Below are positions 1 to 64,000 of a stretch of DNA of 64,000 bases, in pieces. The position numbers and the translations under genes are program-made. Every line of letters begins with the position of its first letter. Positions within the stretch are counted from its first letter, which is position 1. Source of the stretch: Phycisphaerales bacterium (GTDB taxonomy: Bacteria > Planctomycetota > Phycisphaerae > Phycisphaerales > SM1A02); the NCBI GenBank assembly GCA_030748575.1, contig JASMLR010000007.1:1-64000 (forward strand). Reading direction: 5' to 3'. Under the pieces are notes generated by a model that worked only from the letters and a program-made list of their open reading frames with translations, was not told the origin of the DNA and searched no databases.

Positions 1-262
<262 letters not shown>

Positions 263-283
263 GATTTCCTTGGACCCGGATGG

Positions 284-326
284 CAACGTGACAGTTCGTC
301 ACTTGTGATGAACACAACCCACGTTG
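284..326 (+). other. nested hairpin in 16S 3' trailer
   Basis: An outer stem CAACGTG (284-290) pairs with CACGTTG (320-326). An inner stem GTTCGTCA (294-301) pairs with TGATGAAC (306-313) through one G-U pair and a 4-nt loop. It starts 28 nt after the mature 16S end, where an rRNA trailer processing structure (an RNase III type substrate) could lie. That role is inference; the pairing is visible in the sequence. Confidence 0.5.
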
Positions 327-486
327 TCGCAGGGAGACCTGCACCGGGTAGTCAGGACAACCTCGTTCATCGAGCAGATGGCTTCGGCCTGAAGCGGTGA
401 ACACCCACGCCGCGAGGCGAGGGAAAGCGTGTATCGACTGTCTACTTGTCTGTGAGCAGGGTGCGCGCCCGCGTTACCGCTCCGGT

Positions 487-512
487 GAACAGTTCCTACG
501 AACAGTTCCTAC
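487..512. repeat. 13-bp perfect tandem repeat (2 copies)
   Basis: GAACAGTTCCTAC occurs twice head to tail (487-499 and 500-512) in the non-coding stretch after 16S. Each unit carries the near-palindrome GAACAGTTC. Function unknown; it could be a slippage product or a paired protein-binding site. Confidence 0.6.
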
Positions 513-536
513 GAGCACACGGCCCGCACGCCTCGA

Positions 537-630
537 CCCGGTCCTGTTGGATCGGGTCGTTGTCGTTTTCGGGGCGGGCACGGCTGGCCCCGGTCCTGGT
601 TGGACTGGGTCGTTGTCGTGTTCAGGCCGA
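537..630. repeat. imperfect ~38-bp direct repeat
   Basis: Two copies beginning CCCGGTCCTG and running through GGGTCGTTGTCGT lie at about 537-580 and 588-630, with a few substitutions and one indel. They lie in the non-coding stretch between 16S and the nuclease gene. They look like a local duplication; no mobile-element ends are visible. Confidence 0.5.
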
Positions 631-801
631 CCGTCGTTCGGGGCAGGCAGTTGTTGGGGCGGGCGTCATCGAGTGGTCGGCGGGCGGAAATCTCGCCTGA
701 AACCCGGCTCAGCCTGCCGAAACGGATGTATCGGAACATTGGCTATTGGCCTCCTTGCAAGGGGAGGTAGACTGACCGTCAGGGCGGCGTATGGAGATGG
801 C

Positions 802-2625
802 ATGCACACTCGCTGGTTGATTTCAGGTTCCGCGGCGGTTGCAGTGGCGACGACGCTGGCGGTTGGGCAGATCCGAGTCGTCAACTGGAACCTCGCGGAG
901 TTGCGTGGGGAGGTCTCCGCCATCGAGGCCGTGATCGAGGCGCTCGACGGAGACGATGCCGGTGGCTTTGCGTCGCCGGTCACCATCCTGACCGTCCAGG
1001 AGGCGGACAACCTCACCTACAACACGCTGCTGTCCTCCCTCGGCCCGGAGTGGTCGGCGGCGACGTACACGAACAGCAATGAAGATCCCTACGGCGGAGC
1101 GCAGGCCTGCTTCTACCACGCCGCCACGGTGACGGAGGATCCTTCGGGCCACGATGACACCTACGTCGAGGCCGGCCGCCGCGCGGACCGGTGGAAGTTC
1201 AGTCTGAACGGCCACACCGATCCGCCCGTGGAGTTCTACGTCTATAGCGCGCATCTGAAGGCCGGCAACAACAGTTCGTCCGAAGCCGATCGGCTGACCG
1301 GGGCCGAGCGAATTGTGGCGAACATGGGGGAGGTTCCCAGCGACAGCCGGATCATCGTTACGGGTGACATGAACTTCTATGACAATGGGGAGGCGGGGTA
1401 TCAGGCCTTTCTGGCCGGTGGCCTGATCGACCCGCTCGGGAGCGGCGACTGGGGCGGCGCGGGCAACACACTCAAGCACTCCCAGTCCCCTCGAACCATC
1501 CAGTCGGGCGGCCTGGCAAATGGCGGGCTCGATGACCGATTCGATCTGCATCTGCACACCCCCCAGATGACCGGGACCGGCGGCTTGACGATGATTGCGG
1601 GCACCTATCGGGCCGTGGGAAATGACGGCAACCACTACAACCAGGCAATCAACGACGGGAACAACACCTACTGGCCCGACGATGTGGCCGGAAGCAATTC
1701 GCTTGCGGACGCGCTGCATGATGCATCCGACCATCTGCCCGTGGCCGTCGACTATCGGATCCCCGCCGTGCTTGACGCGTCGTTTGAGGGATGCGATCTG
1801 GGAACGGTGATTGAAGGGGCCGATATCGAGTGCACACTCACCATCGGCAACGCCGCTGCACCAACGCATGATGTGGGCGCTGCGGCTTTGAACTGGTCGC
1901 TCGCAGGCACCGGGGTTCTGGCGTCGAATACGGACTCCGGGTCACTCGGGGCCGGAGATGGCACTGCCCTCAACATCGCTGTTGATACCTCGTCGGCCGG
2001 CGCGGTCTCTGGCACGCTTGATGTGGAGGCGGATGATGCATTGACGCAGCATGCGCCAGGATCCATGGCGATCGAAGGGCACGTGCTTCGTCACGCGAAT
2101 CCGTCCTTCTCGAGTACCTCGGACAACAACTTCTATGTCTACATGATCGAAGTCGATGCCGACTCCGGTGACGTGCCTGTTCCGATTCAATTCTGGAACT
2201 ATCAGTGGGACGCGGACCAATCTCGCCTCGACATCGACGATGTGTCGGTCGCCGAGCTTCCGCTTCAGTTCGGCGGCGGGACGTGGAACAATGTCGGTCC
2301 GTTTCCGATCTCGATGCCATTCACTGTTGCGACGGATGGCTGGGCGGCGGGCAACTATGTTCGCACCGTCACGATCACAACCAGTGATCAAGACCTTCCA
2401 GGTGAGGCGAGCCAGTCACTGCACGCCACGTTCAACATTACGGTTCGCCAGCCCGAGCCTCAGTGTGTTGGTGATGTGAATGGTGATGGTGTCACGGACA
2501 TCTCAGACCTGTTGGATCTCCTCGCCGCGTATGGAACGACTGACCCGACCTACGACCTTGAGCCGGATGGCATCGTGGACGTGTCGGATCTGCTGCTTCT
2601 CCTCGGCGACTACGGTTGCTCGTGA
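802..2625 (+). CDS. secreted endonuclease/exonuclease/phosphatase-fold protein with dockerin-like tail
   Basis: Predicted 607-aa exported protein. The ATG at 802 is chosen because GGAG precedes it at 793-796 and a signal peptide (basic start, then an Ala/Val-rich core to about residue 22) follows; the frame is open back to 397 but that part is low-complexity. Residues ~24-350 carry the metal-dependent EEP nuclease signatures: an NWN segment near residue 28, TVQEAD, GDMNFYD and the C-terminal SDHLP catalytic His motif. A beta-rich region follows. The last ~55 residues hold two dockerin-type Ca-binding repeats (DVNGDGVTDISDL and DLEPDGIVDVSDL), likely a surface-attachment module. It probably cleaves extracellular nucleic acid or phosphodiesters; the exact substrate is unknown. 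Confidence 0.85.
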   Translation: MHTRWLISGSAAVAVATTLAVGQIRVVNWNLAELRGEVSAIEAVIEALDGDDAGGFASPVTILTVQEADNLTYNTLLSSLGPEWSAATYTNSNEDPYGGAQACFYHAATVTEDPSGHDDTYVEAGRRADRWKFSLNGHTDPPVEFYVYSAHLKAGNNSSSEADRLTGAERIVANMGEVPSDSRIIVTGDMNFYDNGEAGYQAFLAGGLIDPLGSGDWGGAGNTLKHSQSPRTIQSGGLANGGLDDRFDLHLHTPQMTGTGGLTMIAGTYRAVGNDGNHYNQAINDGNNTYWPDDVAGSNSLADALHDASDHLPVAVDYRIPAVLDASFEGCDLGTVIEGADIECTLTIGNAAAPTHDVGAAALNWSLAGTGVLASNTDSGSLGAGDGTALNIAVDTSSAGAVSGTLDVEADDALTQHAPGSMAIEGHVLRHANPSFSSTSDNNFYVYMIEVDADSGDVPVPIQFWNYQWDADQSRLDIDDVSVAELPLQFGGGTWNNVGPFPISMPFTVATDGWAAGNYVRTVTITTSDQDLPGEASQSLHATFNITVRQPEPQCVGDVNGDGVTDISDLLDLLAAYGTTDPTYDLEPDGIVDVSDLLLLLGDYGCS

Positions 2626-2737
2626 ACTCGTCTCCTGAACCCGTGTCTTGAGCGGTTCCGCTGAGCGGGCCCCCTGAGCAAGGAACGCCCCTCCATCTGG
2701 GTGGTCGCTGCCGCAGCAGCACCGCGCCGGCCGTGGA

Positions 2738-3580
2738 TCAGGTGGATGTCACGGCCTGGGTGTCGCTGCGGACGATCTCTGCGGCGTCCCGCGGGACCCA
2801 TCCCGCCTCCCCACTTGGAAACTCGACGTGGAGCCACACCGGCTGCTGCTCGAGTACGCGGAACTCGACGCCGCCGTTGATCGGCGCGTCAAACCGGGGC
2901 TGGTAGGTTTCCGCATTGCCCTTGCGAACGATGACCTCGTCCTGAATCAGGACGCCCACCGGGCCCGCTGCGTTCAGGAGACTTGCCACGACACTGAGGC
3001 CGAGGACGCCGGCGGCGATGCCGCAAGCGCCACCCAGCCAGCGCGGCGCACTGCTCATGCCCCAGCGGCGGGCCATCAGCACGGCCCACAGGCCGGCCCA
3101 GGCGAGGCCGAACCAGATCACGCGGGTGCGGAGCGTCCAGGATTCGTGCCACCCGGTGAGACGGTCCAGCACTGCTTCGGTCCCATCCCCGGATGCGAAC
3201 TGTGGCGACACAAGCGTGCGGGCGTACGCCAGGTTGTCCTGCAGCCTCGCGTCGCCCGGGATGTACTGCTCTGCCCTCAGGTATGCCGTGATGCCCCGGC
3301 CCAGGTCGCCGCTGCGGACCCACGCGTTTCCGATGTCGTAGAGCAGCGGCCCGTTGGTAACGCCCTGGTCCACGAGGAGCGTCCACCGCTCGGCGGCCCG
3401 CCGGAACTTTGCCTTGGCTTCATCGGGTTGTTCATCCCGCAGCGCATTGCCTGCTTCAAACGCAACGCGGCCCTGCTCAAGGACCGCCGCCTGCTGCGAT
3501 GGTGTCAGCGGTTCGCTCCCGAAGGCAGCGGTCGTGCACGAGATGGCGATCGCCATCAGGCAGATCAGTCGGCATGCCAT
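2738..3580 (-). CDS. batE: BatE-like TPR/SH3 protein
   Basis: 280 aa, last gene of the MoxR/Bat operon. The ATG at 3580 is chosen because GGGGAGGTGATG lies just upstream and it overlaps the batD stop by one base (TGATG). An N-terminal signal peptide (to about residue 22) is followed by TPR-like helices (residues ~30-125, including LLYDIGNAWVRSGDLGRGI and LQDNLAYAR), two membrane segments and a C-terminal SH3-like domain ending in VPRDAAEIV. In the Bacteroides Bat model the TPR member assembles the von Willebrand proteins at the inner membrane; the exact role is not proven in any bacterium. Confidence 0.82.
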   Translation of the reverse strand: MACRLICLMAIAISCTTAAFGSEPLTPSQQAAVLEQGRVAFEAGNALRDEQPDEAKAKFRRAAERWTLLVDQGVTNGPLLYDIGNAWVRSGDLGRGITAYLRAEQYIPGDARLQDNLAYARTLVSPQFASGDGTEAVLDRLTGWHESWTLRTRVIWFGLAWAGLWAVLMARRWGMSSAPRWLGGACGIAAGVLGLSVVASLLNAAGPVGVLIQDEVIVRKGNAETYQPRFDAPINGGVEFRVLEQQPVWLHVEFPSGEAGWVPRDAAEIVRSDTQAVTST

Positions 3581-5415
3581 CACATCACCTCCCCAAGTCG
3601 CTTGCATGTGGAACGCACATCTGCGAGTTGAGTCGCATGGATGGGGCCACCGGCTCCTGCATAGCTCTTTGTTTCAAGATCCCGAAGGATGGCGTCCATC
3701 TCACCGGCCAGCGACTCATGGCCGGCGCCGCGGACCGCTGCGATGGCTTCGTGATTGGTGAGGCCCTCCGCCGGAAGGCCCGCTCGATCAGCGATGTAGG
3801 CGCGAACCGCCGCCGCCACAGCGTCGGGAGCCGTGCCTGCCTCAGAGAGCCGCGCATCAAGCCGGCGTCCGGCTTGACGGTTTCGGGCCCGATTGGGGTT
3901 GCTCTGGTCTCGATCCTTCCGCCAGCGGAACAACACCACCAGTAGGAACAGCATCGGCGGCGCGATGACCACCGCGGCCAGCATGGCGGCGCCCGCAGGC
4001 CGATTGCGCTGCAGGAGCAGATTGGGATCCGTGTAGTTCGCCAGCAGGCCGCTCTGAACCGCTGCGACCCTGGTGGGATTGGGGGCCGCCGCGGCGACGC
4101 CCCCGACGTCTGAGGCGTCCATCTGAGCCGCGGCCGTCACGTGAATGTCGATGGGCCTGCTGAATGCCGTGTCGTACCGCTCCGTTGATGGATCAAAGTA
4201 CGTGAATGGAATCGGGGGAATGAGATCGACGCCGGCGGACGTCGGGCGAATCGTCTGGGTGAAGGTCTTGGACCGACCCGAAACGACGCCGCCGGGCCGG
4301 TCGGCTGGCACTCTGAAGTGCGTGGCAAGGGCCTTGTCCGCGTCGAGTCTGGGCGCTTGAAGCAACTCCAGGTCGGCGGGGTGGGGCCCCACGTCGGAAA
4401 TGGTCATGGTGAGCGTGATGGGCTCTCCGACCTCTGCGTCGGTGTGGCTTGCGCTCACATCGATACGAAACCGGCCGACCGCGCCAGCCCACGCCTCAGG
4501 CCTGCCCTGCTCCGGAGGGGTCTGCACGAGAAGTTCGGCCGGTGGGGGCGTGCTGGTGACAAGTCGGCGGTCAATGACCCGCAACTGGGGAAACGGTGTG
4601 AAGAGTGACTCTCGGCCTCGCCCGATCCGCAGTGGATAGTTCATGGCAATGCTGATGTCTGAGAGATCCAGAGGGCCAGCCTGAATGAGCGGGACATCTG
4701 TGGAGATGTCAAACGCGTACCACCGTTCGGGGCCTTGCTCCCCGGGAACCTGTACGACACTCAAGGGTGGGTACCGGCGGTCTTGGGCGAGCGTCGCAAT
4801 CTGCTCGCGGAACGGCCCCCAGGTGCTGGCGTCGAACTGGATCTGGCCCCACATGTCCGTGGCGGAGAGCACGCCATCGGGAAGTTGCGCATCCCGATAG
4901 GGCTTGACGAGGATGCGAAGGGTGAGCGGCAGGATGTCGCCCAGCCAGGCGGTCTCCGGAACGTTGATCAATTGCGATTGCAGGAGCGAGCGATCTGCCG
5001 ACGACTCAAAGGTCAGCATCATCGGCTCGGTCTGCCAGATGGCATCGTCCGCGTGCAGGTCGATGGCGGGCAGTTCCCAGGTTCCGGACTCTGCGGCCGT
5101 GATCAGATAGCGATACGTCAGCGTTGACTGGTGGGTACTGCGACCGTTGATGATCGTTGTGCTGGTCATGGTCGACGGTGCGCCCGCCGACGTGATCTTG
5201 AGCCCGCTGACGTCCGGTATGACCGGGACCTCATGCGACTGCACGTTTTCAAAGAGCAACTCGAGGGTGATAGGCGCCCCGGTGTAGCCGGTGCGGCTCG
5301 AGACGCTCTGTCGGACGGTCCCCGCGCTGGCTGCCGACGCCAGCGAGATGAGGGCGCACAAGGCCACGTGCCAGACGAGCGAGCCGATGCGTTGGGTGCC
5401 TTGGGTAGAGCGCAT
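3580..5415 (-). CDS. batD: BatD-like oxygen-tolerance protein
   Basis: 611-aa membrane-anchored periplasmic protein of the BatD family. A signal peptide (to about residue 31, ending SAASAG) leads into the family hallmark 'SRTGYTGAPITLELLFENV' and repeated beta-sandwich regions, including 'EVGEPITLTMTISDVG' around residue 330. One transmembrane helix (AAMLAAVVIAPPMLFLLVVLF, about residues 478-498) precedes a cytoplasmic helical tail. It starts 10 bp after batC and its stop overlaps the batE start. BatD is thought to pair with BatA/B in envelope-stress tolerance; biochemical activity is unknown. Confidence 0.88.
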   Translation of the reverse strand: MRSTQGTQRIGSLVWHVALCALISLASAASAGTVRQSVSSRTGYTGAPITLELLFENVQSHEVPVIPDVSGLKITSAGAPSTMTSTTIINGRSTHQSTLTYRYLITAAESGTWELPAIDLHADDAIWQTEPMMLTFESSADRSLLQSQLINVPETAWLGDILPLTLRILVKPYRDAQLPDGVLSATDMWGQIQFDASTWGPFREQIATLAQDRRYPPLSVVQVPGEQGPERWYAFDISTDVPLIQAGPLDLSDISIAMNYPLRIGRGRESLFTPFPQLRVIDRRLVTSTPPPAELLVQTPPEQGRPEAWAGAVGRFRIDVSASHTDAEVGEPITLTMTISDVGPHPADLELLQAPRLDADKALATHFRVPADRPGGVVSGRSKTFTQTIRPTSAGVDLIPPIPFTYFDPSTERYDTAFSRPIDIHVTAAAQMDASDVGGVAAAAPNPTRVAAVQSGLLANYTDPNLLLQRNRPAGAAMLAAVVIAPPMLFLLVVLFRWRKDRDQSNPNRARNRQAGRRLDARLSEAGTAPDAVAAAVRAYIADRAGLPAEGLTNHEAIAAVRGAGHESLAGEMDAILRDLETKSYAGAGGPIHATQLADVRSTCKRLGEVM

Positions 5416-5425
5416 GGGGAGTGTC

Positions 5426-6556
5426 CTACCAGTCCTTTCCGGTCAGCGGTGTGCCGGCAGCCTCCTGCTCGGCCCTGTCGAGTCGCCGTTGCCGCTCTCG
5501 GTCACGGATGGCTTGCAGCATTCGCTCAGCTTCTTCCCGCGTCAGGGGCCCCTCGGCGCGGGGGACTCCCTGCGTCGGGACGTCGTCCGATGGTTGCTGG
5601 TTCGCGCGAGGTTGGGAGGGGGTGGTGTTCGGTGTCTGGTCGTCAGGGGGTGGTTGTTGGGCCTGCTGCTGATCCTGCTGTGACTGGTCCTGCTGTTGCT
5701 GCTGGTCCTGCTGTTGCTGGGACTGGCCCTTCTGTTGTTGCTGTTGGTTCTGCTGCTGCTGGGACTGGTCCTGTTGTTGCTGCTGTTGATCCTGCTGCTG
5801 CTGGGACTGGTCCTGTTGTTGCTGCTGTTGATCCTGCTGCTGCTGGGACTGGTCCTGTTGTTGCTGCTGCTGGTCCTGTTGCTGCTGGGACTGGTCCTGT
5901 TGTTGCTGTTGCTGGTCCTGTTGCTGCTGGGACTGATCCTGTTGCTGCTGTTGATCCTGTTGCTGCTGGGACTCGTCCTGTTGTTGCTGTTGATCCTGCT
6001 GCTGGGACTGGTCGTCTTGCTGCTGTTGCTGCTGCTGCTGTTGTTGGCGAGCCTGCTCCAACTGGGCGGCCACCAGTTCACCGTTGGCATTGGCCCAGTC
6101 TCGCCAGGGGGCACGCTTCGGCGCCGCCTGAATCGCGTGGCGGTAGGCCTGCAGCGCTTGCTCATAGTGGGCAATCTGCTCGGCGGGTGCTTCGGTCGAT
6201 TCGGCGTGTTTGGCAAGGGCATTGCCGCGGTTGTAGGCGGCGGCGGCCGACAGCGAGGGGTCGGTGGCCGACATGGCTCGCTCAAAGGCTGCGGCGGCTT
6301 GTGGCATGTCGCCAGCGTGGTATGCCGCCACGGCCTGGTCGTACGGGAGAATCGGATCCGGATTCGTCTGGCCTTGCTGAGCCGCGGCGAGTGCGGCGGC
6401 GGCTTCCGCCCAGGCCTCCCGGGCCCTGGCATCTTCGGCCACCCTGTAGAGCTCGCGGACCGATCGGGGCGACGATGGCCCATTCGAGTCGGCTCCACCT
6501 GGCAGGGGCGCGGCGGCGAGCACCGATGCCATCAGACATGTGGACAGCCAACTCAT
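5426..6556 (-). CDS. batC: BatC-like TPR protein with long poly-Gln repeat region
   Basis: 376 aa. A signal peptide (to about residue 22) is followed by TPR units (residues ~30-165; 'YNRGNALAKHA' is a typical TPR helix). Residues ~178-300 are almost only Gln with regularly spaced Ser and Asp in units such as SQQQQDQQQQQQDQ. The C-terminus is a charged helix. The ATG overlaps the batB stop by 4 bp. It occupies the batC place between the vWA protein BatB and BatD and would be a periplasmic scaffold. The Gln tract is far longer than in usual family members. TPR and position are visible; the scaffold role is inferred. Confidence 0.82.
   Translation of the reverse strand: MSWLSTCLMASVLAAAPLPGGADSNGPSSPRSVRELYRVAEDARAREAWAEAAAALAAAQQGQTNPDPILPYDQAVAAYHAGDMPQAAAAFERAMSATDPSLSAAAAYNRGNALAKHAESTEAPAEQIAHYEQALQAYRHAIQAAPKRAPWRDWANANGELVAAQLEQARQQQQQQQQQQDDQSQQQDQQQQQDESQQQQDQQQQQDQSQQQQDQQQQQQDQSQQQQDQQQQQQDQSQQQQDQQQQQQDQSQQQQDQQQQQQDQSQQQQNQQQQQKGQSQQQQDQQQQQDQSQQDQQQAQQPPPDDQTPNTTPSQPRANQQPSDDVPTQGVPRAEGPLTREEAERMLQAIRDRERQRRLDRAEQEAAGTPLTGKDW
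5661..6050. repeat. tandem repeat array coding poly-Gln/Ser/Asp region of BatC
   Basis: About eight tandem units of 39-42 bp, made of CAG/CAA codons broken by GAC and TCC (read on the minus strand). Units differ by synonymous CAA/CAG changes and one-codon length differences, so this is a protein repeat evolving by unit gain and loss, not a pure triplet run. The plus strand of the same DNA reads as a spurious poly-Leu frame. Confidence 0.85.
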
Positions 6557-7659
6557 GCGGCCGCACCTTGTGTGTCGCGAGGTGTGTCGCGAGGTGTTTC
6601 GCGAGGTGTATCGCGCAGTGTGACGCCGGCACGCGGTTTCGATACGGCCCGCCGTTTCGGCGCTCCGCGAAGGCCCAGCACACTCTCGATGGCAATCAAG
6701 ACCAGCGCGGCGCCGATGAACCAGCGATAGCGAGGAATCTCGTTCTCCATACGGGCAGACTCAATGCGTTTGCCGTTGGCTGGCGCGATGACGCGGTCAT
6801 AGACATCCGCGAGATCCAGGTTGGCCGTGCCGGCCGGGATGAATCGGCCATTGGCGGCGTCTGCGATCTGCTGAAGCAGGTCGCCGTTCATGCGCGACCA
6901 GACTTCGTGGCCGTCGTGCGAGAGGAAGATGCGTTCGCCGTCCACCATGACCGGAATCCTGCTGCCTTCGTCCGCGTCGCCCAGCCCGACCGTCCAGATC
7001 GAGATGCCGGCTTCAGCTGCAGCCGCGGCGGCTTCGATCGGATAGGAGCCCATGTCTTCGCCATCGGTGAGCACGATGATGGCCTTGAGGCCATCCGCGC
7101 CGGATTCCAACGCGTCCTCGGAAAGTCGAAGGGCATCGCCCATCATCGACCCACCCCGCCGGCCTGTCCGCGGCCCGACTTCCTCAAGGGCCAGACGCAT
7201 GGCGGCGAGGTCTCGAGTGAGCGGCACTTTGAGGGTCGGTCTGCCTCCGAAGGTCACCAGGCCAAAGCGGTCACCCACTGCATGTCCGATGACGTCGGAA
7301 ATGTATTGCTTGGCCCGCTGCAGCCGGTTGGGTCGAAGGTCTTCGGCGAGCATGGAGCGGGAGGTGTCCAGCGCGAAGACCACGTCGATGTTTCGTTGCG
7401 CGACCCGCTCGTACCGCACACCCAGCCGTGGATCCAGCATCGCGGCGGAAAGGAGCACCAACGCGCCGACCAGGGCCACGCCTCTCCAGCCCCGCCGAGT
7501 CGGCCCGATGGCTCGGGTGAACCGGGCGTGCAGGTTGGATGATGCCAGGCGGGAGAGGGCGCGGCGTCGGCGGCTGGCGGCCCAGAGAAGCAGGACCGCA
7601 GCGGCGACGGCTGTCCACAGCCAGAAGATTGCATCGGGTTGGGCGAATCGAAGGTCCAC
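6553..7659 (-). CDS. batB: BatB-like von Willebrand factor A membrane protein
   Basis: 368 aa; GTG start at 7659 with GGAG six bases upstream. A membrane segment near residues 10-26 precedes a basic stretch, a second helix (GVALVGALVLLSAAMLD), then a vWA domain (residues ~85-285) with the metal-binding MIDAS motif DTSRS in 'VFALDTSRSMLAEDL' and 'VLTDGED'. A last helix (WFIGAALVLIAIESVLGL, about 316-334) leads to a tail of four Arg-Asp/Glu-Thr-Pro-like repeats. It overlaps batC by 4 bp and follows batA by 10 bp. It probably forms a metal-dependent complex with BatA at the inner membrane. Confidence 0.88.
   Translation of the reverse strand: MDLRFAQPDAIFWLWTAVAAAVLLLWAASRRRRALSRLASSNLHARFTRAIGPTRRGWRGVALVGALVLLSAAMLDPRLGVRYERVAQRNIDVVFALDTSRSMLAEDLRPNRLQRAKQYISDVIGHAVGDRFGLVTFGGRPTLKVPLTRDLAAMRLALEEVGPRTGRRGGSMMGDALRLSEDALESGADGLKAIIVLTDGEDMGSYPIEAAAAAAEAGISIWTVGLGDADEGSRIPVMVDGERIFLSHDGHEVWSRMNGDLLQQIADAANGRFIPAGTANLDLADVYDRVIAPANGKRIESARMENEIPRYRWFIGAALVLIAIESVLGLRGAPKRRAVSKPRAGVTLRDTPRETPRDTPRDTQGAAA
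6571..6618. repeat. 12-bp tandem repeat (4 units) in the batB C-terminus
   Basis: Unit TGTGTCGCGAGG (plus strand) recurs at 6571, 6583, 6595 and 6607 with single-base drift. It encodes the RDTP/RETP repeats at the BatB C-terminus, immediately before the batC start. Confidence 0.75.
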
Positions 7660-7669
7660 AGTTGCTCCG

Positions 7670-8761
7670 TCAGGGGATGGTTCGGTACCGCGTTGCGGCG
7701 AGAAGGATTTCGAGTACCAGCACGAGCATCGGGAAGATCAGCAGCGGTGGCAGCCGCCAGCCCGCCAGATCGACCGGGCTGACCGCCAGGTCGGTGTATC
7801 GGTAGAAACGCTCTTCGGCCACCTCAGTCTTCTCCATCGCATCGATTTCGGCGTAGATGTCGTTGAGCGACGAGGTGTCTCTGGCTCTGAAGAACCTGCC
7901 GCCTGTCAAGTCAGCGATCCGTTGAAGCGTGGCCTCGTCAATCCGCACCGGCGCGTGCCGCAACTGCGTTCGGCCGAACGCGTCCGTGACTGGAATCGGT
8001 GCTGTGCCATCGACGCCGACGCCGATCGTGTACACCTTGATACCCAGCGCACGCGCCATATCGGCGGCCGTCAGGGGGTCCAGTTCGCTGGCGGTGTCTT
8101 CGCCGTCTGTCAACAGAATGACAATGCGGCTGCGGATGTCGTCGGTCGTGAGGTCCGGTCGGTCCTCGAGGTCGTTCAGGCGGCTGACTGCAAGGGCCAG
8201 CGCGTCGCCAATGGCCGTTCCAGACCCTTCGGCTTCGGTCGCTGGGCGTACCTGGGCGAGCGCCTCGGTGAGCGTCTTGTAGTCGAGGGTCAGGGGGCAG
8301 ATGCTGTCGGCCCAGGTGCCGAACGTGATGAGGCCGATCAGGTCGTGCGCTCGTCCGGGAAGCGTCTCTTCACCGAGGACGAAGTCAGCGGCGACGGCCT
8401 TGACCACTTCAAGTCGGTCGGCCCGCCGACCGGCGAGTTGCAGGTCGAGTGCCCGCATGGATCCGCTGCGGTCCACGACCAGTTCGATGGCGACGCCTTC
8501 GACCGATCGACTGGTCCTTTCATCTCCCTTCCTCGGGCCGGCAAGAAGAACGATGAGCATCAGCACAGCGAGTGTTCGAAGGCAGGGAAGTACCCATCGC
8601 GTGCGAGCAGCCCAGCCGTGGGGCACCGTTCGGGCGTTGGCCGTGCTCGACCAGGGAACGGCGGGGCGGCGTGCGCGGTGGGCGAACCGCCACCAGGCCA
8701 GGGGGACCAGCGGAAGGGCGAGCAGCAGCCACCACAACGTGTCGGGGGAGAACATCAGCAT
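7670..8761 (-). CDS. batA: BatA-like von Willebrand factor A membrane protein
   Basis: 363 aa. The ATG at 8761 is favoured because GGAGG lies 7 nt upstream; an in-frame ATG at 8755 overlapping the previous stop is the alternative. An N-terminal membrane segment (WWLLLALPLVPLAWW) and a second helix near residue 60 (LRTLAVLMLIVLLAG) precede the vWA domain with MIDAS motif DRSGS ('VVDRSGSMRALDL', about residue 94) and 'ILLTDGEDTASELD'. A C-terminal helix (PPLLIFPMLVLVLEILLA) anchors it. Partner of BatB in the MoxR/Bat system. Confidence 0.9.
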   Translation of the reverse strand: MLMFSPDTLWWLLLALPLVPLAWWRFAHRARRPAVPWSSTANARTVPHGWAARTRWVLPCLRTLAVLMLIVLLAGPRKGDERTSRSVEGVAIELVVDRSGSMRALDLQLAGRRADRLEVVKAVAADFVLGEETLPGRAHDLIGLITFGTWADSICPLTLDYKTLTEALAQVRPATEAEGSGTAIGDALALAVSRLNDLEDRPDLTTDDIRSRIVILLTDGEDTASELDPLTAADMARALGIKVYTIGVGVDGTAPIPVTDAFGRTQLRHAPVRIDEATLQRIADLTGGRFFRARDTSSLNDIYAEIDAMEKTEVAEERFYRYTDLAVSPVDLAGWRLPPLLIFPMLVLVLEILLAATRYRTIP

Positions 8762-9753
8762 GGAGCAACCTCCATCTGGCGGTCTCCAGCCTCCGTCGCG
8801 AGCCTGCGCTCGCAGTCCTGCACGAACATGCGGGCATCGTCGGCGGCCTGGCGTCCGTACTCCAGTGCCGGCTCGTGGCCCGCAAACTTCACAAGATCCG
8901 CGGTGCGAAGGAAGGCCCGGAGAAGGTCTCGCTGCGACTCAAGAAGCCGATGGTCACCCTCTGCGTCGCTGAGAAACTCCGCGGTTGTCTTGCGAGGCGC
9001 GGCGAGTCCGAGCCGCCCCTCGATGTACCTGCGAATGATGTCGCTCAGGACGACGTAGAACGTCTCAACCTCTCCGCTTTGAAGCAGGTTTCGACGGGTG
9101 AGCGTGTCGATGGCCGCCAGCGCAATCTCAGCCGGTGTCGGAGGCGGGCCAGTTGCGCGAATTCGCGACAGCACCCACAGGCCGCCGGCGAGGATGACCG
9201 CGACGACGGCCCCGCCCGCGAGCATCCACGGCCACCACGGGCCGGACGGAAGGTCTCTCCATCCGACCACATCGTGCATGGTCGCGTGTTCTGCGGACAG
9301 GTTGGATGTGATGGTCAGCGTCAGTGGCTCAACGGAAACCGTGCCGCGAAGCTCAGTCGCAGCCCTGCGATCGACGAACTGGATGTCAAGAGGGGGGAGC
9401 GGGTGCTCACCGGGCTGGAAGCTGTCCACACGCAGCGTCTGCGTCCAACGATGCCGCCCGTCTCCAAGGGGCACGTCCACGGCGGGAGGGGCGTCGAGTA
9501 CCTCAAAGGCGCCCCATGCCTCGGCGTCGCTGGTGCCGACCAGGGGCGTCTCCACCGAAGCGCCGGCGGCTGCCGTTGCGATGATGGACACGGTCAAGGG
9601 CGTGCCGGCCGGAGCGGTGTGCCGGGAGGCCTCGTAGACGACCTCGATCGGGCCGCGGCGGGCCGTGGTTCTTGCGGCTTCGTCCTGCTCGGTGCCGGCG
9701 CACCCGGATGCGATCGCGGTGATCAACAGCGATGTAAGCACATGCCACCGCAT
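8755..9753 (-). CDS. lipoprotein of the MoxR/Bat operon (DUF4381-like)
   Basis: 332 aa. The start at 9753 is set by a TGATG overlap with the DUF58 gene and by the lipoprotein signal ending in IASGC. An extracytoplasmic region resembling the BatD beta-sandwich (residues ~25-165) is followed by one transmembrane helix (WWPWMLAGGAVVAVILAGGLWVL, about 173-196). The cytoplasmic C-terminal helical domain has the pattern typical of genes between DUF58 and vWA genes: FYVVLSDIIRRYIEGRLGL, then FLRTADLVKFA. The family assignment is from pattern memory and is moderate. A small lipid-anchored BatD-like partner is plausible. Confidence 0.72.
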   Translation of the reverse strand: MRWHVLTSLLITAIASGCAGTEQDEAARTTARRGPIEVVYEASRHTAPAGTPLTVSIIATAAAGASVETPLVGTSDAEAWGAFEVLDAPPAVDVPLGDGRHRWTQTLRVDSFQPGEHPLPPLDIQFVDRRAATELRGTVSVEPLTLTITSNLSAEHATMHDVVGWRDLPSGPWWPWMLAGGAVVAVILAGGLWVLSRIRATGPPPTPAEIALAAIDTLTRRNLLQSGEVETFYVVLSDIIRRYIEGRLGLAAPRKTTAEFLSDAEGDHRLLESQRDLLRAFLRTADLVKFAGHEPALEYGRQAADDARMFVQDCERRLATEAGDRQMEVAPC

Positions 9754-10634
9754 CAGTGTTCCATCCTCGCTTCCCGCTGCCGGAAGAACGTGCTGAGCGC
9801 ATGGGTGAAGGGTTCGCCGGTCATGAGTTGAAGGCGGTCGATGCGGTGCCTTCGCATCCACCCGAGCCGCCGATCTGTGTCGGCGCGGTGCTGGGCTGCC
9901 CAGGCCTCCCGGACGCTTGCGGACCCGGAGTCAAGCACAACGAGCTCGCCGGACTCGGCATCGCGAAGTTCCAGCAGGCCGACATTGGGCAGTTCAGACT
10001 CTCGGGCATCAGCCACGTCGATGGCGACGAGGTCGTGCTTGCGTCGAACGACGCGAATCGCCTGCTCCCAGCCTTCGTTCTGGAAGTCGCTGACCAGAAA
10101 GGCTGTGCACCGACGACGCTGGACGTGCCTGAAGTACTCAAGAGCGCCGGCAATGTCCGTGCCGTCCCCCATGGGCTTGTGCGCAAGAAGTTCCCGGATC
10201 ACGCGAAGCACGTGTTGTGTGCCCTTGCGAGGCGGGACGAACTTCTCGATCCGGTCGGTGAACGCGAGCAGTCCGACCTTGTCATTGTTTCGAATCGCGG
10301 AGAAGGCGAGCGTCGCGCAGAGCTCGGTGACCAGTTCTCGCTTGGTCTGTTCGTTGGTCCCGAAGCCCTGAGAGGCGCTGAGGTCGACAATCAGCATGAC
10401 GGTCAACTCTCGCTCCTCGCGGAACATCTTGATGTACGGCGCTCCGGCGCGGGCCGTGACGTTCCAGTCAATGGCGCGTACATCGTCGCCGGGTTGATAC
10501 AGCCGTACTTCCTCGAACTCGATGCCGCGACCCTTGAAGGCCGAGTGGTACTGGCCTGCAAGCAACTCGCTGGCGAGTCGCGATGTGGCGATCTCGATTC
10601 GGCGAATCTTCCGGAGCAGTTCAGTCGAATTCAT
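9753..10634 (-). CDS. DUF58 domain protein
   Basis: 293-aa soluble protein of the DUF58 family, regularly encoded just after a MoxR ATPase. The hallmark stretch 'GIEFEEVRLYQPGDDVRAID' followed by WNVTAR (residues ~36-63) is present, with a vWA-like core containing 'LIVDLSASQGFG', a degenerate MIDAS in the DxSxS position. It has no signal peptide or membrane helix. It lies 40 bp after moxR and overlaps the lipoprotein gene by one base. A partner or client of the MoxR ATPase is the usual proposal. Confidence 0.9.
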   Translation of the reverse strand: MNSTELLRKIRRIEIATSRLASELLAGQYHSAFKGRGIEFEEVRLYQPGDDVRAIDWNVTARAGAPYIKMFREERELTVMLIVDLSASQGFGTNEQTKRELVTELCATLAFSAIRNNDKVGLLAFTDRIEKFVPPRKGTQHVLRVIRELLAHKPMGDGTDIAGALEYFRHVQRRRCTAFLVSDFQNEGWEQAIRVVRRKHDLVAIDVADARESELPNVGLLELRDAESGELVVLDSGSASVREAWAAQHRADTDRRLGWMRRHRIDRLQLMTGEPFTHALSTFFRQREARMEH

Positions 10635-10674
10635 GTGGCGTGGAGCGTCCGTGGGTCAGGGAGCCGTCCATGGG

Positions 10675-11715
10675 TCAGGGCACAGGGACGTGATCGAGCA
10701 CTGCACGAATCACATCCTCCGAGGTCTTCTCCTCCGCCTCCGCCTCATAGGTCGTCGCAACGCGGTGTCGGAGAACATCAAAGGCGAGGTTCTTGACGTC
10801 CTGTGGTACAACGAATCCGCGGCCGTCCAGAAAGGCCTCCGCCTTGGCGGCCAGCGACAGGGCGAGCGTTGCGCGGGGCGAGGCGCCGAACTCGACGAGG
10901 GCGGCAAGATCCGGCGAGATCAAATGCGGCTCCCGTGTGGCGTAGACGATGTCCACGATGTATTTGGCCACCTTGGGATCGAGGTAGATTTCATCCACGA
11001 TCTTCCTGGCAGCCAGGATGTCCTCCGGTTTCATGACCGCTGAGATGTGATCGGCCGCGGCGGTGGTGGCCATCCGGTTGAGAATCTCGACTTCCTGCTC
11101 CCGAGTGGGGTAGGTCACGATGACCTTGAGCAGAAACCGGTCCACCTGCGCCTCGGGCAGCGGGTACGTGCCTTCCTGTTCAATGGGGTTCTGGGTGGCG
11201 AGCACCATGAACGGGTCGGGCAGCGTGTGCGTCTCCTTGCCGATCGTCACCTGCCGCTCCTGCATGGCCTCAAGCAGTGCGCTCTGGACCTTGGCCGGTG
11301 CCCGGTTGATCTCGTCAGCGAGCACGATGTTGGTGAAGATCGGGCCCCGGTTGACGACGAAGTCTCCGGTCTGCGGTCGATAGATGAGCGTGCCCATCAC
11401 GTCGGCGGGGAGCATGTCGGGGGTGAACTGAATGCGTTGGAAGTCCGTGTCGATGCCTCTGGCGAGACTGGACACGGCAAGCGTCTTGGCGAGCCCGGGC
11501 ACCCCTTCGATCAGGAGATGTCCGTTTGCGAGCATGGCCACGAGCATTCGATTGAGCAGGACGTCCTGCCCGACGACAACCTCGTGCATTTCACGGATGA
11601 GGCGTCTGAAGGGCTCGCTCGCCCCCTTGACCTTGTCCGCGACGAGATCGACGCTGGTGGTGGGGATGGTCATCGGGTTCTCCAGGGCCGGTTGGCCGGC
11701 CTGCACTGTCGACAT
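10675..11715 (-). CDS. moxR: MoxR-family AAA+ ATPase
   Basis: 346-aa cytoplasmic AAA+ ATPase, probably a chaperone for assembly of vWA proteins. Start 11715 has GGAGG six bases upstream; ATG 11673 with GGAGA is an alternative. Walker A is GVPGLAKT, Walker B is 'IVLADEINRAPAKVQ', and the MoxR signature 'LLEAMQERQVTIG' with sensor 1 'VLATQNPIEQEGTYPLPEAQ' follows. It heads an eight-gene operon running to 2738. A sigma70-like promoter lies about 110 bp upstream. Confidence 0.95.
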   Translation of the reverse strand: MSTVQAGQPALENPMTIPTTSVDLVADKVKGASEPFRRLIREMHEVVVGQDVLLNRMLVAMLANGHLLIEGVPGLAKTLAVSSLARGIDTDFQRIQFTPDMLPADVMGTLIYRPQTGDFVVNRGPIFTNIVLADEINRAPAKVQSALLEAMQERQVTIGKETHTLPDPFMVLATQNPIEQEGTYPLPEAQVDRFLLKVIVTYPTREQEVEILNRMATTAAADHISAVMKPEDILAARKIVDEIYLDPKVAKYIVDIVYATREPHLISPDLAALVEFGASPRATLALSLAAKAEAFLDGRGFVVPQDVKNLAFDVLRHRVATTYEAEAEEKTSEDVIRAVLDHVPVP

Positions 11716-11821
11716 CAAGGGCCTCCGCGAGAGAGGGGAAGCGGGTCCGCGCGACCATCGGCGAACCCCGTCCATCTCGTGAATGACGGCTACGGATGGC
11801 CTTGAGGCCGGGTTCGGTGGG

Positions 11822-11850
11822 ATTCTAGCCCACTTGAAGGGTGTTCAAAA
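11822..11850 (-). promoter_or_regulatory. candidate sigma70 promoter of the moxR-bat operon
   Basis: On the minus strand a -10 hexamer TAGAAT (11827-11822) lies 17 bp after a weak -35 TTTTGA (11850-11845). The predicted transcript would start near 11815 and have a ~100-nt leader before the moxR ATG at 11715. The -10 is close to consensus; the -35 is weak. Confidence 0.45.
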
Positions 11851-11858
11851 TGTGGGGG

Positions 11859-12647
11859 TCAGCGTGGGCGGGAGGAGGACCGCCACGGTCGGTCGGCGGG
11901 ATCCTGCCCCCAGAATCGGGCGTAGTGCTGGTAGATGTCGGGGTGGGCCTGTTTGAACGGAATCGGCGCATCGAAGAAGCACTCGGTCGTGACCGCGAAG
12001 AACTCAGCGACGTTGGTCAGGCCGTACGGGCGAATGACATCCCTGGCCCCGGCTTCATACCGGCTGCGAAGGGCCTGAAAGGCTGCCGACATGGTGTCAT
12101 GCCACGGCCCGTAGTCCTCACGGCTGCGGAGAAGTGGTGTGCCGTTGGTCGTTCCGCTCATCATGTCGACGGCATGGGCCAGTTCATGGAACACGACATT
12201 GAGGCCGCGGCCAGGGGCATGGGCCGCCTGCAGGGCATCGTTCCACGACAGGACGACCGGTCCGTTGTACCAGGCCTCGCCGAGATTGGCCGAGCCACTG
12301 TGGACGAGCCCGTCGCTGCCCACATGCTCCTGCGTCTGAACGTACGCCGCCGGGTAGACCAGAATGGTTCGGACGTTGTGGAAGTAGTCGGTCGCATCCA
12401 GATGCAGCAGCAGGACGCCCATCTGGGCGGCCATGACCACCTGCACCCGATCGGACATCTCCAGACCATTGCAGCCTTCCCAGAACTTCTCATCGATCAG
12501 AATCGCGACGATCTCGCGAAGCCTGGTCTGTTCAGCAGGTGTGAGCAGCCCCATGTAGGGGACGTCCCGCTGGAGGATGGCTTCCCAGGATTCCGGAAAC
12601 CGCTGCTCCAGGACCTTCTTTCGATGCGCTCGCCGGAGGAGATGCAC
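11859..12647 (-). CDS. mtfA: MtfA-like zinc metallopeptidase (M90)
   Basis: 262 aa from a GTG start at 12647, close to the length of E. coli MtfA. The GTG is chosen because it lies just after the upstream tyrA stop, with GGAG upstream; longer frames would run into tyrA. Family landmarks: 'FPESWEAILQRDVPYMGLL' near the N-terminus, 'EGCNGLEMSDRVQVVMAAQ', and the zinc site HELAHAVDM with a downstream Glu-rich 'FFAVTTECFFD'. In enterobacteria MtfA is a cytosolic aminopeptidase affecting the Mlc sugar regulator; here the substrate is unknown. Confidence 0.85.
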   Translation of the reverse strand: MHLLRRAHRKKVLEQRFPESWEAILQRDVPYMGLLTPAEQTRLREIVAILIDEKFWEGCNGLEMSDRVQVVMAAQMGVLLLHLDATDYFHNVRTILVYPAAYVQTQEHVGSDGLVHSGSANLGEAWYNGPVVLSWNDALQAAHAPGRGLNVVFHELAHAVDMMSGTTNGTPLLRSREDYGPWHDTMSAAFQALRSRYEAGARDVIRPYGLTNVAEFFAVTTECFFDAPIPFKQAHPDIYQHYARFWGQDPADRPWRSSSRPR

Positions 12648-12651
12648 CCGG

Positions 12652-13836
12652 TCAACTCCGTTCCACGAGGCGGTCGATGAGGTGCGTTGACTCGGACAGG
12701 GCGCGGCTTGCGAAGTCGCCGAAGAAGTCCGTGACCTCTGAGAACGCATGCTCAAATGCCTGGGCGTCACCCGTGCGGATGAGTGCATCCAGTTCTTCAG
12801 CCGACTTCAGGAACGCGCTGGTGACTTCTTCGGTGTTGGGATTGGACATCTGGATGGCGCTGTACAGGTCGGGCGACTGCGCAAAGTGTCGAGCCGTCAT
12901 CAGGAGTTCCAGGTGGTAGATGGGGCTTGTGAATCGGAGCGTCTCTTCGATGGACACGCCAAGCGACCGCATCGTGCGGCCGACGACTTCGGTCGAGTAG
13001 TGCGTCAGAACCTGAACGACGGCCATGACGCGGTCATGGTCTTCGGCGGTGGTCTCAAGAATGGTCAGTCCGGCACTGTCCAGCGTGGCCTGCAGCCAAG
13101 ACATCCAGTCTGTTCCCTCGTGAAGTCTCGCCGGCGTCAACGCGATGCGCTGGCCCTGCAGGCTGTGCACTCGGGGCCCGAACAAGGGGTGCATGCCAAT
13201 CACGCTGGCGGAGGACGAGGCAAGCATGGCCGCGACCGGGCCTCGCTTGGTACTGGTCACGTCTGTGATCAGCCCCGCCTCGGGGACGTGCGGTCCGGCG
13301 CGGCGAATGACACCTTCGGTCTCCCGGATATCGACACACACAAGGGTGACGTCTGCGGACGCTGCCGCATCCTCCACGCTCAAGGCGGTGTCTCGATCGA
13401 CCGCAAGCACCTCATGACCGAGGTCGGTGAGCAGCCCGGCGAACATGGAGCCCATGCCGCCAAGGGCGCCGATCACCGCCACTCGGCGGGGTTCCATGTC
13501 GATGGGCACGGCGGCATGCAACCGAGCCTGCTGGTTTCGGCTCGCCCAGAGCACGAGCCGAAACAGGCTCTCGACGACCTCCGGGCTCAGGCCTGACCGG
13601 CCGGCGCGGTCCCGCCGGTCTGCAATGAGCGCTGACTCCCGCCCGGGATCCTTGATGGGCACGCCGCTGGTCCGCTTGACGGCAGCGACCTCGCCCACGA
13701 TGCGGTGGCGTTCCTCCAGCAGTTCCAGAAACCGGTGGTCGATCTGGTCGATGCGGTCCCGCAGCGTCTGAAGTTCTGGCGGGATGGCCGAGGGCCTGGG
13801 GGGGTGGTTCGGATCTGGCTGGTCGGAGGCAGGCAT
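12652..13836 (-). CDS. tyrA: bifunctional chorismate mutase / prephenate dehydrogenase (T-protein)
   Basis: 394 aa. Residues ~20-105 form an AroQ-type chorismate mutase (LRDRIDQIDHRFLELLEERH; VAAVKRTSGVPIKDPGRE), converting chorismate to prephenate. Residues ~115-390 form the NAD-dependent prephenate dehydrogenase (VAVIGALGGMGSMFAGLL nucleotide fold; 'GMHPLFGP' active-site segment). The domain order and length match the E. coli T-protein of tyrosine synthesis. It runs divergently from gdhA with a 112-bp spacer and ends 4 bp before the mtfA start. Confidence 0.93.
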   Translation of the reverse strand: MPASDQPDPNHPPRPSAIPPELQTLRDRIDQIDHRFLELLEERHRIVGEVAAVKRTSGVPIKDPGRESALIADRRDRAGRSGLSPEVVESLFRLVLWASRNQQARLHAAVPIDMEPRRVAVIGALGGMGSMFAGLLTDLGHEVLAVDRDTALSVEDAAASADVTLVCVDIRETEGVIRRAGPHVPEAGLITDVTSTKRGPVAAMLASSSASVIGMHPLFGPRVHSLQGQRIALTPARLHEGTDWMSWLQATLDSAGLTILETTAEDHDRVMAVVQVLTHYSTEVVGRTMRSLGVSIEETLRFTSPIYHLELLMTARHFAQSPDLYSAIQMSNPNTEEVTSAFLKSAEELDALIRTGDAQAFEHAFSEVTDFFGDFASRALSESTHLIDRLVERS

Positions 13837-13933
13837 GGTGGTGGGATCGGCTGCAGCATAGGGGCGACGCGAGGATCTCTGTATGATTCCGGAGGCGAGA
13901 TCGCGGATGATCTTGCCTCATCCCCGCCTTTGA

Positions 13934-15340
<1,407 letters not shown>

Positions 15341-15489
15341 TGGCAACGGTGGCAATCCATCGCTGACGCACGTTCTCCCTTGCGTGGGGGGGGCTTGCCG
15401 GATAGGCTTGTGCATGGCTGCGATTGCGCCCCTCCCTCCCGGGACACCTTCCCGATCCGGGTGAGGCGGCAGCAGCCACAGGGGGCAGC

Positions 15490-16161
15490 ATGTCGATGGA
15501 GATCCTGACTGTGAGCGGTGTCTCGCCCACATCTGAAGCGCCTTGGTCATTCGGCGATCGTGTGCGCCTTCCGGGGAAGCCCGAGTGGGGGGTTGGCGTC
15601 ATCACGGCGGCCAAGCCGACGACGGTACGCGGCGCGCCTTGCTGGAGCCTTCAGGTCCGATTCCCGAATGCCGGCATCAAGTCTTTGAATTCCTCCGCGG
15701 CCACGCTGGAACGCGTTGAAGAGACGCCCCGCGAGCATGGTGCGGGCGGGGCTGCGGCCGTGCTTGAGGAAGCAGCGGCGACCGCCGGGGACGAACTGCT
15801 TGGCCCGATGGCGCAGCGGCGGGTGGAGGCGCTCATGGTGGACCTTCCGGAAGCCTGCCAGGATCCGTTCAGATCCCTTGCGGCCCGCGTTGAGACGACC
15901 CTCGCCCTGTACCGCTTTGATGCCACAGGTGGCCGGCTGATCGATTGGGCGGTGGCGCAAACGGGCCTGAACGATCCGATGACCCACTTCAATCGGCAGG
16001 AACTTGAAACACACTTTCGCAAGTGGGCCCAGGCCAGAGACCAGCACCTGGCGCGGCTGGTCAGAGATGCCAGACACGCCGGCGAGTCGATCGACCGCGT
16101 GCTGGCCGCCGGCCCACAGTCGGCCAGAGTGGCGCTCTCCCGCACACGCATTCGCGGCTGA
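15490..16161 (+). CDS. DUF3553 domain protein
   Basis: 223 aa. ATG 15490 is chosen because upstream sequence in frame is low-complexity; the RBS is weak. Residues ~15-75 resemble the DUF3553 domain (GDRVRLPGKPEWGVGVI ... SLQVRFPNAGIKSLN), a small SH3-like fold seen at DNA-associated proteins such as UvrD helicases. The remainder is predicted helical (MAQRRVEALMVDLPEACQDPF), with no membrane segment. Function unknown; a DNA-binding or interaction module is plausible. Confidence 0.7.
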   Translation: MSMEILTVSGVSPTSEAPWSFGDRVRLPGKPEWGVGVITAAKPTTVRGAPCWSLQVRFPNAGIKSLNSSAATLERVEETPREHGAGGAAAVLEEAAATAGDELLGPMAQRRVEALMVDLPEACQDPFRSLAARVETTLALYRFDATGGRLIDWAVAQTGLNDPMTHFNRQELETHFRKWAQARDQHLARLVRDARHAGESIDRVLAAGPQSARVALSRTRIRG

Positions 16162-16343
16162 GGCCCTCTGGCGGGCCTCCCCGGTCCGCGCATCCCTCCA
16201 ACCGACACAAATGGACCTCCTGAGGGCTGTTCCGCGGCTTTGTGGGGGCCGTGCATGGTCCTGGCGACCTTTCGTGGCAGGGTATGGGTGTGGTGGGCAC
16301 GCGCCCCTCGACACGACAGCAGAAGAAGAGATGGAGCGAGGTC

Positions 16344-16667
16344 ATGGACGAGACGGTTTTTCAACAGCAGTTTTCGACGCTGCTCGATCGGATCAATGGT
16401 CTGCCTGAACGGGCTCGAGCCCGGCTGGTCGGCCTGGCCGAGGAGGTTGGGGGACAGGAGCAGGAGGTCACGCGATCGCTCTCGGCCCTTGAGCAGTCGA
16501 TCGACTACATGCGACTGTGCGTGAAGTACCTCGTGTTCGACCTTGAAGCGACCAGACGAGAGAACGACTGCCTGCGGCGGCTCCTTGCCGAGGCCGATCA
16601 ATCCGGCATCGAGCCCGAGGATCGTGGCGAAGACTTTGAGTCATTCTGGGAGGACGGCGCCGACTGA
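16344..16667 (+). CDS. small coiled-coil protein of unknown function
   Basis: 107 aa, start 16344 just after GAGG. It is highly helical and acidic: LLDRINGLPERARARLVGLAEEV followed by a heptad region through 'CVKYLVFDLEATRRENDCLRRLL', then an acidic tail (DFESFWEDGAD). No known catalytic motif is visible. It converges on the kinase gene with 21 bp between them. I do not recognise the family. The composition and frame are typical of a real gene. Confidence 0.62.
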   Translation: MDETVFQQQFSTLLDRINGLPERARARLVGLAEEVGGQEQEVTRSLSALEQSIDYMRLCVKYLVFDLEATRRENDCLRRLLAEADQSGIEPEDRGEDFESFWEDGAD

Positions 16668-16688
16668 AGCGTTGTCCGGAGTGCTGTG

Positions 16689-19436
16689 TCAGGGACTGCC
16701 CAGTGCAACCACGCCCGTTTCATCGGTGAGGTGTTGCATCCAGGCCGGTACGGGCTCGGAGGCCAGGGCCGAACGGATCCGCTTTCGCGCGGCGGAGGCT
16801 GCGGACCGATTGTTCGTCAAGTCCTGAAGTCTGCACCACGCCAGATCCACCCGCGCGGGCATCCACGCCGGGATCGATGCGACCTCATTGGTTGCGGAGA
16901 AGCACGCAAGCATGCCGCGGGCGGTGTCGAAGTCGTTCCATGCAATGTGGCACTCGGCAAAGAACGCCAGTTCCATGACCGCCTTGACGTGGGGAGTCCA
17001 GTGTGGATCACAGACCACTTCTGAGAAGTCCAGCGCGGCGCTCTTGAGCTTCGACGGAAAGTCGGGCTCGAAGGAAATGGCGCGGTGCATCCAACGGTCG
17101 GCTGCCTCGGCCTCGCCGGCCAGAACCGCGGCCTGCAGCGCCGCGTTGAATGTCGTTGATCGCGGGAGGAACCCCGAGACGCTCACCTGCGGCCACAGCG
17201 ATTCGCTCTCTCGAAGCACCACGTCCAACTGTCCGGCATGGAGCAGGACTTCCATTCGCTTGGCTCGCGAGAGCAGGAGGCTCGGGTGATCCGGTTCCAG
17301 GTGCGGTGAGGCTGTGGCAATGGCCGCGTCGATGGCGGCGACCGCTTCCTCGGGCCGGGCGCCTCGGGCCAGAATGCGGGCGTACTGGGTTCGCTCCCGG
17401 AGGACACCGGTGTCCTCTGGTTGACTTCTCGCGATCAGCCCGGGCAGCATTTCCTCGTAGACCGTCGCCGCTTCGTCGAAGCGTTGGGTGTCCCGAAACG
17501 CAAGGCCCTGCAGGGTTCTCGACTCGATGGCTGCCCAATGCTCCGGGGGCAGGTGCTGGTCTGCCAGAGCCGCCGCTTCCCGGTAGCAGGCAACGGCCTG
17601 ATCGATCGTGCCCGGTTGGTGGTGCGTGAGTCCGTACGGAAGCAGTAGAAGCGTGATGCGTTCGTAGTCCGGTGCCGGTCTGCTCCGGAGCCAGGACAGC
17701 ACACGTCGAAACTGCGGTTGCACTTCGTGGTACCGCGTCCGCATGTTTCGGCCAGCCCACGCAAAGGCCTGGGCCGCATCAATGGAACCGGGATGATCGC
17801 GGCCGAGGTGCTCATCCCGCCACTCCAGAACCCGACGAGCGCACGCGATGGCCAACTTATCGTCGTACAGGCCCGAGTCGAGATCTGCATGCAGGTTGGC
17901 GCGTTCCAGGAGGCACGCCTGCGTGTCGGGGTCTGCCATGCCCGCGTGGGCTTCATAGAGATCCGCCGCGTGCTCCAACTGGAGGGCAGCCTCCGGGATT
18001 CGACCCGATCGCCTCAGGACTCGCGCGACCATCAGGCGGACAGCCGCTTCAGCGGTCGGCTGGCCCATGCTTCCTTCGTCGGCGCGGCGTGTCATCTCGT
18101 TCAGCAACGCCACGAGTGGGGCCTCGCCTGCGTCCGGATGCTCCACGGCGCCGAGGCTCCCGCCTACGGTCTGGATGATCTGCTGCAGCCGCGCCCGCTC
18201 GCGCTCGGCGTGTGATCGCTGCTCGGTTTCTCTCGCCAGCGATCCGCTCACGGTGAGGAGCGCCACACTCAGGATGGCGATGATGATGCTTGCCGCGGTG
18301 ACCGGCGTGCGGTGGCGACGGACGAATCGACCCGCCAGATAGAACATGCTTGGTGGATGAGCGGCAATTGGTTCGTGATGGAGCCATCGCCGCAGATCGT
18401 CGGCCATGTCGGCCGCCGAGGCGTACCGGCGTTCTGGCTCCTTGGACATGGCGGTTGCGCAGATGGTGTCGAGATCTCCCCGAAGCGTCCGGTCGGCGGA
18501 CGAGAGTGGCGGTGGAGGGGCGTCCAGAATGGTGGCAGCCGCGTCCGGGAGCGGCATATGGTCGATGTCCAGCGGGGGGCGGCCCGAAAGGAGTTCATAC
18601 AGGACCGCACCGAGGGCATAGACGTCGATGCGGCGGTCAGGCGGCCGCGTACCGGGCGTGATCTGCTCCGGGCTCATGTATCGAAGCGTCCCGATCATCT
18701 GGCCGTCTCGCGTCAGTCGGGTGGCTTTGGGACTCTGGGTGTCGCTTGTCGTGGCAACGCCGAAGTCAATGATCCGGGGGCTTCCGGTGGCGTCGACAAG
18801 GATGTTGCCGGGCTTGAGGTCGCGGTGCAGGACGCCCCGCTCGTGCGCATGGTGCATGGCATCGCACACGCGGGCGAAGAGGTGAACGCGTTCTCGTGTG
18901 TCCAGATGGGTGCGGTTCGCGAAGGTGCACAGCGGGAGTGCTGTGTCGATGTACTCCATGATGAAGTAGGGCGTTGCCCCTTCCCCGGCGTCGAACGTGC
19001 CCGATCCGTACACGCGTGCGATCCCCGGATGGCACAGCCGGCCGAGCAGTTCGACTTCTCGGTCGAGCCTCGCCAGTGACCGTGGGCTGGTGAGTTCCGA
19101 TCGCAGCACTTTGATCGCCACGTGCCGGTGGGGGTGCGTCTGCTCGGCCTCATAGACAACCCCCATGCCGCCCGTTCCGATGCGTCGAATGATGCGGCAG
19201 CCACCTACTTCATGGCCGAGAAGTCGATCTGCGGGAATGCGGCGATCGGGCTCGTCGTGCAAGGTGAGTGTGTCGTGGTACTTCAGGAGGGACCGCACCT
19301 CGCGGCGGACATCGGCGTCGTCGATCCGATCGCGGAGATACGCTTCGCGCGCTTCGGCCGGAAGATCCACGACGGCATCGAAGAGTTCCCGACAGTGGCG
19401 GTCGCCCGGATTGTGATGCTGGGGTGCTTCGGTCAT
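16689..19436 (-). CDS. transmembrane Ser/Thr protein kinase with C-terminal TPR-like repeats
   Basis: 915 aa. The Hanks-type kinase domain (residues ~80-355) has all key motifs: Gly loop IGTGGMGVV (86-94), Lys109 in AIKVLR, HRDLKPGN (Asp206), DFG (224-226), MSPEQI (254-259). One transmembrane helix (about 379-399) is followed by a ~500-residue extracytoplasmic alpha-helical region resembling TPRs ('ALQLEHAADLYEAHAG'; 'DEAATVYEEMLPG'). The first 60 residues are a small helical region common in planctomycetal kinases ('AREAYLRDRI'). It starts 3 bp after the sigma factor, so the two are co-transcribed and probably form one signalling unit. Confidence 0.92.
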   Translation of the reverse strand: MTEAPQHHNPGDRHCRELFDAVVDLPAEAREAYLRDRIDDADVRREVRSLLKYHDTLTLHDEPDRRIPADRLLGHEVGGCRIIRRIGTGGMGVVYEAEQTHPHRHVAIKVLRSELTSPRSLARLDREVELLGRLCHPGIARVYGSGTFDAGEGATPYFIMEYIDTALPLCTFANRTHLDTRERVHLFARVCDAMHHAHERGVLHRDLKPGNILVDATGSPRIIDFGVATTSDTQSPKATRLTRDGQMIGTLRYMSPEQITPGTRPPDRRIDVYALGAVLYELLSGRPPLDIDHMPLPDAAATILDAPPPPLSSADRTLRGDLDTICATAMSKEPERRYASAADMADDLRRWLHHEPIAAHPPSMFYLAGRFVRRHRTPVTAASIIIAILSVALLTVSGSLARETEQRSHAERERARLQQIIQTVGGSLGAVEHPDAGEAPLVALLNEMTRRADEGSMGQPTAEAAVRLMVARVLRRSGRIPEAALQLEHAADLYEAHAGMADPDTQACLLERANLHADLDSGLYDDKLAIACARRVLEWRDEHLGRDHPGSIDAAQAFAWAGRNMRTRYHEVQPQFRRVLSWLRSRPAPDYERITLLLLPYGLTHHQPGTIDQAVACYREAAALADQHLPPEHWAAIESRTLQGLAFRDTQRFDEAATVYEEMLPGLIARSQPEDTGVLRERTQYARILARGARPEEAVAAIDAAIATASPHLEPDHPSLLLSRAKRMEVLLHAGQLDVVLRESESLWPQVSVSGFLPRSTTFNAALQAAVLAGEAEAADRWMHRAISFEPDFPSKLKSAALDFSEVVCDPHWTPHVKAVMELAFFAECHIAWNDFDTARGMLACFSATNEVASIPAWMPARVDLAWCRLQDLTNNRSAASAARKRIRSALASEPVPAWMQHLTDETGVVALGSP

Positions 19437-19439
19437 GGG

Positions 19440-20027
19440 TCAGTCGAGGCGGTCCAGCGCCCGCCGAAGCCAGGCACGCGCATAGGCCCAGTCTTTCTTG
19501 ACGGTGCGGTCAGAGGTTTCGATGATTCCGGCGACCTGGCGAACGTTCAATCCCAGTATGTACCGGAGGCGGGCGACCTCAGCGGCGCGGGGGGAGTCCT
19601 GCTCAAGTTTGTGCAGTGCCATGATCAGACCGGGAACGCTGTGGGAGGTCGCGAGATCCCACGTGGCGAGTTCGCCCGCCATGACGGAAAGCGAGAGTTT
19701 GGCACGGCCGCCGCCACGCCGCTTCGCTGAGCGGTGGCGTGCCTGATCCACGAGGTACTGTTGTATGCATCTCGAGACGGCACCGAAGAAGTGGCGTCGG
19801 CTGTCCCACGCGTCGGGGTGGTGCCGGTCGAGTTTCAGGAACACCTCATGCACGAGCATGGTCGGTTGCATCTGGGTTGCGTGGCCTTCCCGTGAGATGG
19901 CTGCGGTGGCCATGCAGTGGACGTCGTCGTAGACGGCGGCCCAGGCGTCCTGAGCCGCATGGTCGTCGCCTTCGAGGGCGCGATTGAGAATGCCTGTCAG
20001 CCCTGCGGAAGCGATACCCATGCCCAT
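19440..20027 (-). CDS. ECF-type RNA polymerase sigma factor (TIGR02999-like)
   Basis: 195 aa. Region 2 contains 'QPTMLVHEVFLKLDR' and 'RRHFFGAVSRCIQQYLVDQARHRSAKRRGG'; region 4 is the C-terminal HTH 'LGLNVRQVAGIIETSDRTVKKDWAYARAWL'. This pattern matches the ECF subfamily abundant in planctomycetes, usually next to Ser/Thr kinases and without an anti-sigma factor. ATG 20027 or 20021 could start it. It is co-directional with the kinase downstream, and divergent from imuA. Confidence 0.9.
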   Translation of the reverse strand: MGMGIASAGLTGILNRALEGDDHAAQDAWAAVYDDVHCMATAAISREGHATQMQPTMLVHEVFLKLDRHHPDAWDSRRHFFGAVSRCIQQYLVDQARHRSAKRRGGGRAKLSLSVMAGELATWDLATSHSVPGLIMALHKLEQDSPRAAEVARLRYILGLNVRQVAGIIETSDRTVKKDWAYARAWLRRALDRLD

Positions 20028-20084
20028 ACCCCTGACGTCGGGGGGCCCCGTTGCCCCGCGAGAGATCCCACCCTACACACCTAG

Positions 20085-20097
20085 GCCACTTTGTGGC
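20085..20097. promoter_or_regulatory. palindrome in the sigma factor / imuA intergenic region
   Basis: GCCAC-TTT-GTGGC, a perfect 5-bp inverted repeat with a 3-bp centre, lies in the 128-bp divergent region. It could be an operator for the sigma factor-kinase operon or for imuA, or a short transcript hairpin. No family assignment is possible from the sequence alone. Confidence 0.35.
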
Positions 20098-20118
20098 AGC
20101 AAATGTGCGTGGGGCCGC

Positions 20119-20148
20119 TTGACGAACACCCGAACAAAGGCCTAACAT
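20119..20148 (+). promoter_or_regulatory. candidate imuA promoter with GAAC direct repeat in the spacer
   Basis: TTGACG (-35, 20119-20124) and TAACAT (-10, 20143-20148) are separated by 18 bp. Two GAAC tetramers at 20124-20127 and 20132-20135 lie in the spacer (GAAC-N4-GAAC). Direct GAAC repeats, with a different spacing (N7), are LexA sites in alphaproteobacteria, so a damage-responsive operator is conceivable. The predicted start point falls at or just before the ATG at 20156. Confidence 0.45.
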
Positions 20149-20155
20149 CGGGTCC

Positions 20156-21256
20156 ATGCGTGGCACACCATGTATGGCAACAGGGTGGCGGGGGGTGGAT
20201 GCGGCCCTCCGAGGCGCGTCGGCGTGGCGGCCTGCGGGTGGCGGGGCCTCCATCGCGGCTTCGCCGGTGCAGCGGGCGCGGGAGGCGTTGGAGGCATGGC
20301 AGGCAGGCGAAGGCGGCGGACCGGATTCGCCGGCCAGTTCACCGGCCAGTTCACCGGCCAGTTCATGGGCCAGCCCATCCACGGCCCGGCATGCAGGCGT
20401 TGCCACCGAGTCGACGTCTCCTGTTTCGCCGCACGTGCCAGCGGATGGCGGGCTGGTGGTCGCGGGTGTCCATGAGTTTCTGGGCGACGCAGGCCCGCCG
20501 CTGGGCCTGCTTGGTCGGTTGGCCGGCCGCTTTGTTGCTGCTGCAGGCATGCGAGGACAGGAAGGCGACGCGGTGATTTGGGTCGGCCGCCGGGTGTGGC
20601 CGGATCTTCCGGCGCTGGCGAGGCTGGGGCGTGCCAGCGGTGTCGATGTGCCGGGGGTGTCATTGTTCGTTGATCCTGCGGACGCCGTGGGCAGGTGGTG
20701 GTGCGCCGAGCGTTCGGTTCGCAGCGGTGTCGCGTGTTGCGTCGTGCTGGATGGCGCGGGGGCCACGCTGACGGTGACGCGGCGGCTCCATCTGGCGGCG
20801 ATGGAGGCGGGGGTCACAGTGCTCCTGGCACGGGACCACGATGAGCAGGCGTGCCCGTCCGCAGCCATGACCCGTTGGCGTGTGCGACGGCTGATGCCGG
20901 CGATCGACCGGATGTTGGGAAGCACGCAGCCACCTCGCGCGCGGTGGCGGTTGGATCTGCTGCGATGCAAAGGCAGGCAGGCCTTCCATCCATGCGGGGA
21001 TCGCGTGGCGGTGCAGCGAGCGGGTGATGGGGCACTCGCGTCCTGGATGTTGGAGTGGGATCATGTACACGGACCTGTCGATCTTCCTGCCGAGCTGGCC
21101 GACCGACCTCGAAGCGAGGCGGCTTCGCCGCCGCGAAGGGGAGAGGACGGTTCCGCCGATCTTGATCGAACGCCGCGTTGGCGAGCGGCGGATCGTCGCC
21201 GACGCATGCATTCGATGCCGACGCCTCGGGATTCGCTCCGGCATGGTGTTGGCTGA
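20156..21256 (+). CDS. imuA: ImuA-like translesion synthesis accessory protein
   Basis: 366 aa. The RecA-related ImuA family is recognised from 'GVHEFLG' (about residue 103), 'GDAVIWVGRRVWPDLPALAR', and the C-terminal 'ARWRLDLLRCKGRQ' followed by 'LPAELADRP'. It has no Walker A, as usual for ImuA. Residues ~58-72 carry an Ala-Ser-Ser-Pro repeat from a 12-bp DNA repeat. The C-terminus overlaps imuB by 194 bp, but the conserved ImuA tail lies inside that overlap, so the overlap looks real. ATG 20156 may be leaderless; ATG 20174 is an alternative. It works with ImuB and DnaE2 in damage-induced mutagenesis. Confidence 0.8.
   Translation: MRGTPCMATGWRGVDAALRGASAWRPAGGGASIAASPVQRAREALEAWQAGEGGGPDSPASSPASSPASSWASPSTARHAGVATESTSPVSPHVPADGGLVVAGVHEFLGDAGPPLGLLGRLAGRFVAAAGMRGQEGDAVIWVGRRVWPDLPALARLGRASGVDVPGVSLFVDPADAVGRWWCAERSVRSGVACCVVLDGAGATLTVTRRLHLAAMEAGVTVLLARDHDEQACPSAAMTRWRVRRLMPAIDRMLGSTQPPRARWRLDLLRCKGRQAFHPCGDRVAVQRAGDGALASWMLEWDHVHGPVDLPAELADRPRSEAASPPRRGEDGSADLDRTPRWRAADRRRRMHSMPTPRDSLRHGVG
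20329..20377. repeat. 12-bp tandem repeat (about 4 units) inside imuA
   Basis: Unit CCGGCCAGTTCA repeats about four times with drift in the last unit. In the imuA frame it encodes SPASSPASSPASS, a flexible linker between the N-terminal helix and the RecA-like core. In-frame unit size means copy-number change would not break the gene. Confidence 0.75.
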
Positions 21257-22592
21257 AGCGACCGGCCTGCTCGACGCTTCTGATGCAGGAACGCCGCGAG
21301 TTCGCGAAGCGGCGCCTGAACGAGACACGGCTGCATTGCAGGCGTTGGCGATCTGGATGCGAAGGTTCACACCGCTGGTTGGCACCGATCCGCCCGACGG
21401 CCTCCGATTGGATGTTCGCGGGTGCACCCATCTTTTCGGCGGCAGTGAGCGGCTCGCAGGATCGATCCGATCGAGTTTGCAGGGCCTGCATGTGTCTGCG
21501 GTCGTCGCCGCGGCGCCGGCGGCGGCGATGGCGTGGGGCCTGGCGCGATTTGGAGGGCCGCAGATCGATGTGCGCCGGGCCGGCGCCCTCCCGCTGGCGG
21601 CGCTCCGCTTGTCCGCTGAAGATCATCAGGCGCTCGGCGAGGTTGGCATTGAAACGGTATCGCAGGCCATCGACCTCCCCCGAGTTGAATTGGCTGCAAG
21701 GTTCGGTGAGGCGGTGCTCCGTCGGATTGATGCGTGGACAGGCGACGATCCCGAGCCGCCGATCGACGGGCGTCCGCCGGAGCGGGGTATCGAAGTGAGC
21801 CGGGTGTTCGACGGTCCGGTTCGAGATCTTGAGGCGATTCAGCTTGTGATGTCTCAGTTGCTGGACGAACTGGCGGCCATGTTGGCTGATCGACAACGCG
21901 GCGCCGAGCGCATCGAAGCGTGTATGCATCGGTGTGACCGGCCGGATTGGCGATGGGCGATGGACGCGACGCGGCCGACGCGGGATGCGTCACATCTCAA
22001 GACAATCTTTCGTGAACGTCTGGAGCGTGTCGACGTCGCTTGCGGCGTGGAATCGGTGGCACTGCATGTTGCTCGCGATGCCTCGCTCCGTGGTGCCCAG
22101 CACGTGGTGTGGGATGTTGCACCCGAATCAGCCTGTCGCACGGGGCTGGGGGCGCTGGTGGACCGATTGCAGGCACGCTGCGGCGCGGTGCACATGCGGC
22201 GGGAAGTCGATGCGTACGTGGTTCGGTCGGGCTGTGATGGCGTGGCTCCGGGGTCTCCGGGGGACACAGGGCCTGGCACTCGGCCTGATGATGTGGCGTC
22301 ATCGACGCACTGGCGGGATCGGCCGACGAAACTCGTGTCACCTGTTCGGATCGACGTGCGATTGCCGGAGCCGGGATCGCACGGGCTGCTTCGCCGGCAG
22401 CGCCACTGCTGGCGGGTTGTCGTGGCGGCTGGGCCCGAACGGCTCGACCTGCCCTGGTGGACCGAGGCGGGACGGCGCATGGAGCCGGTGACGCGGACGC
22501 GGGATTACTGGCGGGTGTTGCGTGAGGACGGTCAATGGGTCTGGATCTACCGGTGTGTGGATGACTGGTTTCTCCAGGGGGCGTGGGTGTGA
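21063..22592 (+). CDS. imuB: ImuB, catalytically inactive Y-family polymerase homologue
   Basis: 509 aa. The start at 21063 matches the family N-terminus (LSIFLPSWPTDLEARR, equivalent to 'LWLPNWPIDR'). The Y-family catalytic acids are missing: the first site reads LSIFLPSW and the second 'GLRLDVRGCTHLFGG' has no Asp-Glu pair, as is normal for ImuB. The C-terminus ends with the family pattern 'RDYWRVL...WIYR...WFLQGAWV'. In known systems ImuB is the hub binding DnaE2, ImuA and the beta clamp. It overlaps imuA at the 5' end and dnaE2 by 4 bp (GTGA). Confidence 0.9.
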   Translation: MYTDLSIFLPSWPTDLEARRLRRREGERTVPPILIERRVGERRIVADACIRCRRLGIRSGMVLAEATGLLDASDAGTPRVREAAPERDTAALQALAIWMRRFTPLVGTDPPDGLRLDVRGCTHLFGGSERLAGSIRSSLQGLHVSAVVAAAPAAAMAWGLARFGGPQIDVRRAGALPLAALRLSAEDHQALGEVGIETVSQAIDLPRVELAARFGEAVLRRIDAWTGDDPEPPIDGRPPERGIEVSRVFDGPVRDLEAIQLVMSQLLDELAAMLADRQRGAERIEACMHRCDRPDWRWAMDATRPTRDASHLKTIFRERLERVDVACGVESVALHVARDASLRGAQHVVWDVAPESACRTGLGALVDRLQARCGAVHMRREVDAYVVRSGCDGVAPGSPGDTGPGTRPDDVASSTHWRDRPTKLVSPVRIDVRLPEPGSHGLLRRQRHCWRVVVAAGPERLDLPWWTEAGRRMEPVTRTRDYWRVLREDGQWVWIYRCVDDWFLQGAWV

Positions 22593-25500
22593 GCGCGGCA
22601 TCCCAAGCCGCCTACTGCGAGTTGGAGATCGCCACGGCCTACAGCTTTCTGTGTGGGGCCAGCCTCCCGGAGTCGTACGTGCACCGGGCCGCCGAACTCG
22701 GGTACACCACGGTCGGCATCACCGATGACGGGAGCGTCGGGGGGTTGGTACGCGCACACGTTGCTGGCCGGGAGACAGGTGTGCGGGTTGCCTGCGGCGC
22801 CCGGCTCCGGTTGGCGGTGGACGCGCAGTCGAGTCAGCACATGTCGATGCTGGTGTATGCGACCGATCGATCCAGTTGGGGTGGGCTCTGTCGATTGCTC
22901 ACGTCGGGGCGGCGTCGGGCGGCCAAGGGCGAGTATCGATTGACGCTGTCGGATCTGGTTCGCCATCACGACGGGTTGCTCGCGATTCTCCTGCCCGGCC
23001 GAGGTTCGCCACCTGCGAACGCGGTGATCGAGCGGCTTTGCGACACCTTCGACGACGACAGGCTGTCGATGTCGCTACATCGACACCTCGACGGCGACGA
23101 CGACACGGAAGTGATGCGCCGGGTGTCACTTGCCAGCCGGTTTGATGTACCGGTTGTTGCGACGAACGACGTGCGGTTCCATGTGCCGTCTCGAAGGCGG
23201 TTGCATGACGTGATGACATGCATTCGCCTGCACTGCAGGATCGATGATGCCGGCACGCAGTTGCTCTCCAACAGCGAGCGGTATCTGCAGCCGCCGCAGC
23301 GTATGGCGGAGCGGTTCGCGTCGCTTCCTGAGGCGATCGACCGCAGCGTGGTGATCGCAACTCGGGCGACGGAGAACTTTTCGCTCGATCGCGTGCGATA
23401 CCGGCCGCCGGGTGACGTGTGCCCGGAGGGGATGAATGAGAATGACCGGCTCCGGTCGCTGGTGGATGAAGGTCTTCGCCGCCGGGGTGGCGCCGAATCG
23501 ATCCGCCCGCAGATCGACAGGGAGTGCGAACTCATCGCCGAACTCGGATACGCGTCCTACTTCCTGACCGTCCACGACATTGTTCGATTCGCTCGCGGGC
23601 GGGGCATTCTCTGCCAGGGTCGCGGCTCGGCTGCGAATTCCGCCGTGTGTTGGGCGCTTGGAATCACGGCGGTCGATCCGGCGAGAGGCAATCTGCTGTT
23701 TGAGCGGTTTCTCAGCCGCGAGCGGGGCGAGCCGCCGGACATCGATATCGACTTTGAACATGACCGCCGCGAGGAAGTCATTCAGTACATCTACCGGCGG
23801 TACGGGCGTGATCGGGCTGCGCTCTGTGCAACAGTCATTACGTGGCGGTGGCGCAGTGCGATCCGTGAAGTCGGCCGCGTGCTTGGTTTGTCCCTGGACG
23901 TGATTGAACGACTGGCGAAGGGTGGCCGCGAAGGAGCGTCAGCGGATACGGCGCCTTCGGAAGGTGTGGTGTCGTTGGCGATCGAACTGGCGACAGCGTT
24001 TCGTGGACTTCCTCGGCACCGCTCACAGCATGTCGGTGGGTTTGTGATCACCGCGGATCCGCTCGAAGCGATTGTGCCCATCGAGAACGCTGCGATGGAT
24101 GATCGCACCGTTATCGAGTGGGACAAGGACGATCTTGAAGCGATGGGCTTGCTCAAGATCGATGTGCTCGGCCTGGGCATGCTCAGTTGCATTCGCCGTT
24201 GTCTGGATGAAGTTGGAGGTGACCCGCCGATGACACTGGCGAGCATTCCGGCAGAAGATCCGGATGTGTACGACATGTGTTGTCGCGCCGACACGGTGGG
24301 GGTGTTCCAGATCGAGTCGCGGGCACAGATGGCGATGCTCCCGCGATTGCAGCCACGGTGCTTCTACGACCTGGTCATCGAGATCGCGCTGGTCCGGCCC
24401 GGACCGATTCAAGGAGGCATGGTGCATCCGTATCTCCGGCGGCGGGAGGGACGGGAGGCGATCACCTACCCGAACGACGCGGTGCGGCACGTTCTGGAAC
24501 GGACGTTGGGTGTTCCGATCTTTCAGGAGCAGGCGATGCGTCTGGCGATGGTGGCCGGTGGGTTCACTGCAGATGAGGCCGAGCGACTTCGCAGGGCGAT
24601 GGGCGCGTGGAAGCGGCGGCCGGACACGATGCAGGCCATCGGCGGGCGCCTGATCGACGGTATGCGGGCCAGGGGATACGACCAGTCGTTCATCGATCGG
24701 TGCTGGCGGCAGATTCATGGGTTCAGCGAATACGGCTTTCCGGAGTCGCATTCTGTGAGTTTCGCACTGCTTGTCTATGCGTCGGCGTGGCTCAAGCATC
24801 ATCACCCCGCGGCGTTTGCGTGCAGCCTGCTCAACAGTCAGCCCATGGGTTTCTATGCGCCAGCTCAGATCGTGCGTGACGCCGTCGAGCATGGTGTGAC
24901 GGTGCGTCCGGTGGACGTTGCGCACAGTCGCGTCGGATGCACGCTTGAAGATCAGGAAACGGGCTCGCCGTCACTCAGGCTTGGCCTCCGCATGGTTCGA
25001 GGGCTGAGCCGTGATGATGCGACGCTGATCTGCGCAGCGGCCGCGAGCGGCGCTGCAGATCTTCAGCAACTGCACGCGTTCGGTGTCGGGCCCGGTGCGC
25101 TTCGAGCGGCTGCAAGGGCAGATGCCTTCGGTTCGATGGGGTTCGATCGGCAGTCGGCGTTGTGGGAGATTCGGCTCATCGAGCGTGGTGTGCTTCCGCT
25201 CTTCCCTGCGGGCTCCGCGCCGCCGAGGGTAGACCCTGCCCGCGGGCTGCCAAAGGTCGCGTTGGACAGGCAGGTTCGTGACGATTATCAGGCGACCGGC
25301 TTGTCGCTCAAGGCACATCCCGTGTCCTTCCTCAGGACATGGCTTGAGACGCGGGGCGCGAGCACGGCGGAGTCCATTCGTGCAGCGTGGCCGCAGTCAG
25401 GGGGGCAGCCGATGCGTGCTGCGGTGGGGGGATTGGTGTTGGTCAGGCAACGACCACATTCGGCCAAGGGCATGACGTTCATGACGGTTGAGGACGAAAC

Positions 25501-25804
25501 CGGCGCGGCCAACATCGTGATCACGCCACCGGTGTATCGGCGTTGCCGCGCGGCCATTCGATTGAGCCCGTTTGTGCTTGTGTACGGCACCATTGAGCGT
25601 CGAGGCGAGGTCGTTCACCTGAAGGCCGAGGAGGTGGTTGGGTGCACGATCGGGCCCGCTGTCGGTGAGGGGACGCTATATGGCGAAGACCAGAATGAAC
25701 ACGATCAGCACGACGACCGTGATGACGACCATCAGTCGTCGTTGGAAGTCCGCTGCAGCGGGTGGTCGGCGCAGCACGCGGCCACCGATCCAGGCTCCAC
25801 ATGA
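22589..25804 (+). CDS. dnaE2: error-prone DNA polymerase DnaE2
   Basis: 1071 aa. GTG 22589 is chosen because AGGGGG lies 7-8 nt upstream and GTGA overlaps the imuB stop; an in-frame GTG at 22583 is too close to the RBS. The N-terminal PHP domain begins 'YCELEIATAYSFLCGASLPE'. Polymerase catalytic acids are present: PDIDIDF (residues 383-389) and D525 in KIDVLGLG. The C-terminal OB fold has 'MTFMTVEDETGAANIVI' and 'GEVVHLKAEEV'. The last ~45 residues (His/Asp-rich) replace the usual Ser-Arg-Asp-Phe end and overlap a convergent gene by 129 bp. It is the polymerase of the ImuABC mutasome and bypasses lesions with low fidelity. Confidence 0.94.
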   Translation: MSAASQAAYCELEIATAYSFLCGASLPESYVHRAAELGYTTVGITDDGSVGGLVRAHVAGRETGVRVACGARLRLAVDAQSSQHMSMLVYATDRSSWGGLCRLLTSGRRRAAKGEYRLTLSDLVRHHDGLLAILLPGRGSPPANAVIERLCDTFDDDRLSMSLHRHLDGDDDTEVMRRVSLASRFDVPVVATNDVRFHVPSRRRLHDVMTCIRLHCRIDDAGTQLLSNSERYLQPPQRMAERFASLPEAIDRSVVIATRATENFSLDRVRYRPPGDVCPEGMNENDRLRSLVDEGLRRRGGAESIRPQIDRECELIAELGYASYFLTVHDIVRFARGRGILCQGRGSAANSAVCWALGITAVDPARGNLLFERFLSRERGEPPDIDIDFEHDRREEVIQYIYRRYGRDRAALCATVITWRWRSAIREVGRVLGLSLDVIERLAKGGREGASADTAPSEGVVSLAIELATAFRGLPRHRSQHVGGFVITADPLEAIVPIENAAMDDRTVIEWDKDDLEAMGLLKIDVLGLGMLSCIRRCLDEVGGDPPMTLASIPAEDPDVYDMCCRADTVGVFQIESRAQMAMLPRLQPRCFYDLVIEIALVRPGPIQGGMVHPYLRRREGREAITYPNDAVRHVLERTLGVPIFQEQAMRLAMVAGGFTADEAERLRRAMGAWKRRPDTMQAIGGRLIDGMRARGYDQSFIDRCWRQIHGFSEYGFPESHSVSFALLVYASAWLKHHHPAAFACSLLNSQPMGFYAPAQIVRDAVEHGVTVRPVDVAHSRVGCTLEDQETGSPSLRLGLRMVRGLSRDDATLICAAAASGAADLQQLHAFGVGPGALRAAARADAFGSMGFDRQSALWEIRLIERGVLPLFPAGSAPPRVDPARGLPKVALDRQVRDDYQATGLSLKAHPVSFLRTWLETRGASTAESIRAAWPQSGGQPMRAAVGGLVLVRQRPHSAKGMTFMTVEDETGAANIVITPPVYRRCRAAIRLSPFVLVYGTIERRGEVVHLKAEEVVGCTIGPAVGEGTLYGEDQNEHDQHDDRDDDHQSSLEVRCSGWSAQHAATDPGST

Positions 25805-25921
25805 CGGGCACGCATCTGCCTCGTCCCAGACCGTGTCGCCGCACTCGGGGCACCAGCCGGTCTGGTCACCGTCGTCTCCGAATCGAGCGACATCTTCAGG
25901 AGATGGGTCTTCGTCACGCAT
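25676..25921 (-). CDS. small membrane protein with zinc ribbon
   Basis: 81 aa. Four cysteines in two CxxC pairs (C24, C27, C38, C41; 'WCPECGDTVW...ACPSCGAWIG') make a zinc ribbon, followed by a single C-terminal transmembrane helix (residues ~63-81, VVITVVVLIVFILVF). It starts 5 bp after the transglutaminase-like gene, in the same operon, and its 3' half overlaps the end of dnaE2 on the other strand. The clear domain layout argues that this strand is coding here. Function unknown. Confidence 0.75.
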   Translation of the reverse strand: MRDEDPSPEDVARFGDDGDQTGWCPECGDTVWDEADACPSCGAWIGGRVLRRPPAAADFQRRLMVVITVVVLIVFILVFAI

Positions 25922-25926
25922 GGAGG

Positions 25927-27090
25927 CTAGGGCGCGCCCGTCCGCTCAAGCCGAATGCTCGAAGGGATGGGTCGTTGCGGGTCCAGCGTGAACGGCCCCG
26001 ACGGGGTATCGACCGTGCCGTTGACGATCTCGACGGGGAAGTTTGCCGCCGGCAGGAAACGCCCCCAACCCCACGGAGCCCAGGCGTCGTACGCCGTCGC
26101 CACCTTCAGCGGGCCAAACGACCAGGCCAGCGGAATACGCCGCTGCAATTGCCGCAAGGTCCCAAAGCCGGTCCACGCGTTTCTCGGGTCCAGCGTTCCA
26201 AGCGCCTGCTGACGGAGCACGTCCGGGTCAAAGGGCGTCCATCCACATTCAGGCAGGTACACCTCGGCCCAGACGCCGTACTCGGTCAGTCGCCCGTACC
26301 CGGCACTGCCCAGTCCGATGACGGGGCGGGCTGGAAGCCCTGCAGCCCGAAGCATGGCCACGCAGATGCAGACGAGATCGGCGGGGCTTCCGGTGCCGGA
26401 CTCCGCCGCCTTCCTGGCCCCTTGAACCCCGATGCCCCGCACCTGGCCCTGCGGGCCGAGGCTCATTCGACTGTCGCTTGTGTCCACGACCTTGAACCGG
26501 TTGCATGCGTCTCGAACAATGAGCTTGGCGGCCTGGGCCGGCGGCACGCTCCGAACATTGCCCTTGGTCAGCGCCTCCACCGTTGCGGTGATGACCTCCG
26601 CATCGGATTCAATCAGGGGTCCCGCCTTGAGCAGCGACGTCACGGCGGCCGGCCAGGTCGCCGGCCAGGGAGTCGCCATTGCTTCCGCATCATCAAACAC
26701 GCTCGACCACACGGTGGCCGTGGCCGTGACCTGCACCTGCAGTGGCCAGGTCTGGACCGGCGGGACATCGATCCGCAACTCGCCGCCGCCCAGATCGCCC
26801 GGGCCTTCGAGGGACTCGACGGCATCGATGTTGACCGTGTCCCGCCCGGCCTTGAGCGCCACGGCAAACCCGGTTGCGTCGAGGGTGCTCCAGGGACCGG
26901 TGACGATGATCGGCATCGTCCATGCCTGACCCTGTCCGGATGACGGTGGGTAGTTGATGGTCGTCGTGATCGTCATGCGGTGTCGAACCGACTCGCCTCG
27001 TTGGAGGGGGCCCTGAGGCTGAATCAGCGGCGGCTCCGCCGGTGCGGGCTGGCTCAACACGGCAAGCGCCAGGAGGCTGGGGATGATCAT
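25927..27090 (-). CDS. transglutaminase-like protein with degenerate catalytic triad
   Basis: 387 aa, exported (signal to about residue 18). Residues ~160-292 align with the transglutaminase core: 'MLRAAGLPARPVIGLG' and 'WAEVYLPECGWTPFDPD' are diagnostic. However the nucleophile Cys position is Pro236 (GSPAD instead of G-x-C) and the His position is Gly272 (YGVW instead of xHaW); only Asp288 remains. It is therefore unlikely to be a protease or cross-linker, and is more likely a binding domain. It overlaps mlaE by 4 bp and precedes the zinc-ribbon gene. The N-terminal ~150 residues are beta-rich. Confidence 0.83.
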   Translation of the reverse strand: MIIPSLLALAVLSQPAPAEPPLIQPQGPLQRGESVRHRMTITTTINYPPSSGQGQAWTMPIIVTGPWSTLDATGFAVALKAGRDTVNIDAVESLEGPGDLGGGELRIDVPPVQTWPLQVQVTATATVWSSVFDDAEAMATPWPATWPAAVTSLLKAGPLIESDAEVITATVEALTKGNVRSVPPAQAAKLIVRDACNRFKVVDTSDSRMSLGPQGQVRGIGVQGARKAAESGTGSPADLVCICVAMLRAAGLPARPVIGLGSAGYGRLTEYGVWAEVYLPECGWTPFDPDVLRQQALGTLDPRNAWTGFGTLRQLQRRIPLAWSFGPLKVATAYDAWAPWGWGRFLPAANFPVEIVNGTVDTPSGPFTLDPQRPIPSSIRLERTGAP

Positions 27091-27923
27091 GAGAGTGGGC
27101 TCTTGAATCCAATGCCCAGCACGAGTGACCCGAACGTACGGAGGAACTCGGCCAGCGCAAGATTGATGATGATGATCGCGAGAAAGGAGGATACGAACGA
27201 CTCAGTTGTTGCGCGACCAACCCCCGCCGCACCGGGCTTGCAGTGGAATCCCTTGTAGCAGGAGATCAGCCCGATGCTCAGGCCGAAGAACGTCGCCTTG
27301 ATCAGGCCTGTGGCCGGCTCCCACCACGTCAGAAACCAGGCCGTGTTGTCCCAATACTCACGCTCTGAGACGCCGTGCCAGACGACGGTGAACGTCCAGC
27401 CGCCTGCGACCCCGAGGAGATCCGAGAAGATGGTGAGAATGGGCGTCATGAGCGTGCATGCAATCACGCGGGGGACGACCAGCACCGCGATCGGGTCCGC
27501 GCCCATCGCCCGCACAGCGTCCAGTTGCTCGGTCACCCGCATGGTGCCCAGTTCGGCTGTGAGGGCGCCTCCGACCCGGCCGGCCACCATGACGGCGGCC
27601 AGGACCGGTCCGATCTGCTTGACCACCGAGACGTTGATGATCATGCCCAGTTTGCTCTCAAGCCCGTAGACCTGAAACTGGGCAAAGCTCTCGATGGCCA
27701 GGATCATCCCGATGAATGCACCGGTGATGGCCACCACGGGCACGCTCATCACGCCGACATCCAGCAGCAGGGGCGCGAGGATCCGCCACCGAAGCCAGCG
27801 TCCGGGCGCCGTGACGGTTGCAGCGGCAGCCCGCCCGGCAAACCGCGCAAACCTGCCGGCACCCTGCACGGGCATACGGATCCGACGACCCACATGAGCC
27901 GCTGCAGACATCGCGTTGATCAC
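27087..27923 (-). CDS. mlaE: MlaE-family lipid ABC transporter permease
   Basis: 278 aa from GTG 27923, with GGAGG seven bases upstream. Five to six membrane helices and the MlaE signature 'ELGTMRVTEQLDAVRAMGADPI' are present, as is 'LESKLGMIINVSVVKQIGPVLAAVMVAGRVGGALTAE' in segments. In Gram-negatives this permease works with MlaF ATPase and an MCE protein to move phospholipid between membranes. Those partners are not here but near 43-45 kb. It lies 22 bp after the OmpA-like lipoprotein gene. Confidence 0.93.
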   Translation of the reverse strand: MINAMSAAAHVGRRIRMPVQGAGRFARFAGRAAAATVTAPGRWLRWRILAPLLLDVGVMSVPVVAITGAFIGMILAIESFAQFQVYGLESKLGMIINVSVVKQIGPVLAAVMVAGRVGGALTAELGTMRVTEQLDAVRAMGADPIAVLVVPRVIACTLMTPILTIFSDLLGVAGGWTFTVVWHGVSEREYWDNTAWFLTWWEPATGLIKATFFGLSIGLISCYKGFHCKPGAAGVGRATTESFVSSFLAIIIINLALAEFLRTFGSLVLGIGFKSPLS

Positions 27924-27945
27924 CCGGCCGCCTCCGCGGGCTCGG

Positions 27946-28776
27946 TCACTTCATGGGCTCGTCGAACGCGCCTTGTGTGGAGGTATCAACCTCGACGACC
28001 GATGTGGTCTCCGTCTTCGGAGCCGGGACCAGATACATCTCGACGCGGCGGTTTTCCGCCGTGCCGCCAGCGGTGTTGGGAACGATGGGGTGGAACTCGC
28101 CGTCACCTGCAACACGTACCTGGGTGGGATCGACGCCTGCCTTGACCAGGGCGTTCCGCACCGCGATCGCGCGATGAACAGAGAGGTGCAGGTTCGTGGG
28201 ATGCGCCTGCCGAGAGTGCGTGACCGGTACGTCGTCGGTATGGCCAACGACCAGAACTTCAAGGGGAACCGCGGTCGGTGAGGAGATAATGTCTGCGATG
28301 GCCGTCAGGGGGCTGTCGCTGGTCGGCCGCAGTTGATCGGAGCCACTCGCAAACGTCAGGTCGCTTGAGAAGCGGAGCATGCCGCTCTTCGGGTCAAACG
28401 AAATGTGCTGCGGGTTCGATGCCGCGATGCCGGACAGGGCCGACTCCATGTCCTCGGGAAGTTGCCCGACCTCAAGGGCCGTCAAGTGCCGGGCCAGCGT
28501 GTCGTTTCGTTGGGCCAGCGTGTCCCAGCGGTTGTTCAGGTCGTCGTACTCGGACTGGAGCCGGTCGATATCGCCGCGGGCCTGTTCCAGTTCCTGATTC
28601 CGGCGGACCAGCGTCTGCTCGATCTCGCCGCGGTCACGTTCTGCGTCGCTCAACTGCTGAACCAGCGAGCGGTTGACATTCTGCAGGGCTTCGTACTTTC
28701 GATTGTTCTGGGTCGAGCAGCCCATCGTGGTCAGGGCTGTAGCGGCCAGAAGGCCCAGCGTCAGGCGTTGGAACAT
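27946..28776 (-). CDS. OmpA/Pal-like peptidoglycan-associated lipoprotein with coiled coil
   Basis: 276 aa. ATG 28776 is preferred (GGAGGG about 10 nt upstream); ATG 28785 is only a base from that RBS. The lipoprotein signal ends LTTMGC. A coiled coil spans residues ~30-95 (NRSLVQQLSDAERDRGEIEQ; 'ELEQARGDIDRLQSEYDDL'). The C-terminal OmpA domain has VVGHTDDVPV, 'NLHLSVHRAIAVRNALVKAGV' and 'NRRVEMYLVP', the peptidoglycan-binding pattern. It heads an operon with mlaE, so it may couple lipid transport to the cell wall. Confidence 0.88.
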   Translation of the reverse strand: MFQRLTLGLLAATALTTMGCSTQNNRKYEALQNVNRSLVQQLSDAERDRGEIEQTLVRRNQELEQARGDIDRLQSEYDDLNNRWDTLAQRNDTLARHLTALEVGQLPEDMESALSGIAASNPQHISFDPKSGMLRFSSDLTFASGSDQLRPTSDSPLTAIADIISSPTAVPLEVLVVGHTDDVPVTHSRQAHPTNLHLSVHRAIAVRNALVKAGVDPTQVRVAGDGEFHPIVPNTAGGTAENRRVEMYLVPAPKTETTSVVEVDTSTQGAFDEPMK

Positions 28777-28914
28777 GGTGGTCATCCCTCCAAAGGCATG
28801 GTGACATTGGCAGGCCCGCAGGGGGTCCCACACCGCGATCCGCATCCATCGCGGCTCGATCGGCTCGGCCAGTGTATAAACCGATGCCCCAGCAGGTTGG
28901 AGTCCGATGTGCCC
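28777..28914. promoter_or_regulatory. divergent intergenic region with TATAAA box
   Basis: 138 bp between the OmpA-like lipoprotein (leftward) and the amidohydrolase (rightward). TATAAA at 28875-28880 could serve as a -10 for the rightward gene, and its complement TTTATA for the leftward one; no good -35 is seen for either. Promoter activity is likely from position, the exact elements uncertain. Confidence 0.35.
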
Positions 28915-30210
28915 ATGGTTGAAACCTGTGGAGAACCTGTCCACAAGCGCCGCCTGATCCATGCCGGCGGCGTGATCGATGCATTCGGACTGCACCTGAG
29001 TCCGGCCGCCGTCCTCGTGGATGGAGGGGTGGTTCGCGCGGTGGGCTCCCCGGCGTCGATTGGCCGCCCGGGCGGGGTGGTCGTGGAAGATTGGGCCGGA
29101 TCGCTGCTCATGCCCGGGCTGGTCAATGCCCACGCCCACCTGGACCTCAGCGGCGCGGGGGTCTGGCCTCCCGCCGGCGAGGACTTCCGCGGCTGGGTGG
29201 GCCGGGTTCGAGACCTGCGGGCCGCGGCGTCGCTGGCTGACGTTCGCGCGGCCGTCAGCCGCGGCATCGACCTCTCACTTGCCGGCGGGACCGCGTGCAT
29301 CGGAGATATCGCCGGGCACCCGCCGGGGCCCTCCATCGACCTGCTGCGGGCGAGCCCGCTGCGGGGCACCAGTTTCATCGAGTGCTTCGGGATCGGCAGG
29401 GGGCAGGCGGCGGCCCTGAGGCGTATGCAGGAGACCCTCGCTGCGATGACCGAGTATGACCGGGGGATTCGGATCGGCATTTCGCCCCACGCGCCGTACT
29501 CCTGCGGTCCGGAGATGTTTGCCGCCGCCGCGACCTCGGGCCGCCCCGTCATGACGCATCTGGCCGAGACGCCGGCGGAACTGGAACTGCTGCAGCACGG
29601 ATCGGGCCCGCTTCGTGACATGCTGGAGCATGACATCGGCGTGTGGGACGCCGAGGTGACCTGCCCGGCGGCCCATCCGGTCGACGTGCTTCTGCCCGCC
29701 CTCAAGGCGGCGCGGGCTGTCTGCGTGCACGTCAACTGGCTCGAGCCTGCTCACGTCGACACGCTGGCCGCGGCGGGGGCGCGTGTGGTGTACTGCCCGC
29801 GGGCATCAGCGGCCTTCGGGCACGCGCCTCCGCGTCTGCCCCGACACCCGTGGGCAGCGCTTCGCGCGGCGGGGGTGCGGGTTGGACTGGGGACTGATTC
29901 GCTGCTGTGTCTGGACACGCCGGACCGCATCAGCGTGCTGGACGACATGCGTCTGCTTCGCCGCCGCGACGGCGTCGACGGGCTGACGCTTCTGGACATG
30001 GCCACCAGAAGCGGGGCCGACGTCCTCGATCTGCGTCCGGACCTCGTGCGGCTCGGGCCGCAGGTGGCCGGTCTCCTGGCCGTTCCCTGCAGCGGCGTGG
30101 ACGCCCCGGGGATGCTGGAGGATGCGTTGAGCCGGTCCGACGCCCCTGTGTGGGCGGTCGCGCCATCCGCTGGGGCCCCTCAGGGGGGGGCGACGCCGGG
30201 CAAATCCTGA
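28915..30210 (+). CDS. amidohydrolase / deaminase-family metal-dependent hydrolase
   Basis: 431 aa from ATG 28915 (GGAG upstream). TIM-barrel amidohydrolase of the cytosine/SAH/chlorohydrolase group: metal-binding 'PGLVNAHAHLDLSG', active-site 'GISPHAPYSCGP', 'MTHLAETPAE' and VCVHVNWL, and the fourth metal ligand in LGTDSLLCLD. Nucleoside-type deaminases such as SAH or aminodeoxyfutalosine deaminase share this pattern; substrate cannot be set from the sequence. The long open frame upstream of 28915 is antisense to the OmpA-like gene and not part of this protein. Confidence 0.85.
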   Translation: MVETCGEPVHKRRLIHAGGVIDAFGLHLSPAAVLVDGGVVRAVGSPASIGRPGGVVVEDWAGSLLMPGLVNAHAHLDLSGAGVWPPAGEDFRGWVGRVRDLRAAASLADVRAAVSRGIDLSLAGGTACIGDIAGHPPGPSIDLLRASPLRGTSFIECFGIGRGQAAALRRMQETLAAMTEYDRGIRIGISPHAPYSCGPEMFAAAATSGRPVMTHLAETPAELELLQHGSGPLRDMLEHDIGVWDAEVTCPAAHPVDVLLPALKAARAVCVHVNWLEPAHVDTLAAAGARVVYCPRASAAFGHAPPRLPRHPWAALRAAGVRVGLGTDSLLCLDTPDRISVLDDMRLLRRRDGVDGLTLLDMATRSGADVLDLRPDLVRLGPQVAGLLAVPCSGVDAPGMLEDALSRSDAPVWAVAPSAGAPQGGATPGKS

Positions 30211-30273
30211 ACTTGTCACGGGATTCCGCGAGAACGCCCGATATCATCCTGACTTGAGATCACGCAGCACCCC

Positions 30274-30684
30274 ATGAGCCACGACTTCAATCCCGCCCAG
30301 ATCAGCCAGTTCCGCGCCGCCGGACCCTACCCCGTCGAGGCCTACGCCTTCGTCCGGGATGGCCTGTCCTATACAGCCGAACACGTGGATGTGGACAGCG
30401 ACATGTTCGGCATGAGCCGGCATGTGACCGGGCAGGAGTTGTGCATGGGCCTCCGGGACCTCGCCATTCAGAAGTACGGCATGATGGCCCGTACGGTGCT
30501 CGACTGCTGGTGCGTGCACCGGACCGAGGACTTCGGCCGGCTGGTGTTCGCCATGATCGATGCGGGCCTTTTCAAACAGCAGCCCGATGACTCGATCACG
30601 GACTTTGCCAATGTCTACGACTTCCGAGAGGCGTTCGACCCCCGAGACATGGAGGCTCGGATCGGATCGCCCCAGCCCGGCTGA
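30274..30684 (+). CDS. Minf_1886 family protein
   Basis: 136 aa, soluble. It matches the TIGR04138/Minf_1886 pattern: 'YPVEAYAFVRDGLSYTAEHV', then HVTGQELCMGLRDLAI, 'YGMMARTVLDCWCVHRTEDFGRLVF', and 'DFREAFD' near the end. The family is nearly confined to Planctomycetes and Verrucomicrobia and has no known function. It precedes the AI-2E permease by 22 bp and is probably co-transcribed with it. It is one of the better phylum markers in the window. Confidence 0.85.
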   Translation: MSHDFNPAQISQFRAAGPYPVEAYAFVRDGLSYTAEHVDVDSDMFGMSRHVTGQELCMGLRDLAIQKYGMMARTVLDCWCVHRTEDFGRLVFAMIDAGLFKQQPDDSITDFANVYDFREAFDPRDMEARIGSPQPG

Positions 30685-30706
30685 CACCCGGTAGAGGAGA
30701 CGTCGC

Positions 30707-32023
30707 ATGAGCCAGGATGGCCGAGAGCGACCGACACGCGACCTTCACCTCTGGGAGATTCGAGGCATCCGGGATGTCCTCACCGTGCTGCTGGTCGCCG
30801 GCATTTTCTGGCTCGGCTACGCCATGCGGGATGTCACGATTCCGCTGCTGGTCGCGTTGCTTCTGGCCTATCTGTTTGAGCCCGCGATCGCCTGGATGGC
30901 CAGGACTCGGTGGATTCCGTTCGGCCGGGTTGGCGGCGTGTCATGCCTCCTGATTGCCACGACGGTGGTGTTGATTGCCGGACTGGCGCTGGTGGTGCCG
31001 CGGGTTGTGGGGCAGGCGGGCGACCTCATTCACGATGTGCAGAGCGGGCTGGTGCGGGACCGGCTGACGCGGGTTGTCCAGACGTATGTGCCGGAGGAGT
31101 ACAGGCTGGACGCCATGAGTCTCATCAGAGAGTTGCCGGGGGGGGTGACGCCGGAGGACGTGAAGCCGGAGGAGGCGACGCAGGCGGAGGATGCTTCGCA
31201 GGTCGCTGCCTCCGCGACGCCGGGAGCCGCGCCCGTCGCTGCGGCGGCGTCATCGGAACCGCCATCACCGCTCCGGGCGTCAGCCGAGGGGGTGGCCGCC
31301 GACGCCTTGCATCACGGGGGGCTCGACCTGCTGGGGCTGGCCAGCCGCACCGGTCAGGTTGCCGTGGCCGTGGTGGCGCAGGCCATTGCCATTGGCATGC
31401 TGCTATTCCTGATCCCGTTCTACTTCTTCTTCTTCAGCCTGTGGTACCCACAGGTGTGCGAGTTTTTCGACAGTCTGATTCCGGCGTGGGAGCGAGGCAC
31501 CGTCGTGCCGCTGCTGAAGCGGATGGACGCTGCCGTCGCAGGCTTTGTGCGCGGGCGGATTGTGATCGCCCTGATCATGGCGGTGCTTTATGCCGTCGGT
31601 TGGGCCGTGTGCGGCGTCCCGTATGCCATCCTGCTTGCGGTCGTGGTCGGGGCGTTCAGCCTGGTGCCGTTTCTGGGGCTCATCGGCATACCCATTGCCG
31701 TGGGCATGTTGGCGCTGGCCAACCTGGACCTGCCCGAGGCGGCCCGCATGTCCTGGTGGGGCGTGCTCATCTGGCCGACGCTGGTCTTTGCCGTCGTCAA
31801 CGCGTTGGACGGGTGGGTGCTGACGCCCATCATTGCGGGCAAGGCGACCAACCTCGATCCAGTGACCATTTTCGTGGCGGTGCTTGCAGGCGGCTCGGTG
31901 ATGGGCGCCTATGGCATGTTGATCGCCATTCCCATCGCGGCCTGCATCAAGATCCTGCTGTCGGATCTGGTGATCCCCAAGGTGCGGGAGCTGGCGCAGC
32001 GGCCGGCGTCAGGGGAACTGTGA
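30707..32023 (+). CDS. AI-2E/PerM-family permease
   Basis: 438 aa; strong RBS (GAGGAGA) at 30693-30700. About eight membrane helices with the family's C-terminal pattern 'PYAILLAVVVGAFSLVPFLG' and 'GWVLTPIIAGKATNLDPVTIF'. Between helices near residues ~145-200 there is an Ala/Pro/Glu-rich low-complexity insert. The family exports or exchanges small molecules (AI-2 in E. coli TqsA, Na+/H+ in others); the substrate here is unknown. Convergent with ffh, 6 bp apart. Confidence 0.9.
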   Translation: MSQDGRERPTRDLHLWEIRGIRDVLTVLLVAGIFWLGYAMRDVTIPLLVALLLAYLFEPAIAWMARTRWIPFGRVGGVSCLLIATTVVLIAGLALVVPRVVGQAGDLIHDVQSGLVRDRLTRVVQTYVPEEYRLDAMSLIRELPGGVTPEDVKPEEATQAEDASQVAASATPGAAPVAAAASSEPPSPLRASAEGVAADALHHGGLDLLGLASRTGQVAVAVVAQAIAIGMLLFLIPFYFFFFSLWYPQVCEFFDSLIPAWERGTVVPLLKRMDAAVAGFVRGRIVIALIMAVLYAVGWAVCGVPYAILLAVVVGAFSLVPFLGLIGIPIAVGMLALANLDLPEAARMSWWGVLIWPTLVFAVVNALDGWVLTPIIAGKATNLDPVTIFVAVLAGGSVMGAYGMLIAIPIAACIKILLSDLVIPKVRELAQRPASGEL

Positions 32024-32029
32024 CCCGCG

Positions 32030-33493
32030 TCAGCGCTTCTTGCGCCGCTTGAAGCTCGCTTTGGCCGACCGCGTCTTGGTGGACCGGCGGCCCGCAAGAC
32101 CGCTGAGGTCGCCCATATTGCCCGAGGCCATCGCCTTGGCGGCCTCCATTCGTCCCCCCATGCCGCTCATCTGCTGCGACATCTTCTTGATCATCTCGAA
32201 CTGCTTCAGCAGCTTGTTGACTTCCGGCCCGCTTGTCCCCGACCCGCGTGAGACGCGGCGGACCCGCGACTTGTTCATGATCGAGACGTCCTGACGCTCG
32301 CCATCGGTCATCGATCCGGCCATCGCTTCGATGCGGTCGAACTGCCCCTCGTCGATGTCGATGCCCTTCAGCATCTTCCCCATGCCGGGCAGCATGCCGA
32401 GCAGTTGCTTCATGCTGCCCATGCGGCGAAGCGACCGGAGTTGCTTGAGGAAGTCGTCCATCGTGAAACGACCTTCAGCCATCTTCTCGGCCAGCGCCTC
32501 GGCCTCCGCCTCATCGACTTCACTTCGCGCCTTCTCGACCAGAGACACGACGTCGCCCATCCCCAGAATGCGTCCAGCCATCCGTTCGGGGTGGAACGCT
32601 TCAAGGTCGTCAATGCCCTCGCCCGTTCCAATGAATCGGATGGGAGCGCCGGTCGTTCGCTTGACCGAGAGGGCCGCGCCGCCCCGTGTATCGCTGTCAA
32701 GCTTCGTCAGGACGACGCCGTCGATTGGCAACTGCGTGTGGAAGGCTGCGGCCGAGCGTACGGCGTCCTGTCCGGCCATGGCGTCGACAACGAGCAGGAC
32801 ATGATGTGGCTGCACGGCGAACTGGACCGATTGCAACTCCTTCATGAGCGGCTCGTCGATGTGCAGACGCCCGGCTGTGTCGACGAGGAGCACGTCATAT
32901 CGCTCGGCCCGGGCGGTTCTCACCGCTCGCTGGCACACTTCGACCGCAACGCCGACCGCTTCTCCATAGGCGGCGCACTTGTCCGGTTCCCCGTGGAATC
33001 CGACCTTTGCCTGCCCCTTGGCGTGATCATTGACCCGCTCAACGCCGATACGCAATTGCTCGACCGCGGCGGGGCGTTGCAGATCCGCGGCGCACACCAG
33101 CACGCTCCGCCCGTTGCGACGCAACCACGCAGCGAGTTTGCCGCACGTGGTCGTCTTCCCGGTGCCCTGGAGCCCGCACACCATGATGACGGTTGGCCCG
33201 GGGTCTGCGGCCACCAGATGTTCATCCACCGGGCCCATCAGTTCGACGAGCCTCCGGTGGACAATCTCGATCATCTGCTCGCCTGGTCGAAGGCTCTGCA
33301 GCACTTCTTCGCCGACGGCGTCGGCGCGAACCTCGTCGCAGAAGGCGTCGACGACCTCGAGGCTGACGTCGGCTTCCAGCAGGGCGGTGCGAACTTCCGC
33401 CATCGTGTCGGCGATATTGGATTCAGAAATCCGTCCCTGCCCAGACAGGCGGCGGATGGCACCGGTGAGTCGATCTGAAAGTGTGTCGAACAT
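32030..33493 (-). CDS. ffh: signal recognition particle GTPase Ffh
   Basis: 487 aa. N-domain helices precede the G domain with GLQGTGKTTTCGKLA (P-loop), 'VDTAGRLHID' and TKLDSDTRGGAAL. The M domain (residues ~300-450) has 'LKQLRSLRRMGSMKQLLGMLPGMG' and the RNA-binding 'SRVRRVSRGSGTS'. A C-terminal basic tail (KTRSAKASFKRRKKR) follows. It targets inner-membrane proteins co-translationally. It follows polX by 28 bp as the last gene of a recG-polX-ffh operon. The SRP RNA gene is not in this window. Confidence 0.97.
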   Translation of the reverse strand: MFDTLSDRLTGAIRRLSGQGRISESNIADTMAEVRTALLEADVSLEVVDAFCDEVRADAVGEEVLQSLRPGEQMIEIVHRRLVELMGPVDEHLVAADPGPTVIMVCGLQGTGKTTTCGKLAAWLRRNGRSVLVCAADLQRPAAVEQLRIGVERVNDHAKGQAKVGFHGEPDKCAAYGEAVGVAVEVCQRAVRTARAERYDVLLVDTAGRLHIDEPLMKELQSVQFAVQPHHVLLVVDAMAGQDAVRSAAAFHTQLPIDGVVLTKLDSDTRGGAALSVKRTTGAPIRFIGTGEGIDDLEAFHPERMAGRILGMGDVVSLVEKARSEVDEAEAEALAEKMAEGRFTMDDFLKQLRSLRRMGSMKQLLGMLPGMGKMLKGIDIDEGQFDRIEAMAGSMTDGERQDVSIMNKSRVRRVSRGSGTSGPEVNKLLKQFEMIKKMSQQMSGMGGRMEAAKAMASGNMGDLSGLAGRRSTKTRSAKASFKRRKKR

Positions 33494-33521
33494 GCGTCGC
33501 GCAGGGTATCCAGCGGGGCAC

Positions 33522-35258
33522 TCAGCGGTCGAGCCAGTCCATCAGTTCTGACGCGGAATACGCATTGATGCACGACTTTGCCGTCAGCCCGCCGCGGCGT
33601 CCGGTCACCACGCCGTACCGCATGAAGTCAAAATGGGCGGCCGCATGGGCGTCGGTGTTGATCGTGATGCGGGCCCCGGCGGCAAGCGCCTTGCGGACGT
33701 GCCGATCTCGCAGATCGAGCCGCTGCGGGTTGGCGTTGATCTCCAGCGCGGTCCCATGCTCGGCGGCAGCGGCAACGAGCGCGTCCATATCGGGCTCCAG
33801 GCCGGGCCGCCGGCCGATGATGCGGCCGGTCGGGTGAACGAGGATGTGGATCAGCGGGTGTGATACCGCGGCGACCAGCCGCTTCGTGGCGTCCTTGGGC
33901 GACTGGCGGAGCGAGACGTGGGGGGCGGCGAGCACAATGTCGAGTTCTGCAAGCAGGTCGTCGTCATAGTCGAGCCGGCCGTCGGCGTGAATGTCGACCT
34001 CGGCGCCGGCAAGCAGGCGAATCTCAGAGAGCGAGGCGTCCACCGCTCGAATGTCGTCAATGTGGCTGCGAAGTCGCTGCTCATCGAGCCCGCCAGCCTG
34101 CACACTCGACTTGGAGTGGTCGGTGATGGCAAGTGTGTGATAGCCGCGAGCGATGGCCTCGCGGGCCATGTCGGCGATGGACAGGTGCCCGTCGCTTGCG
34201 GTCGTATGGGTGTGGAGATCGCAGCGGATATCGCCCTGGTCGATCAGGTCCGGAGGGGCCGCGTCGAGCGAGTCGTGGGACTCACGAAGCTCGGGCGGGT
34301 GCCACGGCAGGTCCAATGCCTGATAGATGTCGGCCTCGGTGACCGAAGCCAGCGGGCTCATCCCGCGATCCTGCGGCGGCGTCTCGTCGCCGTCGTCCTT
34401 GAAGAGCCCGTACTCGTTGAGCCGCATCCCTCTGGTGTTGGCGGCATGGCGGAGCGCGACATTGTGCTCCTTCGATCCGGTGAAGTAGAGCAGCGCTGCG
34501 CCGAAGGCTTCACGGTCAACGACGCGGAGATCGACCTGAATGCCCGCCTCCAGCCGCACCGACGCCTTCGTGTCACCGGATGCGAGCACCTTGGTGACGT
34601 CGGGCCGGCGCGTGAGCCGCTCCATGAGGCGAGCGGGCTCACTCGTCGTGGCGAGCAGATCGATGTCCCCGATTGTTTCGCATCCCCGCCGCAGTGAGCC
34701 GGCCCACTCCACGCGGTGGACGCCATCGACGCTGCGAAGATCTTCCGCGAGAGACTCCGCCATGGGCAGGGCCCGGCCGATGCTGGTTCGGTCAGCGGAC
34801 TGTGCTGCAAAGTTCAAGGAGTCCAGAATGTTGGCGATGGTCTTCGCGCCCATGCGTGGCAGGGCCGCGAGTCGCCCATCGTCGATGGCCGCTCGAAGCG
34901 ACGCGTGGTCGGTCACATCGGCTTCCCTCCAGAGGCGGCCAACGGTCTTCGGCCCCAGGCCCGAGACGTCGAGCAGGGGGACCAGCCCGGCGGGGATCTC
35001 ACCACGCAGCGTGTCCAGTTCCGCAATCGTGCCGTCATCGCACCACTGGCGGATCTTGGAAGCGCTGCTCTTGCCGACTCCGTCCATGGACTCCAACGCG
35101 CCGGGTTCGGCGGCGACGGCCCGGAGATCGCCCTCAAAGTCCTCGAGCACCCGCGCGACTCGGCGTACGGCGGCAACCTTGAAGGCGTTCTGCCCCGCCA
35201 CTTCCATGAGGGCCGCGAGCATCTCGAACTCGGTCGCCAGTACGCGTTGGTCACTCAT
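33522..35258 (-). CDS. polX: DNA polymerase X family protein with PHP domain
   Basis: 578 aa, the usual length for bacterial PolX. Start 35258 is set by an ATGA overlap with recG. An N-terminal HhH region ('ESMDGVGKSSASKIRQW', 'VSGLGPKTVGRLW') precedes the nucleotidyl-transferase palm (GSLRRGCETIGDIDLL, with catalytic Asp pair). A C-terminal PHP domain has DLHTHTTASDG, 'ITDHSKS', GAEVDIHADG and 'INTDAHAAAHF', giving 3'-5' exonuclease/AP-type activity in relatives. It fills short gaps in base-excision repair. Confidence 0.94.
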   Translation of the reverse strand: MSDQRVLATEFEMLAALMEVAGQNAFKVAAVRRVARVLEDFEGDLRAVAAEPGALESMDGVGKSSASKIRQWCDDGTIAELDTLRGEIPAGLVPLLDVSGLGPKTVGRLWREADVTDHASLRAAIDDGRLAALPRMGAKTIANILDSLNFAAQSADRTSIGRALPMAESLAEDLRSVDGVHRVEWAGSLRRGCETIGDIDLLATTSEPARLMERLTRRPDVTKVLASGDTKASVRLEAGIQVDLRVVDREAFGAALLYFTGSKEHNVALRHAANTRGMRLNEYGLFKDDGDETPPQDRGMSPLASVTEADIYQALDLPWHPPELRESHDSLDAAPPDLIDQGDIRCDLHTHTTASDGHLSIADMAREAIARGYHTLAITDHSKSSVQAGGLDEQRLRSHIDDIRAVDASLSEIRLLAGAEVDIHADGRLDYDDDLLAELDIVLAAPHVSLRQSPKDATKRLVAAVSHPLIHILVHPTGRIIGRRPGLEPDMDALVAAAAEHGTALEINANPQRLDLRDRHVRKALAAGARITINTDAHAAAHFDFMRYGVVTGRRGGLTAKSCINAYSASELMDWLDR

Positions 35259-37375
35259 CCGACGTCTCCCAGTCCCAGCCAGGTGCCATGGGCCTTGAGC
35301 AGCCGCCGCCTCAGAAGGCCGTGCTCGGGCCGCGTCAGGAGCGGATCGTCGGCGATCCACGCCTCGGCGTCCCGGCGGGCGAGCCCGAGCAGTTCCAGAT
35401 CCCGAGGCAGGGCGGCAATCCGAAAGGGCGGCATGCCCGATTGTCTCGCGCCGAAGAGTTCGCCCGGCCCACGAATCTCGAAGTCACGTTCGGCAATTCG
35501 GAAGCCATCCGTCGTCTCCACCATCGCTTCCAGCCGGCGGCGACCTTCATCGGTGCGGGGCTCGCTGATCAGCACACATCGTCCGGGCATGTCACCGCGG
35601 CCGACTCGCCCGCGGAGCTGGTGGAGCTGCGCGAGCCCGAAGCGGTCGGCGTCTTCAATCACCATGAGCGTTGCTTCCGGGACATCCACGCCGACTTCGA
35701 TGACCGTGGTAGCGAGGAGTACATCGGTCTCACCGCAGCGAAAGCCCTGCATGACGTCGTCTCGCTCCGCCGCGTCGAGCCGGCCGTGCATGGCCGCCAT
35801 TCGACATGCCCGCAGTGGTCCTGTGGAGAGTCGTTCAAGGTGGCTGTTGAGGTCGGTCAGCCCGGTTTCAGACTCGTCGATCAGGGGTACGACGATGAAG
35901 GTCCGCTCGCCTCGATGGGCCCGCGCCGCGACATCCTCGTACACGCCGTTTGCCGCCGACGGCACAACGTGGACCGTCTCGACCGGCGAGCGGCCCGGAG
36001 GCATTTCGTCAATGACGGAGACGTCCAGGTCTCCGAAGATCGTGAGCGAAAGCGTTCGAGGGATGGGCGTCGCAGTCATGACCAGTTGGTGCGGGCTCCG
36101 CGTCTCATCGGCCGCCTTGCTCCGAAGGGCAGCCCGCTGCCGCACACCGAAGCGATGTTGCTCGTCCGTGACGGCGACGGCCAGATCTCTGAACATCACG
36201 TCACTGGTCAGCACGGCGTGGGTGCCAATGACGAGGTCCACCTCGCCGCCGGCAATCTGATCGAGGAGGTCCCGTCGCTGCGCCGGGCTCGCCGAGCCGG
36301 TCAGCAGGGCGATGCGGACTGGCGCGTCCCGAAGCAGGGCTCGGATGGTCCGATCGTGCTGTTCAGCGAGCAGTTCGGTCGGAGAGACGAGCGCCGCCTG
36401 CTTGCCGTGCGCGACGGCCTGGAGCATCGCCGCGACGGCAACGACCGTTTTGCCGCTGCCGACGTCTCCCTGCAGAAGCCGGTTCATGGGCACGGAGGAG
36501 GCAAGGTCGTCCCCGATCTCGTCCATCACCCGTTGCTGCGCGGGCGTCGGTTCAAACGGAATCCGGGCGGCAATGCGTTGGCGGACTTCGGGTGTGCGAG
36601 GCAGCGGCGCCGCTTGAAGGTGTGTGTGCCGGTGGTATCGCTTCATCATGACGCCCAGTTGCAGCATCAGGAGTTCGTCGAGGGCGAGCCGCCGGCGGGC
36701 CGCGAGCATCTGCTCTTCAAACTCGGGGCGATGCAGATGTTGATAGGCGACGCGAAGCGAAGGGAGGTTGCGGTCCGTGCGATAGGCATCAGTGAGATGA
36801 TCTTCCAGCAGGGCCGTCGCGTCCGGAAGGATGCGTTCGATGATGTCGGCAAGGGCGTCCGAGGAGACGGCGTCGGATGCGGGGTACACCGGCGTCAGCA
36901 CGGCTGGTCCCTCGCTGGATGTTGGTGGCACCAGCGGCGCCGACGGCTCGAGCAGACTCCACGTGGGATTGGCGATCTGCGCTCGCTTTCGGTACACGCG
37001 GGCCTGGCCGGTCGCGGTCAGTCGCATGCCGGGGTGCAGTTTGCGGCGAATCCACGGTTGATTGAAGAAGACGAGATCCATCTCACCTGATTCATCTTCG
37101 ATGACGACCACGACCTTGCTGGACCGCCCGAACCCGCGGTCGATGGACACCACCTCGCCGCGGACCACCATCTCGTCGCGGGTGTCCGTCGCGGCCTCGG
37201 CCGCGACCTGCTCGAGTTGCTGCCAGGGGCGGGTTCGCCGATACCGGCTCGGCGCGTGGAGCAGCAGGTCGGCGACGCACCGCAGACCCATCCGCCGCAG
37301 CCCCGCAGCCGCAGCGGCATCCACGCCCGGGAGCGATTCGACCGCCGTCGTCAGCGTCAGTTCGGTGGCCTTCAT
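35255..37375 (-). CDS. recG: ATP-dependent DNA helicase RecG
   Basis: 706 aa from ATG 37375. The OB-fold wedge domain is near residues 40-150 (SIDRGFGRSSKVVVVIEDESG in parts). Helicase motifs: LLQGDVGSGKTVVA (I), 'LVSPTELLAEQH' (Ia), GTHAVLT, 'VTDEQHRFGVRQR' (II, DEQH), 'MTATPIPRTL' (III), and the RecG wedge-lock 'LHQLRGRVGRG' (VI). It remodels stalled replication forks. It is divergent from xseA (59-bp gap) and heads the recG-polX-ffh operon. Confidence 0.96.
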   Translation of the reverse strand: MKATELTLTTAVESLPGVDAAAAAGLRRMGLRCVADLLLHAPSRYRRTRPWQQLEQVAAEAATDTRDEMVVRGEVVSIDRGFGRSSKVVVVIEDESGEMDLVFFNQPWIRRKLHPGMRLTATGQARVYRKRAQIANPTWSLLEPSAPLVPPTSSEGPAVLTPVYPASDAVSSDALADIIERILPDATALLEDHLTDAYRTDRNLPSLRVAYQHLHRPEFEEQMLAARRRLALDELLMLQLGVMMKRYHRHTHLQAAPLPRTPEVRQRIAARIPFEPTPAQQRVMDEIGDDLASSVPMNRLLQGDVGSGKTVVAVAAMLQAVAHGKQAALVSPTELLAEQHDRTIRALLRDAPVRIALLTGSASPAQRRDLLDQIAGGEVDLVIGTHAVLTSDVMFRDLAVAVTDEQHRFGVRQRAALRSKAADETRSPHQLVMTATPIPRTLSLTIFGDLDVSVIDEMPPGRSPVETVHVVPSAANGVYEDVAARAHRGERTFIVVPLIDESETGLTDLNSHLERLSTGPLRACRMAAMHGRLDAAERDDVMQGFRCGETDVLLATTVIEVGVDVPEATLMVIEDADRFGLAQLHQLRGRVGRGDMPGRCVLISEPRTDEGRRRLEAMVETTDGFRIAERDFEIRGPGELFGARQSGMPPFRIAALPRDLELLGLARRDAEAWIADDPLLTRPEHGLLRRRLLKAHGTWLGLGDVG

Positions 37376-37434
37376 GACGGATGCAGTATCGCTGATCGGC
37401 GGGGGTGGCGTGCTGTGTGGTATATGAAGCGGTG

Positions 37435-38817
37435 ATGAGCCAACTTCCCTTTGACTGGAAACCGGCAGCAGCGGCGAAGGCGTCCACGCCACCCATGCAG
37501 GTGAGCGACCTGTCGGCGCGAATCTCGGCCGCGTTGGACGCCGGCGTCCCCGATCCGGTCGTCGTGACGGGGGAAGTCGGCACCTGCAACACACACTCAA
37601 CGAGCGGGCACTGGTTCTTCACGCTCAAGGACGATCAGGCGGAGGTGTCATGCGTCATGTGGGCGGCGGACACCCGTGGGGCGAACATCCGCATCGAAAC
37701 CGGCCTGGCCGTCGATGTCCGTGGATCTGTGGTCCATTGGGCCCGAGGCGGCAGGACGCAACTTCGAGCCCGGTCGATTCGCCACGCTGGCGAGGGCGAC
37801 CGGCAGGCCGCACTGCGACGGCTTCGCGAGGAACTGCGGGCAGCGGGCTGGTTCGATCCGGCGAACAAGCAGGCATTGCCCCGCGTGCCCCGGGCTGTCG
37901 CCGTGCTCACCAGCGCGGCTGCTGCGGCGCTGCACGACGTCCGGGCCAGGGCGGCGGCTCGGTGGCCCGCGTGCCGGCTGGTCCATGTCGACGTGCCGGT
38001 CCAGGGCAGCGGCGCTGCAGCCAGAATCGCCGCGGCCATCGCCGAGGTGGACGCGTCGGCCGAGGGGACCGACATCGATGCGTTGCTGCTCACCCGCGGC
38101 GGCGGGTCCGCGGAGGACCTCGATGTCTTCAACGATCGGAGCATCGCGGCCGCCCTGCACGCTGCCCGGCTCCCGACGGTCGTCGCCATCGGCCACGAGT
38201 CCGACACGACCATCGCTGAGTTGGTTGCTGACGCCCGCGCGTCGACACCATCGGCGGCGGTGGAACTGCTGCTTCCGGATCGGATGGAAGAGCGGCAGCG
38301 GTTGGATCAGGCGGCGGCCTTGCTGGACCGGCGGGCCGCGAGGCGGGTCTCGGCCGCCGAAGACCGGCTGTCGGTGGCGAGGCAGGCGCTGGAGCGGAGC
38401 GTGAAGATCTGCATCGAGCGAGCGGAATCGGCCGTCAGCAGGGCCGAGGCGAAGCTGGCGGCCAGAGCGCCGCACGCGGTGGTAGCCGATCGCCGCGGAA
38501 GGCTCGAGCGAAAGGCGTCGGCCCTGCATCAGGCGGCCCGAGCGATGGGGACCGATGCCGCTCGTCGGCTCGATCAGATCACGCTCGTGGCGGCAACGAA
38601 GCGGCGTCTGGCCGCGAGCAGGGCCGCGGTCGATGAGCGAGCGTCCGTTCTTGACGCGCTCAGCCCCGACGCGGTGCTTGCGCGGGGATTTTCGCTGACG
38701 CTCGATGAGCACGGGCGGGTCGTTCGGCGGGCCGGCGACGTGGCCACTGGAGATGTGATCGAGTCGAGGCTCGCTGAGGGATCCGTTCGATCCGTGGTCC
38801 AGCCGGGTGGCGAGTAG
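37435..38817 (+). CDS. xseA: exodeoxyribonuclease VII large subunit
   Basis: 460 aa from ATG 37435. OB-fold N-domain ('VVTGEVGTCNTHSTSGHWFFTLKD'-like, residues ~38-100), catalytic region 'GDRQAALRRLREELRAAGWFDP', the conserved LLLTRGGGSAEDLDVFND and 'VVAIGHESDTTIAELVADARASTPSAA', then a coiled-coil stalk. With XseB it degrades single-stranded DNA to acid-soluble oligonucleotides. The small subunit gene follows 26 bp later. Confidence 0.95.
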   Translation: MSQLPFDWKPAAAAKASTPPMQVSDLSARISAALDAGVPDPVVVTGEVGTCNTHSTSGHWFFTLKDDQAEVSCVMWAADTRGANIRIETGLAVDVRGSVVHWARGGRTQLRARSIRHAGEGDRQAALRRLREELRAAGWFDPANKQALPRVPRAVAVLTSAAAAALHDVRARAAARWPACRLVHVDVPVQGSGAAARIAAAIAEVDASAEGTDIDALLLTRGGGSAEDLDVFNDRSIAAALHAARLPTVVAIGHESDTTIAELVADARASTPSAAVELLLPDRMEERQRLDQAAALLDRRAARRVSAAEDRLSVARQALERSVKICIERAESAVSRAEAKLAARAPHAVVADRRGRLERKASALHQAARAMGTDAARRLDQITLVAATKRRLAASRAAVDERASVLDALSPDAVLARGFSLTLDEHGRVVRRAGDVATGDVIESRLAEGSVRSVVQPGGE

Positions 38818-38843
38818 CGGCGGGGCGATTTACCCTTCCGGGC

Positions 38844-39074
38844 ATGCCCGACGACGCTCCAGACCCGGCCGCCATGAAGTTTGACGAGGCCATCTCCGAA
38901 CTGGAGACCATCATCAGGAAGATTGACGGCGGCGACGTCGGTCTGGAGGAGGCCATGGTGGCCCATCGCCGGGGACGAGCCTTGGTCGCGCGGTGCCGGA
39001 GCGTGCTTGATGCCGTATCCGAAGAGTTGGAGAACGCCTCCGACGACGCCGCAGCCGGCGGGGATGCCGGCTGA
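38844..39074 (+). CDS. xseB: exodeoxyribonuclease VII small subunit
   Basis: 76 aa. 'KFDEAISELETIIRKIDGGDVGLEEAM' is the XseB signature, forming the helical hairpin that binds the XseA stalk. ATG 38844 is used; ATG 38874 (MKFDEA) would give a 66-aa protein closer to the family core and cannot be excluded. Directly followed (3 bp) by the prepilin peptidase gene. Confidence 0.92.
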   Translation: MPDDAPDPAAMKFDEAISELETIIRKIDGGDVGLEEAMVAHRRGRALVARCRSVLDAVSEELENASDDAAAGGDAG

Positions 39075-39077
39075 CCC

Positions 39078-40406
39078 GTGCTCGCGAACCTTGGTGCAGT
39101 CGACGCGTTGTTGCGACACGGACCCTGGCTGGTGTTCGTGTTTGCCTTTGGCGCCTGCGTCGGGAGCTTTCTCAACGTTGTGAACTGGCGCATGCCGCGG
39201 GGCATGTCCCTGTCTCAACCGCCAAGTCGCTGCCCGACCTGCGGGGGGCGGCTTCGTTTCTTCCGGGAGAACCTGCCCATTCTCGGGTGGGTTCTTCTCC
39301 GCGGAAAGTGCCGATTCTGCCGCACCCGCATCAGCCCGGTGTATCCCCTTGTCGAGTTGGCGATCGCCTTGCTGTTTGCCGGACTGTATGTGGTGTTGTT
39401 CATGGCCGGCCCGCAGGACACGTGGTGGTGGGAGGTCGGCGGCGCCTGGTGGAGCCGCCAGCAATTCCTGTTTGCCTGGCCTGCCTGGATGGCGCTGGCA
39501 TTCCTGTTTGCAGGGCTTTTCTCGATGACGGTGATCGATGCCAGGACGTTCACGATTCCCATTCAGATTCCCACCTTTGTGGCGATCTCGGCATTCGTGT
39601 TCTGGGGACTCGAAGCGATGATGGCGCGGCATGGGGGGGTTGGCGCCGCGTCGTGGCCCATTCCAGGTACCGGATGGCCGGCCACGGGGGCGGCGATCGG
39701 CGGAGGGCTGGGCGTGGTCGTGGCCATGTCGCTGCTCGCATCGGGCAGGCTCCGGCCCAGTTTCCATGACTATGAGGACTTTCTGAAGGAAGGGGAAGTG
39801 CTGGCCGACTATCCCCACGCCCGCCGAGAGATGGGCGTCGAACTCTGCTATCTCGCCCCGATTCTGGCGGGCATCGTGCTCGGGGCGGTGGCGTTGTCCG
39901 GCCTCGAGGGCGTGCCGCCCAGGTGGATGCAGGCGGTTGGGGGCTCCCTGCTGGGATGGCTCGTCGGGGGAGGCATCGTGTGGGCGATCCGCATGCTGGG
40001 CACCCTGGCCTTCGGCAAGGAGGCGATGGGCCTGGGTGATGTGCATCTGCTGGCCGCGGTAGGCGCGGTGCTGGGCTGGTTTGAGCCGATTCTGATCTTC
40101 TTCCTGGCCCCATTCCTGGGATTGACCTGGACGCTGCTCGCCGCCCTCGCCGGCGCCTTTCGAGGCCGGCCGTGGCGAGAACTGCCCTACGGGCCGCACC
40201 TCGCGGTGGCGACCGTGGCCGTGTTTCTGGCCCGGCCTGTCGTCAGCGAAGGCTGGCGAAAGATCATGCCAGCGGTCGAGATGCCCGAAGCGGGCCTCGT
40301 CGTACCGGTGGACAACTCCCACGATTGGACAGATTCGGGATCAGCGGGTCCAATGTCACCGGGCGCGGGGACCGCGCCGTCAACCGAAGGAACGACAGTC
40401 CGTTGA
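39078..40406 (+). CDS. prepilin peptidase (A24 family)
   Basis: 442 aa from GTG 39078. The N-terminal methylase-type domain has 'GACVGSFLNVVNWRMPRGMSLSQP' and two Cys pairs (CPTCGG; CRFCRTR). Peptidase aspartates lie in 'MTVIDARTFTIP' and 'MGLGDVHLLAAVG'. It is longer than typical PilD (~270 aa) because of a ~110-residue insert with hydrophobic and acidic segments between the two Asp motifs, plus a C-terminal tail. It processes type IV pilin or type II secretion pseudopilin leaders, but no pilin genes are in the window. Confidence 0.9.
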   Translation: MLANLGAVDALLRHGPWLVFVFAFGACVGSFLNVVNWRMPRGMSLSQPPSRCPTCGGRLRFFRENLPILGWVLLRGKCRFCRTRISPVYPLVELAIALLFAGLYVVLFMAGPQDTWWWEVGGAWWSRQQFLFAWPAWMALAFLFAGLFSMTVIDARTFTIPIQIPTFVAISAFVFWGLEAMMARHGGVGAASWPIPGTGWPATGAAIGGGLGVVVAMSLLASGRLRPSFHDYEDFLKEGEVLADYPHARREMGVELCYLAPILAGIVLGAVALSGLEGVPPRWMQAVGGSLLGWLVGGGIVWAIRMLGTLAFGKEAMGLGDVHLLAAVGAVLGWFEPILIFFLAPFLGLTWTLLAALAGAFRGRPWRELPYGPHLAVATVAVFLARPVVSEGWRKIMPAVEMPEAGLVVPVDNSHDWTDSGSAGPMSPGAGTAPSTEGTTVR

Positions 40407-40423
40407 GGAAAGGAAACCCAACC

Positions 40424-41068
40424 ATGCGGATGACCATGCCAACCACCATCGCCTTGACGCTGCTCGCTGCAGCTGCCACCGGCTGCGAGAGTCAGCAGGA
40501 GAAGGACCGGCTGACCCTGCTCGAGCAGGAGAACACGGAGCTTCGCACGCAGCTGGACGAACGCGACAAGGCGCTCGATGCCGCCAATGGCGAACTTCGA
40601 ACCGCCAACTCGTCCATCCGCGAGTGGCAGGAGAAGTACAACTCCGCCGAGGAAGAGTGGGCCACCGCCCAGCCGGCCGATGGCTTTGAGGGCATCGAAG
40701 GCGTGTCAGCGACGTACGGGCCGAACGACGTGACCGTGTCCGTCGAGGGCGATGTGCTCTTTGACTCCGGTCGCACCACGCTCAAGCCGGCCGCGAAGCA
40801 GGCGCTCAATCGCGTGGCCAATGTCCTGAGGTCGCAGTATCCCGGCAGGGCGATCATCGTGGCCGGGCATACCGACTCCGACCCGATTCGCAAGAGTGGC
40901 CACAAGAGCAACTATCACCTCGGTTTCGAGCGTGGGTGGGCCGTTCGCAACTTCCTGACGTCCAACGGTGTGTCGACAGATGACATCGCGGTCATGAGTT
41001 ACGGACCGGACCGCCCGAAGGACTCATCGCAGAAGAGCCGTCGCGTGGAGATCGTCGTCGCCCAGTGA
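40424..41068 (+). CDS. OmpA/Pal-like lipoprotein with coiled coil
   Basis: 214 aa; GAGGAAAGG upstream supports ATG 40424. Lipoprotein signal ending AAATGC, a coiled coil (residues ~25-75, 'LLEQENTELRTQLDERDKAL'), then an OmpA domain: DVLFDSGRTTLKP, IIVAGHTDSDP, 'NYHLGFERGWAVRNFL', KSRRVEIVV. The RA dyad of usual OmpA domains is RGW here. It is a second, smaller relative of the lipoprotein at 27946-28776. It starts 17 bp after the prepilin peptidase gene and is probably anchored in an outer membrane and the wall. Confidence 0.86.
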   Translation: MRMTMPTTIALTLLAAAATGCESQQEKDRLTLLEQENTELRTQLDERDKALDAANGELRTANSSIREWQEKYNSAEEEWATAQPADGFEGIEGVSATYGPNDVTVSVEGDVLFDSGRTTLKPAAKQALNRVANVLRSQYPGRAIIVAGHTDSDPIRKSGHKSNYHLGFERGWAVRNFLTSNGVSTDDIAVMSYGPDRPKDSSQKSRRVEIVVAQ

Positions 41069-41095
41069 GGCGTCGGTCAGTTGAACGCGCCATGT

Positions 41096-41112
41096 CCGGG
41101 GCCTGACCCCGG
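41096..41112 (+). terminator. GC-rich hairpin between ompA-like gene and kup
   Basis: CCGGGG-CCTGA-CCCCGG, a 6-bp all-GC stem 28 nt after the OmpA-like stop. There is no T-run after it, so it is at best a weak intrinsic terminator or a pause site. Confidence 0.3.
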
Positions 41113-41130
41113 GTCTGGTAGGGTGCGCGC

Positions 41131-43008
41131 ATGGGTCGGTCGGAGCACGCGAGGAAGGGCACGCCACTCTTGGCGCTCGGCGCCATCGGTGTGGTGTTTG
41201 GCGACATCGGGACCAGCCCGCTGTATGCGCTTCGCGCCACGCTTTCGTTCTCCGCGACGCCGTCTGCCGAAGAGACGGTGCTGGGGACGCTGTCGATCAT
41301 CATCTGGGGACTTCTGCTCATTGTGGGGGGCAAGTACATCTCGCTGCTGTTGCGGGCGGACAACGGCGGTGAGGGCGGGCTCTTTGCGCTGCTGGCACTG
41401 ACGCGGTCCCGGGATGACACGCCTGCGCAGGGCCGTGGACGGTGGCTGCTCTGGTTGGCGCTGCTCGGGGCTGCCCTCCTGTACGGGGACGGCATCATTA
41501 CGCCGGCCATCAGCGTCCTGAGCGCCATGGGCGGGCTGGCGCCCGTACACGGGCCGGAGCATGCCCACTGGGTGGTTGTGGCGTCTGCGTTCATTGTCGT
41601 CGGCGTGTTTCTGACGCAGCGACTGGGAAGCGGCCGCATCGGCTGGCTGGTCGGGCCGCTCATGCTCGCCTGGTTTGTGCTCATCGCTGCGTTGGGCGTC
41701 CGGGCCATTCTTGATGCGCCGGGCGTGCTTCGCGCCTTCTCGCCGGTCTGGGCCGTGCAACTGGTCGGGTCATCGCCGGGCACTGCGTTTGCCATGTTGG
41801 GTGGCGTCGTGCTGTGCCTGACCGGCGCCGAAGCTCTGTACGCCGACATGGGGCACTTTGGCCGCCGCGCGATTGCGGTGGCGTGGTGGTGCGTCGTGTG
41901 CCCCAGCCTGCTCCTGGCCTACCTGGGGCAGGGGGCGGTCATCCTCAGCGCGAACAAACTCGTTGGCAATCCCTTCTTTGAACTCGTGCCGCCGACCATG
42001 CTTGTTCCCATGGTCGTTGCGGCAACGCTGGCGGCCATCATCGCGTCGCAGGCCATCATCAGCGGCGTGTTTTCGATGACCCGGCAGTTGGCGCAGCAGG
42101 GACTCATTCCGCCCCTGCGGGTCATTCACACGTCCGATGTCGAGGGGCAGATCTATCTGCCGGCCATCAACGTCCTCATGGCTGTGGCCTGTGTGCTGGT
42201 GGTTCTGCTCTTCGGCAGTGCCGAGCGGCTCGCCGGCGCCTACGGGCTTGCGGTGACCGGCGTCATGGCAGTCAGCACGGTCTTGTTTGCCGTCGTCGCT
42301 CGCAGGCGGTGGCACTGGCCGATGTTCGCCGTGATTCCGGCCATCGTCGTGTTGTTGTCGGTGGACCTGCTCCTTGTTGCGGCCAACGCGCTCAAGATTC
42401 CCGAGGGGGGCTGGATGCCTCTGGCCGTCGCGGTGCTCGTCCTCTGGATCATCGGCGTGTGGCGGGCCGGCATGCGGCGTATCAATCGCAATCGTCTGGA
42501 GGACGGGCTGCCGCTCACGCGATTCGTCGACTCAGTTGCAAAGACGCCGCGATGGCCCGGGACGGGCGTGTTCTTCGGCCGCGATCCCTCCACCACGCCG
42601 GTGACGATTCGCAAACTTCAGCGGCATGTCCCAACGCTGCCTGAAACGGTGGTCGTCGTGCATCTCCAGCCACTCGGCGTGCCCCGCGTGCCGTTCCAGA
42701 ACCGGCTGCGGGTCGAAGATCTGGGCTCGGGCGTCTGGCGGGCGACCGTGCGGTTCGGATATCTGCAGCCCCCTGATATGCCGTCCATGCTTCGGGACGC
42801 GTCTGAGCGAGGTGTGCCTGCGGATCCGGCGTCCACCAGTTACTGGGTCCGCCGCGAGCAGGTCTCGCTGGCCGGAACCCACGCGGGCATGGGGCGGTGG
42901 CGACTCGCCATGTTTGCCTTCATGCTGCGGAACGCCAACGTGCTTCCTGACATGCTGGACCTGCCACCACGGCGAACGGTGGAAATGGGCATGCGAACGT
43001 CGCTGTAG
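41131..43008 (+). CDS. kup: potassium uptake protein Kup
   Basis: 625 aa, the usual Kup length. About twelve membrane helices; family motif 'GAIGVVFGDIGTSPLYALRA' at the N-terminus, 'LLRADNGGEGGLFALLAL', and 'GDGIITPAISVLSAMGGL'. The ~150-residue C-terminal cytoplasmic domain begins with 'KTPRWPGTGVFFGRDPSTTP'. A K+/H+ symporter for constitutive potassium uptake. Stand-alone gene; convergent with mlaD. Confidence 0.96.
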   Translation: MGRSEHARKGTPLLALGAIGVVFGDIGTSPLYALRATLSFSATPSAEETVLGTLSIIIWGLLLIVGGKYISLLLRADNGGEGGLFALLALTRSRDDTPAQGRGRWLLWLALLGAALLYGDGIITPAISVLSAMGGLAPVHGPEHAHWVVVASAFIVVGVFLTQRLGSGRIGWLVGPLMLAWFVLIAALGVRAILDAPGVLRAFSPVWAVQLVGSSPGTAFAMLGGVVLCLTGAEALYADMGHFGRRAIAVAWWCVVCPSLLLAYLGQGAVILSANKLVGNPFFELVPPTMLVPMVVAATLAAIIASQAIISGVFSMTRQLAQQGLIPPLRVIHTSDVEGQIYLPAINVLMAVACVLVVLLFGSAERLAGAYGLAVTGVMAVSTVLFAVVARRRWHWPMFAVIPAIVVLLSVDLLLVAANALKIPEGGWMPLAVAVLVLWIIGVWRAGMRRINRNRLEDGLPLTRFVDSVAKTPRWPGTGVFFGRDPSTTPVTIRKLQRHVPTLPETVVVVHLQPLGVPRVPFQNRLRVEDLGSGVWRATVRFGYLQPPDMPSMLRDASERGVPADPASTSYWVRREQVSLAGTHAGMGRWRLAMFAFMLRNANVLPDMLDLPPRRTVEMGMRTSL

Positions 43009-43020
43009 TTGGCCCCGGGG

Positions 43021-43046
43021 GCATTTCGGTGGGGCATTTCGGTGGG
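43021..43046. repeat. 13-bp tandem repeat (2 copies) between kup and mlaD
   Basis: GCATTTCGGTGGG occurs twice in tandem in the 67-bp convergent gap. It is likely neutral slippage; no terminator hairpin accompanies it. Confidence 0.6.
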
Positions 43047-43075
43047 GCAGTCCGGGGGGGCAAGCCAGCGGCCGG

Positions 43076-44053
43076 TCAGGGGGCCAGCAGCGGCCCGACC
43101 CCTTCTTCCCGGATCTGCTCGACCATCAGCCGCATCGACTCGGCAAGGCGGTCGAGTTGCGCAGCGGTTTGTTCCAGCCGGTTGTAGAGGTCCGGGTTGG
43201 TCAGCAACTGCCCGGCGGTGCCTTCGCCGCTTTGCATGGACGCCATGATGCCGGCCGCCTGATGCAGCGCCTCAGCGAGGGCCCGTCCGGCGGAAGCGAC
43301 TTCGCCGGCGACCTCGGTCGTTTCACGATCAATCGTGCTGGCCATGTCGTCAAACGTCTCAAGGGCTGTGACGGCCCGGTCAAGACTCGCCAGCGCCATG
43401 TGCATGACTTCGCCTGCGTTCTTTCGGAGTTGGGGATCTTCAAGCCAGGACTGGGCCGCGGCGAGCGTGCGGTCGGCCCTGGCGACGATGGACGGAACAG
43501 TGATCTCTGCCGGCTCCTCGCCTTCGCCCAACATGGCGGCAAGCCCGTCGCCGACCGGTGCCCACCGTGTGCCGAGGTCGGTGATCGCCCCGAGGGCGGG
43601 CCCGACCTGCTCGTCCAGAACCGCCGTGATGTCACGCATGGCCGTCGAGTGAATGCGGCCGCTCAGTTCCGCCGTACCGTCCTTCGGAAGTGTCTCGCCC
43701 GTTCGATCGGGCGGAGACTCCAGATAGAGGTTGGCCGAACCGGTCAGGAGGGACATCACGGTCAGGGGCGTGACGCCGACAGGAACGGAGACGTCTTCAT
43801 CGATGCTCGCGATGATGCGTACCGACCAGGGGCCGGTTGCGATGGGCTCCACACGCTCAATCCCGCCGATCGTCACGCCGTCGAGTTGAACAGTGCTGCT
43901 GTCACCGATCCCGGCGGTCGCCGGGGTCAGCACGGTGAGTGTCCATCGGTTCGTCGTATCGAATTCGCCAAAGAGCTGCAGGAGCACCACGACCGACACG
44001 ACGGCGGCAATGGCGCACACACCGATCAGCCCGTCACGCTTTGTCTCATTCAT
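43076..44053 (-). CDS. mlaD: MCE-domain protein (MlaD-like)
   Basis: 325 aa. One N-terminal transmembrane helix ('LIGVCAIAAVVSVVVLLQLFG') anchors a single MCE domain (residues ~38-125: 'GIGDSSTVQLDGVTIGGIERV'). The long C-terminal helical region includes 'SAGRALAEALHQAAGIMAS' and 'LYNRLEQTAAQLDRLAESMRLM'. In the Mla pathway the MCE hexamer carries lipid between permease and partners. The ATG overlaps the mlaF stop by 4 bp. Confidence 0.88.
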   Translation of the reverse strand: MNETKRDGLIGVCAIAAVVSVVVLLQLFGEFDTTNRWTLTVLTPATAGIGDSSTVQLDGVTIGGIERVEPIATGPWSVRIIASIDEDVSVPVGVTPLTVMSLLTGSANLYLESPPDRTGETLPKDGTAELSGRIHSTAMRDITAVLDEQVGPALGAITDLGTRWAPVGDGLAAMLGEGEEPAEITVPSIVARADRTLAAAQSWLEDPQLRKNAGEVMHMALASLDRAVTALETFDDMASTIDRETTEVAGEVASAGRALAEALHQAAGIMASMQSGEGTAGQLLTNPDLYNRLEQTAAQLDRLAESMRLMVEQIREEGVGPLLAP

Positions 44054-44847
44054 GCGGCTGCTCCCGGGTCCGCGTCGTGAAGATCGTCCACCGTGGCCCT
44101 GCCATCAAGGAAGCTCCGCACGACCGGGTCCTGGCTTGATTCAAACACTTCGGGGGGACCGGCGAGGTAGATGGATCCCCGTCGGAGCAGAAGGACGTGG
44201 TCGGCCACTTTGAATGCCAGAGCGATGTCGTGCGTCACGACGACGCTCGTCGGATTCAACTCGCGGCGAAGCATGGCAATGAGTCGGGCGACGACGTCGC
44301 TTCGGATCGGGTCCAGCCCCGTGGTTGGTTCGTCATAGAGCATGCACTCCGGTCGCAGGACGACGGATCGGGCCAACGCAACCCGCTTCTGCTGGCCTCC
44401 CGACAACTCGGCGGGGAGGCGGTCGATGAGATCATCGACACCCAGCAACGCGAGCGTCTCCCGAACGCGGGCCCGTCTCGCGGCGGTATCCAGATCGGTG
44501 TGCTCGCGAAGCGGAAACGCAACATTCTCGAGCACGGTCATCGAGTCGAACAGGGCGCCGTGTTGAAACAGGAATCCGATTCTCCGCCGGACGTCGCCAA
44601 GATCTCGCTCGGAATGCTGGTCGATTCGGGTGCCGTCAAAGATGATCTCGCCGGCGTCGGGTCGGAGCAGTCCGATCATCAGTTTGAGCATGACGCTCTT
44701 GCCTGCGCCGCTTGGGCCCAGGATGACCGTCGTGTCGCCCCGTCTCACCGTCAGGTCGATGCCGTCAAGCACCGGGGGGCCTCCGAAGCCCTTGGTGATG
44801 TGCCGGAACTCCAGGATGGGGTCGGCGTGCTCATGTGAACTCTGCAT
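44050..44847 (-). CDS. mlaF: MlaF-like ABC transporter ATPase
   Basis: 265 aa from ATG 44847; upstream open frame is antisense to the Nudix gene. Walker A GPSGAGKS, Q-loop FLFQHGALFDSMTV (a phrase typical of MlaF), signature LSGGQQKRVALAR, Walker B 'CMLYDEPTTGLDP', H-loop VVTHD. It powers phospholipid transport with MlaD (next gene) and presumably the MlaE encoded 16 kb away. Divergent from the Nudix gene by 27 bp. Confidence 0.93.
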   Translation of the reverse strand: MQSSHEHADPILEFRHITKGFGGPPVLDGIDLTVRRGDTTVILGPSGAGKSVMLKLMIGLLRPDAGEIIFDGTRIDQHSERDLGDVRRRIGFLFQHGALFDSMTVLENVAFPLREHTDLDTAARRARVRETLALLGVDDLIDRLPAELSGGQQKRVALARSVVLRPECMLYDEPTTGLDPIRSDVVARLIAMLRRELNPTSVVVTHDIALAFKVADHVLLLRRGSIYLAGPPEVFESSQDPVVRSFLDGRATVDDLHDADPGAAA

Positions 44848-44874
44848 GCAGCCGCACCCTATCATCCCCGGGCC

Positions 44875-45408
44875 GTGACGACCCGGACCATCCAGCGCGA
44901 ACGTCTGCTTGAGGGCCGCATCTTTGCCGTCGATCGGTGCGGCTGGACCGCGGGCGACGGCACCAATGTCGTTCGCGAAGTCGTCAGGCATCCTGGCGCT
45001 GTCACGATCGTGCCTGTACGCGACGACGGCCGGATCGTGCTGGTGCGTAATTGGCGAATCGCCGTCGGCGGGCCGCTGTGGGAGCTGCCTGCCGGGAAGC
45101 GGGAGCCGAACGAGGATCCGGCGGACACGGCGAGCCGCGAACTGAGGGAGGAGACGGGGTACGCCGCCGGTGCCATGACGCCCCTCGGGTCGTATTACAC
45201 GTCGCCCGGGTTTGCAGACGAACTGATGCATGCATTTGAGGCGACATCGCTCACTGCGGGGACACCCGCCCCGGAGGCCGGGGAGGAACTGGAGGTGGGC
45301 CTGTTCGAGTGCGGCGAGCTGGACGACCTGGCTCGCCGCGGCGCCTTCCGGGACGGCAAGTCCCTCGCCGCGCTGCACCTGTGGCGGCTTCACCGGGGGG
45401 TGGCGTGA
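44875..45408 (+). CDS. Nudix hydrolase (ADP-ribose pyrophosphatase-like)
   Basis: 177 aa; GTG start at 44875 without a clear RBS. The Nudix box 'GKREPNEDPADTASRELREETGY' (given here in parts G-x5-E-x7-REL-x-EET-G) is intact, and 'GSYYTSPGFADE' is typical of ADP-ribose or NDP-sugar pyrophosphatases. It cleaves nucleoside diphosphate linkages for house-cleaning. Its stop overlaps the rhomboid start (TGATG). Confidence 0.9.
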   Translation: MTTRTIQRERLLEGRIFAVDRCGWTAGDGTNVVREVVRHPGAVTIVPVRDDGRIVLVRNWRIAVGGPLWELPAGKREPNEDPADTASRELREETGYAAGAMTPLGSYYTSPGFADELMHAFEATSLTAGTPAPEAGEELEVGLFECGELDDLARRGAFRDGKSLAALHLWRLHRGVA

Positions 45409-46556
45409 TGGGTGTGGCCGACCGCGACTACGCCCGAGCCGGAGGGTCCGGCCTGCCGCCGATGCAGGGTGCCGCCAAACCCTGGACGAGAACGGTCAAT
45501 GCGTGGCTCATCATGCTCTGCGTGGCCGTGTATGTCATTGACGGCTTCTTTCCGGCCGGCGGGGGCGCCATTGAAACCGGGCGGTACTGGGCAGAACTGC
45601 CCGACGGCACCTGGACCGAAGTGATTGACACGCCGTTCTACGGCGGGCAACTGCGTTCCGAAGAGACCACCCTCGGCCAGCAGCCCATCGTCAAGCAGAT
45701 CGTCGTCAAGGGGGCCAAGGGCAAGCTGAGCAAAGAGACGATCCATGCGTTCCCGATCATCGTGGACGGAAAGACGGTCGCGTATGCCGAAGGCAGCGAG
45801 GCGACTCCACTTCGACAGGCGATGCACTTCTCGACCAAGAAGGTGATCGGCGGCGCCCAGTTATGGCGGCTGGTCGGCTTCCAGTTCCTGCACGCCGACC
45901 TCTTTCATCTCATGTTCAACATGATTGCGCTGTACTTCTTCGGGCCGCTGATCGAGCGGACACTTGGTGGGAAGCGGTATCTGGCGTTCTACCTGCTGTG
46001 CGGCGTCGCCGGTGGACTCATGTATCTGCTCTTGAATCTTGCCGGGTACGTGTGGGTGGACATGCTCCACTTCAGTGAGATCCCTGGTCTCCTGTTCAAC
46101 GCGACAGGGACGCCGCTCATCGGCGCGTCGGCCGGTGTGTTTGGTGTGCTGGTCGGCGGCGCATTCGTGGCACCCAACGTCATGGTCCTGCTGTTTTTCG
46201 TGCTCCCGATGCGTTTGGCGACGGTCGCCTGGCTGCTCATCATCATCTCGGTGGTGTCGATCTTCTTTGGCACCGCCAACGCCGGAGGCGAGGCGGCGCA
46301 CCTGGGCGGGGCACTGGCCGGTTTCGGGTTCATCAGGCATCCGGACCGCCTGCACCGCTTTTTCGACTGGCTCGGAAGGTTCGATCCGACCTCCAGGCAC
46401 TTTCGAGGCGGGGGCGGCGATCGCGCCGCCAGAGTGCCTCGGCACGACGAAATCGACCGCATTCTGGCCAAGATCTCACGAGAAGGGCTGCACAGCCTCT
46501 CGAAGCGTGAGCGGAAGATCCTGCAGGATGCCTCCCGCCGAGACCGCGGCGCGTGA
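45408..46556 (+). CDS. rhomboid-family intramembrane serine protease
   Basis: 382 aa from ATG 45408. Rhomboid features: 'WRLVGFQFLHADLFHLMFNMIAL', catalytic Ser in GASAG, and catalytic His in 'AAHLGGALAGF'. Between the first helix and the core lies a ~100-residue loop with polar beta-like sequence (IETGRYWAELPDG to PLRQAMHF), and the C-terminus has a ~70-residue basic cytoplasmic tail. It cleaves membrane proteins within the bilayer. Its stop overlaps the tgt GTG start. Confidence 0.9.
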   Translation: MGVADRDYARAGGSGLPPMQGAAKPWTRTVNAWLIMLCVAVYVIDGFFPAGGGAIETGRYWAELPDGTWTEVIDTPFYGGQLRSEETTLGQQPIVKQIVVKGAKGKLSKETIHAFPIIVDGKTVAYAEGSEATPLRQAMHFSTKKVIGGAQLWRLVGFQFLHADLFHLMFNMIALYFFGPLIERTLGGKRYLAFYLLCGVAGGLMYLLLNLAGYVWVDMLHFSEIPGLLFNATGTPLIGASAGVFGVLVGGAFVAPNVMVLLFFVLPMRLATVAWLLIIISVVSIFFGTANAGGEAAHLGGALAGFGFIRHPDRLHRFFDWLGRFDPTSRHFRGGGGDRAARVPRHDEIDRILAKISREGLHSLSKRERKILQDASRRDRGA

Positions 46557-47797
46557 GTGGCCCTCTTCGATTTGAAGTCGACGCGGAGTCGAAGTCATGT
46601 GACGCGCGTGTTGGACGAGTGAGCGTTGCCCACGGGAGTTTCGACACACCGGCATTCATGCCGGTCGGAACCCGAGCAAGCGTCAAGGGGCTGCTTCCAT
46701 CGCAGGTTCGGGAGACTGGCGCGCAGATCATTCTCAACAATGCCTTCCATCTGATGCTGCGACCGGGAGACGCGAGGGTCCGCGACCTGGGTGGAGTGCA
46801 CGCGTTCATGAAGTGGTCCGGGCCGATTCTCACCGACTCGGGTGGTTTTCAGGCATGGTCGCTGGCCGATACCAATCGGATCAACGATGAAGGCGTGACC
46901 TTCCGATCGCCGATCGACGGCAGCCGGCACCACCTGTCTCCGGAGCGGGCGATCGAGGTCCAGAACAACCTCGGCGCCGACATCATCATGGCCTTTGACG
47001 ACTGCCCGCCATCGGTGGCCTCTTCGGAGCGGCTCAAGGCGCATCGGCCGGAGCTCGCCGCAGCGCACGAGCGTCAGGTGGGCCGCGATCATCATCGGCG
47101 GCTCGTCGAAGCCGTCGACCGCACGGCACGGTGGCTGGAGCGGTGTGTCGCGGCTCATGCCCGACCCCAGGAGCAGGCCCTGTTCGGAATCGTTCAGGGG
47201 GGCCCCGACGAAGCCCTTCGCAGGCGATCAGCCGAGCAGGTGGTGTCGCTGGATCTGCCCGGCTATGCGATCGGCGGCGTGGCGGTCGGGGAATCCTCCG
47301 AGGCGATCCGGACCACCGTCGCGCTCACCGCGCCGCTGCTTCCGGCGGCCAGGCCCCGGTACCTGATGGGGGTGGGCTACGAGCGGGATCTGCTGGCGGC
47401 CATTCGGGCCGGGGTGGACATGTTCGACTGCGTCCTGCCCACTCGAAACGGCCGAAATGGGGGCGCGTTCACCCGATCGGGTCGGTTTCAGATCCGCAAC
47501 GCCCGCTTCAGCGAGGACTTGACGCCCATCGAGGAGGGTTGTGACTGCCCGGCCTGCGGGGGCGGCTTCAGTCGAGCCTATCTCAGGCACCTCTTCACGG
47601 CCGGGGAGATGCTGGGGCCCATCCTGCTGAGCCTGCACAACATCAGGCACTTCGAACGCCTGATGGTGGACATCAGGGCGGCCATCAGGGATGATGCGTG
47701 GTCTTCGCTGGTTCGGGCCTGGCCGGTACTCGATCCTTTGGCAGGAGCGGCGGCGTCAGGACCGGAAGTCACCGGCGATCGGAGCACGACCTCATGA
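46553..47797 (+). CDS. tgt: queuine tRNA-ribosyltransferase
   Basis: 414 aa from GTG 46553. Signature segments: 'FDTPAFMPVGTRASVKGLL', TDSGGFQAWSL, 'GAGVDMFDCVLPTRNGRNG' (nucleophile Asp region), and the zinc site CDCPACGGGFSRAYLRHL. It swaps G34 for preQ1 in Asp, Asn, His and Tyr tRNAs. Position before yajC and secD is conserved in many bacteria. Overlaps rhomboid and yajC by 4 bp each. Confidence 0.96.
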   Translation: MSGPLRFEVDAESKSCDARVGRVSVAHGSFDTPAFMPVGTRASVKGLLPSQVRETGAQIILNNAFHLMLRPGDARVRDLGGVHAFMKWSGPILTDSGGFQAWSLADTNRINDEGVTFRSPIDGSRHHLSPERAIEVQNNLGADIIMAFDDCPPSVASSERLKAHRPELAAAHERQVGRDHHRRLVEAVDRTARWLERCVAAHARPQEQALFGIVQGGPDEALRRRSAEQVVSLDLPGYAIGGVAVGESSEAIRTTVALTAPLLPAARPRYLMGVGYERDLLAAIRAGVDMFDCVLPTRNGRNGGAFTRSGRFQIRNARFSEDLTPIEEGCDCPACGGGFSRAYLRHLFTAGEMLGPILLSLHNIRHFERLMVDIRAAIRDDAWSSLVRAWPVLDPLAGAAASGPEVTGDRSTTS

Positions 47798-48249
47798 ACA
47801 TCTTGGGCGACAACGTTCTCTGGACATCCTTCGCCGCCGCTGCGCCGGCCGCACCAGGGGCTTCGGGGCAGGGGGTGGCTCAGTCCACGACCGTGCCCGG
47901 GGCGGAGGGTACGGTTCAGGAGGGCGGCGAGGCCGTGGCGTCTGGTCCCTTTGGCGACAACTTCTTCATGATCCTCATCCTTGTGATGGTGGCGGTCGTC
48001 GGCTTCTCGATGCTCAGCCAGCGCAAGGAAAAGAAGCGTCGCGCGGCGCTCCTGTCCAGCATCGGGAAGAATGACACCGTGCAGACCATTGGCGGGATGA
48101 TCGGCCGCGTGGTCGAACTCAAGCCGGATCGTGCCGTGCTCGAGGTCGATCGCAACTCGGGCTCTCGGGTCACCGTGTCGCGGCAGGCGCTACAGCAGGT
48201 GCTCGAAACATCCGAGTCGGGCGGCGGCGAGGACACCGACGGCCAGTGA
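47794..48249 (+). CDS. yajC: preprotein translocase accessory subunit YajC
   Basis: 151 aa; ATG overlaps the tgt stop. An Ala/Gly-rich N-terminus is followed by one helix (FFMILILVMVAVVGFSML) and the YajC core 'RKEKKRRAALLSSIGKNDTVQTIGGMIGRVVEL'. The N-terminus is longer than in E. coli (110 aa). It associates with SecDF at the translocon. Confidence 0.93.
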   Translation: MNILGDNVLWTSFAAAAPAAPGASGQGVAQSTTVPGAEGTVQEGGEAVASGPFGDNFFMILILVMVAVVGFSMLSQRKEKKRRAALLSSIGKNDTVQTIGGMIGRVVELKPDRAVLEVDRNSGSRVTVSRQALQQVLETSESGGGEDTDGQ

Positions 48250-48281
48250 GCCGCATCTGAAACCACGAGAACATCATCCCC

Positions 48282-51200
48282 ATGCAGAACGCATTCTGGA
48301 AACTTGTCGTCATCATCGTTGTCTTCGGCGGCTGCCTCTGGGCGGTCAATCCACCGGAAGACCGGATTCGACTCGGTCGAGACCTGAGTGGTGGTGTCAG
48401 CCTGGTGTACTCCGTTCGAATGCCCGATGGCGCTGATCGCCCGGCCCTTCTTGAACAGACCATTCGAGTGCTTTCGGAGCGTGTGAATCCGCAGGGCGTG
48501 CTCGATATCGCCATGACCCCGCTCGGCAGCGACCGCATCGAGGTCGTCATGCCGCTTCCCAACGAAGAGGTCAAGGCACTTGCCGAGACGTATCGCCAAC
48601 GTCTCGAAGCCTTCGTTGAGGCCACCGAGATCAAGCGTTCAGCGCTTGAGCAGGCACTTGCGACGGGGACAGCCGTTGACCGCTTTGGCGGCGAGGGCGC
48701 TCGTGGCCAGTTGGTGATGGATCTTCAGGCCGCGTGGGACACGGCCGCGGCGCTTCAGGAGGAGCGGGCTCGGATTGAGGCATCGGGTGACCCGGCAGCG
48801 ATCAACGCTGCGAGGCAGGCGTTGGCCGACGCCGAGTATGAGGTGGAGACTGCCCAGCAGGATGTCCTGGCGATGAGCCTCGACCGCAGTCGGGTGGTCC
48901 GTGTTCTGGAACTTCCGGACACTCGCGAAGTCGTCCGGGACGAGTCCGGCGACATCGAGGTCGATCAGGACGGCCGCGCCGTGGTGAAACCCTCCCCGCG
49001 AGAAGTGGCCATCGAACAGTTGTCGCTCGAGTTCCCGCAGGCCGCCGACGGCCTCGGCGGCGTGCTCGAGGCATGGCGTGAGTATCAGGCCCGACGGACC
49101 GGTCTGGATGACCCGAAGGATCTCCAGCGGCTGCTCAGAGGCGCCGGCGTGCTCGACTTCCACATTGCTGCGCGGCCCGGAGCCGTCGAGGGTGTGGATG
49201 TCGATGAACTCCGCGCGCAACTCGCAGAGGTCGGGCCGGACAACACTGACTCGGTCATCGCCAGTTGGTTCCCCATTCACGATCTTGATCAGTGGGTGGA
49301 TTCGCCCGAGTCGCTTCAGGCCCTTGAAGCCAATCCCGTCGAGTACTTCGCGTCGGGCTACCGTCTGGTCGCCGCCGAGCGGGACGGCCAGTACTACGTG
49401 CTGCTGTACACCCAGCCCGGCAAGGCCATGACGCATCGCGGGGACTCCACCTGGGCGGTGGAGGGCACCGGCCGTACGGTCGACCAACTCGGCCGACCGG
49501 CGGTCAGTTTCCGGCTCGATGCGTCGGGCGGGAGTCTGATGACCCGGCTGACCCAGCCCCACGTCGCCGAGCCGATGGCCATCGTGCTGGATGGCAAGGT
49601 CTATTCGGCGCCGAATCTCAACAGCGCCATTGCTGGCAACGGCATCATCAGCGGTTCGTTCTCGCCCGAGGAACTCGGGTATCTGCTTCGCGTGCTGGCT
49701 GCTGGCTCACTGGAGGCGCGACTGTCGCCCGAGCCCATCGCAGTCAGTTGGCTCGGACCCTCGATCGGTGCGGACAATCTGACCCGTGGTCTTGAGGCCT
49801 TCCTCTGGGCCGTGCTGGTTGTCGGCGTGTTCATGTTGCTCTGGTACTTCCTCGCAGGCCTCGTTGCTGACGCAGCGCTCCTCTTCAACGGCGTGATCAT
49901 CTTCGGCGTGATGGCGATGATGCAGGGCACGTTCACGCTGCCCGGTCTGGCCGGTGTCGTGCTCACCATGGGTATGGCGGTGGACGCGAATGTGCTGATC
50001 TACGAGCGGATCCGCGAAGAAGTCGAGGGCGGAGCGAGAGACCTTCGAGAGGCAGTACGGAACGCCTACGCGCAGGTCTACGGCACCATTCTGGATGCCA
50101 ATATCACGAATCTCATTGTGTGCGCGGTTCTGCTGTTGATGGAGCCGACGACCGAAGTCAAGGGCTTTGCGTTGACGCTCAGCATCGGCATCATCGCGAC
50201 GCTGTTCACGGCCCTCTTTGTGACCCGATTCCTCTTTGACATCTACGTCTTCTGGATGAAGCGACGCAGCCTTCCCATGCTGCCCTCGACGATTCCGTCG
50301 CTCGGGCGGCTCCTGCACCCCAACCTCGACTGGGTGGGCTTTCGCGGAGGGTTCTGGGTGGTCAGTGCTCTGGCTATCGCCGGTTCGATCACACTCTTCT
50401 ACACCCGCGGCGTGGACATGTTTGACACGGAGTTCCGGGGCGGCGTGGCGGTCACCATGCAGACCGGTGAGTCAACGTCCGGCGACAACATCCTGCTGCG
50501 GCAGAACGGTGAGGGGTCTGTCACCGAGCGAGTCCGTGCCATCGGTGTGAATGCGCCGGAGGGTGATGCGCTCGAGGCACGTATTCTCAGGGAGCTGCGG
50601 GGGGCCAAGATCCTCACCGTGGGCAACGAGTCGCTCGTCGACGCGTCCGGCCGCACGGTCGGAGACGCCTTCCAGGTCAAGGTCGCTGCGCCGGCCGGAC
50701 TCGGGAGCGAAGAGGGCATTCAGTCGGTCGTCGAGGCGGCCCTGCTGGAGGAGTTTGGCGCGGAGTTGGATATCTCGCCAGCTCGCAGCTTCACTGGAAG
50801 CCCTCGCGACTGGGCTGAGCGAACGGCCCAGGTCGACGCGGACACGATTGGTGAGGTGCTTGGACTGGGCGGAACCATCGGTGACGTCTCGGACTTCCGC
50901 GGCGGCGTCGTCGTGCTTGGAGAGAACATCGATCCTCCGATCACGCTGGACGAGGTGCGGCAGCGGGTCGACCGGATGCGGCAGGACCCGGACTTCAGCG
51001 ACACCGTCGGGCGGGATGTGCTGATTGCCGGCGTCGAGCCCGCAGGGGACGAGACCTGGTCTGGCGTTGCGCTGGCCGTGCTCGACCCGGAAATCAACTA
51101 TCTGCGTAATGAATCGAGCCTCGTCGATCAACGGCTCGCGCAGCGTGAATGGGAGTTGTTCTCGGAAGCGCTCGGCCGCCAAAGCAGCTTTGAGCAGGTG

Positions 51201-51821
51201 AGCAGTTTCGCGCCGGCAGTGGCAGCGACGCGGACGGCCAACGCCGTGGGCGCGGTCGTACTTTCGCTGGCAGGCATTCTGTTCTACATCTGGGTCCGAT
51301 TCGGCTCGCTGCGGTACTCCGTGGCTGCCCTGGCCGCGTTGTGTCACGACGTCATCATCGTCGTTGGATTCCTCGCGTTGACCGGTGTGGTCGCGGGTCA
51401 GTCCTGGGCGTCCGGAGGCATGCTCATCGAGGAGTTCCAGATCGATACCGGGATCGTCGCGGCCTTGCTGACCGTGATCGGGTATTCGCTGAATGACACG
51501 ATCGTCATCCTGGACCGCATTCGCGAGAATCGCGGCAAGCGGCCGGTACCGAGCAAGGAATGCGTGAACCGATCGATCAATCAGGCATTCAGCCGGACGA
51601 TCCTGACCTCGGTGACGACCTTGATCGCGGTGCTGATCATCTATGTCTTTGGCGGAACGGGCATTCGCGGGTTTGCATTCGCGTTGGTCATCGGTGTCAT
51701 CGTCGGTACCTATTCGTCGGTCGCGATCGCCTCACCACTCGTGTTCCGGGGCAGCGACCGCGACGACGAGGCTGAACGGCGCGACGAACCGTCTGACGAG
51801 ATTGCGCCCACGGCGGGCTGA
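48282..51821 (+). CDS. secDF: fused protein translocase subunit SecDF
   Basis: 1179 aa. SecD half: 'RLGRDLSGGVSLVYSVRMP' near residue 30, a long periplasmic P1 region, then 'VLTMGMAVDANVLIYERIREE' (D4-type motif). SecF half (from about residue 690): 'FDTEFRGGVAVTMQTG', and 'VIGYSLNDTIVILDRIREN' near the end. Twelve membrane helices expected. Proton-driven pulling of secreted proteins on the periplasmic side. Two charged inserts in each periplasmic domain enlarge it beyond the usual ~750-aa fusion. Confidence 0.95.
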   Translation: MQNAFWKLVVIIVVFGGCLWAVNPPEDRIRLGRDLSGGVSLVYSVRMPDGADRPALLEQTIRVLSERVNPQGVLDIAMTPLGSDRIEVVMPLPNEEVKALAETYRQRLEAFVEATEIKRSALEQALATGTAVDRFGGEGARGQLVMDLQAAWDTAAALQEERARIEASGDPAAINAARQALADAEYEVETAQQDVLAMSLDRSRVVRVLELPDTREVVRDESGDIEVDQDGRAVVKPSPREVAIEQLSLEFPQAADGLGGVLEAWREYQARRTGLDDPKDLQRLLRGAGVLDFHIAARPGAVEGVDVDELRAQLAEVGPDNTDSVIASWFPIHDLDQWVDSPESLQALEANPVEYFASGYRLVAAERDGQYYVLLYTQPGKAMTHRGDSTWAVEGTGRTVDQLGRPAVSFRLDASGGSLMTRLTQPHVAEPMAIVLDGKVYSAPNLNSAIAGNGIISGSFSPEELGYLLRVLAAGSLEARLSPEPIAVSWLGPSIGADNLTRGLEAFLWAVLVVGVFMLLWYFLAGLVADAALLFNGVIIFGVMAMMQGTFTLPGLAGVVLTMGMAVDANVLIYERIREEVEGGARDLREAVRNAYAQVYGTILDANITNLIVCAVLLLMEPTTEVKGFALTLSIGIIATLFTALFVTRFLFDIYVFWMKRRSLPMLPSTIPSLGRLLHPNLDWVGFRGGFWVVSALAIAGSITLFYTRGVDMFDTEFRGGVAVTMQTGESTSGDNILLRQNGEGSVTERVRAIGVNAPEGDALEARILRELRGAKILTVGNESLVDASGRTVGDAFQVKVAAPAGLGSEEGIQSVVEAALLEEFGAELDISPARSFTGSPRDWAERTAQVDADTIGEVLGLGGTIGDVSDFRGGVVVLGENIDPPITLDEVRQRVDRMRQDPDFSDTVGRDVLIAGVEPAGDETWSGVALAVLDPEINYLRNESSLVDQRLAQREWELFSEALGRQSSFEQVSSFAPAVAATRTANAVGAVVLSLAGILFYIWVRFGSLRYSVAALAALCHDVIIVVGFLALTGVVAGQSWASGGMLIEEFQIDTGIVAALLTVIGYSLNDTIVILDRIRENRGKRPVPSKECVNRSINQAFSRTILTSVTTLIAVLIIYVFGGTGIRGFAFALVIGVIVGTYSSVAIASPLVFRGSDRDDEAERRDEPSDEIAPTAG

Positions 51822-51881
51822 GTTGCCCGGTTCTCACGTTCCAGCGGTCTGAAGGTCGATGACTCCGGGTGGAGGTGTCGC

Positions 51882-52667
51882 ATGTCTACCGGTGGAAAGT
51901 TCATCCTGCTCGCGGCCGCAGCCGCCATCGTGATCTTGATCGTGGTCTACGGAGGCGGCCCGACAGCCATTGAGGCATCGCCTCCTGTTGCGGTCCCGCA
52001 GCAGGCGAGCGTGCAGCACGCCGCGGCCGAGCCCTCGCCGGCGGCTCCATCGCAATCCGTGGAACCGGGGGCGCCGCTCGGGCGGGTGGCTGAGCAGCCC
52101 CTGACGCCGGCACCTGCGCCGAATGCGGGCGGGCCCGGCGTGGTTCACGAGGCGATCATTGAGATGGGAGTCGACCTGTCGCCCGGGATCACGGAGATGC
52201 TTGGCCTGTCGGCCGCGGCCCGGCAGGAGCCGACGCCTCCGCAGATCGAAACCGCGGCTGGCCCGGCACCCACGGCGGGCGGCAGCAGGCCGTCCACAGT
52301 CGTGGTTCAAGGTGGCGATACGTTGATCGCCATCGCGAGACGGTCGCTCGGCGATGAGCATGCGTGGGAGCGGTTGGTTGACGCGAATCCCGGGATCAAT
52401 CCCCGAGCGTTGCGCGTCGGCATGGTCCTGCAGCTGCCCCGGGAGGCTGCGGCCGCGTCACCAGCCGGCTCCGGCTCGACTGCAACTGGCTCAAGGGCAG
52501 CTGGCAGCCGCCGGCACGTCATTGCCAGTGGCGACTCGCTGAGCTCCATTTCGCAGACGTACTACGGGGACGCCCAGCGGTGGTACAGCCTGTTCGAGGC
52601 CAATCGTGAGGCCCTTCGGGGCGAGCCCGACCGGCTGGTTGTCGGCACCGAGTTGGTCATTCCGTAG
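51882..52667 (+). CDS. membrane-anchored LysM protein
   Basis: 261 aa; GGAGGTG five bases upstream. An N-terminal transmembrane or uncleaved signal helix (FILLAAAAAIVILIVVYGG), a Pro/Ala-rich linker and two LysM domains (VVQGGDTLIAIARRSLGD ... NPRALRVGMVLQLP and HVIASGDSLSSISQTYYGD). It likely binds peptidoglycan glycan chains. It ends 11 bp into the convergent aldo/keto reductase gene. Confidence 0.88.
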   Translation: MSTGGKFILLAAAAAIVILIVVYGGGPTAIEASPPVAVPQQASVQHAAAEPSPAAPSQSVEPGAPLGRVAEQPLTPAPAPNAGGPGVVHEAIIEMGVDLSPGITEMLGLSAAARQEPTPPQIETAAGPAPTAGGSRPSTVVVQGGDTLIAIARRSLGDEHAWERLVDANPGINPRALRVGMVLQLPREAAAASPAGSGSTATGSRAAGSRRHVIASGDSLSSISQTYYGDAQRWYSLFEANREALRGEPDRLVVGTELVIP

Positions 52668-53433
52668 GCTGCGCGGACGCGGCCACATTCCGCCGCATTC
52701 GATCGGGGTCGAGGCTGCCGATCACGGCGCAGGAAACGTCCGCTGCGATGGGCGACTCGTGCAGGACAAAGCGGAGCGCAGCCTCGGCGTCGAGATGCCC
52801 ACTGCCGAGCACCTTCTTGAGCAGCACACCGCACCCTCTGGCGGCGGCGTCTCGAATGACCTGCTGATGCGTCTGGTCCGCGTGGCTGTAGGTGCACATC
52901 ACAACGTCCGCCCATCCAAGCGCCTCTGCGGTCCCTTCCGGCGTCTTCGCTGACATGCCGATCGATCTGGCAAGTCCTGCACGCTTCAGCCGCTGCATCG
53001 CTTCTACGAGGTCCGTGTCTCGCTGAATGGCCAGGTCGTTGCCGTCTGAGTGCACGAGCAGGACATCAACGGCGTCGGTTCCCAGCCGCTTCAGGCTCTC
53101 ATGCAGTCCGGATTCGGCCGAAGCACCGGAGAAGTCGTGCCGGCTGCGGCCATCGTCCCAGTACTCGCCGACCTTCGTGCAGAGGACGACCTCATCTCGC
53201 CGCCCGCGGAGGGCCTGGCCGAGCCGGGACTCGGCCAGTCCGTAGGCTGGAGCGGTGTCGATCAGCGTGATCCCGAGGTCCAGCATGGCCTCAATGATTC
53301 GGCACGCCTCGGCATCCGTGGGAAGGTCGAAGGGCTTGGGGAACTTGACATCGATGTTGCGGCCGATCTTCACCGTGCCCCAACCGACGTGCGAAACCAT
53401 CAGGCCGGTGCGGCCGAGTGGACGGGTGTCCAT
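52657..53433 (-). CDS. aldo/keto reductase
   Basis: 258 aa from ATG 53433 (GGAG eight bases upstream). Catalytic tetrad is visible: Asp and Tyr in 'LIDTAPAYGLAESRLGQAL', Lys in VVLCTKVGEYW, His in DVLLVHSDG; NADP-binding C-terminal 'VIGSLDPDRMRRNV'. Its start lies 34 bp inside the preceding FAD oxidoreductase, so the two are translationally linked. Substrate unknown. Confidence 0.9.
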   Translation of the reverse strand: MDTRPLGRTGLMVSHVGWGTVKIGRNIDVKFPKPFDLPTDAEACRIIEAMLDLGITLIDTAPAYGLAESRLGQALRGRRDEVVLCTKVGEYWDDGRSRHDFSGASAESGLHESLKRLGTDAVDVLLVHSDGNDLAIQRDTDLVEAMQRLKRAGLARSIGMSAKTPEGTAEALGWADVVMCTYSHADQTHQQVIRDAAARGCGVLLKKVLGSGHLDAEAALRFVLHESPIAADVSCAVIGSLDPDRMRRNVAASAQPTE

Positions 53434-54584
53434 GTGCGGTTCTCCATCCAGGGCGGGGGGGCTGGGACGGGTGAGGGCAGTTGCTCGTCGACGGGCGGCG
53501 CCTCGCCGCCCGATGGAATCAGGGCGGCGATGGAATCGGCCAGGATCGGCGCGAGCGCGAGCTTGGTCGGCCACCCCGTCAGGACGCGGCCGTCCTGAAT
53601 CAGGCCCGGCTGGTCCGGCCGCCCACCGTCTGAGGCGGCCCGCTCGGCCCGAGGGGCCTCATACGTACTCCAACTGGTTCCGGCGAGGTCTGTCGAGGGC
53701 AGCGCGTCGCGGACATCCGAGATGGCCCGGCGGATGGTTGCTGCCGCGGTCTCGCCGGCGCCCCACTCGGCCACCTCGCCGCCGATCTGCCAGACACGCT
53801 CGCCGCCATCTCCCGCCGCCGTGGTGATGGTCAGCCAGGGACTGGTGCCACGAATGCAGTGCCCGTTGAGGATCGGCAGGGGGCCGCGTGCCAGCACCAT
53901 GCGGAGTGGCCGGGTCTGCATGGCCGCCTCAGACAGGCCTGCGAGCTGCCGGAGTTGGCCGTTGCCTTCGCCGGCCAGCAGCACCGCGTACGCGGCGCGA
54001 ATCACCAGACCTCCCTGCAGGGTCACGGCGGCGCCGTCCGGGCTGGCGTCGATGCCCGCCACCTCACCGCGGAGGAGTCTGCCAGCGTGGTGATGCGCGA
54101 GCGTCTGGAGGAGCGACGTCGGTTCCAGAACCGGCTCAGCGACGCTCAGCACCATGCCGGGGATGCCCTGAAGCGGCTGCGGCCGCGCATCATCGGGCCA
54201 CCGCCGTGGCCTGGTCCGGAGCGCCAGTTTGGCGCCCAGAAGACCCGCCATGGAGCGGGCGCCCGCGGCGGCCCAGACGGCGCAGCGGTCGGCCCGCATC
54301 TGGACGGCCGACAGGTTCGGCTCGCGGTCGCCATCAAGCATGGCCCGCCAGCGAGCGGGCATGTCACTGACGGCGCGGGCCGCTGCCCCGGTGGATCCCC
54401 CGAGCGCGTACTTGAGCCCGCCGTGAATGATGCCCTGGCTCCAGACCGTCTGTCCGCGCCCCAGCGCGTCTCGTTCGATGAGCCAAGCCCTGCCACCGCG
54501 GCGATGGATGGCGTCGAGCGTCATGAGCCCGGCGACGCCTCCGCCCACGATGAGTGCGTCGAGTTCGATGGGCGGGCGTGCCAC
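53400..54584 (-). CDS. FAD-dependent oxidoreductase (DAO/GlpA fold)
   Basis: 394 aa. N-terminal dinucleotide-binding 'ALIVGGGVAGLMTLDAIHRRG', then 'LGRGQTVWSQGIIHGGLKYALGG', a pattern like glycerol-3-phosphate dehydrogenases and other DAO-superfamily enzymes. Residues to ~240 ('LRMVLARGPLPILNGHCI') are substrate-domain-like. No lipid anchor or signal peptide is visible. The exact substrate cannot be named. Operon with the aldo/keto reductase; divergent from the isocitrate dehydrogenase. Confidence 0.82.
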   Translation of the reverse strand: MARPPIELDALIVGGGVAGLMTLDAIHRRGGRAWLIERDALGRGQTVWSQGIIHGGLKYALGGSTGAAARAVSDMPARWRAMLDGDREPNLSAVQMRADRCAVWAAAGARSMAGLLGAKLALRTRPRRWPDDARPQPLQGIPGMVLSVAEPVLEPTSLLQTLAHHHAGRLLRGEVAGIDASPDGAAVTLQGGLVIRAAYAVLLAGEGNGQLRQLAGLSEAAMQTRPLRMVLARGPLPILNGHCIRGTSPWLTITTAAGDGGERVWQIGGEVAEWGAGETAAATIRRAISDVRDALPSTDLAGTSWSTYEAPRAERAASDGGRPDQPGLIQDGRVLTGWPTKLALAPILADSIAALIPSGGEAPPVDEQLPSPVPAPPPWMENRTWTPVHSAAPA

Positions 54585-54673
54585 GGGGCCATGGTGGTCC
54601 CGCCACCGAGTCGCGTCAAGGGGCCCGCTGGTACCCTGCGTCGCTTTCCCTCCGACCCCGAATGGAGCAAGCG

Positions 54674-55717
54674 ATGAAGCACACAGTGGTCCTGATCCCC
54701 GGCGACGGCATCGGTCCGGAGGTTGCCGATGCTGCCCGGCTGGTTCTGGACGCGGCGGGCGCCGACATTGAGTGGGTCGAGCGATACGCCGGACTTGCTG
54801 CCGTCGAGCGTGGAGCGACGGAGACGCTGCCGGCAGAGACGATCGATGCCATCCGGAGCCACCGCGTGGCGCTCAAGGGGCCCTGCACGACGCCCATCGG
54901 CGAGGGGTTTACATCGGTCAACGTCGCCCTGCGCAAGCGGTTGGCGTTGTTCGGCGCGGTCCGGCCGGTTCGAAGCATGGACGGCGTGCCGACGCGATAC
55001 AGCGATCCCGGGGTCGACATCGTCGTCATTCGTGAGAACACCGAAGGCCTGTATGCAGGGATCGAGAATCAGATCACACCGGGCGTTGTGACGAGCCTCA
55101 AGGTCGTGACCGAGGAGGCAAGCCGCCGAATCGCCCGCTTTGCCCTCGACTACGCCGTCACCCGCGGCCGCCGCAAGGTGACGGTGCTCCACAAGGCCAA
55201 CATCATGAAGTTGGGGGACGGGCTGTTCGTTCGCTGCTGCCGGGATGAGGCGGCGGCGTATGAGGGAAGGGTCGAGTACGAGGAGCGGATCATCGACGCC
55301 GGCAGCATGGGCATTGTGCAGCGGCCGGAGGACTTTGACGTGCTGCTCTGTGAAAACCTGTATGGGGACGTCATGAGCGACCTGTGCGCCGGCCTGGTTG
55401 GCGGGCTTGGGGTGACCCCCGGAGCGAACTTTGGAAGCGACCACTACGCCGTGTTTGAGGCGGTGCATGGGTCGGCACCGGACATTGCAGGCCAGGACGT
55501 CGCCAACCCACTTGCGCTGATCATGAGCGGCGTCATGTTGCTGCGGCACCTCTGCTCGGCCACGGGCGACGCGAACTGTGGGGAGGCGGCGGACCGTATT
55601 CGCGCGGCGTACAGCCAGTGCCTCGTGGAAGGCGAGAAGACACGAGACCTCGGCGGCTCGCTTGGAACGCGGGCATTTGCGGAAGCCGTGGCTCGGCGTG
55701 TCGAGGTGCTGGCATGA
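54674..55717 (+). CDS. NAD-dependent isocitrate dehydrogenase (IDH3/IPMDH family)
   Basis: 347 aa from ATG 54674 (GGAG upstream); ATG 54662 lacks an RBS. Family motifs: 'IPGDGIGPEV', 'RENTEGLYAGIENQ' (the N-T-E-G substrate pocket of the isocitrate branch), 'HKANIMKLGDGLF', and 'YGDVMSDLCAGLVGGLG'. The NTEG segment and the LKG-PCTTPIG loop suit isocitrate rather than isopropylmalate. It catalyses isocitrate to 2-oxoglutarate in the TCA cycle. Overlaps the next gene by 4 bp. Confidence 0.88.
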   Translation: MKHTVVLIPGDGIGPEVADAARLVLDAAGADIEWVERYAGLAAVERGATETLPAETIDAIRSHRVALKGPCTTPIGEGFTSVNVALRKRLALFGAVRPVRSMDGVPTRYSDPGVDIVVIRENTEGLYAGIENQITPGVVTSLKVVTEEASRRIARFALDYAVTRGRRKVTVLHKANIMKLGDGLFVRCCRDEAAAYEGRVEYEERIIDAGSMGIVQRPEDFDVLLCENLYGDVMSDLCAGLVGGLGVTPGANFGSDHYAVFEAVHGSAPDIAGQDVANPLALIMSGVMLLRHLCSATGDANCGEAADRIRAAYSQCLVEGEKTRDLGGSLGTRAFAEAVARRVEVLA

Positions 55718-56556
55718 GGGATTGGGACATTCCCGGCGGCGGTGGCCTGCCGATTCGAGGTACGACGCACATCCCCGAGGGCGATGCCAGAGCCGTGGTG
55801 ATCGTGGTGCACGGGTACTTCGGGTACAAGGAGTATGGCATGTTCCCTTGGCTTGCCGGGCATCTGTGCAGCGCCGGGCATGTGGTACACCGGATCAACC
55901 TGTCGCACAGCGGCATGGATCACGGGGACGGTCCCTTCGACGAGCAGGCCGTTGAGGCCGATACCTGGAACAGGGGCGTAGAGGACATCGGTTTCCTGAT
56001 GCGGGCGATCGATCGCGGCGTACTGGCCGGACAGGGGCGGGGCGTCGTGCTCCTGGGCCACAGCCGGGGCGGCTCGACCTGCCTGCTTGCGGCGGGGCGG
56101 CATGGGCGTGACGATGACTTTTCGGCCCTCGTGGGCATCGTGTCGCTGAGTGCGCCGGCATCGCTTGATCGTCTCACGGACGAGGCCAAGGCCGAGTTGC
56201 TCCGCGGGGGCCGGCTCGGGATGACCTCGTCTCGCACGGGCCAGACGCTGTACGTGGGCCGCGGCTGGCTGCAGGAGCAGTTGGATGACCCGGAAGGGCA
56301 TGACCTGCTGGCGCAGGTGGCCAGGATCGAGCGGCCATTCGGCCTGATTCACGGCGCCGTTGATCCCACGGTCCACGCCTCCGACGCGGTCACCCTGGCG
56401 CAGGCCAACCCCGCCCGATCGCGGGTCCGGCTGATCGAGGACGCTGATCACGTCTTCAACACGCCGAACCCCTTCCCCGCAGATGCCGCGGCATCGCCTC
56501 AGTTGCAAGAGGTCTTCGATACAGCGTCGGAGTGGATAGACAACTGGGTGGCCTAG
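55714..56556 (+). CDS. alpha/beta hydrolase
   Basis: 280 aa. The HGYFGYK oxyanion region, nucleophile elbow GHSRGG, 'LIHGAVDPTVHASDA' with the Asp, and 'IEDADHVFNT' with the catalytic His complete a triad. Soluble. It is translationally coupled (ATGA) to the isocitrate dehydrogenase. Esterase- or lipase-like; substrate unknown. Confidence 0.87.
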   Translation: MRDWDIPGGGGLPIRGTTHIPEGDARAVVIVVHGYFGYKEYGMFPWLAGHLCSAGHVVHRINLSHSGMDHGDGPFDEQAVEADTWNRGVEDIGFLMRAIDRGVLAGQGRGVVLLGHSRGGSTCLLAAGRHGRDDDFSALVGIVSLSAPASLDRLTDEAKAELLRGGRLGMTSSRTGQTLYVGRGWLQEQLDDPEGHDLLAQVARIERPFGLIHGAVDPTVHASDAVTLAQANPARSRVRLIEDADHVFNTPNPFPADAAASPQLQEVFDTASEWIDNWVA

Positions 56557-56589
56557 CGAACTTTCCCCGCAGGCCTCAGCGCGATGTGG

Positions 56590-59500
56590 CTATGTCGACG
56601 TGACCGCCACGCCCCCGGGGGTCTCCACGACCGGCGGCGCGGGCGCCTCTGACGCTCGTTGGGTGGCTGCGGCGCTGATACGGCCTCCCTCGCCCACCTC
56701 ATCAACGCGTACGGTGACGCGTTTGGAGACGCCTCGTTCCGGCTGAGTGACGCCGTAGAGGCGATCACACGCCAGCATCGTCTGCTTGTTGTGCGTGATG
56801 ACAATGAAGTGGCTGCGGTCGAGGAACTGGTCCAGCGTTCCGCAGAAGCGGCTGACGTTGGCGTCGTCGAGCGCCGCATCGACTTCGTCAAGGATGCAGA
56901 ACGGGGCGGGACGCGACTTGAAGATGGCCAGCAGCAGCGCGACCGCCGTCATGGTCTTCTCGCCGCCGGACAACTGGCTGATGACACGCGGCTCCTTGCC
57001 CGGCGGCTTGGCCTTGATTTCGATGCCGGACTCGAGCATGTCGACGTCGCCGTTCTCGTCGGGGACCAGGAAGAGGTCGGCGCTGCCGCCGCCGAAGAGC
57101 TGGCGGAAGAGCCCCGCCGGGCCGGCGAAGTGTTCCTTGACGGCTGCGAAGGTCTCTTCGAATCGAGTCCTGCTGGCGACCTCGAGTTCTGCGATCAACT
57201 GCTCAAGCTGCTCGCGGGCCTGATCGATATCGGCGACCTGGGCGATGAGATCCTCGTTGCGGGCTTCGAGGTGCTTCTCCTCCTCGATGGCGTCGACATT
57301 GACGTTGCCCAGCGCCTTGATCTGGGATCGAAGCTCCGCCACCTCCGCCTGGGCGGCGTCCCGATCGACATCGCCTTCCGTGGCAGTGGACTTCCACTGC
57401 TCGTACTCAATCTGGAGGTCGATGCCGAGTTCTTCCAGCGTTCGCTCTTCCAGGTTCTCCCGATTGATCTCAGCCTCGCGTCGGCTGAGTTCCAATGCGT
57501 GATGGTCGCGTTCAAGGATGCGGCCCCGGGCCTGCGCGGCCTGAAGTTCCTCGCGGGCCGATGCCAGCGCCTGCTCAACCTGGCTGACGGTCGCTTCACC
57601 GGCTTCGAGTTCCCGCTTCGCTGTGGTGGCGGCGGCTTCGTTCGATTCGATCTGCGACGCCGCTGACTCCATGGCCGCGGCATACTGGTCCACCTGCGCC
57701 GTTCTGCGGCCAACCTGCTCCTGAATGGATCGGCGTCGATCGGCCTCGGTCTCCGCCGCGGTCTCGACGTGCCGTCGCTCGCGGTGGGCTGACTGGTGCT
57801 GCTCGGAGAGTCGGCCGATCTCAACGCGTGCCGCGGCCAATGTCTCCTGGGCTGCATGCAATGCGGCGCGTGCCTGCTCGGCGGTCTGTTCGTGAGACTC
57901 GATGTCCTGCTCGACGTCAGCCAGCGCCGCGGCACGCCCCTCGGCGGCTGCGGCGAGCGCAGCGAGCGATGTGCGGAGATCTGCGGCCCGCACCTGCAGG
58001 TCTCGCCGCTCATCCTCAAGTTCGGATCGCTGGTGTTGCAGGCGGGTGAGTTCGGTGGAGATGCCATGAAGGCCGTACTCGAGATCAACGACCTGATTGC
58101 TTGCCTGCTGCAGCGAGTCTGCCGCCTCTCTGCGCCGGCGATCGGCGGCCGAGGACGCGTCCCGCAGGCTCTCAAGGTCACGCTCAAGGCCCGCGATTCG
58201 GGTGTCAAACTCGCACACGCTGACTTCAAGATCCTCCATCTCCATGCGTCGGGAGATCAGGCCGCCTGCCGCGGGGCGACCGATGCGGATGCGGCCATCC
58301 GGTTCGATGACTTCGCCGGTCTCAGCGGCGAGCCGCCACGTTCGCATGGACGCCTGCGAGAGATGGAGGGCCTGCTCGAACGTCGGCACCACGGCCGTCT
58401 GTCCCAACAATCGTGTCGCAATGCCGGAGGCATCGCTGCCAACCTCGACGAGGTCCAGCATGTGCCTCACGCCGTCGAGCCCGGGGGGGAGCGGGGTTCG
58501 CTCGCCGGTCTCCTGCTCGCCGCCCACCGCAATCACCAGACCCAGTTCCTGACGGCCCGCCCAGGTGGCGAGCCGCGCGGCGGCCTCGCTGCTGGGCATC
58601 ATGACGATTTCGACGTCGCGACCAAGAACCGACTCGACGAGATGTGCCCAGTCTCTCGATGTATGAATGGCGTCGCCGAGCATGCCGAGTGTCGACTCGC
58701 CGGACTCGTCGAGCGCCTTCTTGACATCATCCGCGACGCCTTCGTGCGCCTGCTGCATCTCTTCGAGGAGGTGCAGGCGTGAGCCGACGCCGGCCCGCTC
58801 GTGGCGGACATCCGCCAGAGCGTCGGCGATGGTGTCGTGCTTCTGACCGAGGTCCGTGGCGTCGTCGTCGTGACGTCGGAGATCTCGCTCCGCAACCTCG
58901 ACGCGATCGCGGACTCGGCCAAGCGACTCCTGATGGCGCTGCCGTCGGGCCTCAGACTGTTCAATGGCGGCGCCGATTTCGGTCGACCGCGGCGTGAGCT
59001 TCTCCAACTGCTCATCGATGGAGCGAAGTCTCGCCTCTGCCGCGGAGTGGTCCGTCTGGGCTCCGGCGAGTTGCTCGGCGAGCGAGTCGCGTCGAACCCT
59101 CGCTTCCCTGAGCGTCGCAGACTCTCGCTGCACCGTGTGCCCCGCAGTGGAGACGCTGTCGGTCAGGGTGGTGACGGTGTGCTCGGCCGCTTCGAGCTGC
59201 GACCCGATCGTGTCGACGTCCTGAGACAGTCGCGAGAGGTCGTCGGCAAGCTCGACGGCCCGCCGGTCGATCTCGGCCAGCGTTTCCCGGTCGGTCTCGA
59301 TCTGTGAAGTGGCCTCGTCCCGTTGTCTGGTGGCAAAGTCGTGCTGCTGTTTCGCACGCGCACTCGCTGACTCGTGCTGGGCGACTCGCTTCTCAAGTTC
59401 GCTCCTGGCGTCGCTTGCTTCGACCGTTCGGATCTCGGCGTCCTGCTGCGCGTCTTCCAGATCCGACACGGTGTTCTGCAGCGCACGCCGCTGGTCAGAG

Positions 59501-60285
59501 AGATCCGTCAGTCGGCTGGTCAGACCGATGAGCCGCTGCTGCAACTCGTCAAACTGATCAAATACCAGATCGTGGCGGAGGGTGCGATACCGCTCATCGA
59601 GTTCCTTGAATGTCCTCGCCTTCTTGGCCTGACCGCGAACCAGGCGAAGCCTGCGTTCCGTGCCATCCAACTGTTCGCGAATGCGAACGAGGTTGACTTC
59701 GGTGCGTTCGAGCTTTCGCTGCGACTCCACACGCCGCAGTTTGAACTTGGCGACGCCTGCGGCTTCTTCAAGAATCGTTCGCCGCTCGACCGGGCTCGCC
59801 TGCAGCATGGCGGAGACGCGGCCTTGCTCGATGATGCAGTAGGCGGCATTGCCGATGCCGGTATCAAGGAACAGATCCTTGACGTCCTTGAGCCGGACCT
59901 TGCGATCATTGATGAGGTACTCGCTTCGCCCGTCTCGATAGAGGCGGCGGCCCACGGTGACTTCATCGGTGTCCATAGCCAGCGCCCGCCGGCCTGCCCC
60001 GATGGTGCGTTCGCGGTCAATGATCGGGTTCTCAAAGGTGAGCACGACGGAGGCCATGCCCAACGGCTTGCGTCCGGCGGAGCCAGCGAAGATCACGTCG
60101 AGCATCGCGCCGCCACGAAGGCTCTTGGCGGACCGCTCCCCGAGGACCCACTTGACGGCGTCCACGACATTGGATTTGCCGCATCCGTTCGGACCAACAA
60201 TGCCGACCTTTGGTTCGGCAAAGCGGAAATCGACGGTGTCGGCAAAGGACTTGAAGCCGGATACGGTGACGTTCGTCAGACGCAT
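56590..60285 (-). CDS. smc: chromosome segregation protein SMC
   Basis: 1231 aa from ATG 60285. Walker A GPNGCGKS (31-38), Q-loop '[12 protein letters not shown]', long coiled coils, a hinge around residues ~500-650 ('[18 protein letters not shown]', [17 protein letters not shown]), C-terminal signature [15 protein letters not shown] and Walker B '[16 protein letters not shown]'. It condenses and organises the chromosome with ScpA/B. The C-terminal tail is Pro/Ala-rich. A ~200-bp AT-richer region before it separates it from the next gene. Confidence 0.97.
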
Positions 60286-60489
60286 GCTGTGCCTGGACCT
60301 CCTGCCCAACCACCGTTCATCCTGAACGGGTCCCTCTCAATCGTCCTCTTCGTGGCACGCTGCCACGGCGTGCCGCCCACTATATGTCGTCATGCTGGGT
60401 TCTGACACGCCAATATCGTCGATTCCGGCCGAGAAATGGGGTTTTGAGGGGCTCCAGGCCAGCAGATGGCCGGGTCGGGCCGCGGCTGC

Positions 60490-62292
60490 CTATTCGGGCC
60501 GGGCTTCGTACTCGGTGCCCATGGCCCCACGCCGCAGTTCGGCCATGACGCGGTCCTGCTGGGCCTTGAAGTCCGCCGCCACATACTGCCGCCGCCAGAG
60601 GGCGTGCAGGACACCGACGACCTCGCTGTATGTGAGGTCCATGCCAGGGCTCGGATCCTCAACCGTCGGGGCATTGGCGAGCAGAAGGACCAGTTCACGC
60701 AGGTCAGGAGATACGCGATGAATGGTCGCTGGAGCGGTGGCCGCCTCCCTGTGGAACACCTCGACCTCCTCGGCCTCTGCTTCGCCCCGCATCATCAGGC
60801 TGTTGTCCCAGAGCCCGAGCGTGAGCGGTCGCTCGACTTCGACGGCGTCTCCGAGCAGCACGAGCCGTGGAAACCGCGCCTGGGTGACATACACGGCCGG
60901 CCACGCAGACGGCACCTGATGGAGCTCAAACTTGTCCGGAATGCGGTCACGATGGACGATGGGGGAGCCCAGTTTCTCCAAAGCCTCGTAGGCGCGGAGC
61001 CGGACCTCGACGTCGGCATCGTCCAGCAGCGATCGAAGCGTCTCTTCGGTACGCGGGTCGGGTGGGAGGTTGGCCAGGAGGTGGGCCGCCTCCAGGCGTT
61101 GGGCAAGCGTGCCTTCCGACGCCATGGCTCGCAGTGACTCCGCGGCCACAGGATCCTCCAGCGCGGCCCCGGCCCGCAAGGCGGCCAGCCGCGGCAGGGC
61201 CTCGGGATAGTCGTACATCTTCCGCACCATCGGCAAGGCCTGCGGGCCCAGTGCGACCCATCGCCAGTAGGCCGACGGGGCGTCCGAAGGGTCTCGCTGC
61301 AGGGCCCGGCGGGTCGAGTTGGCAATCCGGTCCGTGTCGACCTGCCTGAGGGAGACGTGCATCACGATCTGCACGAACGTGTCGGGATCGTCTCGCATGG
61401 AGGGGGGCACGGTCAGTTCGATGACGGCGTCGCTCACGCCCCGGGCCGTCGGGGCCACCTGTCCCCGCTCGATGGGGAAGCGGCGGTTGATTGCATCCTG
61501 AATCATCCGTACCCGCGTGTGGCTCGGGTTGATCAGCCGCAACTTCAGGGGCATGTCCTGCAGGACCTGTCCGCCGTTGAGGATGCGGCCGCTCAGGGTG
61601 TTGATGTCACCGGCGGCGGCGTCCTCCCCCTCGACGAACGGGTTGAGGAAGATCGGGCCAGCGGCCTGGCCCAGTCGCCGCGCCTGGCGATCGCCCGTCA
61701 GGAGCGGTCCCGGAAAGAGATCGGTTGTGTAGAGCCGGCCGCCTTCCAGGGAGGTCGTGCCGGTTCGAGGATCGGCGTACACATGCACGTCAAACGTGGT
61801 GCCGGGGAGTACCTCGGGCAGGCGGCCCGAAGCGCTCGGTGGGGTTCGCCGCCTCCCGACCGATCCGGGCGGAACGATGCCTTCAACGATGACGACCGCC
61901 GTGCCCTCGGAGTCAAGCATGGCTTCCGGCGTGATGTGGCCGTATCCGGCACGCTCCGAGCCGATGCCGTGCCGGGCCATCACCTGAAGCATGTGGGCTC
62001 TGACATCGGGGGGGGTGTCGCGGGCGCCCGTGCCGTCGAGCCCGACGACCAGCCCGTACCCCCGAATTCGAACCGGCCGGTACATCGGGCTGGTGCTGTC
62101 ATCCCAGCCGAGCACCACGGTGTCGGCGCCAACCGTGCCTCGCATGATGCCGGAGGTCTGGAGCCCGTCGAGTTCCTTGATCGACGACGATGCTTTCGGG
62201 CGGGGCCTGGCCCGCTCAACAGAACTGCACCCGCCAGCCATCACGGCGGCGAGTGCAAGAAGAACGGCAGTGGGTGGATTCCGGGGCCACAT
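60490..62292 (-). CDS. FlgI-like lipoprotein with HEAT-type repeats
   Basis: 600 aa. Lipoprotein signal with Cys22 ('AAVMAGGCSS'). Residues ~45-345 resemble the flagellar P-ring protein FlgI: 'IRGYGLVVGLDGTGARD' (76-92), 'TAVVIVEGIVPPG', 'GTTFDVHVYADPRTGTTSLEGGRL' in parts, and 'TLSGRILNGG'. Residues ~355-450 form HEAT-type helical repeats ('LAALRAGAALEDPVAAESL'; 'LLDDADVEVRLRAYEALEKLG'). The last ~150 residues are beta-rich and end near 'MDLTYSEVVGVLHALWRR'. No flagellar genes are nearby. A true P-ring protein has a cleaved signal and no HEAT repeats, so this is a divergent paralogue, probably anchored in an outer membrane and of unknown role. Confidence 0.82.
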   Translation of the reverse strand: MWPRNPPTAVLLALAAVMAGGCSSVERARPRPKASSSIKELDGLQTSGIMRGTVGADTVVLGWDDSTSPMYRPVRIRGYGLVVGLDGTGARDTPPDVRAHMLQVMARHGIGSERAGYGHITPEAMLDSEGTAVVIVEGIVPPGSVGRRRTPPSASGRLPEVLPGTTFDVHVYADPRTGTTSLEGGRLYTTDLFPGPLLTGDRQARRLGQAAGPIFLNPFVEGEDAAAGDINTLSGRILNGGQVLQDMPLKLRLINPSHTRVRMIQDAINRRFPIERGQVAPTARGVSDAVIELTVPPSMRDDPDTFVQIVMHVSLRQVDTDRIANSTRRALQRDPSDAPSAYWRWVALGPQALPMVRKMYDYPEALPRLAALRAGAALEDPVAAESLRAMASEGTLAQRLEAAHLLANLPPDPRTEETLRSLLDDADVEVRLRAYEALEKLGSPIVHRDRIPDKFELHQVPSAWPAVYVTQARFPRLVLLGDAVEVERPLTLGLWDNSLMMRGEAEAEEVEVFHREAATAPATIHRVSPDLRELVLLLANAPTVEDPSPGMDLTYSEVVGVLHALWRRQYVAADFKAQQDRVMAELRRGAMGTEYEARPE

Positions 62293-62345
62293 GGGGAGCC
62301 CGAAAGTCTATCAGGCCCCGGAGGCCAGGCGGCTCAAGAAGGGGG

Positions 62346-62534
62346 CTACGCGGCCTTGGGGTGGGCGACCCGGCGTTCGTGGTCGGACTGCCACTGCGCG
62401 GCGTCGCGGCGGTGGGCGAATCGGGCCAGAATGATGGGCACCGGGGTGCGAGAGCAGACGGCCCAGGAGGAGCCGACCTGAAGCAGCATGGTCGTGGGCG
62501 CAGCAGGGTTTGAGGTGGTTTCACAGGCTTGCAT
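62346..62534 (-). CDS. small protein of unknown function
   Basis: 62 aa, ATG 62534 preceded by GGAGA at a normal spacing. The C-terminal half reads as a coherent amphipathic segment (WAVCSRTPVPIILARFAHRRDAAQW then a basic tail). It is co-directional with, and between, the FtsK-like gene and the FlgI-like gene. It has no WxG motif of an ESX substrate. I do not recognise it. The good RBS and a non-random composition favour a real gene. Confidence 0.45.
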   Translation of the reverse strand: MQACETTSNPAAPTTMLLQVGSSWAVCSRTPVPIILARFAHRRDAAQWQSDHERRVAHPKAA

Positions 62535-62566
62535 CGGGCGTCTCCATCCAGCGAGTCGTTACATAC

Positions 62567-62587
62567 GAGTCCGACGCATGCGGACTC
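62567..62587. other. perfect inverted repeat (7-bp stem)
   Basis: GAGTCCG-ACGCATG-CGGACTC. Lies in the leader region before the small ORF (leftward) and downstream of the FtsK-like gene. An upstream copy of CGAGTC (551-556) could compete for the CGGACTC half. Candidate terminator, attenuator or operator; function unknown. Confidence 0.55.
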
Positions 62588-62588
62588 A

Positions 62589-62605
62589 TTCCCATCTATT
62601 GGGAA
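62589..62605. other. perfect inverted repeat (6-bp stem)
   Basis: TTCCCA-TCTAT-TGGGAA, one base after the previous inverted repeat, so the two hairpins would stack side by side. No T-run follows on either strand, so a plain rho-independent terminator is unlikely. Confidence 0.55.
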
Positions 62606-62654
62606 GAAGCGTCTCGTCTGTGAGGGCTTTCGTGCAAATGGGGCATGATTGGCA

Positions 62655-62671
62655 ATTTTCCAGCCGGAAAT
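62655..62671 (-). terminator. weak hairpin downstream of the FtsK-like gene
   Basis: On the minus strand TTTCC-GGCT-GGAAA followed by ATT, 18 nt after the FtsK-like stop. The stem is short and only partly supported by a T stretch; a weak terminator or pause. Confidence 0.3.
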
Positions 62672-62688
62672 CCCGGATCGCCGACGCT

Positions 62689-64000
62689 TTATCGGGCTCT
62701 CAGCCGAGCGGCGGCCGCCTCAAGCCACTCGGCGTCCGGCATGCCCCACGGGCGGAACTTCTCGATGGTGCCGAATGCGTCCAGGTGCAGCAACGCCCGA
62801 TGCGGGCCGAGGTCGGCGGCGGTCGTGGCGTCAATCAACTGTCCCGAGTCGTTGGCCCCCATCTGGAACAGGACTCTGGCGTGGAACTCGCGTTGGCTTG
62901 CCCGGCTCAGTCCGCGGTTCACGTTGTTCAGCCCGTCGTACCACAGCAGGGAGTGGATTCCGGCCACCGGACCATCCCGCAGCAGGGCGGCGAGTTGCCG
63001 GTCCGGCTTTGCGGCGGCATCGTCGTCCATGGAGAAGGAGAAGTCGTCATCGGCAGGTCGAAGTGCCGGAATGCGTCCCGGCTCCAGACCGAGGATCAGG
63101 ATGTGCGCGCCGGTGCCACGCCCGCCGCCGGCCCGCGACTCAAGGATGTCGGTGAGCCGCTGCAGTTCGGGCTGGACGTTTTGGGCGGTGACGCGCGTGA
63201 CCTGATGCGGCAACTGATCGCCGAACATGGCGAGCTGACCGGCAAACAACGCGTCCGGTGGCGCGCCATCCAGAATCCAGACCATCAGGCCCTCGGCATC
63301 CGGCGTGTCGGTTGCCGGCAGTTCGGCTGCGGCCTGCAGCAAGGCTGCGATCATCAGCGCATTGGCCGCTTCGGCGTGCTGTCCGACGAGCAGCGCGTTG
63401 GAACCGGACTGGGCCCTGAGCGTGATGTGCGTCTTGGCGGTGATCGCAATCGGATCTCCGAGCAGCAGCGGGATCGTGTCTGTTGCGGCCGGCGGGGCGG
63501 CCAGACGCTCCTGGATGGCCTCGTCGCTGGAGAGGAGGGACGGCACGTTGCCGCGAAAGACAAACTGCGGACGGTCGGCGTTCGGAAAGCGCTGGTGGTC
63601 GAGCGTCTGCAGCCCCTCGAGGATGGTGTCACGCTCCGCGTCTGCGAGCCACACCACCTGGAATGGAGTGTTCCCCTCCAACTTGCCACCGGCGTCGTTG
63701 TAGATGGCGTCGCCCGGCCGGCGGAGCATGCGTGCTGCCGGATTGTCGTCGCTCAGGATCAGGTAGGAGTCGGCCTCAGTGCACTGCAGCGCGATCCGAA
63801 CGCCCATCTGCCCGAGTGTGCTGCGGGCGAGGGAGAACGCGCCGTCGAGGGTCTGTGAACCCATCAGGACGTGCATGCCGAAGGCCCGCCCCTGACGAAC
63901 GAGGCGGTCGAGTAGCAGCCCCGCTTCCTGGGCGATCTGATCGTCATCGACGAAGAACTCCTGGAACTCGTCGACCACGAGCAGGATCCTGGGCATTCGC
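62689..64000 (-). CDS. tandem FtsK/EssC-like ATPase, C-terminal part (partial)
   Basis: About 437 residues in the window; the N-terminal part lies beyond 64000. A Walker B 'ILLVVDEFQEFF' and 'LVRQGRAFGMHVLMGSQTL' mark one FtsK/SpoIIIE ATPase domain. A second, degenerate domain follows: the loop LLVGQHAEAANALMI stands where GxxxxGKS would be, and 'ILILGLEPGR' where Walker B would be. The ending 'RVLFQMGANDSGQLIDATTAADLG...ALLHLDAFGTIEKFRPWGMPD' resembles the C-terminal domains of EssC/EccC type VII secretion ATPases more than the DNA-pump FtsK gamma domain. It could be a T7SS-type or a planctomycetal FtsK variant; upstream sequence would decide. Confidence 0.8.
   Translation of the reverse strand, partial: RMPRILLVVDEFQEFFVDDDQIAQEAGLLLDRLVRQGRAFGMHVLMGSQTLDGAFSLARSTLGQMGVRIALQCTEADSYLILSDDNPAARMLRRPGDAIYNDAGGKLEGNTPFQVVWLADAERDTILEGLQTLDHQRFPNADRPQFVFRGNVPSLLSSDEAIQERLAAPPAATDTIPLLLGDPIAITAKTHITLRAQSGSNALLVGQHAEAANALMIAALLQAAAELPATDTPDAEGLMVWILDGAPPDALFAGQLAMFGDQLPHQVTRVTAQNVQPELQRLTDILESRAGGGRGTGAHILILGLEPGRIPALRPADDDFSFSMDDDAAAKPDRQLAALLRDGPVAGIHSLLWYDGLNNVNRGLSRASQREFHARVLFQMGANDSGQLIDATTAADLGPHRALLHLDAFGTIEKFRPWGMPDAEWLEAAAARLRAR

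Follow-up and report, generated by a model that had tools for sequence, protein, structure and literature searches.

A transglutaminase-like protein family of Phycisphaerales without the catalytic cysteine, and its variable proximity to mlaE

Introduction

What does a protein with a transglutaminase fold do without the residues on which catalysis depends? The question is raised by a gene in a 64,000-nucleotide stretch of a Phycisphaerales genome (GenBank assembly GCA_030748575.1, contig JASMLR010000007.1, positions 1 to 64,000; this whole stretch is referred to as the window). An initial annotation, made from the letters of the window, described the gene product as a transglutaminase fold that has lost its catalytic Cys and His and kept only the Asp, noted translational coupling to mlaE, and proposed a non-catalytic sensor or adaptor for the lipid transporter. 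Proteins that match the Pfam family PF01841 tend to be annotated as transglutaminases. The protein belongs to an order-wide family that matches PF01841 well but is without the known catalytic residues; to call it a transglutaminase would mislead. We refer to its members as pseudo-transglutaminases.

A transglutaminase core without Cys and His

The gene and its triad positions, read directly from the codons and placed by alignments, are:

25927..27090, minus strand: pseudo-transglutaminase gene, 387 aa with an ATG start; hydrophobic N-terminus, beta-rich N-terminal part and a transglutaminase core without Cys/His
26383..26385, minus strand: codon 236, CCC (Pro), at the catalytic Cys position
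26275..26277, minus strand: codon 272, GGC (Gly), at the catalytic His position
26227..26229, minus strand: codon 288, GAC (Asp), at the third triad position, kept

PF01841 (Transglut_core) is the sole Pfam family above cut-off in the 387-aa protein (49.8 bits against a cut-off of 23, E 4.7e-13, residues 222-289), and no second domain was matched. The match above the curated cut-off and the predicted core fold place the protein in the superfamily. The Cys-His-Asp triad that characterizes catalytic transglutaminases and proteases of this kind is not there, with Pro236 and Gly272 preceding Asp288. The loss of Cys and His is confirmed at the codon level, and Asp288, on the Asp column of the alignments, is the only triad residue kept, as originally described.

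The register was checked in three ways. A MAFFT alignment with intact paralogues from the same genome (L035, L036) and a same-genus genome (L034) put residues 236, 272 and 288 on the Cys, His and Asp columns of the motifs GVCQDF..HAW..DP and GNCTDF..HCW..D. When 30 non-family transglutaminase rows (other Planctomycetota, other phyla, the window’s own genome and a same-genus genome) were aligned to the family HMM, 29 had Cys on column 236 and 29 had His on column 272; L072 deviates by carrying Pro at the former column and L096 by carrying Arg at the latter. The count excludes L070 and a second frame of L068, both gapped at the Cys column. Third, in an AlphaFold2 model (pLDDT 88.7, pTM 0.89, 28 aligned sequences), helix 236-249 begins at the Cys position, residue 272 lies within strand 269-279, and Asp288 follows directly after strand 283-287. 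This order of elements is that expected of a transglutaminase core and supports the register.

Fold comparison extends the resemblance beyond the core. The best Foldseek match of the model is 3isr (E 1.5e-13), a putative cysteine protease of Cytophaga hutchinsonii with a transglutaminase-like fold, and VIA-align 2 superimposes the two with Z 20.0 and rmsd 3.4 over 262 aligned residues (model residues 31-387, 13% identity). This full-length match suggests that the whole predicted protein, not only its core, has a bacterial transglutaminase-like architecture, although identity is low and the window protein, unlike a cysteine protease, is without Cys and His. Transglutaminases 2 and 3, factor XIII, TgpA, TglA and human protein 4.2 align with Z of about 8 to 9.6 in VIA-align 2, and the individual fold rows for protein 4.2 are 8csw (Z 8.2), 7uzs (Z 8.2) and 7tvz (Z 7.3). 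In sequence searches of the PDB, phmmer with the single 387-aa protein as query gave no significant match, and with the family profile it gave TgpA 6g49 only (E 2.2e-7). Each of the 32 members of alignment A1 has a Transglut_core match at E ≤ 0.01.

The protein would be exported into the periplasm or envelope via its hydrophobic N-terminus. By a hydrophobicity heuristic, a hydrophobic N-terminal 12-mer occurs in 81 of 101 family members, compared with 1 of 101 for an internal control stretch. The window protein itself has no Lys or Arg ahead of the hydrophobic stretch. Its top 19-residue hydrophobicity, 1.62, lies inside the core helix, and no strongly hydrophobic, transmembrane-like 19-mer was found in the 387 residues.

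The family across Phycisphaerales

Homologues were found in 33 of the 41 genomes of a first genome set, and an order-wide search at E ≤ 1e-15 found family members in 178 of 251 genomes. At this threshold there was no match in the listed genomes of f5 and f6. For the active site, we aligned 113 members from 103 loci, hand-picked for spread among the hits of both searches and covering part of the 178 genomes; matches with gaps at both triad columns are omitted from the count. The 60 loci from f1, the family to which the window belongs, represent 59 genomes, with G503b a second locus of G503.

Cys is absent from column 236 throughout (0/113). His occupies column 272 in nine members, all from f2 (f1 0/60; f2 9/40; f3 0/2; f4 0/11), and Asp occupies column 288 in 102 of 113. 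The Cys-to-Pro and His-to-Gly changes of the window protein are thus part of a wider loss that is complete for Cys in this sample and nearly so for His. Ranked by conservation among the 68 core columns, 236 and 272 come 49th and 54th. Their place among the more variable positions indicates that no replacement active site is apparent there. P253, R255, W284, E276, R248, G259 and W274 are 96-100% conserved, and K189, like E276, reaches 99% in the 113 members. Apparently relaxed constraint on the old catalytic site, combined with strong constraint on the frame around it, is the signature expected when catalysis has been lost but the fold kept, and as far as sequences can tell, the function of the family is very likely non-catalytic. 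An alternative register that would supply another Cys/His pair was considered and rejected, given that the best Cys column (241) reaches 60% and the best His column (324) 41% of the 113 members; no such pair is apparent in any columns of the alignment.

How often the residues were lost is less clear. On the tree, the His state changes six times within the family, which suggests that His loss was probably not one single event. For the origin of the family two changes are needed (one in 10% of bootstrap trees), and three for the Cys state; a single Cys loss for the family may have occurred but is not proved by these reconstructions. The trees were built on random subsamples of f1 and f2 rows. 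In a quick tree the long-branched L034/L035 paralogues landed among f1 rows, and a second tree, which gave the counts of changes above, excluded L034/L035 and L069. Two f2 members that keep His have Asp or Glu at the Cys position (L168 in G308 and L191 in G300, the G300 copies being in tandem), and they may possibly represent intermediate states of triad loss.

The ratio dN/dS is about 0.2 (0.044/0.210) for the pair L003/L005 and about 0.09 for L007/L008, where dS is near saturation. Judged from these ratios, purifying selection on the family is evident.

Gene neighbourhood and the link to mlaE

The genes of the window that bear on the proposed transporter link are:

27946..29139, minus strand: gene for an OmpA-domain envelope protein, upstream of mlaE (PF00691, 59.3 bits); the true start is probably inside the ORF
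27087..27923, minus strand: mlaE, of the type termed MlaE-b (PF02405, 245.6 bits); 4-nt overlap with the ATG of the pseudo-transglutaminase gene
25676..25921, minus strand: gene for an 81-aa protein that combines a two-CxxC zinc ribbon with a single hydrophobic segment, directly downstream of the pseudo-transglutaminase gene
43079..44053, minus strand: MlaD-like (MCE) gene; PF02470, 23.6 bits in one search (cut-off 25.1) and 26.3 bits, over the cut-off, in another
44053..45393, minus strand: ABC ATPase gene, MlaF-like by its position beside the MCE gene (PF00005, 117.2 bits)

In order on the minus strand, the OmpA-domain gene is followed by mlaE, the pseudo-transglutaminase gene and the zinc-ribbon gene. 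The coupling to mlaE that was originally noted is borne out, as the mlaE stop and the pseudo-transglutaminase start share a 4-nt overlap (ATGA) in eight of nine same-genus genomes, including that of the window; in the ninth there is a gap of at least 150 nt. The MCE and ABC ATPase genes lie on the same strand 16 kb upstream of the pseudo-transglutaminase gene. The MCE gene possibly belongs to the same transporter as MlaE-b, and several relatives have an MCE gene at a similar distance from an mlaE of the MlaE-b type. The genome of the window also encodes a second, distant MlaE (38% identity).

Is the pairing general? Within f1, 47 of 60 loci have a co-directional mlaE immediately upstream, but no mlaE neighbour was found in any of the 43 loci of f2, f3 and f4. 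The two genes also part company in both directions. Genus g238 is a case of clean loss of MlaE-b with the pseudo-transglutaminase retained: six genomes (G366, G514, G532, G376, G390, G444) carry the pseudo-transglutaminase and only the other MlaE type, and at four g238 loci (L149, L150, L158, L159) the gene immediately follows the OmpA gene without an intervening mlaE match, and a zinc-ribbon gene lies 3' of it in all four. Likewise, G017, G407 and G434 keep the pseudo-transglutaminase with MlaE solely of the other type, G431 and G537 have only a divergent MlaE that is not of the MlaE-b type, and no MlaE was found in G450 and G482, which keep the pseudo-transglutaminase. The single MlaE of G488 is of unassigned type, and in G018 and G020 MlaE-b is encoded elsewhere in the genome. 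The sole MCE match of G431 adjoins its other MlaE; the pair of MlaE-b and MCE genes may thus have been lost jointly while the pseudo-transglutaminase stayed.

Conversely, six of seven g234 genomes (G327, G416, G459, G480, G506, G526) have MlaE-b and no family member; searches for the pseudo-transglutaminase there gave at best weak matches to the core, with E no better than 1e-5, and the surroundings of MlaE-b in four of the six held no pseudo-transglutaminase hit. The mlaE link is therefore a feature of f1 that does not carry over to f2-f4 and is broken in g238 and g234. The constant association with MlaE/F/D genes expected of an Mla component is not observed, and dissociation in both directions makes an obligatory MlaE-b adaptor unlikely. 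Of the role first proposed, the non-catalytic part stands and the transporter-adaptor part is weakened; a functional association with MlaE-b at the level of the clade is possible.

Other neighbours also differ by clade. Zinc-ribbon relatives lie beside the pseudo-transglutaminase gene in 27 of 60 f1 loci, in 20 of them co-directional and in 7 convergent, and no such neighbour occurs at the 43 f2-f4 loci. The most frequent neighbour cluster in f2 is fumarase, encoded near the pseudo-transglutaminase in 13 genomes. In f4, up to three tandem pseudo-transglutaminase copies occur by CBS-domain and/or SpoVR genes (e.g. L025:4978-8498, L028:5035-8506). Neighbour clustering identified no universal gene partner; fumarase was the best in f2 and CBS/SpoVR in f4.

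Discussion

So, is the protein an accessory of a lipid transporter? As a dedicated subunit or sensor of the MlaE-b transporter, it would touch MlaE on the periplasmic side. The frequency of co-directional mlaE immediately upstream in f1 and the overlap conserved within the genus are what such a partnership would leave behind, and human protein 4.2, a dead transglutaminase, appears among the fold matches in complex with band 3 (7tvz). However, the pseudo-transglutaminase is kept without MlaE-b in g238, G017, G407, G434 and others, MlaE-b persists without it in most g234 genomes, and mlaE is absent from the neighbourhood at all f2-f4 loci, and we consider a dedicated role unlikely. Still more doubtful is an elaborate version for f1. 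MlaA and MlaC matches were each found in 0 of 25 genomes, an absence that fits the minimal MlaEFD systems described in a paper on Veillonella Mla (PMC10665443). In an MlaFED-type transporter without recognisable MlaA/MlaC, the f1 protein might have been recruited as a periplasmic bridge from MlaE-b to the OmpA-like protein of the same operon, in a role like that of MlaC/MlaA; we regard this as a long shot.

Continued catalysis with a different residue set, such as Asp288/Glu276/Lys189 or Cys241, seems quite improbable to us. Asp288 is widely kept, E276 and K189 are nearly invariant, and active-site migration is described for the papain-like superfamily (PMC10318531). Yet Cys reaches at most 60% and His at most 41% in any column, and the W-x-E frame that contains E276 also occurs in most non-family transglutaminase rows, suggesting a structural role; conserved K189 and E276 might serve a non-Cys chemistry at a site that has escaped notice, but both may be structural. 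Cys241 was rejected as a replacement nucleophile, being absent in 29 of 40 f2 members and located five residues down the helix from the original position. Decay into a pseudogene, to which the lost catalytic residues and the absence of the gene from some genomes might point, is scarcely credible: the family is present in most genomes of the order with nearly all of the matches listed in open frames, the predicted fold is confident, and dN/dS well below 1 already contradicts it.

The explanation we favour, with moderate confidence, is an exported, catalytically dead transglutaminase-like protein that acts as a non-catalytic envelope scaffold or peptide-binding protein; the most likely mechanism, we infer, is that it acts in the envelope by binding or as a scaffold. 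The fold would have been retained as the nucleophile was lost, and the protein would reach the periplasm or envelope via its hydrophobic N-terminus. There, a peptide, a protein or a wall component could be held in the former substrate cleft or on the conserved surface rich in Trp, and the pseudo-transglutaminase could serve as a scaffold or adaptor. In f1, co-expression with an envelope operon (OmpA-like protein and MlaE-b) is probable, with MlaE-b not an obligatory partner.

Dead bacterial envelope transglutaminases are already known, and the Phycisphaerales proteins are a new family of that kind. RloB of Pseudomonas is described as an inactive transglutaminase that faces the periplasm and whose mutation rescues defects of the envelope (PMC12239564), and disruption of the inactive transglutaminase HM2192 of a vesicle-producing bacterium is described as raising vesicle production (PMC12096838). 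These share with the window protein a bacterial origin, a (here predicted) envelope location and, in their descriptions, inactivity. However, proteins of the RloB type, HM2192 among them, are fused to seven transmembrane helices, whereas the window protein has no predicted transmembrane bundle and only PF01841 above its cut-off. The inactive N-terminal transglutaminase domains of polymorphic toxins, for which a role as peptide-binding anchors has been proposed (PMC3482391), resemble it in their loss of catalytic residues and in export, which is predicted for the window protein, but the latter is free-standing, with no other domain in its 387 residues.

Eukaryotic parallels are more distant. 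The Cys-less transglutaminase-like domain of yeast Cyk3 is described as activating the membrane chitin synthase Chs2 (PMC4758748), and thus regulates a membrane enzyme by binding; unlike the window protein, it keeps His and Asp, both functionally important in Cyk3. EPB42 (human erythrocyte protein 4.2) and FBXO21 are named as inactive transglutaminases (PMC10318531), but protein 4.2 is eukaryotic and much larger, and a Z of 8 marks a domain-level match only. In the literature collection that we searched, no paper mentions both ‘Phycisphaer’ and ‘transglutaminase’, and none on a transglutaminase/MlaE pairing was listed. The family offers a natural series, with Cys lost throughout, His kept in some f2 members and tandem copies in f4, for studying the passage from an enzyme fold to an envelope binding protein, and the genomes of g238 and g234 offer natural test cases for any partnership with MlaE.

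Some further observations concern the surroundings of these genes. In some f1 genomes, large ORFs that look secreted and have internal repeats and dockerin-like C-termini (L040:932-3859, L050:3209-5788) separate the OmpA gene from mlaE or from the pseudo-transglutaminase gene; the L040 ORF has no Pfam match at 0.01. Outside the family, the L072 protein (Eremiobacterota, about 6001-6237), which is transglutaminase-like, has Pro at the Cys position and keeps His and Asp, and may be an independent loss of Cys. Elsewhere in the window, a Y-family polymerase-like gene with IMS domains (21024-22592, plus strand) overlaps a DnaE2-like polymerase gene (22583-25804, plus strand), and the upstream ORF (20156-21256, plus strand) may complete an imuA-imuB-dnaE2 mutagenesis cassette as its third gene.

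Follow-up and report, generated by a model that had tools for sequence, protein, structure and literature searches.

An ancient FlgI paralogue, very probably non-flagellar, with a predicted lipid anchor and an inserted HEAT domain in the planctomycete class Phycisphaerae

The flagellar P-ring is formed by FlgI, which assembles into a 26-fold ring around the rod, and is normally regarded as a dedicated flagellar bushing. The L-ring of the same bushing is formed by FlgH, a lipid-anchored envelope protein. Reference structures of FlgI are available (PDB 7BGL, 7CBL, 7NVG and 8Z5N) and the family is described by Pfam PF02119. Work on the Salmonella P-ring divides mature FlgI into three domains, with OR comprising residues 1-11 and 160-230, IRU residues 12-159 and IRL residues 231-346 (PMC8298488). 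In the same study Lys95 of FlgI faces the rod, and OR resembles peptidoglycan-binding domains and is likened to the secretin N3 domains of GspD, InvG and PilQ and to the C-terminal domain of MotY (PMC8298488).

The protein described here, FlgI-H, is encoded in a 64,000-nucleotide stretch of DNA from a Phycisphaerales bacterium (hereafter the window), and the features of its gene and neighbours are collected in Table 1. The window's genome (2.38 Mb, 97% complete) was searched for flagellar genes, and no other FlgI, no FlgH, no FliF and no FlhA were found, in agreement with a first-pass annotation of the sequence that had placed this FlgI-like gene away from flagellar genes.

Table 1. Features of the FlgI-H gene and its neighbours, in window coordinates
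Feature	Position	Strand	Evidence
FlgI-H gene: lipid-anchored FlgI paralogue with inserted HEAT repeats, 600 aa (predicted anchor)	60490..62292	-	ORF, Pfam, AlphaFold2 model
Signal peptide and lipobox, residues 1-22 (AGG-Cys22)	62227..62292	-	Sequence; Cys22 invariant in 26/26 aligned orthologues
FlgI IRU and OR domains, residues 45-316	61345..62160	-	Pfam FlgI; VIA Z 15.8 to 7bgl, model residues 52-316; hhalign E 3.8e-38
HEAT-repeat insertion, residues 317-445	60958..61344	-	Pfam HEAT_2 in 26/26 orthologues; helices in model
FlgI IRL domain, residues 446-592	60517..60957	-	hhalign E 3.8e-8 with negative controls; VIA Z 5.3-6.1 to FlgI 248-365
smc, conserved downstream neighbour; likely start near 60285	56590..60309	-	Pfam SMC_N
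FtsK/EccC-like ATPase, 3' part, continues to contig base 66870; local neighbour	62689..64000	-	Pfam; relatives' loci

FlgI-H scores above the gathering cut-offs of both Pfam FlgI (58.7 bits against 25.3) and Pfam HEAT_2 (37.0 bits against 27.7), and carries the GYGLVVGLDGTG motif of flagellar FlgI at residues 78-89. The FlgI signature in the N-terminal half and the HEAT-type repeats in the same protein, both read earlier from the sequence, are therefore borne out. A profile search with the FlgI part gave a clear match (E 1.5e-21), and a single-sequence phmmer search of this part against the PDB a marginal one (E 0.0014). The score against the NCBIfam flagellar FlgI model lies below its curated cut-off (41.8 bits against 300). 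No secretin match was found in Pfam; the likeness to secretin N3 and MotY is one of fold only, and is reported for FlgI-OR rather than for FlgI-H itself.

A model of FlgI-H was created using AlphaFold2 with 26 orthologues, drawn from Phycisphaerae and other families of the phylum (f30, f71 and f80), and has a mean pLDDT of 81.7 and a pTM of 0.75. The IRU and OR domains of the model correspond to residues 20-245 of the FlgI precursor in the FlgI cryo-EM chains (VIA Z 15.8 over model residues 52-316), and the structural similarity to FlgI that had been anticipated was thus found. The arrangement of the two domains in the monomer model is nevertheless unlike that of FlgI (rmsd 8.6 over 196 residues), so that a P-ring-like interface is only putative.

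The beta-rich C-terminal end had been described in the first-pass annotation as an extra element foreign to FlgI. This description did not hold, as the end is FlgI's own IRL domain. It was aligned by hhalign to the C-terminus of ordinary FlgI (E 3.8e-8, probability 95), and two controls gave no match: one paired the beta-rich-end fragment with the FlgI N-terminus, the other the HEAT stretch with the FlgI C-terminus. Folded alone, the domain reached a pLDDT of 92.8, and the top four of 996 chains aligned to it by VIA were all FlgI residues 248-365 (Z 5.3-6.1); the first unrelated chain below them scored 3.2. Foldseek alone returned no match to the domain at E <= 0.001; the fold evidence for IRL is therefore modest, and it is the profile evidence that carries the assignment.

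Given that the C-terminal end is IRL and that the HEAT stretch of about 130 residues (~317-445) lies before it, FlgI-H is a whole FlgI. IRU, OR and IRL are all retained and follow one another as in flagellar FlgI; the HEAT domain interrupts the fold where OR passes into IRL, and a predicted lipid anchor is placed at the N-terminus. The repeats do follow the FlgI signature of the N-terminal half, as had been stated; their extent is corrected here to about residues 317-445. By profile and fold this stretch matches the HEAT proteins alphaRep, YibA and the PP2A scaffold, from which it differs in being inserted inside the FlgI fold of a predicted exported protein. FlgI (at E <= 0.01) and HEAT_2 were both found in all 26 orthologues.

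The N-terminus of FlgI-H has the signal peptide with a lipobox cysteine that defines bacterial lipoproteins, and on this pattern, rather than on a signal-peptide predictor, FlgI-H is assigned as a putative exported lipoprotein. The lipobox, AGGC, ends at Cys22, the residue at which a lipid anchor had previously been proposed; this cysteine is invariant in the 26 aligned orthologues, and the lipobox pattern recurs in 49 of 52 further FlgI-H loci, some of them from the same genomes as the 26. FlgH is likewise lipid-anchored, but the fold of FlgI-H is that of FlgI and not of FlgH. Compared with flagellar FlgI, FlgI-H is set apart by its anchor, by the HEAT repeats between OR and IRL and by the loss of Lys95. 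At this rod-facing position lysine is seen in none of 30 FlgI-H sequences (23 of which, and that of the window, have threonine) and in 27 of 45 ordinary planctomycete FlgI, while rod-facing Lys63 is kept in 3 of the 30 against 22 of the 45, the ordinary proteins themselves being variable at both sites.

A tree was built from the shared FlgI region (75 rows and 245 columns; unrooted, with several long rows). FlgI-H and ordinary FlgI, including that of E. coli, lie on opposite sides of one branch with support of 100/100, which argues that FlgI-H is not a late copy of a planctomycete flagellar gene. FlgI-H is thus a member of the FlgI superfamily that forms a clade of its own. Based on its score below the NCBIfam cut-off, its presence in genomes in which flagellum genes were not found and the general loss of the rod lysines, it does not qualify as a flagellar P-ring protein. 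We are highly confident that it represents an ancient paralogue of FlgI with a non-flagellar role.

Of 248 genomes of the class, 241 contain FlgI-H; among them are all 194 genomes with completeness of 90% or more and contamination of 5% or less (hereafter good genomes). FlhA was found in 151 of these 194, so that 43 good genomes without detectable FlhA retain FlgI-H. These include members of the window's own family, a genome of the same order (G220), a further genome (G127) and the families f96, f101 and f102, in line with the expectation that the gene would also occur in planctomycetes without flagella genes. FlgI-H is a core gene of its class, with or without flagella genes. Sampling across the phylum gave strong full-length matches (E < 1e-80) in Phycisphaerae and the families f30, f71, f80 and f51, and fragmentary ones in f37; the remaining families had ordinary FlgI alone or no match.

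Two observations on flagellar genes in these genomes stand apart from FlgI-H. In G051, G107, G123 and G166, frames of 322-378 aa give ordinary-looking FlgI matches that reach only to about position 265 of the 343 in the profile, so that some planctomycete lineages may lack IRL or have a strongly diverged form of it. Many genomes of f7 and f101 contain two FlhA-family genes, which suggests a second flagellar or type III export system.

Flagellate members of the class usually have both FlgI-H and ordinary FlgI. This co-occurrence, together with the homology to FlgI and the presence of FlgI-H within ~10 kb of fliF in two genomes (G111 and G105), would fit a planctomycete flagellum with an accessory component, for example a basal disk or another P-ring. 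We consider such a role very improbable, as FlgI-H is retained by the 43 good genomes without detectable FlhA, has lost Lys95 and lies mostly beside smc. In addition, dN/dS was 0.03-0.24 for four close FlgI-H pairs among the window and eight genomes without FlhA (L033-L040, completeness not stated), which indicates purifying selection in relatives without FlhA. These values also bear on whether FlgI-H is a decaying relic of flagellum loss, for which its flagellar ancestry and the failure to find another flagellar ring gene in the window's genome might be taken to speak. Purifying selection and universal presence in good class genomes refute the relic reading, to which we give practically no credence, and the separation of its clade from ordinary FlgI also counts against it. 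Some flagellar use is nevertheless possible in certain lineages: G257 (L111) and G266 have FliF and FlgI-H, and no ordinary FlgI was found in either, so that ordinary FlgI has been missed there or FlgI-H serves the flagellum.

The conserved genomic neighbour of FlgI-H is smc. With each genome counted once, 58 of 71 have a co-oriented smc that follows FlgI-H at a distance of 12-290 bp, and another 3 have it one gene away. No smc was seen nearby in the remaining 10, where some stretches stop at a contig edge. Besides smc, no neighbour family is common to more than seven of 26 loci. The FlgI-H/smc pair is an old linkage and, judging from the gene order, perhaps a putative operon. Strict confinement of homologues to flagellar operons, which would have spoken against the first-pass reading, was not found. 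The two genomes with fliF close to FlgI-H (G111, L079/L174; G105, L088) also have flgB/flgC-like genes at about 10 kb or less, perhaps a remnant of an earlier association with the flagellar cluster; with two such genomes, flagellar linkage of FlgI-H is occasional.

HEAT subunits are known partners of SMC complexes, and this, together with the adjacency of smc in the 58 genomes, could be read as pointing to a cytoplasmic HEAT-repeat partner of SMC in which the FlgI part is incidental. A HEAT subunit of this kind would be located in the cytoplasm. In contrast, the export signal and invariant lipobox cysteine of FlgI-H would place it outside, as far as sequence can tell, and we regard an SMC partner as highly improbable. 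A functional tie of FlgI-H to growth or division through smc seems doubtful to us.

On its other side, FlgI-H is flanked by an ATPase gene running from 62689 to contig base 66870 on the minus strand, with matches to FtsK_SpoIIIE (3.4e-29) and T7SS EccCa (2.7e-30). The location between smc and an EssC-like ATPase given by the first-pass annotation is accurate, but only smc is a conserved neighbour. Among the 26 loci an EccC/EssC-like ATPase is near FlgI-H only in the window's genome and six close relatives. A WXG100 protein also adjoins FlgI-H in the window's genome, and with the ATPase this could suggest that FlgI-H forms the outer passage of a type VII-like secretion system. This seems very improbable given that FlgI-H is class-wide and does not have the conserved linkage to an EssC/EccC ATPase expected of a type VII component. 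The type VII-like module itself (contig C77 62689-67799, which is window 62689-64000 plus L071:2689-7799) encodes the FtsK/EccC-like ATPase of 1393 aa, a 202-aa protein with no Pfam match and the WXG100 protein of 90 aa. It adjoins cytochrome b/Rieske/caa3 oxidase genes and is conserved in close relatives only.

To describe how FlgI-H might act, we combined its anatomy with the properties proposed for FlgI. The lipid anchor would hold FlgI-H to a membrane, probably the outer one, a placement suggested by Ser at +2 under the sorting rule of E. coli, which may not be that of planctomycetes. The OR domain may contact peptidoglycan, by analogy with the proposal for FlgI-OR, and the FlgI domains could let FlgI-H assemble into a ring or belt. 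The HEAT domain would then be a docking collar for some envelope partner, and the anchor of FlgI-H would replace the contribution that FlgH makes to the flagellar P-ring. Overall, FlgI-H would be a P-ring-like scaffold that carries its own anchor, or would tether the outer membrane to peptidoglycan. Taken as a whole, an ancient non-flagellar FlgI paralogue acting by this scaffold or tether mechanism is the explanation we favour, with some reserve.

The main rival to a ring is a lipoprotein whose FlgI fold is kept for binding and which, as a monomer or in small oligomers, would serve as a peptidoglycan tether or sensor. A predicted lipid anchor, the likeness of OR to peptidoglycan-binding folds (PMC8298488) and a domain arrangement in the model unlike FlgI would all suit such a protein. 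All three ring-forming domains are retained, however, including IRL, which a simple binder would not need, and we think the ring-less form rather unlikely. A peptidoglycan-bound oligomer or ring is a tentative proposal in its own right, which we put a little higher without calling it probable. A role as a ring or secretin-like partner in a membrane assembly, as the first-pass annotation envisaged, is plausible from the anatomy. Going further, FlgI-H could constitute a second, non-flagellar P-ring in planctomycetes, lipid-anchored and peptidoglycan-bound, whose HEAT collar docks an envelope-spanning machine and which is co-expressed with smc as part of the class core; this fuller picture is speculative and, in all its parts together, unlikely to be right.

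A general function of FlgI-H in building crateriform pits was considered and rejected, as described Phycisphaeraceae lack crateriform structures (PMC8882080) and the gene is universal in the class.

In the literature searched, mostly open-access, we found no description of a FlgI/HEAT protein or of a non-flagellar P-ring protein in planctomycetes. The main text of a P. limnophila essential-gene paper mentions neither FlgI nor smc, and there is no mention of either in a T. immobilis proteome paper.

A class-wide FlgI with a putative lipid anchor and inserted HEAT repeats, kept after the loss of flagella genes, implies that a part of the flagellar ring serves, or once served, another function in the envelope. 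FlgI-H bears on the recruitment of flagellar parts, and it cautions against taking a 'FlgI' annotation as a sign that a planctomycete has a flagellum. Little is understood of the planctomycete envelope, in which this old motor component seems to have a second task, and the gene gives a concrete target for deletion there.
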